NCBI RefSeq assembly: GCF_004193775.1
Contig: NC_041019.1
Location: 10,650,204 to 10,714,203 of the forward strand
DNA: 64,000 nucleotides
Origin: Glycine soja
Taxonomy: Eukaryota > Streptophyta > Magnoliopsida > Fabales > Fabaceae
Reading direction: 5' to 3'
The notes under the pieces are model-generated. The model did not search any database. It saw only the letters and a list, made by a program, of their open reading frames with translations, and was not told the origin of the DNA. Shown piece by piece: positions 1 through 64,000 of this stretch. Each line of letters starts with the position of its first letter. The stretch's first letter is position 1. Made by a program: the position numbers and the translations under genes.

Positions 1-885
1 TGGGTTGTTATTGTAATAAAGGGTGTTTCAGGAATGTTATGGCAAAGTTGGGTCAGGTTCAAATCCAATCTAATGAGTTTAACAAAAAAAATTTTGGTAA
101 TCATTTTCGTTGTAAGTGTCATTTGTATTCAAGGAGTGCATTGTCAGTTGGATATCTCCTTGTCTTCTAATTGTGATTTTTTTGGAGAAGTAGCTTTAGT
201 AGCAGTATAGTCAGGTGCTAGCTTAGGAAAAGAATTTAAGGTTCCGAAGATCTAGGGAGAGTTAGATCAAGTTTGACAACATGAATACAAAATTTTTTCA
301 TGCTCAAGCAGTGATAAGATAAAGGAGAAATAGAGTTACTAATCTTAAGATTGATGAGACTTAGGTGACTGATGAAGAGGTCTTGAAGAAGGACGCTAAT
401 TTTTTTTTCAACAAACTTTTCCAAACTACTATATCTTGTATCCTCCAGTTATTAATCAAGAGGTTAGTAACTATCTTATTCAAGTTGTGACTATGGATGA
501 GGTGAAGTATCCCTGCTTGTTGTCTATTTTTGCCCCCCTTTCAAAGTAGTTCCACACTACATAGATGTACTGTTGATAATGCTCTTATAGCCCAAGGGGT
601 TGTTCATTTTATGCATAAGAAGAAGGGTCAACATGGGTGTCTTATGTTCAAGATTGATTTTGAGAAGGCTTATGATAAAGTTGATTGGGACTTCCTTAGA
701 CTCACTTTAATAGAATTTGGATTTCCAAATTTGATAGTGGATCTCATTATGAATTGTACTATGGCAACTTCTTTATCTCTCTCTCTCAAATAGAACAATG
801 AGTGTTTGAATAGTTTTCAGTCCAAGAGAGGTTTGACACATGGGGATCTTCTTTCTCCTTTCCATTGAAAAGTTGGTTCTAATGA
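1..885 (+). pseudogene. LINE (non-LTR retrotransposon) reverse transcriptase remnant
   Basis: The translated fragments match the plant L1-type LINE ORF2. Around 300-410 is the linker that precedes the RT domain (RRNRVTNLKIDE, then VTDEEVLKKDA with a stop between them). At 530-793 is the RT core with the hallmark FKIDFEKAYDKVDWDFL followed by an EFGFP-like stretch. At 835-900 the frame resumes as a GLTHGD/PLSPF-like block with a deletion. Several stops and frameshifts break the frame, so no functional protein is made. The 5' part lies left of the window and the 3' half (RNase H, poly-A) is missing. Old, inactive copy. Confidence 0.85.
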
Positions 886-1084
886 TTCAAGAAAAAGTGA
901 TAACACTAGCAAATTTTATTTAACTAAAAAAGTTATGATAAAATGTGCGAAGATCCAAAAATATTATGGAAAAATATGCAACAAAAAAACATTATGGTAA
1001 TGTGTGCAACAAAATAGATCTAAACCATACATTTAAAAAGTGATATATATAATGGTGAAAAAGTAGTTTTCCATGGTGAGAGGC
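886..1084. other. Unassigned AT-rich spacer
   Basis: Nothing recognisable: short A/T-rich sequence between the LINE remnant and the LTR-like repeat, with no reading frame worth reporting. Confidence 0.5.
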
Positions 1085-2305
1085 ATGTTGTAACACCCCT
1101 AATCTCAGACATGTTGTAACAAATATGACTATCTGAACCTAGATACACTCAACTCTAAAACGGATATATCTAAAAGAAAACCTAGGTCTCAGGGAAGACA
1201 TCTACCTGACCTAAGATATCAAACTGTATCTAAGACGAAGGATCCTCGAAAGGATCATCCGCATCCTCCTATGAAGGTTCCAATTGCCACAACAACTATT
1301 TGTACTCCTCTATCTCTGCAGGCATGAGATCATCATGGTCTCCTCTGGCAATGGTACCTAAAAGTTGTTGGTTGTAGGGGCGAGTCATCTACTCCTCAAA
1401 CGTCATAAACAACACACAAAGCTACAATTTTCATAACCATGGCGTATGGTTTTTCAGGCAAACAACACTCTTGATACCCTAGAGTGCATAACTATCACAC
1501 TTGACATAAATTACTATAGTACTTAACACCATCGACTATCACTCTTGACACAACGAAATGCTACACTTGACATCATTGATAATCACACTAGACACAATTG
1601 ATTGTCACACTCAACACATAACAGGGTCTAGCAATGCCACCAAGGCTTACGGGTATTGGTGGTCTTACACAACCACATAGATGACAGTTGGGAGTGATCA
1701 CCATATACGGGTACAACTTATACCAATCCCCAAGCTCTCAACTCCAAAAAATATAGTCTTTGAGCTTGTGAGGAGCAACAAAGAGAGGCCTTTGAGTTTC
1801 CCGCACCAAATGTCAAGTAGTCATCACTCGTTAATTCCCATAGGTTCATCAAACCTATCCATCCATTATGCCCTAGTGTACCCTATAAATTATTCATTTC
1901 TCAACATAAACCTCACCATCTCACAAATGAAACACAACCACATACCTCACAATCTCACAAATGGACCATAACCACCACCTTATAGACAAAATCTAACTAT
2001 AACCACACCATCTCACAGATGAATCCTAACAACAAAACATGTCATCTCACAAATGGGACAGAGCTAACGGTTCCTTAATCTTCCTTCAATCTCCTTGCAT
2101 CTTTCTATTGCATTGCATGCATAACCTTCATGTCACATACATCACAAAAAAACATGCATACACACACACACACACATAGAGAGAGAGAGAGAGAGATGAG
2201 GCTCAAGCTTGCGTACTACTTTCAAGGAACCATTTTAGGCCCCTCAAGTGATAGAAATAACTTTTCACACAAATCTACTGAAAATTTGACAACATAACAA
2301 CTATA
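1085..2305. repeat. LTR-type repeat remnant, left part
   Basis: The stretch opens with TTGTAACACCCCTAATCTCA, the type of terminus seen on many plant Ty3/gypsy LTRs read from either end. It then runs as non-coding sequence with short internal repeats (a CACTTGACA/CACTCTTGACA phrase recurs at 1490-1620, and 'atctcacaaatg' recurs at 1918-2055). It is cut at 2306 by the younger solo LTR. No gag or pol is visible. The family assignment is a guess based on the terminus. Confidence 0.4.
2155..2197. repeat. Compound microsatellite (CA)n(GA)n
   Basis: A run of CA dinucleotides passes directly into a run of GA dinucleotides. Simple-sequence DNA. Confidence 0.9.
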
Positions 2306-2453
2306 CTTATTGTCATACCCTAATTTCGTCCGGGGAGTATTACTTGATGACATGCAACCTTTGGTTGGCCGCTTTGAGATACTTGGCATCCTTTGTTGCA
2401 CAATATATGAAGTCCCGAGACGTGTCAGAAATCAAAAGGAAGTAGGCTTATGC

Positions 2454-2634
2454 GATCCGTGAAATTCCGTAATGTGGCGGAAATAAAAAAGAGGTGTTTT
2501 TGTGCAATCCGTGAGTTTCCGTAACTTCTTCGAAAGCTAAAAAAGAGTAAATACATAATCCGTAAGGATTCGTAACCTTGCGGAAGAAAAATAAGTATCG
2601 TTACGAAATTCGTAAAGTTTCGTAACATTACGGA
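2454..2634 (+). repeat. Four degenerate ~51-bp repeats inside the solo LTR
   Basis: The pattern 'aatCCGTgagttTCCGTAAC..TgCGG' recurs at about 2454, 2506, 2555 and 2606, with A-rich linkers. It lies upstream of the LTR TATA box, where LTR enhancer repeats normally lie. Confidence 0.75.
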
Positions 2635-2816
2635 AAAAGAATTACCAAAAAAGGTAAAGGGGGGTGCATTTAGTAAAAAAGGGGGTACAAATAGCAATCA
2701 GGCCCACTTGGGCCTTCCAGTTTCTTCCTCCAGAAGGCGTTCAGAAGCAACCATGCTCGCCTGGGCAAGCTGAGCTCGCCTGGGCGAGCTGGGTGGCAAG
2801 CTCCTCCCCTATTTTG

Positions 2817-2826
2817 CTATAAATAG
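2817..2826 (+). promoter_or_regulatory. LTR TATA box
   Basis: CTATAAATAG, about 500 bp into the LTR. It is preceded by a near-palindromic AGCTCGCCTGGGCGAGCT at 2773-2790. It would have driven the element's own transcript to the right. Confidence 0.6.
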
Positions 2827-3935
2827 TGGAAGGAGTGAACAGGAAAGGGGTTCAGCCTTCTTGCACTTCTTATTCTCTCGAAATTGCTGAGGAAAATTGT
2901 TTCCGTGAAGAAAATCCAAGCCGAGGCGCTTCCGTAACGTTTCCGTGAGTAATTACGCGAAGATTTTCAACCGTTCTTCGACATTCATCGTTCGTTCTTC
3001 GTTTTCTTCAGTTTTCAACTGGTAAGTACCTCCAACCGAGCTTTTCAATTCATTCTATGTACCCGTGGTGGTCCACATTTTGTTTCATGTATTTTTATTC
3101 TCGTTTTCATTTACTTTTCGTACCCCCTTTTGACGTGCTTTAGTCATTTATTTAAGTCATTTATCGCCTAATCAAAAAATAAAATAAATTTCCACCGATC
3201 ATTTGATTTGTAATATCCGTTAATTTCTGTTAAAATGAATTCCGATCGTTCGGTCGTGCCGTAACCACGTTGGAAATCAAAAAAGACGTAAAATAATAAT
3301 ATAATAATCAAAAAATACCTTTTAGTAAAATAAAGCGAAAAATCAATCGGACGTTTTCTCTTTGGGATTTCTCATTCTTAATCGAATTGACTAATAACTA
3401 AAGTGAAACTAAGGCTAAAATCAATTCGCCTAGTCAAGCTCGTCCACAAAAAAGTCACTAAAAAGGGTTTGAAAGTTTATCATTTCAGTTTTCCTTATCA
3501 AGTAAATGGATCATTTTTAAGGTCCAACGCCTTAAAATGATCACCTTTCAAGTAAAAAGAATCGCTTGATTCACTCTTAAGAAAGAACTACGTAGGTCTG
3601 ATTTCCTCTTCGATGGAGGGTATGTAGGAGCAAAAGCCCCGCTTTTATCGACCTCAAAAAATAAAAAGAAATAAAAGTTAAGGTAATACAATTTCCACAA
3701 TTCTAAAAAATAGGCTGTTGTCCTTTGAGACAAACGTGAGAGGTGCTAATACCTTCCTCAAACGTAAATACAACTCCCGAACTTAGAATTTTCATTTTGA
3801 CCAGTTTCCTTCGGTTTTTTCGACGTTTTCCACAAATAAACGTTGGTGGCGACTCCGCGCATCTTTCCTCCTTTGGAAAGCGCACCCGTGAGCCTCGTCT
3901 CGCTCGCCCGCAAAAGGGCATGTTGCGACACTTAT

Positions 3936-4826
3936 AACACCCTAAAATTTATAACAAGCAATTTGTCAAGGGTCAAACACCCTCGAACTCAGACCAAAGT
4001 GCATATTGGTGAATATCAATATATTACAGAAATATAAATAATACGCCACAGATACAAATGTCAGAGTTCACACTCTCTCGGTCTTAGAAATTCATAAGTA
4101 ATAATAAAAAGTTATTGTTCATTCATATCTTAGCAGTCACACTAGCAGACAATATATTAACTTAAAGCATAACAATAGTCATCAGACATGCATACAATTA
4201 ATCTCAACATTGAACAGGAAATTCACCTTATATCTCAACAATCACATTAATAGTATCATAACATTTTAAGGCATAATAGTAACCATAAGAGAACAATTGC
4301 AATTAATTTCAATATTGATCATACAATCCACAAATATTACATACAACATCAAATTACAAAATTAGAGAATTGATACAAGTTGGTCCTCATGGGTTTAGTA
4401 ATTTTGTTTGTCTTAGTTTACAAGTTCGCAGTGGATCCTAGTGGTTTTAAGGGCTTTGTGACAATTTCCCTTGGGGATTCTTCATTTTAAATCCATTTTT
4501 AGTCTTAGAATTACCAAATTAAGTCATCTAATGTCTAGTATCAAGTTGTTGTCTTGTTTCACAAAGATTCACTCTTAAACTTGTCTTCAAATTTCTAAGT
4601 GTTCCGAAAATCGATTTTTCATAAATTTTACATGTTTCCCTATATTTTCACGCATAAAAAACTCATTTCTGAAGTCAAATCTTTAAGAAAAATAGTTCAT
4701 ACAGCCATAACCACTATATTAATTTTATGACATATTTAATCCTACAAAATATCCTTAAACTGATTTTGTTCATAACTTTTGTTAGAAAACTCTGATTTAA
4801 GTGAAATTTAAGGTTAATCCTAAGTT
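3936..4826. repeat. LTR-type repeat remnant, middle part
   Basis: The stretch starts ATAACACCCTAAAATTTATA immediately after the solo LTR target duplication. This is the target sequence of that insertion, not part of it. It has no coding capacity and is interrupted again at 4827 by the second solo LTR. It continues in sense and style at 6064. Confidence 0.4.
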
Positions 4827-4831
4827 TTAAC

Positions 4832-6058
4832 TGTTAACTCATTGGCAAGTGTACCAAATTTGTCACAAATAGTAAAGTACTCGAAAGTTCGAGTGTCGAA
4901 TCTACATGGACTTTGTTTGTACTTAGATTAATGCAAATCAAATTTAAAAGCAATAGATAAAGAATTTAAAATAAAGATAAGAAAATATAGTAGATAAGAT
5001 AAAGATTTAAAAGAAAAGATAAAAGATAAAAATAGAAGATAGAGAAGATAAAATATTTAAAGTAAGATATGATAAAGATAAGAGAAAATAGAAGATAAAA
5101 GAAATAAAATCAGAATATGATAAGGTTGGGACTTAGCCTGCCTGGTTTGCCTAGGATGTATGAGTTTATGATTTTTCTTTATCAATTTAAGTGACTCTGT
5201 TCTACCCACATCTGTTCAATTACGCTTGATTCCTCACGATGACAAACCTATTTTATTTATCTATCTTCCAAATTCCTGCAAAGATGCATGAAGTATGAAT
5301 TTTAGATGTTTGCAAGAATGCATGGGCATAAAATTATCATTCTATTCCTAGCAATGATTTTCTTATGAAATTTTTTCTTTTTGTTCTATTAGAAGTTACC
5401 CTCTTCCGAGTGTCTAACCCCTAAAACGAATGCATGCATATCTTCTTTACATCTTATTTAGAAGTTACCCTCTCCCGAGTGTCTAACCCATAACAGAATA
5501 TAAAGATGAATAATGCAAGATAAAAGCAAAAAAGATAATAGAATAGAAAACACTTTTGCATTGATAAATAGTGAGTACATCATACATCGTTTGACTTCTA
5601 GGCCTGCCAGACCCTAACTAGAAGTTTAGTCACTCATGACCATTGAAGGCTTTACAATGGATGAAGTACAAGAACTGGGGGAATAAGAGGGATGAAAGAA
5701 AGTAAATGAAACCCCTAGGAGAGGGGGTTCTGTGGTGTTTTTATGCTTGGCTTGACTCCCTTTTTACAATTGTTGTAGTGACTTGTGCCTAATGCTAAAA
5801 ATCTTCCTTTTTGATATTTTTGATATCTTTTGGATTTGTTTTGCTTGTAATCATATCTTCTTCCCGAGACTTTCTGATATTTTGGATATTTTCTCAATCT
5901 TTTTCTCCTTTAATCTCTCCTTTTCATATCTGCAAGGCATAAATAAGAAAAATATCAAATCTTAATATTTAAATCAAAGATAACTGCTAAATAAATATTT
6001 TTAAGAATATTTTCAATATATTTTTATTATCAAAATAACTCATATTTAGCAGTTATCA
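4832..6058 (+). mobile_element. Solo LTR (1,227 bp), second family
   Basis: The termini are TGTTAACTCATTGG and TTTAGCAGTTATCA (TG..CA). A perfect 5-bp target duplication TTAAC lies at 4827-4831 and 6059-6063. Joining the flanks restores an uninterrupted sequence ('..agttttaac|actcaaag..'). No internal domain is present. The segment 4950-5110 is a purine-rich AGATAAA-type low-complexity run. A diverged copy of the 3' end of this LTR occurs at 8748-9058. The orientation is arbitrary because no promoter or polypurine tract decides it. Confidence 0.82.
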
Positions 6059-6063
6059 TTAAC

Positions 6064-7780
6064 ACTCAAAGAACTTATTTTTAACCTTAAAACTTCCAAA
6101 AAAAAAACAACTTATCATCCAATTCCAGTCATCACATCAAATATGAAATTTTAAACATCACAACAACATGTAATGAAGCTTAGCTGCCAAAGACAACAAG
6201 GTTAGGGTTGAGGAAGTGAAAAGACTCCCCATACCTTAAGTGAAACTTACATGAAATGGTCAAGGGACAAAAGCTCAGATCTTGAAGTCTCAAGCTTCAA
6301 GGGATGAAAGAATTTTTTTTGGAACCAAACATAAGGGCTTTGCACATAAATGATGAAGAAATGAGTAGAAATAAAGAGATTTAAGAGCTTCTTACCAAAG
6401 CTTTTAGAGAAGGAGTCTCAAGACACTACTATGGAGCTTGGAAGAAGATGAAAATAATGGTCTCTTCCTTGTTGAAGGTCTTGTGCAAGAAGAAGAAAAT
6501 GAAGGTTCAAGTTTTGGTCTTTGAAGAGGAAATAGTGAGAAATGATGAAAAGTGATGCAAAGTTATGCCTAATGCTATTGATAAGCTCACTTGACAAGTT
6601 AGAATGACCATTGGATGGCCATGTTCAACGTGTCAAAGGGTGCCATAAGTAGGTAGTTTTGCTTTTGAATTTTTAGCCAGAAATGGATAAAAACTGGTAA
6701 AAACTGTTTTAGCCAAAACTGATAAATCCTATCTTAAACATCCAGATTAATGTGCTAACTTCTTAGATTAGTGTGCTAACCTCCCTTGAGATATGTGTAC
6801 TCAAAGTGAACCTTGCACATAAGCCATGTAATGCCCTTCATCACAATAATAACTCATAATAAAAATATACTTTAAAATGTTCATTAAATAAGAATTTAGA
6901 AGTTTCAATGGTTCGAAATATTTTAAATATTATAAATAAATGAGTCCTTACATGAATAAACAATTTTATTCTCAAATATAGGCATATTTGAAAACAACAC
7001 TTTTAATGAGATAATAATCTCAGTACATAAAACAAGTTTTAAAAAAGTTCACAAATAATGTTGTTCTCAATTGATGGAGTAAATGGGAAATCCAACCATG
7101 GTATCCGCAAAATTAAATTAAATACACACGCATACTTATAAAACAACCACAAATTTATTCACACAACAAAAGAACATTCCAGTAAATAAACACCAACACC
7201 TTACTGCATTCAATTCTTGAGCAAACAATCATCACAAACATAACTTAGTGATTCCCATAATTACTAGACTGAACTCTTTGGTTTCCAAAATTGATGTGAA
7301 TCTTAGATTCTTCAAAAGGTTTATGAGCTCAAATTCATGTAATAACGTCTCACTGTCTTCCTTGTCATAGATGGGATATCAAGGGTTTCTTTCTCATCCT
7401 AGATGGAGGTAGCTATTATCTTTTTCTCATCCCAAATAGAGGTATCTCATGCATATCCAATTCTCAAAATAAAATATACACTGCCACCACTTCCCAAAAG
7501 ATGATGACCAATTCACACATAATTATAAAATCATTCCACATAACAACCAAATAAAAACTCCAATCCCATATACACTAATAACTCACAAAGTCATACCACA
7601 AATTATAGCATTATAAGTCAGTTAAAAATTAACTATGAAATAAAACACACACGTATTAAAATATATTTTAGTTGATATATATGATAGCTAAACACAAAAT
7701 TCAAGCAAGTTGATTCATATATATTCAAATAAATTCCAAGATTTAAAATATATTTTGTACATTGCAACACCCTTTTTTGT
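6064..7780. repeat. LTR-type repeat remnant, right part
   Basis: Non-coding sequence that continues the 3936-4826 segment after removal of the solo LTR. Around 7370-7450 a phrase about 'ctcatcc.agatggaggta' is repeated twice. No ORF and no clear right terminus; sequence resembling a boundary ('attgcaacaccc') is near 7759-7772. Confidence 0.35.
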
Positions 7781-8065
7781 ACAATTAAATTAAACACATG
7801 AATAGTAAAAATTGTATGATGGTATGATTATATCAAACACTTAAATAATTTCACACAAGAACACTACGGAACCTAAATTTTGCAATCTTCACATGGATTA
7901 ATTCATGCAAGGATTAATATATCAATTTAATGATTTATGATTAGTGAACACAAAAAGACGCATTTCTAAAAATCTATACTATGTAAGTTTAGTAATTCAT
8001 GCGTTCTTTGTTTATTATTCCTCTTGTCAACATGATTTTCTTTGTTTCTTCTTTCTTCTCAAACT
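7781..8065. other. AT-rich intergenic sequence
   Basis: No gene or repeat boundary recognised. Confidence 0.5.
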
Positions 8066-8073
8066 TATATAAT

Positions 8074-9514
8074 TAGTTTTTTTTTCCGTAAATATACATT
8101 CTCTCTCCTACTTTTTTCCAATCTACACTACTTTGCAATTTAATTTCCAATATACACTACTTGGGACTTTCTCTCTATTTTTTATTTTTTTAATTTAAAA
8201 TATTATAAAATATAAATATTATATTATATAATTTTTTTAATTGGTTTTAAAATTAGTTATTTATTAAATTAAATTTTATAATTGTGTTTTTAAATTTTTT
8301 AAAGAAAATGATATTATTAAATATAATTATTTTTGTTTTATTATTTAATTTACTTAACATATTTCTTAGGTGAAATTTTTATTTAAAATCTGATTTTTTT
8401 AATATAATTATTTTTAATATAATTATATTACTAAATATAATTAGTTTGTTTATATCATTAGATTTAATTAAAATGAAAAGATTTTTTGTTTAACAACTTA
8501 TTTATAGAAGAACATTATATTGTATTATCAATAACATACTTAAACAATATGTTAAGATAATTGTTTCTGTTATGATCATGATGTCAGTCAATTCCACATT
8601 TTTTTTCTACTTTTCAGTTCATTTTCTTCTTCGTCCATCTCGGTAGGAATGCGAGTTGAAACAGAACGACCTTTTGCCGTCCTCCTTCTCCTTGGACCAG
8701 GACCCCACTTATTTAGTTCATATTCTTGCCATATTGATTCGGGTGGCAGCAAAAAATAATTATTGCTAATTAAATATCTTTAAATATATTTTCAATATAT
8801 TTTTATTATAAAAAATAGCTCATATTTAGCCGTTATTAGTATCTTTTGAATATTTTAATCTTTTTTTCATATCTGCAAGCCATAAATAATAAAAATATTA
8901 ATTCTTATCACTTAAGCAAAAAATAATTGCTAAATAAATATTTTTAAAGATATTTTTAATATATTTTTATTTAAATATATTTTTAAAGATATTTTTAATA
9001 TATTTTTATTTAAATATATTTTTAAAGATATTTTCAATATAGCAGTTATTACTCTTTGAAATTTTAAGTCTATTGTATAAGATAGATGTATCAATTATTT
9101 TTTTACTGTATTTTTTAGTTTATTTTAATACTACTAACTAATTTTCTTATTTTTTTTATTAACGAACATAACAAAAAAATATCAACAACACATAAATTTA
9201 ACTACAATAGTATATACAAAGTAACTAAAAAATTGTACTATAATTTTATCCAATCTTTTTATTTTTCTTTATCTGTATATTTTTTCTTTAAAAAAATAAA
9301 AAACAAAATTATAAAATTTAATTTAATAATTAAGTAATTTTAAAACCAAATAAAAAAATTATATAATATAATATTTATATTTTATAATATTTTAAATTAT
9401 AAAAAACAAAAAGGAGAGAAAAAGTCCCAAGTAGTGTATATTGAGAATTAAATTGTAAAAAGAGTGTAGATTGAAAAAAAAAGTAGAGAGAGAAAGTGTA
9501 TTTACGAAAAAAAC
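8074..9514. mobile_element. Non-autonomous DNA element with ~230-bp TIRs
   Basis: About 230 bp at 8074-8300 reappears inverted at 9290-9514. Both arms contain, from outside in, a T-run plus CGTAAATA, then TCTCTCTCTAC, CAATCTACACT, TATACACTACTTGGGACTTT, then an AT-rich stretch. Candidate 8-bp target duplication TATATAAT lies at 8066-8073 and 9515-9522. Long TIRs with an 8-10 bp duplication point to a MULE-type MITE. No transposase is present. The interior carries a fragment of another LTR (8748-9058), so it has been hit by a later event or acquired it. Confidence 0.7.
8748..9058 (+). repeat. Fragment of the 4832-6058 LTR family with 39-bp tandem repeats
   Basis: The phrases CATATCTGCAAGCCATAAATA and CTCATATTTAGCNGTTAT recur from the 3' end of the solo LTR at 5925-6058. 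The end is present twice here. At about 8932-9048 a 39-bp unit (containing TTTTTAAAGATATTTTTAA) is repeated two and a half times. Confidence 0.7.
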
Positions 9515-9522
9515 TATATAAT

Positions 9523-10480
9523 CTACTAATTTTTTATTACTGAGAGAGATCATCTATAGTTTTAGGAGAAGAGAATTGTTTATCCTTATTTAATAAAAGA
9601 ATATATGATTTAAGATTGGATTACATGAGATATATTCTCAATAGATTTGACTAATCAAATATTTCTTTATCTTTTTTTAAAATATTGTCTAGATTTATCT
9701 AATTATTAACATTACCTGATATTTTATTTTCTTTCAAGATATATATTAAGATACAACATGATAAAATTTAAATCATTCTAAATTATCACAAATTCAAATA
9801 TAAAAAATATTTTATCCAAACTAGATATACAATGTTATATTATTAATATAATAATTATCTTTACAATAATAATAATCTTTTAATCCTTTTAAATAGGATA
9901 TGAATCTGTTACACTTTCTTTTATCAGTATAAAATAATTTCAATAATCTTACATTAACCACCTAATCTTTTTATTGATAAAATAATTATATAACTCGATC
10001 AATTTTAAATAAAGTAATTAAAACAAACATCATTTTGTTAGTCAGTTAATTGAACTATATTTAATATATCATAAGTTTACATCTAGGTCATTAATGAGTT
10101 GACCATTTTCTATCATTTTAATAGTCTAAAACACTACCTAATCATATAACAAAACAATAACAGTGTCTACCTCATACACATAAAAAATTGAAATGTTATC
10201 GATGCCACGGTCTCCCACCCTAGCTAGATCCAACTCACAAAAGATTAGTTTCATGTTAAAAAAAGATTTTTTAACACCTAGAGAGAGTGAAAAAAGAGAA
10301 AAAAAATATAAATATACTATGTGATAGAAAAAGAGATAAAAATAAATAAGAACTATTGATAAAATATTTCAATAAATGGTGTATTAAGAAGGATGTTCAT
10401 TGGGTCAAAAAAAGAATTGAAAGGTCCATCACTCAATGCGTTGGACCAAAAGGGAGCAAAGTGTTTATTCAACCCGACCC
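9523..10480. other. AT-rich intergenic region upstream of RH28
   Basis: No gene or recognisable element. It holds the distal promoter of the helicase gene. The longer ORF that starts near 10356 is a shadow of exon 1 in another frame. Confidence 0.5.
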
Positions 10481-10486
10481 GGCCCA
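10481..10486 (-). promoter_or_regulatory. Site II-like TGGGCC promoter element
   Basis: GGCCCA on +, that is TGGGCC on -, about 85 bp upstream of the RH28 start codon. TGGGCY 'site II' elements are known in promoters of plant ribosome-biogenesis and growth genes, which fits the gene. A single 6-mer is weak evidence on its own. Confidence 0.4.
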
Positions 10487-10570
10487 TGGTTCCTTTGTGT
10501 CGTTGAAATCAGCAACAACAACTAGAAAAGGAAGAACCCTTCTAAAAACCTGCGGCATAAAGGACCAACC

Positions 10571-13500
10571 ATGTCGCCTAGTTTCGTCTTCGATCCTCCT
10601 AGCGACGAAGAAATCGAACACTCTGAACACGAAGAAGAAGAAGAATCCGAAGAAGAACCAGAGTCAGGATCAGGAACAGGATCAGAATCAGAGTCAGAAG
10701 GAGAAGGAGAAGAAGAAGAAGGGCACGAAGAAGCGCGGGTTCCGAAGAAGAAGAAGAAGAAAACGCAGTCTCCATGGGACTTTGCTAAATACACGGAATC
10801 AGTGGCGGAGGAACACGCTCGCAGGAGCACAACCTCGGTCGACGAGAAAATCTCCAAAGCACTCAAACAACGTTCCACGCCGCTCGTTGCTGAGCTTGAC
10901 CACAGCTCCGAGTCCGAACCTGATGAACAAGTAGTTGTTGGGTTTTCGTTTTCTTTTTTCGTGCATTCGTATACCCTTTTGGGTTTTTACTCATACACGA
11001 TAGGAAAAAAATGTTTTTTTTAATTATTTATTTTTTGGGATTGTTGGGAAGGGTTATAGAAGAAGTTCTTCTTTTTATTTAGGATAGAGAAAGTGTTCAT
11101 TTGATTCAAAATGTTGTTTTTGTTAGTTCTATGTTGTTGGGTTTGTTTTGGGAGATCAGAGAAGGGGGCTGTTGGGTTTGTTCCAGAGGTTGTTTTTTTA
11201 GTTAAATATAAAAATAGTCTTTTTTAAATATTTTAAAAATTGCTTATGTATTTATTGGGTATGTTTAGGAAGATTATAAGGAGTGCTAGTAACACACTTA
11301 TTCATGTCCTGTTTTTGGTTATTATATCACGAGTGGGGGGGTTATTAACGGAGTGAGACCTATTTAATTTTGTGTTTTCCAATAAATTTCAGCTTATAAT
11401 TGTGTGTTTAAAAGAGTGTATTAGAGAGTGTTTTGCTAATATTTCTCTTGTTTCTAGATTTGCTTTATGATTCATGATAGGAAATAGTGTTTATTTGATT
11501 CAAAAATTGATTTTTTTTTAATTTTTGTTGAATTTGTTGGGTTTGTTTAGGAAGATTATAGACCAGAGGAAGAAGATGAAGAAGAGGGTAATGATGGTGA
11601 TAGCAAATCCTTTTTTGCTCCTTCTGATGGAACCTCTTTCCATGCTGATTCCTTCTTGCAGCTCAATCTGTCTCGCCCTTTGCTCCGGGCTTGTGAGGCC
11701 TTGGGGTATTCTAAACCAACGCCAATTCAGGTTTTTATTTTCAGCTTTGTTTATTTTTTATTTTAATTTTAATTCTCAGCATTATTGATTGTGTAGTTCA
11801 ATGCTATTTAGGACACATTAGCTCAATAATTGACTTAGCTTTATCTTTTGAGTCTTAGCATTACTAGAGTTGCTTATGTTATTTCATGTGTACTGTCCTG
11901 ACAATTTAACTTTTTTTTTTTGGGATTTTGAATTTTGATAATAGGCAGCTTGTATTCCATTGGCATTGAGTGGTCGTGATATATGTGGTAGTGCCATTAC
12001 TGGGTCAGGGAAGGTAATCTCTTTGTTACTTTTCTTTGGGAGTTTGTAAATTTGTGATGCCTTGTGTCTGTGGTTTGGTGCCTGAGTTTTTGTGTGATGG
12101 TGTTTCTTTTAATGCCCCTTGTTCATATCTTGCTATTGTGTTTCTTTTAATGCCCTTTGTTCATATCTTGCTATTGTGTTTCTTTTAATGCCCTTTGTTC
12201 ATATCTTGCTATTGTGTTTCTTTTAATGCCCTTTGTTCATATCTTGCTATTGTGTTTCTTTTAATGCCCTTTGTTCATATCTTGCTATTGTGTTTCTTTT
12301 AATGCCCTTTGTTCATATCTTGCTATTGTGTTTCTTTTAATGCCCTTTGTTCATATCTTGCTATTGTGTTTCCATGCAGACAGCTGCATTTGCACTACCT
12401 ACTTTAGAGAGGTTGTTGTTCCGTCCAAAGCGCATGCGTGCAATAAGGGTCCTCATTCTTACTCCAACCAGAGAGTTGGCAGTCCAGTAAGTATTTTTTA
12501 TAATTGTTCTCATTTTTTCGTCTGGATCATTTTTTTTGTAAAAATATTCAAAATATTTAGTTGTGCTAGGAGGGCAAGTGGTCCATAGATACTGAAATGT
12601 ACCATGAATGCTCTCTTCTTTTATTCAGCTGAGTATGTTGTGTGTGTTGTGCCTACTAGCATATATGGCTTTGCATCATTGCAATGATTCTATGCATGTT
12701 CTTCATTCCCACCTTTGCAAAAGCTTGAACTAATTCACTTCATTGAATATACATGGCTCAGTTCATGGTTGTGCATTGGATGCATCTAATTTTTGCATTA
12801 CTCAATGCCTTTTTATTTATTTAAATTGATATATTTTTTTGTTGTAAATACAAGTACAAACTTGTCGATGCTCTAATTCAATTATGCTTCATTTAAATCT
12901 GTGCTATATGTATGTATATATAATTGTATTCATGTATATACATTACTTCTAGTGAAAAAGGTTGTAGATGTAAAATTTTGAAAGCACTCTTTTCATGATT
13001 CATGTAAATTGCTTTCCAAATACTTATTTCAAATTATTTTTGACAGAGTTCACAGTATGATAGAGAAGCTTGCTCAGTTTACTGATATAAGGTGTTGCCT
13101 GGTTGTTGGGGGTCTGTCAACAAAGGTTTGATCACTGTTTCAGTTTTGTGATGACTTATAATCATAAGACATGTTGATGGTTCAGAATAGAGTTATGTGC
13201 TTCTTGTGATGCTTTCAGTATGCAGTCAGCTGTTTGGGTTTTTTTTGTCCATTGGAAATATCCTCTTCCAGCTTCCGTCTTTTATACAATTCCATCTATA
13301 ATTCTGATAAATGTTGGGTTCTGTTACAATACATTTCCTGTCTGTTTGACACACAATAATCTCTCATTTCCTCTCTAGTTTTAATTTAAATTTGACATAT
13401 TTGAGCACTGTATATGATCTGATCTCTTTTTGTTGATGATATGTATTGCTGTAACATAGCTTTTTGTAACAATGACCTTTCCTCATGGCTTACTAGATAA

Positions 13501-16500
13501 TGAGCCTTTTGAAGAAATATTTCAAAGTTCCAACTAATCAGATGGGAAAATACAAAGGATTGTATTTGATAAACAAAAGTTAATTGGTGATTTCATAATA
13601 TGTGGTTTCTCATTTTGACCACATGGTTAGGTGGGATGAGAGCATGCAATGTGGCTTTTACAGCTTTAAAAATTCCCACTATTATCTAGTTGATTGCACC
13701 CTTTGCTATTTATTTATTCTTTAAAAAAGGTGTTTTCTCATCCTAGGTGCAAGAGGCTGCTTTGAGAACAATGCCAGACATTGTTGTGGCTACTCCAGGA
13801 CGCATGATAGACCATTTACGCAATGCTATGTCCGTGGATTTGGATGATCTTGCTGTTCTAATCCTTGATGAGGCTGATCGTCTTTTGGAGCTTGGATTTA
13901 GTGCTGAAATTCAAGAACTTGTAAGTTTTAGTGCAAGAGTCATTACAGTTAAATATTTTGTTTTATAATTTATCCTGATTTTAGTTTTTGATAAAAGGAA
14001 GTATTAAATCAAGTTTTATTGTTTGACAGGTTCGCTTGTGTCCCAAAAAAAGGCAGACTATGTTGTTTTCAGCAACAATGACTGAGGAGGTTGACGAACT
14101 TATTAAACTTTCCCTGTCAAAGCCCTTGCGTCTTTCTGCTGACCCATCTACAAAACGGCCAGCAACCTTGACTGAGGAGTAATTTCTTTACTATTTCTGT
14201 TTCCCTATAAATTTTCTGATTTCATCACTCATTTCCATTGGTATTAGCTGTATGTCATACGATAGTGATAAAATCACAAGTTGGTCTGAAAGAAAATTAA
14301 ATATCTAATACTTTTTCAATGTTCCCCCTTATATGCTAAGCATTTGATGGAATGAACATAGAGACTAGAGAGGCTTTTTGAACTCTAAAAACAGATGAAG
14401 AGTGTGTTTCATGCTTGTTTTGGGTATTTTATGCTTAAAAGATAATTATGTAAAACTATCATGTTAAAACTTTTGAAGTTTGCCAGGTTTTAGCATCTAG
14501 TAAGATCCTTTGAGTTTTGTTAACTATTGCTTTTCTATTTCAGAGTTGTTAGAATACGAAGAATGCGTGAAGTAAATCAGGAAGCAGTTCTTCTTGCAAT
14601 GTGCTCCAAAACTTTTACTTCCAAAGTCATCATCTTCAGGTTTTCATTTCATTGTTTACTATGCTTGTTATGTATATAGTATGTGATAGTGTTTTATGAA
14701 TTGTTAAAAAATTCTCTTTATGTAGCTATTTGATGAAACTAATTGGCAACAAGTAGGAGGTTGATTTTACTATGACTCCAGTGTTCATACTAATAGGCCT
14801 CTTATTCTAGCAGTTGGTTGGTTCTAGCTAGCTAGTTGCAAGGAACCTTTTTATGATCCCAATAAACTGAAAATCTTAAGTCTTTTATTTCAGATTTTAA
14901 GTCTGATCCTTCATTTGCACTGCTTTATGATTATTATTTCCCTTCTGCCACTCTGCTACCTCTAACTAATTGTTTAATCTATCATTTTGATGTGCAGTGG
15001 AACAAAGCAAGCTGCGCATAGATTGAAGATTATATTTGGATTAGCTGGCTCAAAAGCTGCTGAGCTTCATGGAAATCTTACTCAAGCCCAGCGCCTTGAG
15101 GTATGTTGCTAATATTGATATGTGTATTTCTGTATTTTGGCTCTTTTGTTGGCTTTGTAGTTATGTTACTATCTCATTTTTTGGGATACTAAAATGATGT
15201 TCATTTGGACCATTTGTATGTTTTTTATTTTCTTGTTGAAAGGATTTGTTGTATTGATTGTGGTTGTGACAAGATTTTCTCACTTCTGATTATCTATTTA
15301 GGCTTTGGAACAGTTCAGGAAGCAGCAAGTGGATTTTTTGGTTGCAACAGATGTGGCTGCCCGTGTAAGAGTCAACTTGATGTTTATTTCTTCTTTACTC
15401 ACTTTGAATTTGAATATTGTATTATTATCTCAAACACCCCCTTTTGATCCAGTATTGGTAGCTCAAGGCGAACATACAATTATTAAATCTGTTCCTTTTG
15501 GCTATTGGAATTTGGATATAGATCTGACACTGTTGCATGTGACTTTATTTATAGGGCCTTGACATTATTGGTGTTCAAACAGTTATCAACTTTGCATGTC
15601 CACGCGATCTTACTAGGTACAATCTATGATCCATATTGGTAGTAACTCTGCTTGAAATGTTGCGTGTTATTGACTTCCTGCATTTTTTGTCACTTTCCTT
15701 CATTGCTACATAAGTTACAATTTATCATACACGATTACATGTTGATCTCGCCTTAAACATGATCTCTTTCTCTCTATGGATTCCTGATAACTTTATCTTT
15801 TTTTATTATGAAGCTATGTTCATCGAGTTGGTCGTACTGCAAGAGCTGGAAGAGAAGGATATGCAGTCACTTTTGTGACTGACAATGACCGATCACTTTT
15901 AAAAGCCATTGTGAGTATCATTTGAAGAATCACTGCATTTGTTTTCAGCGTTGTTTCATATTTCCTTGCAGTTTTCCTTATAAGATAAAAAAGTTGTGCA
16001 TGCTGATCTGGATGTTGGGTCCCATTGACGTAGATTCTGTCAACAAGTGTTAATTTTTCTCTATTAGTTATTCAAGTTTGACATTTCATTAGATTTTCTA
16101 CATCAAACATTCACATAGCATCCTTTACAGAGAAATATCCCATTTGTTATTATCTACTAATTTTAGTTTTCGTTGGTCTGATTACTGAGACCTTGCCTAT
16201 TAATCACCTTTTCAAAATATACCTGAAGGAAATACAGATACTTTTATTGTTTTTACTTGTAGCTGTATGTTTAATTCTAATAGTAATTTGGATTTTCCTA
16301 GTTGAAAAGCTTATTGATTCTCTGTTCAGGTAGAGAACATGCAAACTGAAAAAAGAAAGTTGATTTTTTTAATGAGCTATTATATAATCTTTCTTATACA
16401 TGTCGATTTTAAATTAATCAGGCAAAGAGGGCAGGTTCAAAGCTGAAAAGCCGCATTGTTGCCGAGCAATCTATACATAAGTGGTCTCATATAATTGAGC

Positions 16501-19246
16501 AAATGGAAGACCAAATTTCTGAAGTACTTCAAGAAGAGAGGTTTTGATTATATTTTATTGGGGCTTCATTCTTTTTCATTTTTCACTTTCTTTTTATTAT
16601 TATATTTATTTATATTTTCAATTTATTTCAGAGAAGAAAGAGTTCTAAGAAAAGCCGAAATGGAGGCCACAAAGGTATTGATCAGTTATTTTGTTTTACT
16701 TGCCTTTAATCCTGGTATGCCTTGGATTACACAAATGTAATTAATTATGTCCAGTTTTCATGTGTTCTCATCTTGTCTTGCAAAATAGCATTTCCAACGT
16801 AGCATCACTTAGAAAATTTTATTGTATGACCAGGCTTTGGAACCCCATATTGATTGTTTTCATTTTCTAATCCTTAACATTTTCCCTTCAATGAAATCAT
16901 GCACTTATTGGCAGGCTGAAAACATGATTGCACATAGGGAAGAGATCTTTTCCCGCCCCAAAAGAACCTGGTTTGTCACAGAGAAGGAGAAAAAGCTTGC
17001 TTCAAAAGCATCCAAGGTACAATATTGTTTCATCTTGCTAAAATGATTTCTCAAATTACTGGCATTTATTTTCCTATTTTACAATGGAGCATTATACTTG
17101 AGAAATCTAAGAATATTTTGACTAGGGATCAATTGTGTCTTGACAGTCCACACAAGGTCTCTATATTACTGTATTGCTTTTCCAAATTAGCTTATTTTGA
17201 AGAAATAATCTCTCATTTGCAGGTTTTTAAGAAAGTTTTGGGAAAATGATGATTATTTCTTTGAATAAAAGCTAAATCAAACATGCAACTAATGTTAGTA
17301 TTGATTAATAATTACAATGATTCAATCCTAATTACACAACTTAATTAGTTCCCAAGAATGCTCCTACTTGGTTATGATTGACGTTTTTAAAATGGGAACA
17401 GTGATTGACTGGTGAAGGCACTTACTCATGTAGTTGAACTGGTAGTAGTTAAAATATTATATAATACTAAAATATAAAATGATAAAATAATATAAAATTA
17501 TGATCTACATAACAAGTAAGAAAATTACAAACTTCTAAATGCATTTCAACTCATATTTTAAATTAATATAAATGACTAAATTATGTTTTAAAAGATAAAA
17601 ATTAAGAAGCAGCTCTGGTGTAGTGAATTGTAACACTCCCATATAGGATACCTATGGTATTATACCAAAAATATGATAATTGACAGAATAATTTATACTG
17701 GTGTAAAAGCTTTAAATGTGTTTTTATTTATTTAAAGATGTTTAAGTTAAAAAATTAAAAATTAAAAATACCTGTTCAAACCAGTTTTGGACTGGTTTGA
17801 CATTTTTTTTACTGGTTGTGAGATGCTCTGATTTTTTAGAGTTAATGGACTGGTCACCAATGACCAACCTGGTTCCCAATTGGACCAGTTGAACAGGCCG
17901 ATCCGGTTATGAAAAAAACAATGAATATGATGCATGTGAACAAGGGTTTGATGTTTGATGATTTCCCTTATCTTTTAAAGGTGAAGGTGAGATGCCAGTC
18001 AAACTAACAATTGAATGACAAGTTTTTTTAGTTCAAATCCTCTTTCTTGTGTGAAATGTCACTTGTGTTGACAATAAATGAAATGACTGTAAACAGGCAT
18101 CCATGGATAATAGCAAGAGTTCTGGGAAAGATGTAATTAGTGCTGAACAAGCTGAAAACCTTAGAATGAAGGAGAAGAGGAAGCGAGAGCGTGAGGTAAA
18201 AGTTTTCCCCCAATTTTGTTATGCATATGATTTTGTTTGTTTTATTCATATAAAATTCAAATAGGCTTACATGTATGCATTGCTATGTATTTACTTGATG
18301 AATGTCTTTGGTGTAGAAACATTTGCCTAGAAAGCAGCGTAGAAAGTTGGAAGCAGCTAGAGAGATGCTGGAGGATGAGGAGGAGGATGGTAAACAAGTA
18401 GAGGTATGTACTCCTTAGTCCTTTCCCTTGCTATTAGCATTCTCTGTGCAGTGAAGGTTGAAATATACTCTTTGTTCCTTACCTTGTTACACTGAAAATG
18501 AAATGCATATAATTGCAGGCTAAGGGGGGGAATAAAAAAGACAAGGGTGGAATGTCACTTGTTGATCTTGCATACCGACGGGCAAAAGCAGTAAAGGCTG
18601 TCAAGAAGGCATTAGATTCTGGCAAGATTGTGGAGAAGAATAAAAAGAAATCTAATAATAATTCCCGGAAAACTCCTTCAAGGACAGAAGAGATGCGGGA
18701 GCTATTCCAGACTGACATGAAGGATAAAAAGCCAAAAAGAGGTGTTGGAGGAGGAAAGAAGTCAAAGAGTTCATTCAAAAGCAAGTCAAGGTATTAATTA
18801 TAAATTGTCTCATTTCTGAAACTAGTTAGTTGTATGTTTCTGAGCTTTTAAGCATCCAACATATCATTGATCCCATCTTGATTGAGTCCAGAAATTCTTT
18901 TGCTTCTAAAGTTGGAATAATCATTTGATCTGGAGTGAGGCTTTGAGAAGCCTACTAAACAATAATGATATGGGCAATCAATTTTTTGCACTCATTTTCA
19001 TTTTCTTTGGTTTATTGAATTTGTTATTTTTGTGGGGAATTAGATATTTGGATGCAATAAATTGATACTTATTTATTTATTTTCTGTTCAACACGGTGAA
19101 AATTCAGTTGTGTTGTCCCCTCCTTTTTATAGTAACTGCATTGATAACTTTATGCATCTCAACATTTATTTTACAACACTTGTTTGTGCAATGCTAATAA
19201 ATAAAGTCTTGATTCAAATTCCCTTTTCAGGTACAAGCGCAAGTAG
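10571..19246 (+). CDS. RH28: DEAD-box ATP-dependent RNA helicase 28 (DRS1/DDX27 type)
   Basis: Nineteen exons: 10571-10930, 11551-11730, 11945-12013, 12380-12486, 13047-13125, 13747-13920, 14030-14178, 14544-14639, 14998-15100, 15302-15364, 15555-15616, 15814-15910, 16422-16540, 16632-16674, 16915-17016, 18097-18195, 18317-18403, 18519-18790, 19231-19246. They join in frame to 758 residues, close to the ~790 of the Arabidopsis protein. All introns are GT-AG. Residues 1-120 are acidic and basic low-complexity. The Q motif ends at 180; motif I AITGSGKT is near 197-204 and split by intron 3. [16 protein letters not shown] (306-309), SAT (~337), VIIFSGT, ATDVAARGLD and [11 protein letters not shown] (484-494) follow. 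The C-terminus is a lysine/arginine-rich tail. The family acts in the nucleolus in large-subunit pre-rRNA processing. The last exon is only 16 nt and supplies the final KRK. All motifs are intact, so the gene is probably functional. The 1,080-bp intron 15 (17017-18096) holds nothing recognisable. Confidence 0.95.
12101..12366 (+). repeat. Seven-copy 38-bp minisatellite in RH28 intron 3
   Basis: Units begin at 12101, 12139, 12177, 12215, 12253, 12291 and 12329. Each carries TTTCTTTTAATGCCCTTTGT and TCATATCTTGCTATTG. They are essentially identical; the first unit has one variant base. The array stops 13 bp before the acceptor AG (12378-12379) of exon 4, so its pyrimidine-rich units supply the branch-point and polypyrimidine region. 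Confidence 0.97.
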
Positions 19247-22200
19247 TCTGAGGCTAATAATCCTTGTCATAAATATGTGCATGGAAGGACCATAAATCTC
19301 CAAAATGCGTGTCCTTATACCATATGGAGGTGATTAAATGGAGCTCCACTGTGAATTTCAGCTAGTGATTGTGGGTCTTTTGGGTGGCCATGGTGATATG
19401 GGGTATGGTAGCAGTAACTACTACCTACCAATACCCTTTTTTTTGTTCATTGTATCTCGTGAGCTTGGTTCTTATCCCAAATGGATAGCATAATTTATAG
19501 CATTGAGTTTTAAATGTTACCAATAGAAAAAATATTTATTTTAGATTAACTCTTTAATATCATTGATTCTGCTGTATATCCGTTAATGCACCGTTATTTG
19601 TGAAAAGCTCCTAATTATTGAGTATTGACCCTATAATTTAAAGAAATGTATTACTCCTTGGGAAATTCATTGGCTATTTTTAGGAAATTCATTAACCGTT
19701 CTACAATTTAAAGAAATGTATTACTCCTTAGGTTCCGTAATAATCAGTTGCGTAAGAAAGAAAAATTTATTTTAAAATAATTATCATTTTAACGTTTTAA
19801 TGTAGCTTTAATTATATTTTTTACATATATATTTTATAATATTAATGATACAAGTATTAAACACTTGAAATTAATTAATAATAAAATTAATTTTATAAAA
19901 TTAATTTTTATCTATTTAGTAGGTTTTATTGGTTTGTGTGAAAAATTTGAGATAACAATTTTTATAGAAAATTATACCTTTTTATAGATAAAATTATAAA
20001 TTGGCATAAAGATCACATTATGTCTCATAAAAAATCGTAATTAATATTAATAATCTATACATAGATTTTGAGTTTCCACTTATTTTAAATTGAACAGAAT
20101 AAAAAAAAACATTCTTAAATTCAGTTCACTTTGGACAGATTTTTACTCAGTTTTGGCTGATTCTTGAATACTTTAATTAGTTCTTAATCAACATTTTGTT
20201 CCAGAGTTTTTGGACTGTTTAGAGTTGTAGCCTAATTCAGTTGTAGATTCAAAATGGGTGCAAATTATAAAAAATAAAATCAATATGTTTAATTATATAA
20301 ATATAGATGAAATAAAATATAAAAATATAAAATTTTATTTATAAATTTAGTGAATTTTAAAAAATGAAGAGATACAAGTACACACTTTCACATGGTTGTA
20401 GGTCTACCAGTGGCCTAATCGGTTCTTGGTCTCATATATCAATTTGATATTATAGCTATTTAATCTTCTATTTTTATTATCTAAATTTAATCTTCTATTT
20501 GTAAAAAATGTTGTTCTATTTGATATTAAGAAATAAAGTTTATTTTTATTTGATCGTTGGAAAATTAATTCATGTACTTTTGAATAATAAAAAAACACAT
20601 GTTGCAGTGTACATTTATGATTGATATTATATACACTTTCCAATTATATTCAATAGTTCAATTAAAATCAATTCTACTCAACTTTGAAAATATACGGGTC
20701 TTAAATTAATTTACTATTTTAGTTGTAGAGTTAACTCAATATTAACTTTATATTATATTAGGGGAAGAGAGGCATTGCGTGCCTCTCTATATGTTTTAAA
20801 TAAAAATAAAATAAAAGAAAGTAGAAAGGTTTAGAAGTTAGAAAAAGTACAAAAGGAGTAACTAACTAAAAGGTAATGTGTCAGTTGTTAAAAAAATAAA
20901 ACTGATGGAAAGTAAAATTATCTAGAAAATGTGTATATCAAATAAGATATTTTTTATTATTAATAATTATATATGATTGAAAGATTAAATTGAAACTATT
21001 TTTATGATTCAGAAACTAACTATATTAATTATTTGTCCTCTTATATTTTTAAATCAGTTATTTTGCTTCTTCCTATTTTTAAATTAGATATTTAATTTTC
21101 ATTTTTTTAAAATTATTCAGAATAAACAATTTTGGTATGTTAATTGTTAGTTAATCGTTCAAAGTGAAATGTTAAATTTTACATAATATATTAAAGTTGA
21201 CATCACATTTATAAGTAGACGGTTGATGCAACACTTATATGACAAGAAATTAATTAAAGTAAAACATAAAAAATATTATCTGATTAAGATTTATAACATT
21301 TTATACAATGATAAGGAAATAAACCACAATCCAAATTACTTTGCTTACTTAATTTATAAACAATATTTTCTATGTATGATTACATCGTCAACAATTATTA
21401 GTTTTTTCAATTATAAAAATTTATAAATTAAAAAAAATTATTTAATATATAAAATCTTTTTACTTTTATTTTCTATCATTTTACATATTTTTATCTTGAA
21501 TAATTTATATATTTTTATTTTAATTTTATTAATTTATATTGAATTTCATAAATTAATATGTAAATTATTTACATAAATTATTTTATATAATTTATACATG
21601 TTTTGTAAATGATTTTACTATATAATTTTTTTACTCTAATTACATAAATCAATATAATTCCATCCATTAATATGTAAATTATTTTATGTAATTCATACAA
21701 ATTATGTAAAATAATTTTAATATTAAAATAATTTTTATTAAAATTATATAAATTAATAAATTTTTAATATTTATTTTAGAAAAATTACATGTTAATATTT
21801 TCATTTTAACTATAAAAATTTCTTTAATAAATAGATTTTTTTATTCCAATTATCTAAATCAATAAAATTATATAAATTAATATATAAATTATTTATTTAA
21901 TTTTTAAATATTATTTAAATTTATTTTAATATATAAATTATACAAAATTTGATTCTGATTACAAAAATTAATAAAATTTTAGTTTTAAATTTTTTAGATT
22001 ATTTAAATATAGGGATCAAAAGTACATTTTTGCTTTTATATTAATAATTTATGAAAATAATTTATATACTAATTTATGAAATTAAATTTTTAAATAGGTA
22101 AAATTTAAATAAAAATATGTAAATTAATCAAAATACTAAAATGACACATATAAAATACTGTTTATAAAAATAATCAAAGAAAGCAAGTCACAAAGTGATT

Positions 22201-22790
22201 TATTGCTTTGTTATTGTGTTAAATGTCATGGGATCAATTCCTACACATGGATAAAAAATACCGATTTTGAAAAAAAGAAAAAGAAAAATTATAATTTAGT
22301 CTAATTATTATAAAGATTAAATAAATGCTATTTTTAACAAAAAGAAACGTTGCTATTTTATAATAAAATAACTAAAATAATAAGTACTATTTTTTTTAAA
22401 AGATTAAAATAGTGACACTTCCCTAGAAATAAGGATTCACTCTAAAAAAAAAACTGTTTTTTTTTTTTTAAATTGAAATGGTAGAATTGCATAACTTGAC
22501 CCTATCTTTTTAAAAGACGCACTATTTTTTTAAAAATAAAAATTGTATGCTAATAACAATTATAAAATAATTCACAAAATAATATTTTTTTAAAAGTAAT
22601 AACATTTAAACACTGGTTTAATTTTTTAATACTTAACATACAATTTATAATATTTAAAAATAGTAAGCATACCATTAATTCATTATCAAGACAGTGAGAA
22701 TATATTTACTTATTTTGGTTACAAAACAGGGTGAGAATGTGAACATTTGGTTTGAAATTTAACCCCGCGGCGCCTATAATGATGATTGTC
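19247..22790. other. RH28 3' flank and AT-rich intergenic region
   Basis: 19247-19560 should contain the RH28 3' UTR. From 19800 to 22700 the sequence is extremely AT-rich with recurring 'taaattattta/atataaatta' phrases (densest at 21420-22140). A short hairpin GAGAGGCA..TGCCTCTC lies at 20767-20787. No coding region, RNA gene or element terminus is recognised. Short ORFs here are chance. Confidence 0.55.
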
Positions 22791-22939
22791 AAACAAACAA
22801 CAGAGAATCCGACACACTGCGATGTAGAGACACAAAAAAGTTTGTCTTAAAGTTGGATTTAGATATGATTTTGTCTCTTTCTTTGTTTTTTATTAGGGAA
22901 AAAAAAAACTATTTTGGCTGTAAGCCATTTTGTCCTATT

Positions 22940-23117
22940 TTTGCATATAAACCAAACCTTCATTTTCCCAGATTCTAATCTGCAAAAAGATTATCTTTTT
23001 CTTTCCCCTTTCTCTTTTATGTGAGAAAAGCTTATCATCTGGGTCAGTTTCAAGTTTTCAAATTTGAAATGTGAGGAGCTGTGTTAAGGACTGCACTCTA
23101 ATGCTTCTGAGTTCTGA
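22940..23117 (+). promoter_or_regulatory. Probable promoter and 5' UTR exon of the 24112 gene
   Basis: A TATA-like CATATAAACC near 22944 is followed by a pyrimidine-rich leader and a donor-like GAGTAAGG near 23116. A plausible acceptor (TGTATACCAG) precedes the coding exon near 24044. This would make one 5' UTR exon and an intron of about 0.9 kb. It is inferred from signals only. Confidence 0.35.
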
Positions 23118-23235
23118 GTAAGGTAGCTAACCTTATTTCCACTCCTTTTGAACTTACCTATGTTGTGATTTGCATTTACAATGTATGGTTAGGTAGTAGG
23201 ATCAAACTAGTAGTTTTATTATTCTCAGACTAGGA

Positions 23236-23266
<31 letters not shown>

Positions 23267-24111
23267 TTTGATTTCCAAGTCTTTTGGTGAAGTTGATACC
23301 CTTTTCTGGATTCTGCTAACGTAGTCCCTTTAAAGATTGGATGATTTTTAGTAGATTTGATTCTGCATCATCCTAACCATTTTGGGTTGGTGGTCCTTTT
23401 GGGTTTATTTCTGTACCTCTTCATTCTTTTTTTATTTTTTATTGAAAAATATCATTATTTTTATTTCCTTTATCCCATGGTCATACATGCATGAAGATGA
23501 TTCTAGCTGGCATTCGCAAACTGATTTGTGGTATGTGTCTTGTGGTTGAGAGGCTGCCACATGATGTATCATGGCAATGTGCATTTAAATTTGTGTTTGT
23601 TTCACCCAATAAAGCATGCATTGTTTGCTTGCCCTACTCAATTTTGCTGTTTATGGAAAATGGTTTCCTTATTTTGTGATTTGCATCTCAAAATATTTCT
23701 TGTAGTCAAGTGGGGGATAATATCATTTGAATTCTGTGGCTGATGTGATGCTTTTCTATTGTGAACCTGGTGAAACCTTACACCGATTCATATTTCTTGC
23801 CCCTCTTGCTTGCTGTATGATATGTTGCTCATCAGTTATTTGTTCATTATTGCCATTTACTTTCAATCATGAATTGTTAAATGGTAAACTAGAGCTACTT
23901 ACTACTTGCTATAGTTTGCATATGCTATTTGCATGTATTGTAAACTCTGCTGGAAATTTTCATCTTTCAATCACGAATTGGTAAATAGAAGACTAGGAGT
24001 TACTGATTTTGATTTATTTGAATGCACTATTTACATGTATACCAGATTTTCTGGCAATATCCTTCTCAAAAGCTTTGAACACTTGGGTTTTTGATTGGAG
24101 CTAAGAGGAGC

Positions 24112-24600
24112 ATGGAAGATACCAAGGGTGACAAAGGAGCTGTCACAGTAGGAACCACTGGAACAATCAGCTTGTTGATGACAAGGGAATTGGATCAGAT
24201 GTCTTCTGTTCCACACCAGGAAGTATCTTCAACAAGTAAACCTCGAATTTCAGTTTCGAGTGGTAGTGCTACGCCAAAACGACCACAACCAAGAAAATCA
24301 TTTGAAGCCAGCAGTAGTAGCAGCAGCAGAAGTAGTAGCATCTTAAACCATATAAGTCCTGGGATTGGCCCCAAAACAAAACTTAATGGCAAACATACCC
24401 ATCAAATACCCATTCTTGGTTACCAGAACCTTCCACTGGAGACAAGTCCAGTTACGAAGAAAAAGGATAAGAAGAAAAAATCTAAAATTGTTGAAGTAGT
24501 GGACATCAAATGTGGCTATGTAGATAAAACTTGGGCTACCCCTATAACAAATTCTCTCAAGAAGTTGGGTTTCTCTAAGCTCTCTGAGAGCATTACCTAA
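24112..24600 (+). CDS. Small uncharacterised plant protein (162 aa)
   Basis: Single coding exon starting at the first ATG of the frame (MEDTKGD); the frame is open further upstream but without ATG. Residues 14-24 read GTTGTISLLMT. A serine/arginine run lies near 66-76, and a lysine-rich patch (KKKDKKKKSK) precedes a C-terminal segment with VEVVDIKCG. No signal peptide, membrane span or catalytic motif is visible; it is low-complexity and basic, and probably largely disordered. I cannot name the function. The opposite-strand neighbour has a similar GT.GT(I/V) motif near its N-terminus and a similar lysine-rich middle followed by VVDV, suggesting distant paralogy. The TAA stop overlaps the neighbour's stop by 4 nt. 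It might be a decayed gene, but there is no break in the frame. Confidence 0.65.
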   Translation: MEDTKGDKGAVTVGTTGTISLLMTRELDQMSSVPHQEVSSTSKPRISVSSGSATPKRPQPRKSFEASSSSSSRSSSILNHISPGIGPKTKLNGKHTHQIPILGYQNLPLETSPVTKKKDKKKKSKIVEVVDIKCGYVDKTWATPITNSLKKLGFSKLSESIT

Positions 24601-24968
24601 GGGTGATGTTTTATGTCAGACTTCAGGTTCTTGTAGCTGAAAGCAGAGGTCCCCTTTGGCTTACTGTTGTCAGATACATCGACCACAGAACACATCTTTG
24701 GTAGGAGCTTGCTACTTTGCTTTTTCTTTGTACTTTCTACTCTGGATACAGTTGTTGGTCTGGAATTAGTACTAACTGAGGAACCCATGTTGATAGTTTG
24801 AGACTTGTTCTTCTGTGACCAGTCTTGGGAATTGAATTCCTGCCGGCTATAGTACTCAATTTCTTGCATTAGAAGGGATCCAACTGTGCCTCTGGTGCCT
24901 ATTTCCACAGGTGGAAATCCAGCCATCTCTTTTGTGTTGCTTGTGGCAAGGATGGTGGGTTTATGCAT
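24597..24968 (-). CDS. Small uncharacterised plant protein (123 aa), convergent partner
   Basis: Intronless frame on -, ending with TAG at 24597-24599. The start may be Met1 (24968) or Met15 (24926), which begins MAGFPPVEIGTRGTVGSLL. The conserved-looking core GTRGTVGSLLMQEIEYYSR spans residues 24-42. I believe this motif recurs in a family of small uncharacterised plant proteins, but that needs a search. The middle is polar and S/T/N-rich, followed by KKKQSSKLLPKMCSVVDVSD. There is no localisation signal or catalytic motif. A good TATA box lies 150-160 bp upstream of Met1, supporting a real transcription unit. It is tail to tail with the + gene, so the two mRNAs must have complementary 3' ends. 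Confidence 0.65.
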   Translation of the reverse strand: MHKPTILATSNTKEMAGFPPVEIGTRGTVGSLLMQEIEYYSRQEFNSQDWSQKNKSQTINMGSSVSTNSRPTTVSRVESTKKKQSSKLLPKMCSVVDVSDNSKPKGTSAFSYKNLKSDIKHHP

Positions 24969-25120
24969 GCTTTATTTTGTTGGTGTCAAGGAGAAAGCAA
25001 AATCTTATGATTTGAGAGGGGCGGTGTGTTGTATTATTTTGGTGATGAACTTTTCCACAAACTGTGGCATTTTTCTTAGGTTTGAAGAGACTTAGTTTCA
25101 CAAGAACTCTCCACCTTATA

Positions 25121-25130
25121 CTATTTATAT
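25121..25130 (-). promoter_or_regulatory. TATA box of the minus-strand small gene
   Basis: ATATAAATAG on the - strand, about 155 bp before the 24968 ATG. This leaves room for a ~120-nt leader. The position and sequence fit a plant core promoter. Confidence 0.55.
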
Positions 25131-27695
25131 GAAGTGCATGGCATCTATTATGTGTATAGTTTTGTAGAGTTAGTTAGTGACACGTCATTCCACTCATGTG
25201 CTAGCAGTAAAACACTTGAGCTCCTAACTACTGTACTATCCTTGTAACGTTAAGTTTCAGCAACATGTCTCGGTACTTGCTAATGAGGTAAATTATTTGA
25301 GACTATGGTCAATGTAATTTGGACCAGATGGAATTCATGTGAAAGAAAGAGATTGGACTTTCACTTTCATTGACTATTGAGAATGCTGGTGTTAGGTTTT
25401 GGTCTCTGAAATGACCGGAACAATAGAAGTCGAGGTGGTTTAGTAAAATGACTATTTATTAGAGTACTTTTCAGGTATTGGATAAGTGTGGATGATTTTA
25501 TTTTGGCTGGCTGAGATGTATTATATAATTTGGTTTTGTTTTTGGGTTGTGCAGGTGAGTGGGAGAGATATTTAACATTATGCACTCTAGGATAATGCTT
25601 TATTTATTCTCAGACTAGGATTTTCAGTTTTCTGATTCCACATTTTATAATTAAAAGATTTAGGAAAATGAAGAGAGCATTGAAGATTTGTTGGCAGGAA
25701 AACCAAGTTGAGGGATTCATATTTTTTCCAACACTCAAATTTGCTCATGTTGCATCTTGCGACTGAAAACTGGGGTTTGTATTATTATCATTGTGCTTCT
25801 TAAATTAGGTTTTGATACATTTATCATGGAACACATTTCTTCCTTTGGTTCTTTCTATTTTCTATATGATTTTGTTGTCACCCCACTTTACTACCCAAAA
25901 AAAGACTGCAAGTTTGAGGAACTTGTGCAATCTGCCACAGTTGGTGGACCCTCTGTGCTACCTTTGTTTGTAGTGGAGTCACTCACGGGTATTCCATTTA
26001 TTTGTATTGGGACATTTTGGACCTAGATTCCTTTTCACAAGATAGAAAACAAAGGTTCTCGCCAAAGCTAAGAAACTCTCTTTCATTCACTAAGGGGACC
26101 AGTTCCTTATCATTTGATTTATATTGTGCATTTTAAGATTACCACTACTCTTAAGCTTCTACTTCCATGGAGAAATTGTGTCATTGTCATGCAAAGGAAT
26201 AGATCAACTTGGGACAAGTTAGTGATCCTAGTTGGCTAAATTGCTTAAAAGATAACCAATTTTGAGAGTGCTCTGATCACTTTTTAGCCATAGTAATGTA
26301 AAGTAGCTACAAGGACAATTCCTCTGTTATTTTCAATCATTTGTCACTGTGTTATTATTAAAGTATGATAGACTTTTCTGATTCTGTTTTGCATGTGACT
26401 GATATTTCATTGGTAATAGACATTTCACATGTGATTACGTTTTCAATGGCATTAGCATCATTTAAAACCCCACTGCCCACTGTCCACTTTACATTGTTAT
26501 CCTTTTAATGCCGCTTCAAGACTTTTTGATAAATATTTCTTCCAAATAGTTAAGGCCTAATAAACTTCTACAAGTGTTTTTGAGCTCTTGGGGTTCATTT
26601 TATTTTTGCAAGTCTCAAAAATAGGTTTTTGAGCTTATGGTTGTTTATATTCTTAAATCGGAATCTTAATTCACTAAAATTCAAGGATGAATGATTGAAT
26701 GAACATCTTATCTTTTTTCATCTTAAAAGTCAAAACAAATTCATTTTAGAAGATTATTTCTTATCTCAAAACACACTTATTGTTTTATCTTAGTTTTTGT
26801 AACGTGGGCATTTTCTAGTTGGCTACTTGTGGAACCATGTAATTTAGTGGGAAATTTTGACACAACGAAATCATGCTCCGGTAAGGTGAAGCTAAATATG
26901 GAAGAAATATGCCTGCCATAGAGTTTGCACACCTTGGAATTAGAGTGGTCAGTGTATGATAATACTTTGTATTGTTTTTTTTTTTGGAAATTTAAGACAT
27001 TTTCTTAAAATAAATTGAATTTATATACCACCTAAGATAGATTTAAGATATTTGCATATCACACGGCTCATTATTGGGTGGATACCACCTAAGATTCAAA
27101 TAGAGGTATGCACGGACATAAAGGTTTCGAGTATAGCCATAAAATAGATTGGGTGCCTGTTTGACATATTTTTTGTTTTAATCCTCTGATTTATACAGTG
27201 ACTAAAGATTGAATTCGGATACTATTCGAATGATTTTTTAATGTATGAACCACAAATCACCTACCGATTCTTTTCCTTATCATCTATACTACGAACATGG
27301 AATTATGAACCGCAAATAATTATGATAGAAACTGTAGCTACATCATGGGAAGTTAAATAATTTCATGTATACGCGAATATATCATGTTAGAAAAACATCT
27401 ATAATTTCATAAATACGCAAGAATATATTACCAATGATATAGTGCCAAGTGGTAGGTTCTCACCGAAATTCATAATTGCCAACCAGAATATATCCTGGCA
27501 CAACAATTATGAAAAAAATCACATTAACTGTCTGTATACACAACAAACATAATGTTCAAATCCTAGAAATCATGGATAAACAAATCATGAACATGAAATA
27601 ACCAAAATGCAAGAACAACATTAAAGAACTCTAACATAGATTTGGAAGGGGCTGCGCGCAAACGCAAGCCCCCATGCCACAAATTATGATGTAGG
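25131..27695. other. Intergenic region, no gene recognised
   Basis: Moderately AT-rich. The reading frame at 25757-26026 has no family resemblance or coding bias I can see. 25602-25624 repeats 22 bp found at 23218-23239. Nothing else is recognised. Confidence 0.5.
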
Positions 27696-27703
27696 CTCCC
27701 TCC

Positions 27704-28723
27704 TAGGGCCGTGTAAGATGTAAGGTAAATTAGGCATCTAAGGCCCCTAAAAAAAAAAATTTAGGTCCCTAAAATTTTTTTATTACTAATTATTAATAAA
27801 TTTTAACTGATCAAAATAAAATAATTTAGAATCTCTCTTTTTCCTAAAAATTAGTCAATCAATATTATCTTTTTAAAAATTAACCAATATCACAATTAAT
27901 GTCATTTAAAGTATTTTATTTATCCCAAAAAAGTAAATCCCTATTAACTTTCCTTTAACCCATTCCAATTCCCTAACTAACGTACCTCACTCTCGACTCC
28001 ATTCTTCACGTTTTTTCATCTCCTCATCTTCTGTTCATAAAAAAATCTATTATTCTCCTTCCCTTGAATGAAACTTATTGTCTATTGATCAAACTTTGTT
28101 TCCGCGGCTCAACCTCTCTGGATTTGACATCGCTTGGATTCTGAATGCCTATAAACCGCATACATCTCGGCGTCCCGCGTACGGAGCCTTTCATCTCCAT
28201 CCGGTGGATTGGTGGAACGATTCATTTCACGGGCATGACTCTAGGTACGCAGCAATACAACACGTATCACATAGCACCCTTGCGCCTGACACAACATCTA
28301 AACAACAAAATCTGTCTGTTTCCAATTCCAGGTTCTATCATTCTGTTCATCGATCATCATTTTCTATATTTATTTTAGAATTTATTTTAGAGTTTACTTT
28401 GTTTAGATTTCTTTAATATTTAGTTAATTTTTTTTATTTTGATTATTTACAAAAGAAAATGTCAAATAGAAAGTATGAATCTGGTTATGAAAAATTGAAG
28501 AAAAAAAATGAAAAGTTGAAAAGCTAATTGAATCTCAATGTGGTGCCCTTGATAAAAAAAGCTAATTGAATCTCAACGTGGTGCCCTTGCAGCTAAAAAA
28601 GCTAGAAGATTAATATAAAAATTAATATTTTATATAATATACTAAGTCTCTTTAAAATTTTTGTAAAAAAAGACCCCTTTAACATTTTTGTCTTAGACCC
28701 CAAAATATCTGTACACGGCCCTG
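27704..28723 (+). mobile_element. Deleted hAT-superfamily transposon (1,020 bp)
   Basis: The terminal inverted repeats are TAGGGCCGTGTAAGAT on the left and, inverted, CAGGGCCGTGTACAGAT on the right. CAGGG(C)-type ends are typical of hAT. An 8-bp target duplication flanks it: CTCCCTCC at 27696-27703 and CTTCCTCC at 28724-28731 (7 of 8). The interior keeps a 5' leader and the first codons of a transposase-like frame (28459). The rest of the transposase is deleted, so it is non-autonomous. Confidence 0.82.
28459..28617 (+). pseudogene. hAT transposase N-terminal remnant
   Basis: The frame starts MSNRKYESGYEKLKKK, the usual beginning of the plant TTF/ZNF862-like hAT proteins (K.ESG..KRK pattern). 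It hits a stop at 28525-28527. The following LIESQRGAL-coding segment is duplicated 38 bp apart (28521-28551 and 28559-28589). Everything after that is missing. Confidence 0.65.
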
Positions 28724-28731
28724 CTTCCTCC

Positions 28732-29069
28732 TAAGTGCAAGTCACCGCCTTAAGCCATGGGCCTTATTGATTACCCATGAGAGCGGATGAATAAGATATT
28801 GACACTTGACTATTAGATATAAAAGAGAGGATGTTGTGTACCTTTTGCTAAAACTGGAAGAATATGACTGGTAGAGGTCCATGTAATAGATGGATATATA
28901 TATATGAACTTAAATTCAGTCTTATATACAGAGTTTGATGTAGAATGTTAGGGAACTAGAACACAGTTCCTTGAGTGAAAAGCAGAAAAGCAAGCCAACA
29001 ATTTCTGTATCAGTAAAAAGTAAAAAACCAAAACCAGAATGTAAAGAGAAGTGTAAGGGGCTGAATCGT
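28732..29069. other. Spacer between hAT element and MULE
   Basis: Host flank of both elements. A TATATATATA run lies near 28895. No gene is seen. Confidence 0.5.
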
Positions 29070-29079
29070 GGCATGTGTA
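29070..29079. repeat. Left target-site duplication of the MULE
   Basis: GGCATGTGTA, identical to 40043-40052. Confidence 0.95.
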
Positions 29080-29436
29080 GGCAAATTTACGTAAGAGGGT
29101 TCATTTTACAAAGTATTTACGGGATGGGGTCTGTTTCAAAACAAATAACGGAGGGGGTTTGTTTTGTGGAGGAAACCGCCATTGCCACTGGCGGCATGGC
29201 TCAACCCGCCATTGCCAGTGGCGGCAAAGGAGGAGAGAAGGGTGTATTGCCAGTAGCAGTGGCGATATGGCCACGTAGGTGGAGAGAGGAGGGAGCCGCC
29301 AGTCCGTCTGGCGATATAGCCCACGTGGGACTCGCCCACACGGCTGGCGAGACATGCTTCACGGGCTCGCCCACACGGCTGGCGAGACAGCCTGCTTCAC
29401 GGGCCTGCCAGCTTCGGTCTCGTCCACAGGACTGGG
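29080..29436. repeat. Left terminal inverted repeat of the MULE
   Basis: It matches the complement of 39696-40042. The inner half is GC-rich, with repeated CCGCCATTGCC..GGCGG palindromes, and carries an extra copy of a GGCTCGCCCACACGGCTGGC segment relative to the right end. Translated ORFs in it are artefacts. Confidence 0.93.
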
Positions 29437-29533
29437 TACCTTCCAGCTTTTCAGTTCTGCTCCATTGTTTAGGGATGCAGCAACATTGTTTAGGGATGCA
29501 GAGTAGGATTTGACCATTGTATACGCTTTTCTT

Positions 29534-29543
29534 CTATAAAATA
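29534..29543 (+). promoter_or_regulatory. TATA box of the PMD gene
   Basis: CTATAAAATA about 100 bp inside the left TIR. A 5' UTR exon would end at a donor G|GTAAGTG (29701/29702), and the leader intron would run to the acceptor ending at 30798, five bases before the ATG. Confidence 0.6.
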
Positions 29544-30803
29544 ACATGAACGTAAAACTTTGGATTCACTTCTACCTTATCTTTGCTTTCCTTACCTTTG
29601 CTTTTCTCCGTTCTTAAATTTCTTAGAGTGTTCTTGGTGCTGTTGGTGCTTTGCCTTTGCTGAGTTTTTTTCTTCCATAGTTCATAATTCCTAATTGTCT
29701 GGTAAGTGATTTTTTTAAATAACATTTATATATTTATATTTTATGATTTATATATTCTGTTTGTTAATATTTTTAAAATAATAGGTTAGCTAGATAGGTA
29801 TTGTAAGTTTAGGTTAATTAAGATTAATAGGTATTATAAGGTTAGGTTAGTTATTATTATTAATAAATTAATAAGTATGCTGTTATTAATTTTTATGTAG
29901 TAACGGATAGTTGAAGAGTAGGTTAGGTTAGTTAGTAAAAAAATATTATTTAGTTTGTAGTATATATTTTTAGATTTGTAGTATATATTTGAAGGTTAGT
30001 TTGTATAAAAATAAGTATGCTGTTATTAGTTTGTAGTATGCTGTTATTAGTTTGTAGTATATATTTGACCATGTAAAACATGATTGACAAATGACAATTT
30101 GAATTGCATTGTCTAATTTCATTAATGATCTATTACCAAATGATATGGTTGGCTGGTTTTTATGATGAAAATATTAGTAAAGTTAGAAAATATTTCTTTG
30201 ATATTTTAGTGGTGAATGCATGGAGTTTGTATTTATCACTAATATTTTTTTAAAATTTCTTTATTTATTTTAAACACAACTATTACGAGTTTATTTGTTT
30301 AAATTTATTCATTAAAAGTGCTTATTTTAATAAAATAAATGGATCAGACAAGCACACATTGTAAAAACCATAATTTCAGATCGAGTCTAGGTTTGTATAA
30401 AAATAAGTATGTTGTTATTAGTTTGTAGTATATATTTGAAGGTTAGTTTGTAGTATATATATGATATTTTAGTAAGTCACAGTCAAACGTTCCGACACAC
30501 TTAATATTAGTCTTAGAAATATTAGGCACACACGTAATATTAGATAAGGTAGAAATATTAGGTATAAATTAATATTAGCGTACATATTTGTAAATTTTAG
30601 GTAGACATATATTTTTAGTTTTTATAATATTAAGCATGTTACACGTAAATAAATAATTATGTATAGAATATATTAAAAATTGGCCAGTTTGATTTTTTTC
30701 AAATTTATTGTTATATATTTAATAATGTTTTTATAAATGTGTGTAGTTTAATTTAATTTATATTATCTACAAATAATGTATTATATTTTTTTTTGTAGTA
30801 GCA

Positions 30804-33059
30804 ATGGCATCTTCATCATCATCTTCATCACATGTTAACATTAAGTCTGGCCCCATCGATGCTGATGTATTATGGATGCAACCTAAACATGTTTCAGAAC
30901 ATGTTTGGAATGGGGAAGAAGATAGGAAATTACATATCAGACGAGCTGTCCCCACGTATCAAGGGGAAGAACAAATTCCCGAGCAAATTTTTCCTTTTCT
31001 TCTACAATCTGGTTTCGCTTGGATTATCAAGATGGGGTACTTAAAAATAAATGCCTCATTAATTAGTGCTCTGATAGAAAGATGGAGGCCGGAAACACAT
31101 ACCTTTCACATGAGATGCGGAGAATGTACTATTACTCTCCAAGACGTCTCTGTATTGTTAGGTATAAGTGTGGATGGTTTACCATTAATCGGTCCAACAA
31201 ATCTTGATTGGGCTGATTTATGTGAGGAATTATTGGGAGTCAGACCACAAGAAGATGAAATTAGAGGTAGTGTGGTGAAATTAAGTTGGCTGGCTCACCA
31301 TTTTGCCCAAATAAATAATGACGACGACGAAGAACAAGTACGAAGGTTTGCCCGTGCATGGATATTGAGATTCATTGGAGGTGTCTTGTTCGTTGATAAA
31401 AGCAGTAACAAAGTTTCGCTAAGATACCTTCAATTTTTACGTGACTTTGAAGAATGTGGCAGATATGCATGGGGAGCTGCCGTACTTGGTTTTCTATACA
31501 GAGAGATGTGCAATGCCACCGATTATAAAACTAAATCAATCGGAGGTATGTGCATCTTACTACAAATGTGGGCATGGGAACGATGTCCAACCTTGGCTCC
31601 AAAGAGGACTCCTTCCCAAGTAGAAAATACACCACTGGGGCATAGGTTAGTAATTTTTAGCAGCGTCTTTCATTTCAATAGAATAAATGGTTTTAGCATA
31701 TATTAAATTTTAATCTTTGTAGGTGGCTGCGACGTGGAAACCAACATATCGGCAATGATGATGTGAGAGTTTTTCGTCGCAAGTTAGATATTATGAAACG
31801 TCATGAGGTAAGAAGATGTTATTCTATTTGTAAAATAAAAAATTATATGTGTTATTTTACTAAAATGTTCATAACTATGTTGTTATATGCAGTTTGTGTG
31901 GGAGCCGTACCCATCAACCGTAATATCACTGTTGCCTCCCGTTTGTTTAGTCGGAAGTCTCGCGTGGTACGCGGTGGTGCCACTAATTTGTTTCCAAGTT
32001 ATTGAGTGGCACCAACCGGACAGAGTATTGAGACAATTTGGGATGCAACAGCCAATTCCAGAGTCTCCTTCACAACCCTTAAACATTCATGGCATAACAT
32101 TGAAAGGGAAACATGACGAAAATTGGGGGCAATTGTTCGCCCCAATGATTGATCAGTGGAATAATCGCCATGCATTTAGGGTCGACGCTTATCCCCGACA
32201 AGAAGGCCTATTGAGTTTTAACTCGGACTACATGGTCTGGTATAGGCGAAAGACAAAGATGTTTGTTGACCCAGCAAATGCAAAGACGGCTACATTGGTA
32301 TTTTTAAATTTTTTTCAAATTTTAACTTGAACTTTTATTTAATGATGGCCATTAATTTTCTTACCCTTATAAATGCAGGGTGAAGTTGCGGAGGCATTAC
32401 AATACATGGTGTCTCCTCAAGGGAGGAATACATGCACATTTGATGATCTCGTGCCTTATGTGGAAAAAATTACAATTTTATCCGAAGAGCAAGAGAGAGT
32501 CACTGAGCCAGTGTCACATGGTCCCGCATCAGAGCGTCAATTTCCTGCACAACAGTTTCACATGCTTCAGTCAAGTATTGAAACTCAGGGGATAGACAGA
32601 AGAAGGGACATTGTTGAAGCGGAAGAATATTCCCAACAAATGGCGGAGCGTGGCCATGGAATGTATTACACGCCACAAACATTTGCTGAGTATCCGACCC
32701 AGATGTATCAATATCCTTTTCAGGGTCATCACACTGATACTTCTGCAAGCCAGCAATCGTTCGGTGGTGTTGCGGAAACACAAGCTCATTTTTCATGGCC
32801 CACAATGACCCCTTCACAGCAATATCATGGCCCAATTCCAACACCTAATGCCCCGTTAGGAACACAATGGAATGTACCGGGACAAATACCTAATACGGGT
32901 GACTTATTCGGTGTTGATTTGCGGCACGCATTTTCTGCGGAGGCTGACGAAGAAGAAGCGGGGAGGCATCGGGGCAGAAGAAATCCTGATCGCCAAGCAC
33001 GAAGATGGGATCGACCATGTGGCACATCCTCACGACATCACGGACACCAAAATGAATGA
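30804..33059 (+). CDS. Plant mobile domain (PMD, MAIN/MAIL-like) protein carried by the MULE
   Basis: Four exons (30804-31645, 31723-31807, 31893-32297, 32379-33059) join in frame to 670 residues. A serine run opens the protein. The PMD then spans about residues 60-430, with landmarks GFAWIIKMGYLKIN, LIERWRPETHTFH (90-102), LQDVSVLLGISVDG (112-125), WLAHHFAQ, and after the exon 2/3 junction WEPYPSTVI, VPLICFQVIEWHQPDRVLRQFG and DYMVWYRR. The C-terminus (from ~455) is Q/P-rich and ends in a basic RRxR tail. Databases often call such proteins 'serine/threonine phosphatase 7 long form homolog', but no phosphatase domain is present. Host PMD proteins (MAIN, MAIL1) act in silencing and genome stability. 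The domain is also known from transposons, and its role inside a MULE is unknown. It is convergent with the transposase. No lesion was seen. Confidence 0.9.
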
Positions 33060-33233
33060 TTTGCATGTCTTCGTTTATTAAGCCTTTGTTGTATATTTGT
33101 AATTTGACATTCATGGCGTAATGTATGATATTCAGTTTATTAAGGCTTACTTATGGATAATATTTATGTCGCGTATCAAACTATAATAATCAATGAACCG
33201 TAAACCAAATAAAACTCAAAAACTAACCCCTAA

Positions 33234-33500
33234 AATAAAAAACCTAGCCCTAACCCTAACAAATAAGAACTAACCCTAACCCCTAAAATAAAAATATAAC
33301 CCTAACCCCTAACATGTTCAGAACTAAACCCTAACCCTAAAATAAAAAACCTAACCCTAACCCTAAAAAATAAGAACTAACCCTAACCCCTAAAATAAAA
33401 ATATAACCCTAACCCCTAACATGTTCAGAACTAAACCCTAACCCTAAAATAAAAAACCTAACCCTAACCCTAAAAAATAAGAACTAACCCTAACCCCTAA
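33234..33500 (+). repeat. 107-bp higher-order tandem repeat
   Basis: Units start at 33234, 33341 and 33448 (the last is partial). Each contains CCTAACCCTAACCCTAA, AAATAAAAATATAACCC and CTAACATGTTCAGAAC. The two full units differ at only a few positions, so the expansion is recent. Confidence 0.92.
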
Positions 33501-33507
33501 AATAAAG

Positions 33508-33751
33508 TTTATTTCAACTTCTAAATGTAATTTTATTTCATTAGAAGTACACATTAAAAAAACGAAATTTTATTTCAACTTCTAAATGTAATTTTATTTC
33601 ATTAGAAGTACACATTAAAAAAAACAAATTTTATTTCAACTTCTAAATGTAATTTTATTTCATTAGAAGTACACATTAAAAAAAACAAATTTTATTTCAA
33701 CTTCTAAATGTAATTTTATTTCATTAGAAGTACACATTAAAAAAATTAACC
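33508..33751 (+). repeat. Four-copy 61-bp tandem repeat with internal hairpin
   Basis: Units start at 33508, 33569, 33630 and 33691. Each contains ACTTCTAA and TTAGAAGT about 14 nt apart, an 8-bp stem. A fifth, isolated copy lies at 34602-34660, next to the transposase stop. Confidence 0.92.
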
Positions 33752-34746
33752 CTAAACCCTAAAATAAGAAAACTTAACCCTAACCCTAAAATGTTCAGAA
33801 ATACACCCTAACCCTAAATAAAAAAAATAAGCCTAACCCCTCCAAAATAAGCACTCAACCCTAACCCCTCAAATAAAAAAATTAACCATACACCATAAAA
33901 TAAGAAGAACTTAGCCCTAACCCCTAAAAATTAAGAACTAAACTCTAACACCTAACAAATTAGAACTAAACCCTGACCCTTCAAATAAAAAACTTAACCC
34001 TAACCCCTAAATCATAAAAAAACTTAGCCCTAACCCCTCAAAAATAAGAACTACACCCTAACCCTTCAAATAAAAAAATTAACCCTAACCACTAAAATAA
34101 AAAAATTCCCCCTAAACCCAAAAATAAACAACCTTAGCCCTAACCCCAACAAAATAAGCACTCAACCCTAACCCCTCATAATTAGGAACTAAACCCTAAT
34201 CCCTCAAAATTAAGAACTACACCATAACACTTCAACTCAAATAAAAATAAAGACTAAACCCTAAAAAAAATAAGAACTAAACCCTAACCCCTAAAACAAT
34301 ACGGACTAACCCTAACCATTCAAATAAAAAAATTAACCCCTAACCCCTAACAACTACGAACTAACCCTAACCTCTAAAAATTTTGAAGTTACCCCTAACA
34401 AATAAAAAATAAGGCCTAACCCTACCCCATACAATTATAAAATTAACCCTAACCCTAAAATAAAAAACTTAGCCCTAACCATAAAATAAAAAGAACTTAG
34501 CCCTCACCCTTCAAATAAAAAACTAAGACAAAATACTTAGACACTAACGTTTCTAACTAACGATCAACACCAATGTGACTCAACCTCGATTGATCCACTC
34601 CATTTATTTCAACTTCTAAATGTAATTTTATTTCATTAGAAGCACACATTCAACAAAAAGTAACTGACGATTTCATTGAAGATCAACAAGTAAATACATT
34701 GAACAAAACCTAAAGCAATACAAGTCAGGCATGTAACATACATAAA

Positions 34747-37099
34747 TCAATTAAATGAATTACTCCCACGGTCAGATTGCATTGGACATCGACGCCTATT
34801 GTGCCCTTCAGCTCCACATCTACTACATTTTTGTCGGTGGTCAGATGGTTCGACCCAATCCATCTCATTCCTTATCCTTGTTGATTTTGGCCGACCTTTC
34901 GCACGAATTGTAGTTGGGTCAGGGATTAGTGTCCATGCCTCATCAGAAGGAGGAATTGCCGCTTCATTCCCAAGAGGCCACCACTGTGCGGAGTATGCTT
35001 TTAAGATGTGCTCATTGGTGTAAACAACATCTATATATTGGTAGTAGTTCATGCTCACGTAACCACAAGCTGCAATAATGTGTGAACATGGATAGTGAAG
35101 CGCAGAATACCTTCCGCATTGACAGTAATGGCCATTCAAGTTAACTGCCCATTTTTGTCCGCCACGTTGCGTTATAGGATTGAAGGTCTCCTCTACTTCA
35201 AACCTTGTCGAGTGAATATCATACACGCGAACGATGTGCGAACAAGCTTGTTCTTGATTTTTCCTAAGTTCTGTAACAAGCTTAGAACAATAAACTTGGC
35301 CTTCTCTTAATTGTCTTTGGGCTTGGCGACCACGATCAACAAAGTACTTTCGGCACCTACTATATGTTGACTTGACCAACGCTGTTATTGGAATGCTGCG
35401 ACAATCTTTCAACACCTTATTCACACATTCTGATAAGTTGGTTGTCATGTGACCATATCGTCGTCTAGATGTATCGTAAGCCATGCTCCATTTTTCCTTT
35501 GAGATTCGATCAATCCATCTTGCTATGGCTGGACTCAATTGACGAAATTTTTCTAAGTTTTGATCAAACACATGCTTGCAAGGAGTGTACGCTGCATCAA
35601 ATTTGTTATCATCAAAAGTTGTACATAGACATGAAACTCAAATTAAATTAATGTATAAAATAAACCTTACCCAATTTCTTGAACATCTCTTTTTGTTTCG
35701 CGTTGTTGAATTTGCGATTGAAATTGCTGGCTATGTGTCGGACACAGTACACATGAAAACCGTGGGGAGGTTGCCAACCAAGTGCTTCATTAGCGACAAC
35801 AGACTTTATACTCGCGTGACGATCAGATATTAGACAAATTCCATTCTTATCTGTGACGTGTTCACGCAAGTGGGCCAAAAACCATGACCATGCTGTTAGC
35901 GTCTCGCCTTCGACCACGGCGAATGCTAGAGGAAGAACACCACCATTTCCATCTTGCGATGTGGCCATTAACAGGGTCCCACGGTATTTGCCGTATAAAT
36001 GTGTGCCGTCAACTTGTATGATTGGCTTACAGTACTTAAAAGCCTCCTTGCATTGACCAAATGTCCAAAATACTCTATGAAATTGACGATGTTCGCGACT
36101 CACCCTATTACCAACAATAAAATCGTCATGTAGTATTTGAAAGTAAGAGCCAGGAGAATGATTTTGCATGTGTGTTAGCCATGATGAGAGTTTCGCATAC
36201 GACTCTTCCCAATCGCCATATTCAATTGCAATCGCTTTTTGTTTGGCCATCCATGCTTTTCTGTATGAAACCTTATAGGAAAATTCACTATTTATCCTTT
36301 CTTGAATCAAAGAAATTTTTATTGATGGATCTTCTCTGATCATGCCTGTAATTCAAATAAGTAAATAAAATTACAAATTAAAATAACAAATAACACAAAA
36401 GTAGGATAATATGAACATAAAAAACGTACCTACTACGCAAGTCGCAATTAAATTTGAATCAAGCTTCTCATGGTCTTGTGTCATAGTCATATTTAGACAT
36501 GTGTGCGGTCCACCCCATTGTGACACTTTCCATGCATCAGTTTTTTTGGATAAAATTGCCCTCATATAAAAAGGGCAAGAAGACTCTTCGGTGTTGTTGG
36601 GGCAACAAACAATATATTTGTGTGATTTCGTTTCAACAACCTTAAAACTTTGATGCACCTTCATCACATATTGTTTGAGTGCATTTTTGACCGCATCTTT
36701 ACTGTCAAAATCCATGCCAACATATAATTCTTGTCCAACATTAAAAGTCGTTGGCATGTCCAGACCACAAATGTCCTCCTCGTCTGGATGACTCCAATTG
36801 ATATTATTATAATGGCTAGCATCATTCCAAAATGGATTTTGAATTTCTGGTACACCTAATAATTTATAAAATAAAATCACGTCAACAAACTACTCCTATT
36901 TAGTTACCATTAAATACAATTCTCATAAAAAGATAGATGTATTCAACTAATTTTGCATTTCACAAACATTTACCTTCGGTTGGGTGAACAATTGAAACTG
37001 GTTCAACGATGTCAGTGACTTCATCGTCTGTATCAGATATTCCATCATCACTATCATCTTCATCGAAAGACTCTTCAACGTATGAGTTAGATGCAAGAT

Positions 37100-37133
<34 letters not shown>

Positions 37134-37559
37134 TTCATCAACATGTAAATTGCTTATATTTCTTGGCAGTTCCGACTCATGATGAGATACATTACGTCCA
37201 CATGACGTAACAGAATTTGCAGCATGAAACATAGAACCCCCAGCAACATCCTTTTCTACGTACAATTCTAGAACTGACATTTGTTGTTGTTGTTGAAAAC
37301 TTTCGATCATAGTTTCAACATCTTCGTCATCACAAATTTGCAACGCAACATATTTTCCTGAAACTAAAAATCTACAACTTATGGTAGAAATAATTTCATT
37401 ATTTTCTAACTTTACCTTATCTCCAATTTTTTTTTTCAAAGCATTGAAACTAATTCCGCGTTTAATCTGAATCGCTTTTTTACTGCCTTCAAATATTACA
37501 CCATCATTGTCTTCATATACTCTTCCGTTGAAATACAAGAATGTAATAATTGAATTCAT
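34747..37559 (-). CDS. MuDR-type MULE transposase
   Basis: Four exons on - (37559-36974, 36855-36430, 36345-35671, 35591-34747) join in frame to 843 residues. Residues 1-100 form the PB1-like N-terminal domain common in plant MULEs, followed by an aspartate run (141-153) encoded by ATC repeats. The MuDR/FAR1-type zinc-binding DNA-binding domain is near 235-316 (C279, C289, H313/C315 region). The MULE DDE domain has D450 in QVDGTHL, D512 in LISDRHAS and a probable E617 in TNLSECVN. A SWIM finger (C719, C721, C731, H733) and a CCHC knuckle (C818, C821, H826, C831) close the protein. The length and full domain set fit an autonomous transposase that binds the TIRs and catalyses excision and insertion. 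No stop or frameshift was seen. A 5' UTR intron (39282-37567) is inferred. Confidence 0.93.
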
Positions 37560-37567
37560 GATATACC

Positions 37568-39282
37568 TACATCAACAAAATTAAAAATAATTAATCATAA
37601 CAATAGTCTTTGTTAAAATAAATAATTACTCATACTAATTTTATAATAAAAATTCTAATTAAAAAAATTAATTCACTTAAACTATACCTTAAAATTTTAG
37701 TCTAACAAATAAAATTATTACTTCAATTAAATATTCTGTCGATGATACAAATATTAAATATTTATTTGCTTCCTCTATTAAACTTAAACTACACAAAATG
37801 GAAGGGTTATAAATGAAAGGATTACACTTAAAATTATTTCAGACGGAACATGGCCACCACGCCTACGACTGGTAATATTTGTATCTTCGAAGCCATTTTT
37901 CAGTACTAATTAACTCAAATGAGATATGTTCCGTAATGAAGGATATATCATATATATATATATATATATATGACAAAATTAGTAGGAAAGTATACTCTCT
38001 ATATAAAGGACTGGAGGAGAGACAAATAAGGCCTAATTGTTCTCCATCTCCATTCAATAGTCTCAATGGTTAATTAACTACATGCACCACGTATGAACTT
38101 CCTATGAAAGGCAAAAAAAAAAATACTCGGTGAACAACTAATTTGAAACTTAGTGAGACAAACAGATAAAACTATATACAATTAAAGTATAATAACTAAT
38201 ATTATATATGCCATAAAAACAAAGACATAGAAAATTAGTGAGTGTTAAAGAATTAATTCAACTAATTTTTTTTAATTTTTGGCACTAGTGATCGCTTGGA
38301 CACATAGAATATTCACCTATTATTTTTCGAAAAGTGAAGAAGTATTAGACCTCATCTAGTGCTACTTTGTTGTCTCAATATTTTTCTTATTTACCATAAA
38401 GTATAAAATAATCTATAAATCCAAGTAAAGTTCTTTTAACATTATTAAAAATCAATAAATTACTAATAAATATAGTAACCAAAAAATTGTTATTCTCATG
38501 CTAGTTTTTATGCTAATAAATTTAAATGACGGGACTTTTAAAATTGGTAATATTTTTCTTATTGTTTTTATAATTACAAATCCAATTTCTTTTTTTTAAC
38601 TTATACTAAATTTTATTACAAGTAAAATGAAACTTCCTACTCAAAACAAACCACAAAATACTTAAGAAATAACATCTAATTAGTTTTTGTCTTAAATTAA
38701 ATTATATGTCAAATAATATTTCAGACCCAAAATCCATTAACAAAAAGATCGAATGGAATGATACATAGACAAATAAATCTCTTATGAATTTCGGGATACT
38801 CTTTTATTTAATTAATTTAATTAATCAATTTTTGAAGATTCCGCATTCGAAGGGGAGTAGACTACTCAAGAACTTTACTTTTCATTTCATTTCTGCCTTA
38901 ATTGAGAATTGGATAAATAATTAAGAAAATAAAAAAAAAATATGTCAATGAAATGTTGATTGGTATTTATTGAGAACTTGAGTAAAGAGTAAACCTTTTT
39001 CTTTTAGATTAGAGTTTTTTTTATAGATTTTGAAAGTGAAAACCCTTTGTTTTTTTTATTTGGTATAACTACTTGAGCCGGATGAAAGGAAACCTTCACG
39101 TCCGATTTTGAAAGGAAAGGCTTACAAATAATTATTACTAATAATTTTTAAATTTAACGTCTAATTTACAAAATTAATACACTTAAATTTAAGTTTCAAA
39201 TTTGATTCTAATCATAATATTTGTTACAAAAGGAAATAAAAGAAAAGAAGACTTTATTTAAATAAATATAAAGCATCCTTAC
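37568..39282 (-). other. Inferred 5' UTR intron of the transposase
   Basis: On - the leader ends at a GTAAGG donor (39282-39277) and resumes after GATGTAG (37567), seven bases before the ATG. It is unusually long, AT-rich, contains a (TA)n run near 37949-37970, and holds the organelle-like segment described separately. The second MULE copy has the matching donor at about 63341. Confidence 0.5.
39075..39108 (+). ncRNA. Group II intron domain V-like hairpin, probably organelle-derived
   Basis: GAGCCGGATGAAAGGAAACC followed by TTCACGTCCGATTTTG has the domain V plan: GAGCCG start, an inner stem capped by GGAAAC, a bulge, and a pairing 3' strand. Such hairpins are usual in plastid and mitochondrial introns and unexpected in a nuclear MULE. 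The surrounding ~38690-39120 may be a larger organellar insertion; I cannot place its source gene. Confidence 0.45.
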
Positions 39283-39400
39283 TATATAGAAGCAGCAAAC
39301 TTCAAAATACTCTCTTCAAATGAAACTTTTTCTTCCTCTTCCACACTGATACTCTCTTCAATGTTAAATTTTTGAGTGTTAAGTGTCGTTGGAAGTTTAC

Positions 39401-39410
39401 TCTATTTAAA
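39401..39410 (-). promoter_or_regulatory. TATA box of the transposase gene
   Basis: TTTAAATAGA on -, about 290 bp inside the right TIR and ~120 nt before the inferred leader donor. An equivalent TTTAAATAGG occurs near 63171 in the second MULE. Confidence 0.5.
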
Positions 39411-39695
39411 GAAAATTTACACAAACTGAAGCTACACATGGAACGTTACACGCCATTAAAGCGCATGTCACCTCCTACACCTGCTGCTATTGCATGCTTC
39501 TGAATACATGTTACCTCCACATGCCTAGACCTGCTATTACTGCATCCTTCTGAAGCAAAAATCTGCCCTAACAATGGCCTAGAATTGATAAAATAACGTG
39601 TCCTAACAGTGCCCTAGCTGTGCCCTAGCTGATAAAATACAGCTTTGTCCCGCCAAAACGAAAAGGAAAAGCTGAAATGGGGTGGGAGTGTCTCG

Positions 39696-40042
39696 CCAGT
39701 CCTGTGGACGAGACCCAGGCTGACACAGGCTGTCTCGCCAGCCGTGTGGGCGAGTCCCACGTGGGCCATATCGCCAGTCGGACTGGCGGCTTCAGCTGGG
39801 TGTGTCGCCGTTCCCATTGGCGACACCCTCCTCTCTCCATCCTACGTGGCCATATCTCGCCACTGCTAGTGACAATACACCCTTCTCTCCTCCTTTGCCG
39901 CCACTGGCAATGGCGGGTTGAGCCATGCCGCCAGTGGCAATGGCGGTTTCCTCCACAAAACAAACCCCCTCCGTTATTTGTTTTGAAACAGACCCCATCC
40001 CGTAAATACTTTGTAAAATGAACCCCCTTACGTAAATTTGCC
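39696..40042. repeat. Right terminal inverted repeat of the MULE
   Basis: Complement of 29080-29436. The outer 170 bp have one mismatch. The inner part carries its own palindromic insertion (a TGTCGCCAATGGG..CGGCGACA-type hairpin) that is absent from the left end. Confidence 0.93.
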
Positions 40043-40052
40043 GGCATGTGTA
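40043..40052. repeat. Right target-site duplication of the MULE
   Basis: GGCATGTGTA, identical to 29070-29079. Confidence 0.95.
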
Positions 40053-40081
40053 AGTTAAAATGATGGCTGAATAAATTTTTT

Positions 40082-40895
40082 ATAGGATAAATAGTCATTT
40101 TTATTTGTGAATGAATAGTGTGATGATAAATTCATTTCCGAAAATGAAAAAAATGAGACAAATTTATCCATTTGTTAACTTCCGTGAGTTACTGTTAACG
40201 AAAAAACTTACGTGACACATTCACGGATAAATTTGTCCGCGCTTTACACATTTAAGGACGAAAATAACTATTTATCTAAAATATAATTTAATCTTTATCT
40301 TCCTTCCTTCTTTTTTAATCGTTTACAAGCTTAACATTAGCTTGAAAAAATAGGAAAGCGAGCATAAGTTAGAACAAAAATATTAATTAATAAGCATAAT
40401 CTGTCTATTTCTCTGAAATTTTTAATATGACAATACTTTACCTAAAATATGAGACTCCAACAAAAATGCACAACTATTAAATTAATCTTTACAAAAAAAT
40501 GAAATCCAACTTGATTTTGTTACTACCTAATGTTGTCACAATAGAAATTTCAGAGCAACAGACAACTTATGCTTTATTAATCAATATTATGTTTATTATG
40601 TTTGTTTTTTTATTTTTTAAGTGTTTATTGTAATGCAATGTTTGCAACGATTAAAAAAGAGAGAAATATGAAGATTAAATTATATTTTGGATAAATAATC
40701 ATTTTCGTCTCTGGATGTGTAGAGTGATGACAAATTCGTTGCTGAATGTATCACGTAGACTCTTTCTTTAACAGGAACGAACGAAATTTAACAGATGAAT
40801 GAATTTGTCACACTTTTTTCACTTTTCAAGTCTAAAATTTGAATTTTCATCTTTCGAAGACAAATTTGTCAGCATTTTACATATTCAGTGATGAA
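40082..40895. repeat. Large imperfect inverted repeat (two ~245-bp arms, ~320-bp loop)
   Basis: The arm at 40082-40325 and the complement of 40646-40895 share, in order, AACGATTAAAAAAG, GATTAAATTATATTTT, GATAAATA.T.ATTTTCGTC, GTGTA..G.G.GACAAATT and a TCACGTA block. Either this is one MITE-like element with long arms or two copies of a repeat inserted head to head. No ORF is present. Confidence 0.7.
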
Positions 40896-40919
40896 AATGA
40901 TGTCTATGGATATGCATTC

Positions 40920-42840
40920 TAAGGTCTGGAAAAAATTGTTATAAAGAAATAAATTTTTAGATTGTTGGGTCTTTGAAAAAGACCCTGTTACAAAAAATTG
41001 GCGTACGGTGCTTTAAGTGGCAAACACACGGTATTCTTTAGTAAAAGGCGAAAAGCTGATTGCAAGCCTTTCATTTTTTGCATATACAATTTACTTCCAC
41101 TTAGAATATTACTCGGCGTGGGCTCGGTCATGAAACACCCATTCATACCCATAAAACCTACCTTTCATCTGTTATATGTTGTCCTAGTCCTTCCTTTTTC
41201 GTATGTTAGGACACCTTTAGTTTTTCAAAGCTTCTTATTTTTCTTTTGTTCTCATCCACTTTCTTTTTCTCTAACCCAAAGTTGTTTAAAATATTATTTT
41301 CATTTTATTCAGCTAGCCTTTTACCTTTTCATTCATTCCAAAATTTGAACATTTGCTCAATTCAATTTTAAAGCTGCATGCTCATTATTTCCATAAATTC
41401 TTTTGAATTTTGTTTTCTACTGGAATTCTTGAGTGTTTCTCTGTCTTGCTTATAGTCTTTCAATCTCTTCACGGATAGACAATTTTTTTTTCTTCAAAAA
41501 TTTCTCTTTTATTTTAGTATTTGTAATTTAATAAAGTCAAGTCATATAACTTGTGTTCTTTGTGACTTGTAGGTTCTTGATTTCTCGCGATTGGGATAGG
41601 CTGAAAAGATGACTTGCGTGTATGTTGGTAACCTTGATTCACTAGTTACTGTTTTGTTCTAACAGTTACCGAGACAAACATTAAAGATGAATTCCTTGTT
41701 TTCAAAGTTATTCAGAGATAGCATAATAGAAGCATTTCCGGGCAATTTTGCATTTTTTTTAAAAAGAAGTATTTACAAATTTAAAGAAAGAACGAGAATC
41801 TTGTACATGTTGGTGTTACAGTGTGTGCTAATAAAACTTGTAAACAAAGCACAACAATGAACAAAGTTCATTTACGTCATACAGTAAGTTCCTCAAAAGG
41901 AGACCGAAAAAGGTAAAGAGGAAAGTTAAATTTTGTTCGTTATTAGTGTATTTCTTACTGTAAGTTCCCCAAAGGAGACCAAAAAACAAAAAAAAATAGA
42001 CCATCTTCACACCACTCTATGACTTGCTCCCCCTTGAACTCAACAACACCCCACTACCAATCTTGCATTATGTATCTCAATCCTTGAAGGCAAAGCGGTG
42101 ACAAGGCATGATTTGCATGGCAAAAACAGCCTTCATGCATGAAAGCTAAGATATTGGTTCAAGAGGGAAGGAGTTAGATTAAGAAGTAGCCATGGATATT
42201 TGAGATAGTACAAGCCGCTATTTGGGAAAATGGACTGATTTTAATTTTGAAGCATGAATCTTGTTTCAACATAGATGAGGATGTAACTGAAGTTTTAATT
42301 GATGATTGCAGACACACCATTTGCATTTACCTAATATTGTTACAGAACAGAAAAAAAATTAAATTAAGATTGCAATTGCAAGGTCCTGTTTTGAACGCCC
42401 TTATACAATAATTGGTGTATGCCACTTTAAGGGTTCGTTTGATTTGTTAAAATGCATGACATTAGTGTAAACAGTTTAGTACCACATCATGTCCTTAATG
42501 TGGGCTTAATATATCAAAAACTTGTTTTTTTTTTTTTTCTTCCATGTACCATAAAAACAAAAGTATTAAGAAAATGAGTACACAATATAGCATAACATTT
42601 AGATTTCAAACATCGTAATAATATGTTTGAGTGTCGTGGTCGCTAGTAATCAATCTTCAGTGCATTTATTTGGTGAGTTTTCATTAATGATACCAAATAA
42701 AACTTACAAAAAGAAGCAGAAAACAAGAGTGATCAAAATATGTTTCTAATACATCAATAACAATCGTTAGTTATGGATTTAGAAATAGCAGTTCAACAAA
42801 AATGTTGTTATCAGCAGAAGTGATACATTTGCATAAATAC
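40920..42840. other. Intergenic sequence, no gene
   Basis: It contains one copy of a duplicated segment (41019-41150). It also contains a short local duplication around 'agtaagttcc.caaa.ggagacc' at 41882-41910 and 41957-41985. No coding region is recognised. Confidence 0.5.
41019..41150 (+). repeat. Diverged direct duplication, copy 1
   Basis: It shares ATTCTTTAGTAAAAGGCGAA, TTGCTTCCACTTAG-like and ATTACT(G/C)G..GTGGG blocks with 42845-43015. A weaker match continues to 41570-41650 versus 43125-43180 (GGTCTTGATTT, GATGACT..GTG, GTAACCTTGAT). Confidence 0.7.
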
Positions 42841-42844
42841 CTTC

Positions 42845-43015
42845 CAAGTGACAAGTACTCGATATTCTTTAGTAAAAGGCGAAAGAATAGTTTGCTTTGT
42901 GATAATCAAACGTTATTAAAGCTAATTGCAGTCCTTTCTTTTTATATTGTAAACAATTTGCTTCCACTTAGTATATTACTGGATGTGGGATTTGGTCATG
43001 CAACAGACACCCTTA
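42845..43015 (+). repeat. Diverged direct duplication, copy 2
   Basis: Counterpart of 41019-41150, about 1.8 kb downstream, with a ~40-bp extra segment in the middle. Confidence 0.7.
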
Positions 43016-44408
43016 CCCATTAGGTTTATGCATTAGTTCTTCACCTCATTATTCAGCTTAAGATTTATCTTCTGTTCTGATTCAGTTTTCTTTTCATTTC
43101 AATTATTTTCTTTGTGACAGTTAGGGTCTTGATTTGTTGTAATTTTAAATGGTTAAATGATGACTCATGTGATAACCTTGATGTTGTTAGACATGAAGTT
43201 GAATATATATTACACAGAGATAATATATATTCAACTTGATTTCTTACATTAACAAAAGAAATTAGAGCAGAGTCCAGAGTGTTGGTGCTATATCCCATGA
43301 TTCATGAGTTTACCAAATGGGAGACAAAGTCTGAAGTAGGATTTTTAGGAGATAATGAAATCCGCACTCATAAGAGCAAAAGGGGGCAAAATTAACACTA
43401 CATAAAATTATGCAGATTCCAACCGTGAAATCTTAGTAATCTTTGAGCATAAACCATGCTCAATGTGCTGAACCTGGTTGCAGAAACATTCAAAAAACTT
43501 GGTTGTTTTAGGGGATGATTCTTGGTTTGGCAACAAAAGTTCTTGACACATTTTTGCATCTTCTTGATCTTTAATGATACAAATTCCACAATGCTACCTA
43601 CCTAGGTTTGAGTTACTGCATACCGGTTTGCTAGGTAACCACAATGTTACCTAAAATCTATTAAATATAAAAAAAGATACATAAAAATAATGTTTATCTA
43701 AAGTCCTTGAAAATGATCTAAGAGATGAAGCTTGGTAAAATTTATAGCATAGAAAGTTGTGTTATGAAATAAATGAATCTTATAGCATAAGTGTAAATAA
43801 GGAAAATTCTAGCCAATGATCATTTGATTCTGTTCAGAAAAGATAAAAAAGAAGTCTTAAACTGCTGTTATCTTTTCCTACGAATGTGGGACTTCAATCA
43901 CTTAGTTCAACATTGGGCACTGAGTAACTTTTCTATCCATACTGATCGAAGAACCTCAGATGAGTGGTGCACAGATATCTTTTCATGCTTGCTGGTGCAA
44001 ACAAGGGTGATTTTGATGAATGATTGAATTAAAAAGAAATCATTTTGAGTGGTTGTGAGACGGGATGTTCTTGTTCCGCGTGGAAGAGAGAAACATGCTG
44101 ACCACGTATACCTTCCTGTTTCTTACTAAAATATTTTCAATCATGTCTCAGCATGGACTTTGGTGATTAAATAAAGTATCAGTGAAAGCTCAGTTACAAT
44201 AATAATATAAAAAAGGTTTGTAATTGTATTCCTTTTCATTTGATACCCTTAACAGCATGTTCAATTCCCCATTCACATGACATAATGCATTGCATTATCA
44301 AAGGCAACTATCAAGCTTATAAACGCAGCATGGAGCTTTCTATATAATGTCCAGAAGTGGAAAATATCATGCATTCCACATATATCTGAGTTTTAATCCC
44401 CTTAATTA
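43016..44408. other. Intergenic sequence upstream of the ABCG fragment
   Basis: No coding region is recognised. A short inverted repeat ATATATTATCTC..-type around 43200-43235 (TTGAATATATATTA / TAATATATATTCAA) forms a clean hairpin. Confidence 0.5.
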
Positions 44409-44888
44409 GTGTAGAGATAGAGTCTTTGAGAAGTGAGAATTGAGTTGTCTGAGATAGGAAGGAGCATAAGGTCCTCATCTAGAAGTCATGCCTCAAGCCG
44501 GAGCATTTCAAGCATCAATCCTATGCAACAAGAAGTTGATAATGACGAGGAGAAGCGTTACAATGGGCTGAAATCCAAAGGCTACCCACCTAACACCTTT
44601 GAGAGAATTACTTCAGCTTTGTTTGATGTTTATGAGAAAATTGAATTTTAGTGTCATAATATATGGTGGAATGGTGTCCACTAAACCTCTAAATACCCAG
44701 TAGAGTGATAATTTATCTTGTAAATTTGAAGATGGTTAATAAACTTTTATTTATTATTTTGCTCTATAGAGTTGGTATTAATTTGCCCACAGTGGAAGTG
44801 AGGTATCAAAATCTCTGTGTGGAAGCTGAGTGTAAGATAGTTACCATACCTATGCTGTGGAATACTCTAAAAGAATGGATCTCTGTAG
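44409..44888 (+). pseudogene. ABCG/PDR (full-size) transporter, N-terminal fragment
   Basis: Two exon pieces of the pleiotropic drug resistance ABCG subfamily are present. The first (44409-44650) has the N-terminal RIELSEIGRSIRSSSRSHA stretch and FERITSALFDVYE. It is frameshifted in its first codons, so no ATG is in frame. The expected DALQWAAIERLP part is corrupted. The second (44766-44888) reads [19 protein letters not shown] then LWNTLKEW, a conserved segment before the first nucleotide-binding domain. Both NBDs and all membrane helices are absent from the rest of the window. It is a dead fragment of a plasma-membrane exporter gene. Confidence 0.85.
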
Positions 44889-44952
44889 GTAACTATCTTT
44901 TTTTCTTCTCCGAATTGTTGGTAACTTTTCTAAAAAAATCAATATTTTGAAT

Positions 44953-45110
44953 ACACCTCTTTTTCTGTTCAGAACATCCAATAAACTAGCCTATGGTCAT
45001 TCTTTGCATTCATAATGAAATACTCTTTTTTTCTGTTCAGAACATCCAATAAACTAAACGTGAAGCATTTCAACAAACATATAGTCATTCCTTGCATTCA
45101 TAATGTAATT
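44953..45110 (+). repeat. Tandem duplication of ~75-85 bp
   Basis: CTGTTCAGAACATCCAATAA and TTGCATTCATAATG each occur twice in the same order (44970/45037 and 45005/45093). It follows the ABCG fragment. Confidence 0.8.
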
Positions 45111-46540
45111 ACTCGAGGTTCACTTTGACTATATTGTTATTCATGATATTAATCCGATTTGCTATCATCAAAATCAAATTTACCATTGTTGTATTAATCA
45201 CGGATGAAAGATGTTGCTTAACATTTCAAATAGGTATTCCCATGAGTGTGGTGAGAGATTAAATGGAAAATAAAGATTCCTAGGCCATGAACTGATCAAC
45301 CATTGACTCCCTCCAGATAACTGTAATGCAAGGTCATACACATCTTAGTTTTATAGCCGATCCTTTCTTCTATTCTTTTCGATGTTGGACTTATTCGAGG
45401 GTACTTCCAAGTGTTGTGTGCTTCGTCTAAAGAAGAAGCAGTTAAGTGCATCGTAGGAAGGATTTGCCCTCCCAGAATCACACCAACTAATGAATTGGGT
45501 GTTCAAACTCCAAAGGAAACAAAAAAATATTGAAAAAGAAATCCTTTAGGAGTTTAGTTTTTTGTTCAAAAAATGAGGCTTAAAACTAATCCTATTCCAT
45601 TCTGCAAAAAAATTGGTAGCCCAAAAACTGTCATCACAAAAATATAATAAGATCACCATTCCCTTATTAACTCTTTTTCCTCTTCTTTCTATTTTATGTC
45701 AATTTCATTGTATCTATACAAGATACTTTTGTTTGATTGTTACACTATTTCACTCTTTATACTTATACGACAATAATCTATATGCTAAGAAATTTCCTTT
45801 CATTCAGACTTTTTATTTCTTTACCATAATCCATTCTATCATTCCATTTCATCTTGCCAGAAAAAGTTCCACAACATCACTCTATTTTAGAACTTTAGAA
45901 GTTCAGCTTTAATATTTGGGTAGCATTGATTAACTTACATGCTCTATGTCATTGTCGTTAGGACTGTTAGGAGAAATTCATGTGCTAAATATCGAAGAAA
46001 AATGTTTCTGCACTTATCTAGTAAATAATACAAGTTATTCAAGACATGGTATGGCAATAAAAAATCATTCCCTGAACAAATGTAAATTTAGAGCTTGGAC
46101 TTGATAGAAGGCATTGCTATTTGGTTGAAAAAGTACATATCAATATTGGCTTAATACGTACACGAGAAAATGCAACACAGAAAGATACTTACTTTCTCCA
46201 CATATTATTTGTGGAGTGAGTTGATATAATTATATATATTAAGTATAAAAAGAGATGTGTAGCCCCGCATAATACCAAATTAGAGGGATTTTTTAGTGGC
46301 TACATTTCATGTTCAAATGTGAACAATGTGGGTTGCAATTTTGCCACTATCACTGAGATTGATACTTTACCTTTCCAATCTGTTGGATTTATTAGTTGAA
46401 TTTGGCCTCATAGTCTCATACTTTGCAAGAGTTCTATACATTACACTCATCCTGCAGTTTGATGTTAGTTTTTATGTTTACACGTAGTTATTTGTATTAA
46501 TTAGTATTAATGTATTATAACTTTTTTCGTTTATAACAAA
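45111..46540. other. Intergenic sequence, no gene
   Basis: AT-rich; ORFs are short and unremarkable. No element boundary was recognised. Confidence 0.5.
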
Positions 46541-47923
46541 AATCATAGTGGTATAGCAGAAGCATGGTGGGCCCATAACCCACAAGTTCTTGAATCGTTA
46601 GTCTTTTAAGTTTACACATGGCTCCTTATTAGAATATAGGTTAGTTACCTATTCGGTTAAGAGTTAGTTACAAAATGGTTTTATAAATAGGAGATCAATT
46701 CAATATGTTATCACATCAGTATCAATATGTTCTTTATCTCTTAACATCTTCATCTCTTAACATCTTCATCTCTTTAATCCATGGATTCTTAACACTGCTA
46801 GTATTAATTTATTATGAAATGATTAATTTATAAATAAAATCAGAGTGACTCAGTGAAAACCTAGGGAACCCACAACACACAGGTCCTTGAATCGTTAGTT
46901 TTTAAGTTTACACGAGGTTGCTAGTATGATACGATTTATGTACAAACAAAAATAAAAGTGATGCAGCGGAAGCGTGGTGACCCCATAACCCACCTGTCTT
47001 TGGTTCGTTTTTATGTTTACACATAGTGCTAGTTAATATATATATTATAATTTGATTAATGTATAAACAAACATAAGAGGGACGCAACGGAAGTGTTCTT
47101 TTTTACTAAAAATAATTTATTTGCTCTCATAAGACATATTTTTAAACTAATATAGTAAATTAAGAGATAAAAAATAGAATAAATTGAATTTTTCTTATAA
47201 AATTATGTATTTTATAAAAAAATTAAATATATTTTTCTATGAAAAAAATATAAATTATTTTTTGTTTTTACTAACAAATTTTTTTAGATCCGTCACTGCC
47301 CACAAGTCTTTGAATAGTTAGTTTTGAAGTTTAATTTACACATAACTGCTAGTATTAGTATATTATAATATGATTAATATATAAACAAAAATCAGAGTGA
47401 CACAATGGAAGCGTGGTGACCCCATAAACCATAGGTTCTTGGTTCATTAGTTTTTAAGCTTACACATGGCTATTAGTATTAATGTATTTTAATGTGATTA
47501 ATTTATAAATGAAGCGTACGTGGTGGTCCCATAATACATATGTACTTGGTTCGCATGCCTGCTAATATTAATGTATTTTAATATAAGAAGGTTTATTATC
47601 TTTTTAATTCTTAAACTTTTTAAATTATTTATTTATTTTTAGTTTTTAAAATTGTTTAGTCTTTACTTTTAGTTTATTAACTTTTTGTTTCTTCCTATTT
47701 TTAATCTCTTAAAAGAGTTAAAAATAAGAATAAAAAAAATTAAAAGACTAAAAGTAAGAAAAAAGTTAATGGACTTAAAACAAAAATATAAAATTCAAAA
47801 ATTAAAAACATAAATTCAAAATTATTTACTAAAACGAGAGTTTACCTAATATGATTAATTCATAAACAAAAATCAGAGTATCACACTGGAAGGGTGGTGG
47901 GCCCACAGGTCTTTTGACCTTAG
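46541..47923 (+). repeat. Degenerate tandem array derived from initiator tRNA-Met
   Basis: A ~60-bp module recurs at about 46541-46602, 46838-46897, 46951-47007, 47071-47098 (left half), 47287-47320 (right half), 47390-47450, 47508-47553 and 47871-47923. Each is followed by TTAGTTTTTAAGTTTACACA and an AT-rich TATAA..TGATTAAT..ATAAACAAA spacer. The module reads ATCAGAGTG-C-CAG-GGAAGCGTGGTG then CCCATAACCCACAGGTC then TTGG-TCG. This follows plant cytosolic initiator tRNA-Met from the 5' acceptor strand through the CAT anticodon loop to the T-loop. All copies carry substitutions and lack a pairing 3' acceptor strand, so none should be a functional tRNA. Confidence 0.78.
47590..47845. repeat. Inverted-repeat element inside the tRNA-like array
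   Basis: The left arm (TTTTTAGTTTTTAAAATT..AGTCTTTACTTTTAG) is complementary to the right arm (CTAAAAGTAAG..AAAAATTAAAAACATAAAT). It is related in wording to the repeats at 49024-49415 and 61530-62385. It sits between the sixth and seventh tRNA-like copies. Confidence 0.6.
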
Positions 47924-47930
47924 TTTTTAA

Positions 47931-48351
47931 GGGTGTGTTTGATTTGCATTTTCATTTTCTGTTTTCATTTCCTGTTTTCATTTTCTGAAAACTGTTTTCA
48001 TTTTATAAAAATTTGAATTCTGAAAACATGTTTGGTTTGATTTCTTATTTTCTGTTTTCATGAAATAAAAATACTGAAAATTTATGATATTATTGATTTA
48101 TTGTATTTTTGTATTTTTAGATTTGCTTAAAACTACATTCATTGTCACCGCAATTTCATTTTAACCGAAATGAGATTTCTGTACTTAACTGAAAACACTG
48201 AAAACGAAAATTTATTGTTTTCATTTTCTAGTTGTTTCCTGTTTTCATTTTCACTGAAAATGTTTTCAGAAATCAAACCAAACACATCTTCATCACCGTT
48301 TTCTGTTTTCAGTAAAAATGAAAACAGAAAACAACCAAACCAAACACCCCC
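47931..48351. mobile_element. MITE (421 bp), PIF/Harbinger-like
   Basis: The ends are GGGTGTGTTTGATTTG and, inverted, GGGGGTGTTTGGTTTGG. They are followed on both sides by matched TTTTCTGTTTTCATTTT-type blocks. A 3-bp TAA duplication flanks it (47928-47930 and 48352-48354). Removing the element restores the array phrase TAGTTTTTAAGTTT. No transposase is present. Confidence 0.75.
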
Positions 48352-48354
48352 TAA

Positions 48355-49023
48355 GTTTCTTGTTTTCATATTTATTTTGTTTTCTTATTCTCTCTTAATT
48401 AAAACTGCGTTGCATTTCTTACCCTAGTAATTTCAAGGGCATTGGCAATCATTTGCATCACAGACAACCTAGCTGATTTTATACATGCAAAAAGGTTCTA
48501 CATATCTATTACATTTTTTTTGGCATAGTGCTTGCTAGCTCTCCTTTTTACTAAATAATGAATTGACGAGCAGATTAATTACATAAACCTGGCAGAAAGA
48601 AAGGAGATCAAGGTTTCAAATTGTTAATGATGGAACAATAGTTCAGTTGAGAATTCAAATCTCAAAGGTTCCACTAAAGCTCCAACTTGCTGGAAAAGTG
48701 TGTTACTCCTAGAATTCAAATCTGTATGTGACTTGCATAAAAAATTGTACAACATCAAAAAATTAGAACAAGACTGGGTAGGTAAAAGGACACTTGTAGG
48801 CATAATTGTATAACATCAATGTCAACTAATACTAAACACCATTCAGGCTGCAACTAGCATACTTTGTCCAAGGACAACCATGATTCTAAATCTAAACTAG
48901 GAAAGATATGGTACGAAGATTCAGTGTTGAATTGTATAACCCAACAACCATGACTTTCAAAAACCAGGAATAGAGGAACTCTTGTATATATACACACATG
49001 TTGTATGATTCATATCTAGATTC
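48355..49023. other. Intergenic sequence, no gene
   Basis: Nothing is recognised. Confidence 0.5.
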
Positions 49024-49415
49024 ATAAATTAAAAAATGTTTAAATATGTTTTTGATATATCCTTTTAAGTTCACATTTTATTAATTTTGGTCTTTATATT
49101 TATCTTTAGTCTTTGTAAGTTTGTCTCTTTTTAATTTTGATCCTTGTAAGAATTTTTATTCATTTTTAGTCTTTATAAGTACACGTTTTTTCAATTTTGG
49201 TCTCTATAATTAAACACAAACTTATAATAACTAAAAATGAAAAAAATTAGGATCTTAAATGGATTAAAATTGAAAAAGATGCAAACTTATAGGGACAAAA
49301 AATAAACAAAAAAATCTCACAGGAACCAAAACTAAAAAAATAAAAATTTATAGGGACTAATTAAAAATGAAAAAAAAAAACACTTACAGGGACTTAAGAC
49401 ACATTTAAATCATTC
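49024..49415. repeat. MITE-like inverted repeat ('TTTTGGTCTCTATAA' family)
   Basis: The left half repeats AATTTTGGTC(T/C).TATAA and TTTTTAGTCTTTATAAGT phrases. The right half has their complements (CTTATAGGGAC, AGGAACCAAAACTAAAAA). The outer ends, GTTTAAATATGT and its mirrored ACACATTTAAATC, pair. It is a common legume repeat type with no coding potential. Confidence 0.65.
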
Positions 49416-49594
49416 TAAAACTCAACTTCCTTCTATTTAGTTGTTATTTTGGATAATTACTAAATCCAAAATTATACCTAAACATTTTGGAACTAGACAC
49501 TTCCATTAGTAGCCAAATCGACACTTGCAATTTGTTGAATTGTTGTATCTTTATTCTTTTGTTGCTCCCTACAAATTCATGATTGGATAATTTT

Positions 49595-49792
49595 GGACCC
49601 TAGTGTTATGTCAACAAGTGTCAAATTGTCATGTTGTTTGCCTTGTTAGCATGTTAGCAAATCAATATCATACATTACATTACTGACATGCTATGTTAAT
49701 AATTTTTGTTAAAAATTGACAATAGACTAATGAGTAGATCAAATTGCACAATATAAAAAGTGAGAGTGCAAAAGTATATTTTGGGGCCAATT
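49595..49792 (+). repeat. ~175-bp repeat, isolated copy
   Basis: GTGTTATGTCAACAAGTGTC, CTTGTTAGCATGTTAGCAAA and ATCAAATTGCACAA phrases match the array at 53355-53815. The two sites probably belonged to one array later split by the 49793-53354 material. Confidence 0.75.
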
Positions 49793-50190
49793 CTAGGGTA
49801 GACCACTTGATAAGTGGTCTATAATAAACCATAATTCTTAACCATTAGATCAATCTTGTTACTATACATTTGTTCACACCAAATCCCCCAAATCTTTGTC
49901 GTAACTCCCTTGACCACCTTCAATCGACGGTGGTGTTTTTTTTCTTTTTCCTTCCTTACCTCCATCTTGTCTCTCTTTTCTCCCACAATCTCTTCAACCT
50001 TTTTTTTCCTTTCCCATGCCATGAGGGTCGATGCATGGATAGATCCATACCGACACCAATGCCACATAAATCTTGCATTTGTATTCTCTTTTACAAGTTT
50101 AGGCATTTTCACCACAGGAGGATAATGGAGAGAAATTTGGAGCTTCCAATGTCACTGTGAGATTCATACCTAAATGGTTGAACCCGTCAG
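49793..50190. other. Unassigned sequence between the 175-bp repeat and the LTR-like element
   Basis: It opens with a hairpin GACCACTT GATA AGTGGTC (49801-49820). The ORFs on both strands are not recognisable proteins. Confidence 0.45.
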
Positions 50191-52805
50191 TGTAACAACT
50201 CGCTTTGCCGCTACGACATCACTCATTATAAAATGTGACATTTCAATTTTAAGTGAAAGCTCCATTAATTTGATTATGAAAACGATGATAAATTTTTCAC
50301 TATATACACTAATCAAAGAACACACAAACACATGAATACATACATACATACATACAAATATATAATTCACATGTCAGAACACTAATTCAATTTTTACATA
50401 TATATAAACTTGGGACTTACATGCCCAATCAAGGAGCCAACTAAGGAAGAGTTGATAACAAAATACAACTCTTTCCCAAAATAAATTTCAACGTTATCGC
50501 ATTGGCTTGGCGGCTCCAACAAAAGACTTCCCTCCAAGTCACCTACTGCTGCTCATGTGCTCCTATGAATGAAAGTTCGAGATCATCATAGGCACCAACC
50601 ACACGGTACAAAAATTACAAGGGTGAGTTTATTATAAAAGATCAACAAACATCAAATGACAATGATTAAAAAGAAAACAATAACAATAACCACAATCATT
50701 CTCAATAATCCATCAATATACTTAACGAACTAGTCATGACTTTTCCACAGTTCAAATCAATTATGCTCAAAATGATGCATGTACCTAACTTAACTTTAAA
50801 ATGCAATGTGGTACCATTTATCAGGAAATAGCCTAAACGTGTCCATAGGACACTCTCACTTAGGACAACTAGACAACAAATATCGAGATCACCCTGTCGT
50901 GCACAAGTAACTTCCCCCACATGGTGATCAACCTAAGTCTCAAGGAAGTTTCAAACCGAGTGATATGCCCCAAGTACAAGTATTTTTCCTCATAAAAGGC
51001 TACGAGTACTTACTGACAAAGTTTATACTATTTCCATACAATATGAAGTATGGAACATGAGCATCATCAATGCACTAACCATGGATAATTAAAGATTCTA
51101 AGTCATTCCCTTCTTTCTCCTGGTATGCTTAAAACTCTTTAAACACTCTATTTCTCCCTCCAGGGATATCCAACATGGTCACTGCACCCCATGTGCATAC
51201 ACAACATACATCATCGCAATGACATCATCAACATCATCTCAATATCATCATCAACATCAATATCATCTCAATATCATCATCAACATGACAAGCAATCGCA
51301 TTCCGCATACATACTTAAAAATTCATGCCTGGGATTCACATTCCCCAGGTCTTCAAACAACACAAACCTCATACAACAACCATCCATAATATCACGAGAC
51401 TAATATCTTAAGGAAAATTATAAATTAAAAAGGATAATTATGATATTCAAAACAAAACTCTTATGCTCATTTAAAATTTAATTAAAAAAAGTAAATAAAA
51501 TAACAAATATAAAGAGTCTCCTCTGTAATTAAGACTTTTCCCAAAAATTTCAATCTTATAACGACAACATCATTGATAATTTCATTCATCAATAAAAAAT
51601 ATATCACACCCATTAGTTAAAAACACAATTTTTATTGAAAACTAACGTGCACATCAATAACAAATATATCACATCCATTAGTTAAAAACACATTTTTTCT
51701 TGAAAACCAACATGCATAGGGACAAACATACATCCCCATAATTGAGTTCCTTGACCCCAACTATGATATCAAAAGCTGTAAACAAACAATAAACTCCCCT
51801 CACCTATAAGGTTAATATCAACATTTGGGGTCAAATACCCATTCAATTTAAAAAAAGGGCTAAAGGGGTGTTTTGAGATCCACATCAAAGAGACGTCAAT
51901 TTGAAATTCCGATTATGCCATTGTGATCAGGGTTTAGTGAAGGTTACAAAAACAAAGTCTATTTTATAAAAGACAACTTTTACAACGTCTCATTTTCAAG
52001 GGTCTTTCAAAGAAAGTGTAAAAACATCCAATAATGGTATCCAAGTTACAAGAGATGCAAAGATAAGCTCAGACTAACTAGGAGAATGCTTAGTAATCAT
52101 GGTTACCTCCAAGAAACCGCACAGGGAGGATTGGAGGCTCCATTCTCTACCAAATCCTCGAGTTGAGTTTTGAAGATTTCACTTCGATTAAAGTGTTCAT
52201 TTTCATGCAGTGGTCTTGCGGCAAGTAATGGCAGCTCGTGGCAGTCATCGGAGGTCGATGATGGTGGATGAGGAGGTTGGGGGTGTTGGGTGAGGGTTTA
52301 GGAGCGAAGAAGGAAGCAAAATGGGTTTTTTACGCTAGTGGACGTATTTGTAGCCTACAAGACTCGCCCAGGTGAAATTTTGCTCACCTAGGAGAGCTGA
52401 TCCAACTCAGACTCGCCTGGGCGAGTTCTGGGCGAATTATGCTCCAACATATTTTACTGCTTTTATAATATATCATATCTCACACTTCAAATATTATTTT
52501 GAAAATCTCAATAGTAAAAACGTGCAGACTTGAGTTGCAAGCTTACAATCCAAATTTGAAGGTGATCCAACGGTTAACGAATCCAGGATCACAATTTTAC
52601 CGGAACAAGTTTAGGTAAAACTTGAAATCTCATAATTTCAGCCTAAGTCAATAAAATTCCACATAACTCAACATCCACACCAAGAAAATTACACATGGCT
52701 TATTCACACAATACCTCAACTCATCCAAATTAATCGAGTAATCAAATAATACAAGAAATACATCAAACATCTATTTTTTTGTTATCGAAATTTTAGGGCA
52801 TTACA
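50191..52805 (-). mobile_element. LTR-like element or solo LTR (2.6 kb), probable gypsy
   Basis: The ends are TGTAACAACTCGC and GGGCATTACA (TG..CA, with TGTAA/TTACA inverted). The complement of the right end, TGTAATGCCCTAAAATTTCG, looks like a plant gypsy LTR start, so it probably lies on -. Flanking 5-mers GTCAG and ATTAG match at only three of five positions, so the boundaries are less secure than for the two left-hand solo LTRs. It carries no gag or pol. An ATCATCATC-rich microsatellite lies at 51220-51290, and an ACTCGCCTGGGCGAGTT near-palindrome at 52411-52427. Confidence 0.6.
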
Positions 52806-53354
52806 ATTAGAGCCTTTCTTAGGTCTATTTCCCATTTTGATGGTTGTTGCTCTTGTTCTTAACCCATGGCCCAAATTCATTCCTAGATCCATTTGCGAGT
52901 GATAGAGAGACGAACATCAAAGAGAAGCGGAGATGAATATACGACAACGAAAGGGGAACATGTATTGTTGCTAGGTCGGGGTTGTACCTAGGAAGTCTTG
53001 TTGAGCCCATCTCTTTTTTCAACTGTAGAGAAATCAAGTAAAAAATTAAACATGAAATTAGGGTAGGGAAGGGAAGGGAGCAAAGGGGTGCTCCTTTGGG
53101 TTGGTAAATGACACTTTGTTAGCTGGCACGAATGTGAATGGGCTTGTGGGTACGATGACGATGTACGGGGGGTTGCTGGAGAATGGGAAGGGGAGGCGAT
53201 AGTTGTTGTCGTCGATGAAGGAGTCTTCATGGAGAATAAAGGAGGTGGGAGGGGTCTAAGGTGTGGCTCATGGGTTTTGAAATGCCTTCGACAATGGAGA
53301 ATGGTGATTGGAGAATTTTGTCGGGAAAAGGTTGAAAGATCTAGTATAAACTGA
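52806..53354. other. Unassigned sequence right of the LTR-like element
   Basis: Richer in GC than its surroundings (53040-53290). Minus-strand ORFs there are proline/threonine-rich by composition, with no recognised domain. It may continue 49793-50190 as one interrupted insertion. Confidence 0.4.
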
Positions 53355-53815
53355 TCAATGCCATGTAATCACTAACATGTTATGTTAACAATTTTTGTTA
53401 AAAATTTGACAATAAGCTGATGACTAGATCAAATTGCATAGTCAAAAAAGTTAGAGAATTAAAGTATATTTTGGTCCTTAGTGTTATGTCAACAAGTATC
53501 AAACTCTCATGCAGTTTGTATTGTTAGCATGTTAGCAAATTAATGTCATGTAATTACTAACATGTTCTGTTAACAATTTTTGTTAAATATTTGACAATAA
53601 ACTAATGAACATATCAAATTGCACACTCAAAAAAATGAGAAAAAGAAAAGTATATTTTGGCACTTGTGTTATGTCAACAAGTTTCAAACTATCATGTTGT
53701 TTGTCTTGTTAGCAAATCAACGTTATGTAATTACTAACCTGCTATGTTAACATTACTATATCAAATTGCACAATAAAAAATATGAGAGAATAAAAATATA
53801 TTTAAACATTTTTGT
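53355..53815 (+). repeat. Tandem array of ~175-bp repeats (about 2.6 copies)
   Basis: Units restart near 53480 and 53660 with TTTTGG..(C)TTGTGTTATGTCAACAAG. Each includes a TAATTACTAAC.TG..(A)TGTTAACA block. Confidence 0.75.
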
Positions 53816-54217
53816 TTTACAAAATACTCTTCCTAAAAATTAATTTTAGATGTATGCTTTGAAATTAGTGATATATTATGAAAATTAATTTCCTTAAAGT
53901 AGTTCTTATGAAAACTAATTTGTATAAAATCTACAAAAAGCTAAAACAAAGGTGTTCACAAAAGATGCAAACACAGACATAAAATGAGAAAATTTGAAAG
54001 GAGAAATATTAATGTTAAACTTTCACATCATTTCAGAGGAAAAATATAAAAAGAAATAGAAAAAATAAAAAGAATGATAAAATATAATATATGATATGAT
54101 GAAAAAGGTAGAGGCAAAGAACAAAAAAGTGAGTGAGTTGTATGTTTATTATTGCTCAATTGAAAAGGGTGGAAGTGAGTTTGGCATGTGAGAAACTTCT
54201 ACATAGAAAAGTAAATA
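53816..54217. other. Intergenic sequence, no gene
   Basis: AT-rich; nothing is recognised. Confidence 0.5.
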
Positions 54218-56550
54218 GGCAATTTAGTCCCTGTACCTTTTTTTGCATATTAATCCCTAACTTAATGTTAAATCCAAAATAATCCATATCTTTGTATAAG
54301 TGTTGCAAAATTGTCTTCGTCGTTAGATTCAAGTAATGCCGTTAGTGAAGTGCATTGTTGGCAATTTAGTGTCACGTAGACCATCCAACGTGGCACTCAA
54401 CCCCTGTGTTTCTTCTTCATCATCCTTCATCTTCATCTTCTTCTTCTCCTTCTCCCTCTCCCTTTCTCCCCTTCCCAATGTCATCTCTCCACCTTCTTCC
54501 CGGTGCCACCACTGCCCCCAACTTTCCCCTCCAAAACCCTAACCCCCAAAAAACCCAAACCCCCTGCAGACACCACGGTTTTTCAGATTGGAAGCAACTA
54601 TTGGATGACTTTAGAAACTCATATTTCTGCAACTGCAGAAACTGGTATTGAAAGCTTTAATATAGTTTTAACAGCTGGTGATTACTCACTTCATGCCAAT
54701 AGCATGCAATGTATTGGACTGTTCACTTGATCACCCATCTTCCCCTCATGACCCACCTCACCTTAAAATAGTTTTTTGTATTTTTTACACTAGGGTCTCT
54801 TTTTTCTTTTTGAGAAAATAAAAAATAAATTTTTTCAACATATGTGTTCCTGGCTCATTTTGATATTGCTTTCAGGGGGGCATCTTCCATAAATCACACA
54901 TGATGTCCATTTTTTGGGAAAAGCATCCTATGTATGATGGTAAAATCCCCACTCCACATCACTACAACAGGTCAGCTCCACAGGTTTTGTTTAACTTCCT
55001 CCTTTTGGCAACAGGGCTATTGTGTGAAGAATTAACACATGAACTAAACAACCATCATCAGCATTTATCATCTATTAAAAGTAATCAACTAAAAAATTAT
55101 CACAGTGTAACAAAGTAAAACCCATGTATTTTTTTTAATCTTGTGATTGGACCCCATCCTACCTGCAAACATTGAGAGAAAAATAAAAAACATTTTCCAA
55201 ACTAATGATAAACACGCCACAGCCATTAATTGCATTGTCCAAACTCTTCCTTTCTGCGATTGGAAGAAAAAACATTAGATCACAACCAGAGGAAAAAATA
55301 ATCTGTTTTAAAAAAAAAAGAATAATCTTGTCTTCTCTTCAATCCTCGACTTACTGGTAAGTCATATGCACAAAGGAATCGGTCCAAGTAATTTATAGAT
55401 AGATATCCACATAGAGGACCAAATCCAAAGTTAGATAATCTTTAGTTAGATCATGGTAAAAGACAATTAGATAAATACTAAATAATCCTCGGTTCAAGCT
55501 AAATCCAAAGTTCTGAGCCTAGTTTTGAACATCTTTAAACACATGAACAAAATATTTCCATTCAATCAGCTTCAGAACTTGCAATTTAAACCCCAAATGG
55601 TACCAAGGGAATCATCGATTCATCATCAAACACTGGAATTTGAAATTCAAATAAAACGCTCCCCAAAGATTTCAGATTTCATCTCAGACCAACAAAACAG
55701 TGAAAACAAAACAAAAAAAAAGATTAGAGCTTTGGAGTGATTAAAGAAAGAAGAAAAAGGAAAACTGTCAAACTCACCTTGAGAATCCGATCAACGACCT
55801 CCATTCTGGCACCGAAGTCCAAATCCCCAGTTTGAAGCTTATTCAAGCAACGCAAACCAGGCCAGTGTTGGCACTCTTTTTCCACCATCATCGCCAAGCT
55901 TTCATCACTCAGCAATGGCAACTCATCTGGCTCTTCATCAAAGTGGCGCTTCCTAGGACTCCACGTGTCCTCACACATCCCCATCATCGACATCATCGTA
56001 CCCCCATTATTATGGCTCTCGTCGAAAACGGTGTTGTCCTCTGTGCAAAGGAGGCTAGAAGCAAAGTCAAAACTGGGTGCCATTGCAAGACCTCGAATTG
56101 AAACTCAACTACCCTCTTCCTCCAAATTCTTCACGCTAAAAAAAAAATAACGAAACTTTATTTTCAGATTATTGATAGGGTCTGTGTGACAGTGTGTGTA
56201 GGCGAGTGGAGTTTCTTTTATGAACTTGTTAAAAGGAAGAGATGACAATCTGTGGAAATAAGAATAATAAAACCGCTTCGGGAAATTGCCTTTACTTCAT
56301 TTTTGAATGCTTTTTAACTTAATTTTTTTTTTAATTTTTTAATTCAGTCCTTATCACATGAATTGCTGAGGTGAATTTAAACTTGTCACATGAGATTATT
56401 TAAGTGGACTAGGTTTACTAAATAGACATTTAAAGGAAATTAGATTTTAACAACTGAAATTTATTTACATAATGAATATAAAAGATATGGATTATTTTGA
56501 ATTTAAGGATTAATATACAAAAGATATATAATATCAGAAACTAAATTATC
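54218..56550. mobile_element. TIR-flanked element carrying a cyclin D gene fragment (Pack-type)
   Basis: GGCAATTTAGTCCCTG..TGCATATTAATCC..CCAAAATAATCCATATCTTT at 54218-54297 is matched, inverted, by 56550 back to ~56470 (GATAATTTAGTTTCTG.., same blocks in the same order). No exact target duplication was found, and similarity may continue a few bases outward, so the ends are approximate. The interior has no transposase. It contains promoter, leader and first exon of a D-type cyclin on - (55778-56083), plus a serine-rich ORF region (54400-54730) that I do not recognise. Gene-fragment capture by a non-autonomous MULE-like element is the simplest reading. Confidence 0.55.
55778..56083 (-). pseudogene. 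D-type cyclin (CYCD2/4-like), exon 1 only
   Basis: The 102-codon first exon starts MAPSFDFASSLLCTED and contains LPLLSDESLAMMVEKE and the start of the cyclin fold (GDLDFGARMEVVDRILK). It ends at an authentic donor AAG|GTGAGT. The canonical cyclin D motif LxCxE is represented only by LLCTED at residues 11-16 (L-x-C-x-E pattern: L12, C13 adjacent, so imperfect). The usual tryptophan before ILK is replaced by arginine. No later cyclin-box exons are found on - down to 54218, so it cannot make a cyclin, although a truncated transcript is possible. The reading frame of the exon is undamaged, suggesting recent duplication. Confidence 0.82.
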
Positions 56551-56639
56551 TATTTCCTCTTTCTCAGAATCAAAAGCTCTCTCCTTTGGGCATCATTCTA
56601 CAAATTGCACCAGCCATCTCTATCATTGGAAGCTTCACA

Positions 56640-57190
56640 AAAGGTTGCAATTATTTGGCACCCCCCCCAATACCTGTGTTGGTCTGTTTAGAGACCATTT
56701 TGGGAAGGCTCTAGGCAGCTTTTGCAGTTATATTGGTATATCTACAACCTTTGTTGTTGAGCTTTGGGGTGCCATTTTGACAGTTAAAACAACTTGGCAG
56801 AAAGGCTGAACTTTTTTTGGCTTGAGACCGACTCAACCTTAGTCGTTCTGTCCTTTTACAAGCCTTCTCTTGTCCCCTGGAAACTCAGGAATCACTGGCT
56901 GAATTGTCTTTTTTTACTTCTCAAATTCATTTTCGCATTTCCCATATTTACCGTGAAGGTAGCTGTTGCGTTGACAATCTAGCTAATCATGGTCTTACTA
57001 CTGTTAATAGTTTCTCTTGGTGAGATTCAATTTCCTCTTTTTGTATAGCTGATTATATGGACAATAGATTAGGCGATCCTAACTACAGGTTTTGTTGATT
57101 GATCCTTGTTCATGGGTTTTGGTATAGTCCCCTAATGTCTTGTTTTTGTTTTTTTTTTCTTTTTAATCAATATATTTATGGTGGAAGAGG
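56640..57190 (+). pseudogene. LINE RNase H / 3' end remnant
   Basis: Broken frames read LFRDHFGKALGSFC, VVELWGAILTVK, then FFWLETDSTLVVLSF and PWKLRNHWLNCL. This is the RNase H-like domain found at the C-terminus of plant LINE ORF2, with its TDS catalytic context. It is followed by a degenerate stretch and a T-rich 3' end ('tttttaatcaatatattta'). There are several stops. It is a separate insertion from the LINE piece at 1-885. Confidence 0.78.
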
Positions 57191-57294
57191 GGGAACCAAA
57201 ATGGAAAGGAAAGAAGAGACGGGATGGGATGAGTTTAGGAGCGCTAAAGTGTTGCGGAAGAGAAGAGAAGAATGTGGAAGTTACAAACTTAAAA

Positions 57295-57386
57295 GAAATT
57301 TCACCAGTTTGGCAAAGCCGAAATAGCTATCAAATATTTGGAAATTTCACCAGTTAGGCAAAGCCGAAATAGCTATCAAATATTTG
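57295..57386 (+). repeat. 46-bp tandem duplication
   Basis: Two near-identical units (57295-57340, 57341-57386) contain TTTCACCAGTT.GGCAAAGCC and GAAATAGCTATCAAATATTT; they differ at one base. Confidence 0.95.
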
Positions 57387-57830
57387 AAAATTTCAGTAGG
57401 TCTCATTCACAGTACTTCCCCTCTCAGTTGGTGAGAAAAGAATGGATTTTTGCATTGTTGAATCTAATTACTATGCTATCCCTTCACTCTCGTGGGTTTC
57501 CTGTGCACACAAAAGGATATTCATGTATTTTTTATTGTAATTTCTTCTTTTTTTTAACATATCAAACCACTTTAATTTAAATATTTTTTTTTATTTTCAT
57601 TTTATTTCTCTCCTACCAAATAATATATATTCCTCTTCATTTCTTACCTATTTCTCTTATTTTCTTTTTTTATTTACCTACTTTTTCTCCCCTATCAAAC
57701 AAAATCATTAGGATATTTTTGGATATTTAAAATAAATAAAAATGTGAAGGGGGTGGATGTTGTTGCAAAAAAGACTGAGTGCGTGAAAAGCTCGATATCA
57801 CTTCCCCATCTATCTTCAAGTTTCAGAAGA

Positions 57831-57836
57831 CACGTG
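57831..57836 (+). promoter_or_regulatory. G-box (CACGTG) upstream of LTD
   Basis: ACACGTGGG core 73 bp before the LTD ATG. G-boxes bind bZIP/bHLH factors and are common in light-regulated plant promoters, which suits a photosynthesis gene. It could lie in the leader rather than the promoter. Confidence 0.45.
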
Positions 57837-57908
57837 GGTGGATAGCAACTTAGAACACAAGTGAACTCAAAGTGGAACAACCCAAGCTTGTTTCACAGCT
57901 CAACAACA

Positions 57909-60827
57909 ATGGCTTCTATCTCATGCATCACCCACCACCCCATCACTTCCAAGCTCAATAATGCCTTCTCTTCACCCCACGTCTCTGCCTCAAACTTGGC
58001 CTCACGGTTTCTGGGCACCAGAAAAAGAGTTGGGTTGCATAGCCTCACCTCTAGAATAATTGGACCCTCTAATGGCTCCAAAGCCACATGCTGGTTCAGG
58101 TTCGGCAAGAACGGTGTTGATGCCAAAGGTGCTGGCATCTATGGCAGCCAGGGCCGTGATGACTTTGATAGAGATGACGTGGAACAGGTAGGTTGGTGTC
58201 TGAAGTTGTGAAAGTGAAAGTTGTTATTGTTCACATTTATGCTTGTGATGTGGTTCTTGTGTAGAGATTCATTGTTGTTGTTTTTGTTTATATATGTTGG
58301 GAGATTATAGCAAATAAGGGTTAATAAGAATGACGATTATGTGTTTTTTGTTTGGAAAATTTGAAGTTTTGATGTTCACATTTATGTTGGTTGTGTGTAT
58401 GGAATTATGTCATGCTTGTGCATGTGGTTCTGGTGTGGAGGTTCATTGTTGGTTTTTTTTTGTTTTGTTTTGTTTACGTTGGGAGATTATAGCAAGTAAG
58501 GGATAAGAATGACGTTTCTATCTATGTTTGTTTGGAAAATTTGAAGTTTTGAACTTGTGGAGATATGAGGGATTGTGCTGATGCATTGCTGTTATGTGAT
58601 GTTGGAGTGGCTTTAAGATGTGAGAATAATTTTTGTTTTCATTTAGGATTAGGATTTTCCAATTTCATACAACTTGCTGAGGAGAAAAATGAGTGCATAT
58701 TTTTAAAAGGGCTAGGAAGTTAGATAGAGGGGATCAATTAGATGGATAAAGGGACATGCACAGAATTAGAATGTGAAATGGGAAACTCTTTTTGTGAAGG
58801 GGAAACCCGTAGAGGAGCATTCTTACTCGCATTCTTGGTAGTTCAATAAAATTGTTCATGTCCTTTGTTTATTTTTATCAATTTCCCACTTCTCTTTCCT
58901 GGGTTCCTATAAAATTCATTCATGCATGATTCAATGCTATAGGTTAAGATCGGAATTTTGTAACAGTTGTTTTTACAATAAAAATGGAGAATGGGAAAAG
59001 GAGGCAGGAATATAATGAGGAAGAAAAGAGGCATTAATAAAGATAACGGCAATTTTGTATTTCTTACATCAAGATGGAAAATTGATTTTTGGGTTGGAAT
59101 TGCGATAATTATGATATGTGGTTAAATTTGTCTGCTTATTGCCCAACTTCATTGAAGAGCTAGTAGGGTCAAGATCACAATTTTATTAACAGTGTATTTT
59201 TTAGATTAAGAAAATCTGGGAAGGGAAAGGGAAAAAGAAAAAGAAGAAATATTATTGTAGAAGGAAAGAGGCAGAAATGAAGATAGATAAGTAATTGTGT
59301 ATTCCTTCCATAAAGATGGAAAGTTGAGATGGGATGGAAATGCTAAGATAAATAAGTGCTTAAATCTGCCTGCTTTTTACCCAACTTTAAGCTATAATGT
59401 ATTCATTCTCCGTTCTTTTATTAGCAAAAGACCTTATATCAAGTCTCATTAAGAAGATTGTTATGGAATGAAATGATGTAAAAGGATCAGACCTCTGATC
59501 CAGGTATCGGTATCACAGTAGTCACGTAATACACAAAGAATGCCAAGGCACTTACCAAGCCATCTTGGAAATAGACAGAAGAACATTCACATTCCATTCA
59601 TTCCTTATTAATCATTGTTATTTGTTGGTTTCTATTCTTAAATCATGTAAACTGTGAGAACTATCTCTAAGTGTAAAGTTAAATAAATAATGTGCAGATC
59701 CCACTAGTCCACTACCACAAATTACTACATAGGATATGCCGCTTAGACAGACCTTAGGCTAGTACTCCCTCTAAATGTAATGAAGGTAACTCCTAATCAT
59801 GCATTGTTCCCATCTAGGAAGTATGTTACTCTAGATTGTCTTGTGGTTTGCTTGAATTCCCTTTCTCTGAATTTGGATATTGTAATTGAAGGATCGGCAA
59901 TATTTTCTGAATACACTGTAGAAGCAGTATGGTGAGGATGTTGGATAACACTTCATTTGAGACATATTCAGTAGACGGAATATATATGTCTAGGTTAACT
60001 ATGTTAGATAATGTTTTATACGAGTTCTGAAGTTACTTTAAATTAAGGAATGAACAATGCAATAAGTAATTTTGAAATTTAGTAACTAGATTATCAATTT
60101 CTGAACTTTAGTTCTCTCATCCGCTGCACATATCTGATATGGTATGATGAATTCATCATAAATTTGATATCTTGAGAACTCCAAAACATATATATGTTGT
60201 CATAAAAAAGTCAAGCAAACGCATTGCCTGATTTTTCTCTGCATTAGCATATATCCATTTTTTTATGACCTTCAGGTATTTCTAGTAAAAGATTTCGTGA
60301 GTTTCTCTCTAAATTTATTTGTGTATAATTCAGTTGAAACAGTGCAACTTTATTGAGTATGTACTGTACTCAATGCCTGATTACCTTTCCCTTTTCTTTT
60401 ATTTACTTTCCTAGCTAATTGTAATTTGGAAATTCAGTTCTGGAAAAGAAGATACATGTGATTGGAAAGTGGTTTTGTGTTCTAGCAGTGTTAACAAATT
60501 TTATAATTACATCACAATCCTTTGCAGTACTTCATAATCACATCATAATTCATATTTCTTAATCTTTTGCAGTACTTCAACTATATGGGGATGCTCGCTG
60601 TAGAAGGAACATATGATAAAATGGAAGCTCTTCTAAGCCAAAACATCCACCCCGTGGACATCCTTCTCCTGTTAGCTGCCTCAGAAAGTGACAAGCCAAA
60701 AATTGAAGAACTCTTGAGAGCTGGAGCAAAATACGATGTAAAAGATGCAGATGGACGGACGGCGTTGGATAGGGCTACCGACGAAATTAAAGATTTCATT
60801 CTTAATTTTTCCGTGCAGAGGGCATGA
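57909..60827 (+). CDS. LTD: LTD / GDC1, chloroplast LHCP translocation factor
   Basis: Two exons (57909-58187 and 60573-60827) join in frame to 177 residues, the family length (~175). Residues 1 to ~50 are a serine-rich, acid-poor plastid transit peptide. The mature part has the conserved ATCWFRFGKNGVDAKGAG and DDFDRDDVEQYFNYMGMLA, and an ankyrin-like helical repeat (about 117-163: DILLLLAASESDKPKIEELL, then DADGRTALDRA). In Arabidopsis, LTD is a stromal protein that takes light-harvesting proteins from the TIC translocon and hands them to cpSRP43/cpSRP. The intron is 2,385 bp and holds nothing recognisable. The exon 2 acceptor is preceded by a look-alike 45 nt upstream. The gene is complete and probably functional. 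Confidence 0.95.
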
Positions 60828-61520
60828 CTTGTTTGTTACCATTATAAGTGAGTTCAGCTATATAGTTGTTACATTTTGATAACTTTTGAACTATGTTAGC
60901 TTATATGCTTTGGATTGATCACGAGAATGAAGTTGATCTCAATAATATCTAAAACACATACTAATTAAGAACATAAAACACTATAACCCATAAAGTAGTT
61001 ACTACAATCCATCTGGTATGGACAATATTAATGTAGTATTGGGTGGCCAATTTGCATAGGAAACTTCCCTCTGCATATGGACTGTGGATAGAACCAACTC
61101 TTAAAGTGCAAGCTTTGGTAGATGTGTCATGAAAATGCTTTCGAATGTGAACATGTCTCAGCTTAAAATGCCCATTTATTTCTGTCTAGGGTGCAAATGC
61201 TGTCTAGATAGATTAGTTTAACAGGAATGGAACAAAAGTTTCTCAGTTAATTTATTTTTGACATTGCGAGAAAACATATAATGTCAATTTTGCATGATTG
61301 TCACATAAAACTTCATTTCCCATGCTATTCATGTTGATAAGAGCAACACTGCCGACACTCATCATAACTTTCAGAACATGGTGGGTTTGTTTGGCCTGAA
61401 TTTTTTGGGTTTGAAAGCTACTTTTAAGCTAGAGTAATAAAGGAGCTTTAATAGTTAAGTTAATTGATGATATAAAAGTTTAAAGCACCTTACATCATTT
61501 TAAAAAAATTTAACCAATTA
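60828..61520. other. LTD 3' flank and intergenic sequence
   Basis: No gene. The LTD 3' UTR should lie in the first ~150 bp. Confidence 0.5.
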
Positions 61521-61529
61521 GGATGAATT

Positions 61530-62385
61530 CCTTATATCAATTTTTTATTTTTAGTTCTTAAAAGTTTATTTTTTTTCAATTTTTTTTTCTGTAAGTGAAT
61601 ACTTTTCATTTTTAGTTTGACGTTCACCACCGCTATAAAGATTATGCTAACATCATGTGTCATAGATGATATCATCACATGTCATGAATGTAGGTAATCA
61701 TAAAGGGACTAAATGAAAAAAAAAATTATTGGAACTAAAAATAAAAAAAAAAAGAACTTGGAGAGACTAAACATAAAAAAAAAAAAAGAATGTTTGTGTC
61801 TATGTCATTTAAAGTTGAGCATATTTCTATTTTTAAATATTTATGTGTTGCAAAACAATTAAAGAACAACAATTGTCATATTAAAAATAACTAATGCAAA
61901 AAATATGGAAAAAAATTAGCACATTAAATCCTATGAGTCTTTTTTAGATGAAGTATTTTTTTTTTATGATGTATTTTTTCATTTTTTGTCCAATAAATTC
62001 TTTTTCTGTCCTTATAAGTTTGTTTAATCATTTCTTGTCTCTGTAATTTATTTATTTTTCATTTTAAGTTTCTATAATTTTTCTTTTGTTTTTAATTCCA
62101 TTAAGTTCTATTTTTTTAGTTTTTTGTAAAAAAAAATATTTTTAATTCCTCTAATGTCATTATTAATATGATGTTATTGTTGACGTATCAGTGGTTGATC
62201 AATGTCATACTGTCATATCATTCTGTCTGTAATGACAATTATTTTTTAATAGAAGTAAATGATATGTATCAAAATAAAAAAATACCAACTTATAGAAATT
62301 AAAATTAAAAACATGAATTTATAAGACTGAAAATAAAAAATGTGCTAATTTACATGAATCAATTTAATATTTAAGCCTTTTCATA
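61530..62385. repeat. Two adjacent A/T-rich inverted-repeat elements
   Basis: 61545-61790 and about 61970-62345 each have a left half with TTTTTAGTTC/TTTCATTTTAAGT phrases and a right half with GGAACTAAAAATAAAAA or AGAAATTAAAATTAAAAA complements. They are the same broad repeat type as 49024-49415 but diverged. No coding potential. Confidence 0.55.
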
Positions 62386-62592
62386 TTGAATCAAAATCGA
62401 GATACACCTTCTCATCTTTAAAAAAAATGGTATACGACATATTCATTAATTGAGCTTATTATTGCCGATGTAGAGTCAATATTGCTCCACCCATAAAGTA
62501 GTAACTGTCAAAGTAATCTATCAAATCAAGGTAGGAAGACTTCACTGCATCCTCAACTGGATTTCCTTATCAGCTTTACGGTCATTATAGTT

Positions 62593-64000
62593 GGCAAATT
62601 TACGACAGAAAGTTACTTTTATAAATTATTTATCAATCAGGGTCTGGTTTCAAAGTATCTACAAAGGGGGTTTGTTTTTCCATGGATGTCGTTAGCTGCG
62701 TTGACGAGATAGCTCTGCCGCCATCTCCAATGACGAGAACATTGCTGACCTGGAAGGGTGCCACCGAGAGGAATGGCGAGACCAGTGATGCCACCATTCA
62801 CAATGGCGAGAACCTTGTTGACCTGGAGTGCTACAGACGTGTGTCGCCAGCACCAATTGCGGCAAGTACTCCACGTAGGCAAGCCGCCAACAGCAATGGC
62901 GGGACATGCTAACAAAAGCAATCCTGCCATTGCTTCCTACGAGATAGGTTAGGGCACTGTTCATGATGCATGGTAAGGCTGAACCATTGTTCGTGATGCA
63001 GGCTAGGGCTGAAAGGCTAGAGTTGTAGATGTGTTCACATGCATTGCAGCTGTGCAAGGATCACATGCATACAGTGTGGCTTGCAGAGGATCACATGTAT
63101 GGTTAAATGGCAGATGACTTCGGGGAAATTTTGCATGCTTTAATAATGGCCAGACTGTGTGTAATTTTTGTTTAAATAGGAGCATGATATAACTTCAAAT
63201 TTCACAACATTTTGAAGCAAGAGAGAAAGAAAGAAACTGGTTTGAAGAAAGAAAGAAAAGGTTGAAACACACTTTGTTTGAAGTTTGTTTGAAGTTTGAA
63301 GTTTGTTCATTCCATCTTCAACTTCAAAGTTCTATTGAAAGTAAGGATTTTTTGTATTTATTTTAAGGAACAAAATTTTATTGAGTCAAAATTTTAGAAG
63401 CATTATTTCATGCTGTTTCAACTTAATTTTTTTAATAATTTGTATAATTTACAATTTATTTATTTTGAAGTAATAAATTTTGTGGTTTGAATCAAATTTG
63501 AAGCTGAAATTTAAGTGTAGTAATTTTTAGAATTAGATTTTGTATTTGAAAATTATTACCACTAATTATTTGAAATAGGTTTTTGTGTCTGAAATTTTTT
63601 TAAGTGTAACTCTTCCATGTATAAGCCTTTGTTGAAGGTATTTCAGCCTTAAGAATATTTATATGTGATAGTTGCTGATTTTGAAGTTGAGGAATTTTTC
63701 AAAAATTATTGAATTAGAGTAATAATTTTTTTTTAGAATAAAGTATGAATGTCCAGTTTAAGTTTAATAGAGCAAGCAAATAATTTTTTTTTATTTATAT
63801 GAGTGACAAAATATTAGTTGAAGTAATAAATTTTTTTGTTAGACTAAAAATTGAAGGTAAAGTTTAAGTGTAATAATTTTTGGAATTAGAATTGTTATTT
63901 TAAAATTGTTATGAGTAATTATTTGTAAGCGTCTTTGTTCATGGTTTTTGTGGCTTAGAAATTTGACGTGTGACCCTTCGGGTTATAAGCTTTTGTTGAT
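62593..64000. mobile_element. Left end of a second, diverged MULE of the same family (runs off the window)
   Basis: It starts GGCAAATTTACG, the same terminus as the MULE at 29080. It then follows the same order: GGGTCTG-TTTCAAA, AAAGGGGGTTTGTTTTT, and a GC-rich zone of AATGGCGAGA/GCGGCAAG/CGCCA motifs to about 62910. Inside, a TTTAAATAGG TATA box (~63171) and a leader ending at GTAAGGAT (~63341) parallel the transposase-side end of the first MULE. A rightward transposase gene may therefore lie beyond 64000. ORFs in the TIR are artefacts. Confidence 0.72.

Follow-up and report, generated by a model that had tools for sequence, protein, structure and literature searches.

An autonomous-looking Mutator-like element of Glycine soja with a plant mobile domain gene antisense to its transposase gene

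Introduction

The maize MuDR element has its two genes, mudrA and mudrB, in a convergent layout. Several groups of Mutator-like elements (MULEs), including MUDRAVI2 and MUDR, are described as often carrying an antisense gene that encodes a plant mobile domain (PMD) protein, and the hosts named for the MUDR group include soybean (Dupeyron et al., 2019, PMC6446971). PMD-C MULEs are known from grasses and Amborella, and an anti-silencing role has been proposed for them (Ikeda et al., 2017, PMC5418596). In the VANDAL/Hiun element of Arabidopsis, VANC is reported to be a sequence-specific anti-silencing protein (PMC10398659).

The Glycine element analyzed here shares with the groups of Dupeyron et al. 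a SWIM transposase, an antisense PMD gene, 9-10 bp target duplications and long TIRs, and its likeness to MUDR and MUDRAVI2 is one of these tabulated group features (PMC6446971). Like the PMD-C MULEs it carries a PMD, but theirs is fused to the transposase, whereas here it is encoded by a separate convergent gene (PMC5418596). Two genes, long TIRs and target duplications of the 9-bp class are common to maize MuDR and this element (partly PMC6446971). The second gene, however, encodes a PMD protein and is not mudrB. With VANDAL/Hiun it has in common a MULE body with an accessory gene and noncoding tandem repeats that diverge fast, a likeness drawn from these features; the role of VANC is a reported one, whereas that of the present PMD protein is proposed here (PMC10398659). 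Published MULEs thus already include some with an antisense PMD gene, and what is new here is the array between the two genes, the mosaic of core and shell, and a plastid insert. In the literature searched we found no description of this MULE family, its array or its mosaic, and we make no claim that they are unpublished.

Results

The element occupies positions 29080-40042 of the window, i.e., the whole stretch of 64,000 nucleotides that was analyzed, and it is a full-length MULE with both ends. Its two genes are convergent, and each has four exons and is free of stops. It is bordered by GGCATGTGTA at 29070-29079 and again at 40043-40052, a 10-bp target site duplication identical at 10/10 positions; by simple arithmetic, a 10-bp match at a fixed place has a chance of about 1 in 10^6. 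An earlier note on this DNA had proposed a complete element with a perfect 10-bp duplication, and this is confirmed. The left TIR (29080-29389, plus strand) and the right TIR (39689-40042, minus strand) have outer arms (29080-29268 and 39854-40042) that are 98% complementary over 189 bp, their similarity continuing inward as a modular extension to 29389 and 39689. In a gapped alignment the outer 170 bp contain a single mismatch, at position 17, as that note had counted, and the next ones fall at 171 and 174.

Both ends are rich in short palindromes, located at 29176-29194, 29206-29224, 29297-29313, 29331-29351 and 29366-29386 on the left and at 39734-39754, 39772-39788, 39802-39826, 39898-39916 and 39928-39946 on the right. 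These are five per 400-bp end, compared with a mean of 0.78 and a maximum of 4 in 50 mononucleotide shuffles. The motif CGCCA-N5-10-TGGCG occurs 7 times in the window (0.01 expected), 6 of these matches being in the two TIRs. The seventh lies in another element, at 62593.

The transposase gene (34747-37559, minus strand) has exons 37559-36974, 36855-36430, 36345-35671 and 35591-34747, and splicing at their GT..AG sites keeps the frame and gives a predicted protein of 843 aa; an alternative acceptor of the last exon would yield 858 aa. The annotated Glycine protein P0122 (838 aa) matches it at 98.3% and has the same exon joins. Pfam places the MULE (PF10551, E 2.2e-15), DBD_Tnp_Mut and SWIM domains above the cut-off, and CCHC and PB1 below it. 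The unbroken 843-aa transposase with DBD, DDE, SWIM and CCHC that had been claimed is confirmed, with CCHC scoring below the cut-off. The residues D450, D512 and E617, which we take by motif to be the DDE triad, are conserved in 24, 19 and 24 of 26 relatives, respectively, and F7, F534 and R605 differ from at least 80% of 26 relatives, a departure that may matter for its function. The DDE domain with its catalytic residues, a target duplication within the 8-11 bp range and the long TIRs assign the element to the MULE superfamily.

The second gene (30804-33059, plus strand), with exons 30804-31645, 31723-31807, 31893-32297 and 32379-33059, encodes a predicted PMD protein of 670 aa; the model is the longest among the 4 listed of the 8 splice combinations that passed the filter. 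The gene had been described as unbroken, and it is indeed an open frame with a full-length PMD domain (PF10536, E 1.8e-88, profile positions 1-347 of 347), its joins being those of the annotated Glycine protein P0001 (670 aa), which differs at 2 residues. The protein is related to plant silencing factors and belongs to the same domain family as MAIN/MAIL1. The 120 protein matches listed of 951 all bear Glycine names, and protein matches point to Glycine as the host. The PMD protein gave 4,583 first-look candidates, 65 of which were scored, and the MULE family looks large. Of the 23 top genome matches checked, 17 have a TIR with PMD exon 1 lying 1.69-2.13 kb inside it. Many genes of the family carry host-like names in the sources listed (phosphatase 7 long form, MAIN-LIKE). 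A search of PDB chains with the PMD protein gave no match at E <= 1, AlphaFold on 37 Glycine PMD sequences gave a mean pLDDT of 31, too low for use of the fold, and no relative of the PMD protein, the TIR or the group II domain V described below was found in viral contigs.

The 3' ends of the two genes are separated by an AACCCTA-rich array (33171-34540) made of 107-bp units (33223-33506), 61-bp units (33499-33745) and degenerate 26-28-bp units up to 34526. It holds 31 of the 33 AACCCTA/TAGGGTT motifs of the window (overlaps counted), and all 31 read AACCCTA on the plus strand.

For the comparison of copies, 15 were fetched from the same genome, 14 of them with both ends known. All 14 have target duplications of 9-10 bp, 13 of which are perfect. 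The PMD and transposase genes are both present in 11 of the 15 and convergent in all 11; the PMD frame lies opposite to the transposase in these and in three copies of a diverged subfamily, which identifies the family as MULEs with an antisense PMD gene. Among the 11 two-gene copies, 4 have two open frames, this element being one of them, so a full-length copy is not the exception in this family that the earlier note had supposed. The closest sibling, C15a, lies at a different site with its own target duplication and differs by 16 substitutions in ~9.5 kb, leaving aside the array and one TIR patch; its PMD frame has a stop near codon 608. Over 4,539 aligned coding bases, the element and its nearest sibling differ at 7, and this near identity, together with both open frames, indicates that little time has passed since the element moved. 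The siblings thus bear out a young two-gene element, and with the open frames they support it as a candidate for activity.

The near-identical TIRs, also offered as a sign of youth, are a weak one. In 11 elements the left and right TIRs of the same element agree at 96-99.5%, but between this element and other copies the TIRs differ by up to 17%, so the ends are homogenized within an element and TIRs change in concert. TIR identity was rejected as an age clock, since it stays at 96-99.5% within elements even where the TIRs of different copies differ by 16-17%. A 1,200-bp join of the flanks, used to search the same genome for the empty site, matched both flanks at 100% and, among the 40 of 949 candidates scored, nothing across the junction. 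The other listed matches of this join fall in the right flank, which is a dispersed, partly inverted repeat.

A 373-bp insert (38743-39115, plus strand) corresponds to the 3' part of the plastid rpoC1 intron and contains group II domain V; AAAAG is shared at its left junction. Among the scored genome matches, only this copy and C15a hold the full insert inside the element. Since they lie at different sites, the lineage moved after gaining the insert, and the polarity of gain and loss rests on this comparison set because only two copies carry it. The same restriction to two copies would also fit a plastid piece ancestral to the element and lost elsewhere, but copies C4 and C5 run on through the site and lack the insert, at 17 other scored places the match is confined to element sequence on its right side, and over 376 columns the insert is 98% plastid, with 2 substitutions and 4 indel bases, which makes an ancestral origin hardly credible. 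The lineage has moved recently.

Plant MULEs are usually silenced. The intact element could thus be host-silenced and inactive now, having been moved earlier by the transposase of other copies, and movement in trans does occur, as is shown by relatives 850 bp and 2,983 bp long that have duplications of 9-10 bp although neither gene was matched in them. Against this reading, the open frames and the few coding differences speak for recent movement, but they are neutral on present silencing. We hold it to be a serious possibility, just short of probable. That this is an autonomous-looking, recently transposed MULE with a PMD gene antisense to its transposase is very probable.

Both genes show a signal of purifying selection among close copies and toward the diverged subfamily. 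The dN/dS values are 0.33 (PMD) and 0.32 (transposase) against this copy, 0.34 and 0.33 over all pairs, and 0.18-0.22 and 0.08-0.09 against the three diverged loci (dS 0.48-0.59); with unique codon variants counted once, pN/pS is 0.50 and 0.49, a weaker signal. The three loci are copies of one subfamily, 92-94% alike over the transposase half, and all have the same convergent PMD-transposase pair, likewise with an AACCCTA-rich array between the genes. This demonstrates that the pair has been kept together for long. Across the copies, a common core contrasts with exchanged, fast-diverging shells in a mosaic.

MULEs frequently capture host genes, and the PMD gene might be such a passenger, without a role in the life of the element. 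At least one frame is broken in 7 of the 11 two-gene copies, C15a included, several of these lesions being in PMD frames, and copy C16 has an open transposase and has lost its PMD gene, of which a bit of exon 1 may be left. Since the transposase can act in trans, these losses indicate that not every copy requires an intact PMD in order to persist. However, the full PMD domain, the selection signal at both the recent and the deep level and the same convergent position in the diverged subfamily make a mere passenger very improbable.

Discussion

In the mechanism that we propose, transcription would enter from both ends of the element, which would act as putative promoters, and the DDE transposase would bind presumed sites in the palindrome-rich TIRs and move the element, leaving 9-10 bp target duplications. 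The PMD protein would be retained as a helper that most probably works at the chromatin and sustains expression of the element; we consider a helper role somewhat more probable than not. It is a more speculative and rather unlikely step further that the element encodes its own counter-silencing, the PMD protein acting on the fast-changing noncoding repeats of the element itself (the array or the palindromic TIR modules) so that the element stays expressed, and the contrast of core and shell reflecting an arms race over these targets.

The family looks large and its genes carry host-like names, and therefore it matters for annotation. The plastid insert shared by the sibling pair marks a single lineage from within and allows it to be traced. 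Finally, this intact MULE of the soybean genus, which carries a PMD gene and moved recently, offers a test bed for the idea that MULEs turn captured PMD proteins against silencing by the host (PMC5418596).

Structure of the Element and Its Genes

The Mutator-like element (MULE) at 29080-40042 is bordered by inverted repeats of 189 bp that are 98% complementary, and GGCATGTGTA flanks it on either side (10/10 identical), which confirms the perfect 10-bp target duplication claimed in an earlier note. The one-base difference that this note had counted within the outer 170 bp of the two terminal inverted repeats (TIRs) was found again. The repeat extends in a modular fashion to 29389 on the left and 39689 on the right. 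At 29096, the left TIR carries A, and the right TIR and a sibling copy, C15a, carry G. Short palindromes whose arms change occur in the TIRs of 11 elements, at 2-6 per 400-bp end, against means of 0.4-0.8 in mononucleotide shuffles, whose maxima reach up to 4, and not every single end stands out. To the right of the insertion, 40070-40650 belongs to a dispersed repeat that is palindromic in part and has numerous genome copies at 72-80%.

Four minus-strand exons, spliced at GT..AG sites, encode a transposase of 843 aa (858 aa with an alternative acceptor of the last exon). Its MULE, DBD_Tnp_Mut, and SWIM domains exceed the Pfam cut-off, as the earlier note had proposed, while the CCHC motif that it also listed scores below the cut-off, as does PB1. 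The protein has D450, D512, and E617, which we take by motif to be the catalytic triad. The second gene, also described as unbroken, indeed joins four plus-strand exons into a 670-aa protein with a full-length plant mobile domain (PMD). The exon joins of both genes match those of the annotated Glycine proteins P0001 and P0122. Compared with columns at least 80% conserved among selected relatives of similar length, no residue of the PMD protein (57 relatives) and three of the transposase (26 relatives) depart from the consensus.

All 120 PMD protein matches listed (best 120 of 951) bear Glycine names, as do the transposase matches listed (best 120 of 661) with one exception from Cajanus, which points to Glycine as the host. 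Among them, many sources apply the name phosphatase 7 long form, or MAIN-LIKE, to PMD genes of transposons, and two proteins (P0128 and P0239) carry metabolic enzyme names with a MULE transposase domain within the same predicted protein. These names are likely annotation errors.

The 3' ends of the two genes are separated by a 1.4-kb array of 107-bp and 61-bp units, which holds 31 of the 33 AACCCTA/TAGGGTT motifs of the window, 31/31 on the plus strand. Siblings match it at varying copy number. An array of this type also occupies the corresponding position in three diverged copies, where its strand is reversed relative to the genes. Two roles are offered only as ideas: that chromatin proteins target the array, or that it blocks converging transcription. 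Elsewhere in the window there are a young tandem array at 12100-12372 (38-bp unit, 7.2 copies, 99% matches), a 185-bp unit repeated 1.9 times at 53357-53714 (85% matches), and a minus-strand match to U5 spliceosomal RNA at 42792-42915 (43.2 bits, Rfam cut-off 40), a candidate gene or pseudogene.

Sibling Copies and Age of the Lineage

Searching the same genome (1.01 Gb, 1,119 contigs) with the TIR gave 40 scored matches, the best of 133 candidates; scoring covers the best candidates only, and genome counts are lower bounds. The copy set comprises 15 members: this element, 11 other elements, and three copies with near-identical PMD genes. Both ends are known in all but C20, and 9-10 bp duplications flank all 14 of these copies, 13 being perfect and one 9/10 (that of C9 is low-complexity). 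The PMD and transposase genes are both present, and always convergent, in 11 of the 15 copies, including C9, which lacks a proper transposase exon 1. In C16 the transposase is retained, with no more than a scrap of PMD exon 1; C2a has exon-1 pieces only, and C18b and C5s have neither gene. Both frames are open in four of the 11 two-gene copies (this element, C17a, C17b, and C20). When the first 23 PMD genome matches were set against the TIR-search matches, 17 had a TIR 1.69-2.13 kb outward; C20, one of the remaining six, has its own TIR. Another element of this kind, diverged from the first, begins at 62593 and runs off the window at 64000 (TIR 73.6% over the first 86 bp; subterminal matches at 63431-63924).

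The closest sibling among the copies examined is C15a, which sits on a separate contig, is flanked by a different 9-bp duplication, and differs by 16 substitutions in about 9.5 kb, excluding the array and a right-TIR patch (39725-39791) with a cluster of 23 mismatches. This supports the earlier view of a young element. Assuming 6.1e-9 substitutions per site and year, the split would date to about 0.14 million years ago. C17a and C17b are equally close (11 mismatches in 9,348 aligned bp). TIR identity was ruled out as an age clock, given that left and right TIRs agree by 96-99.5% within each of 11 elements and that the TIRs of other copies differ by up to 17% from those of this element.

A Plastid Insert and a Mosaic of Core and Ends

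Rfam places the end of a group II intron at 39073-39151, and 38743-39115 matches at 98% a contig with a listed length of 150,000 bases; the alignment of 376 columns has 2 substitutions and 4 indel bases. Because the frames flanking the match on that contig presumably encode RpoC1, we attribute the insert to the plastid rpoC1 intron. AAAAG is common to both sequences at the left junction, and C4 and C5 run on across the insertion site without the insert. In the best 40 scored matches of 163 candidates, only this element and C15a join the insert to element sequence, so the lineage has moved since gaining it. Another 17 places match solely the element sequence right of the insert, and the remaining matches consist of the plastid contig plus partial fragments at other sites.

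C1, C15b, and C2b differ from this element by only 1.2% in introns and gene-flanking sequence (10/855 each), whereas the divergence of their TIRs is 16-17% (Fisher p 5e-17 to 3e-16). Their left subterminal sequence has 84-93% identity where aligned, with no alignment across 30080-30329; on the right side, alignment fails over most of 37830-38579, one stretch being 89% identical and the remainder 71-74%. C4 and C5 show a weaker TIR contrast (p 0.03 and 2e-5), with subterminal sequence mostly 96-100% like this element. Coding constraint was ruled out as the cause of the closeness of the core, since the introns share it. The contrast would be explained if elements with different ends had exchanged the two-gene core.

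Maintenance of the Gene Pair

Summed over copies against this element, dN/dS is 0.33 (PMD) and 0.32 (transposase), a sum in which one reference is shared by all comparisons and broken copies are included. Single comparisons range from 0.17 to 1.65, the top value coming from 7 changes, and one was not computable. Among the four intact copies the values are 0.05 and 0.21, respectively, based on a small number of changes; when every distinct codon variant is counted a single time, pN/pS is 0.50 and 0.49.

Three diverged loci, picked from PMD matches with 78-80% identity in exon 1, are copies of one subfamily, 92-94% alike across the transposase half. The convergent pair is found in all three, with only the C-terminal part of PMD in two of the three stretches. 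Against this subfamily (dS 0.48-0.59), dN/dS is 0.08-0.09 for the transposase and 0.18-0.22 for PMD, values lowered by keeping codons only at high local identity, with PMD coverage of 103-354 codons. These dN/dS values and the conserved pair thus indicate that the element has long carried and maintained the PMD gene, which is not a recent passenger.

Dupeyron et al. (2019; PMC6446971) describe several plant MULE groups in which a PMD gene is present, often in antisense orientation. In grasses and Amborella, MULE-captured PMDs are reported as transposase fusions, with an anti-silencing role put forward as speculation (Ikeda et al., 2017; PMC5418596), an idea repeated in a review (PMC8616336). 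VANDAL elements are described with an anti-silencing protein, VANC, and fast-diverging tandem target repeats (PMC10398659). According to Nicolau et al. (2020; PMC7156037), eudicots have mainly genic PMD-C, an apparent contrast to the large transposon-borne PMD family found here in a eudicot. The kind of MULE to which the element belongs is already known; what is added here is the array, the mosaic, and the plastid insert.
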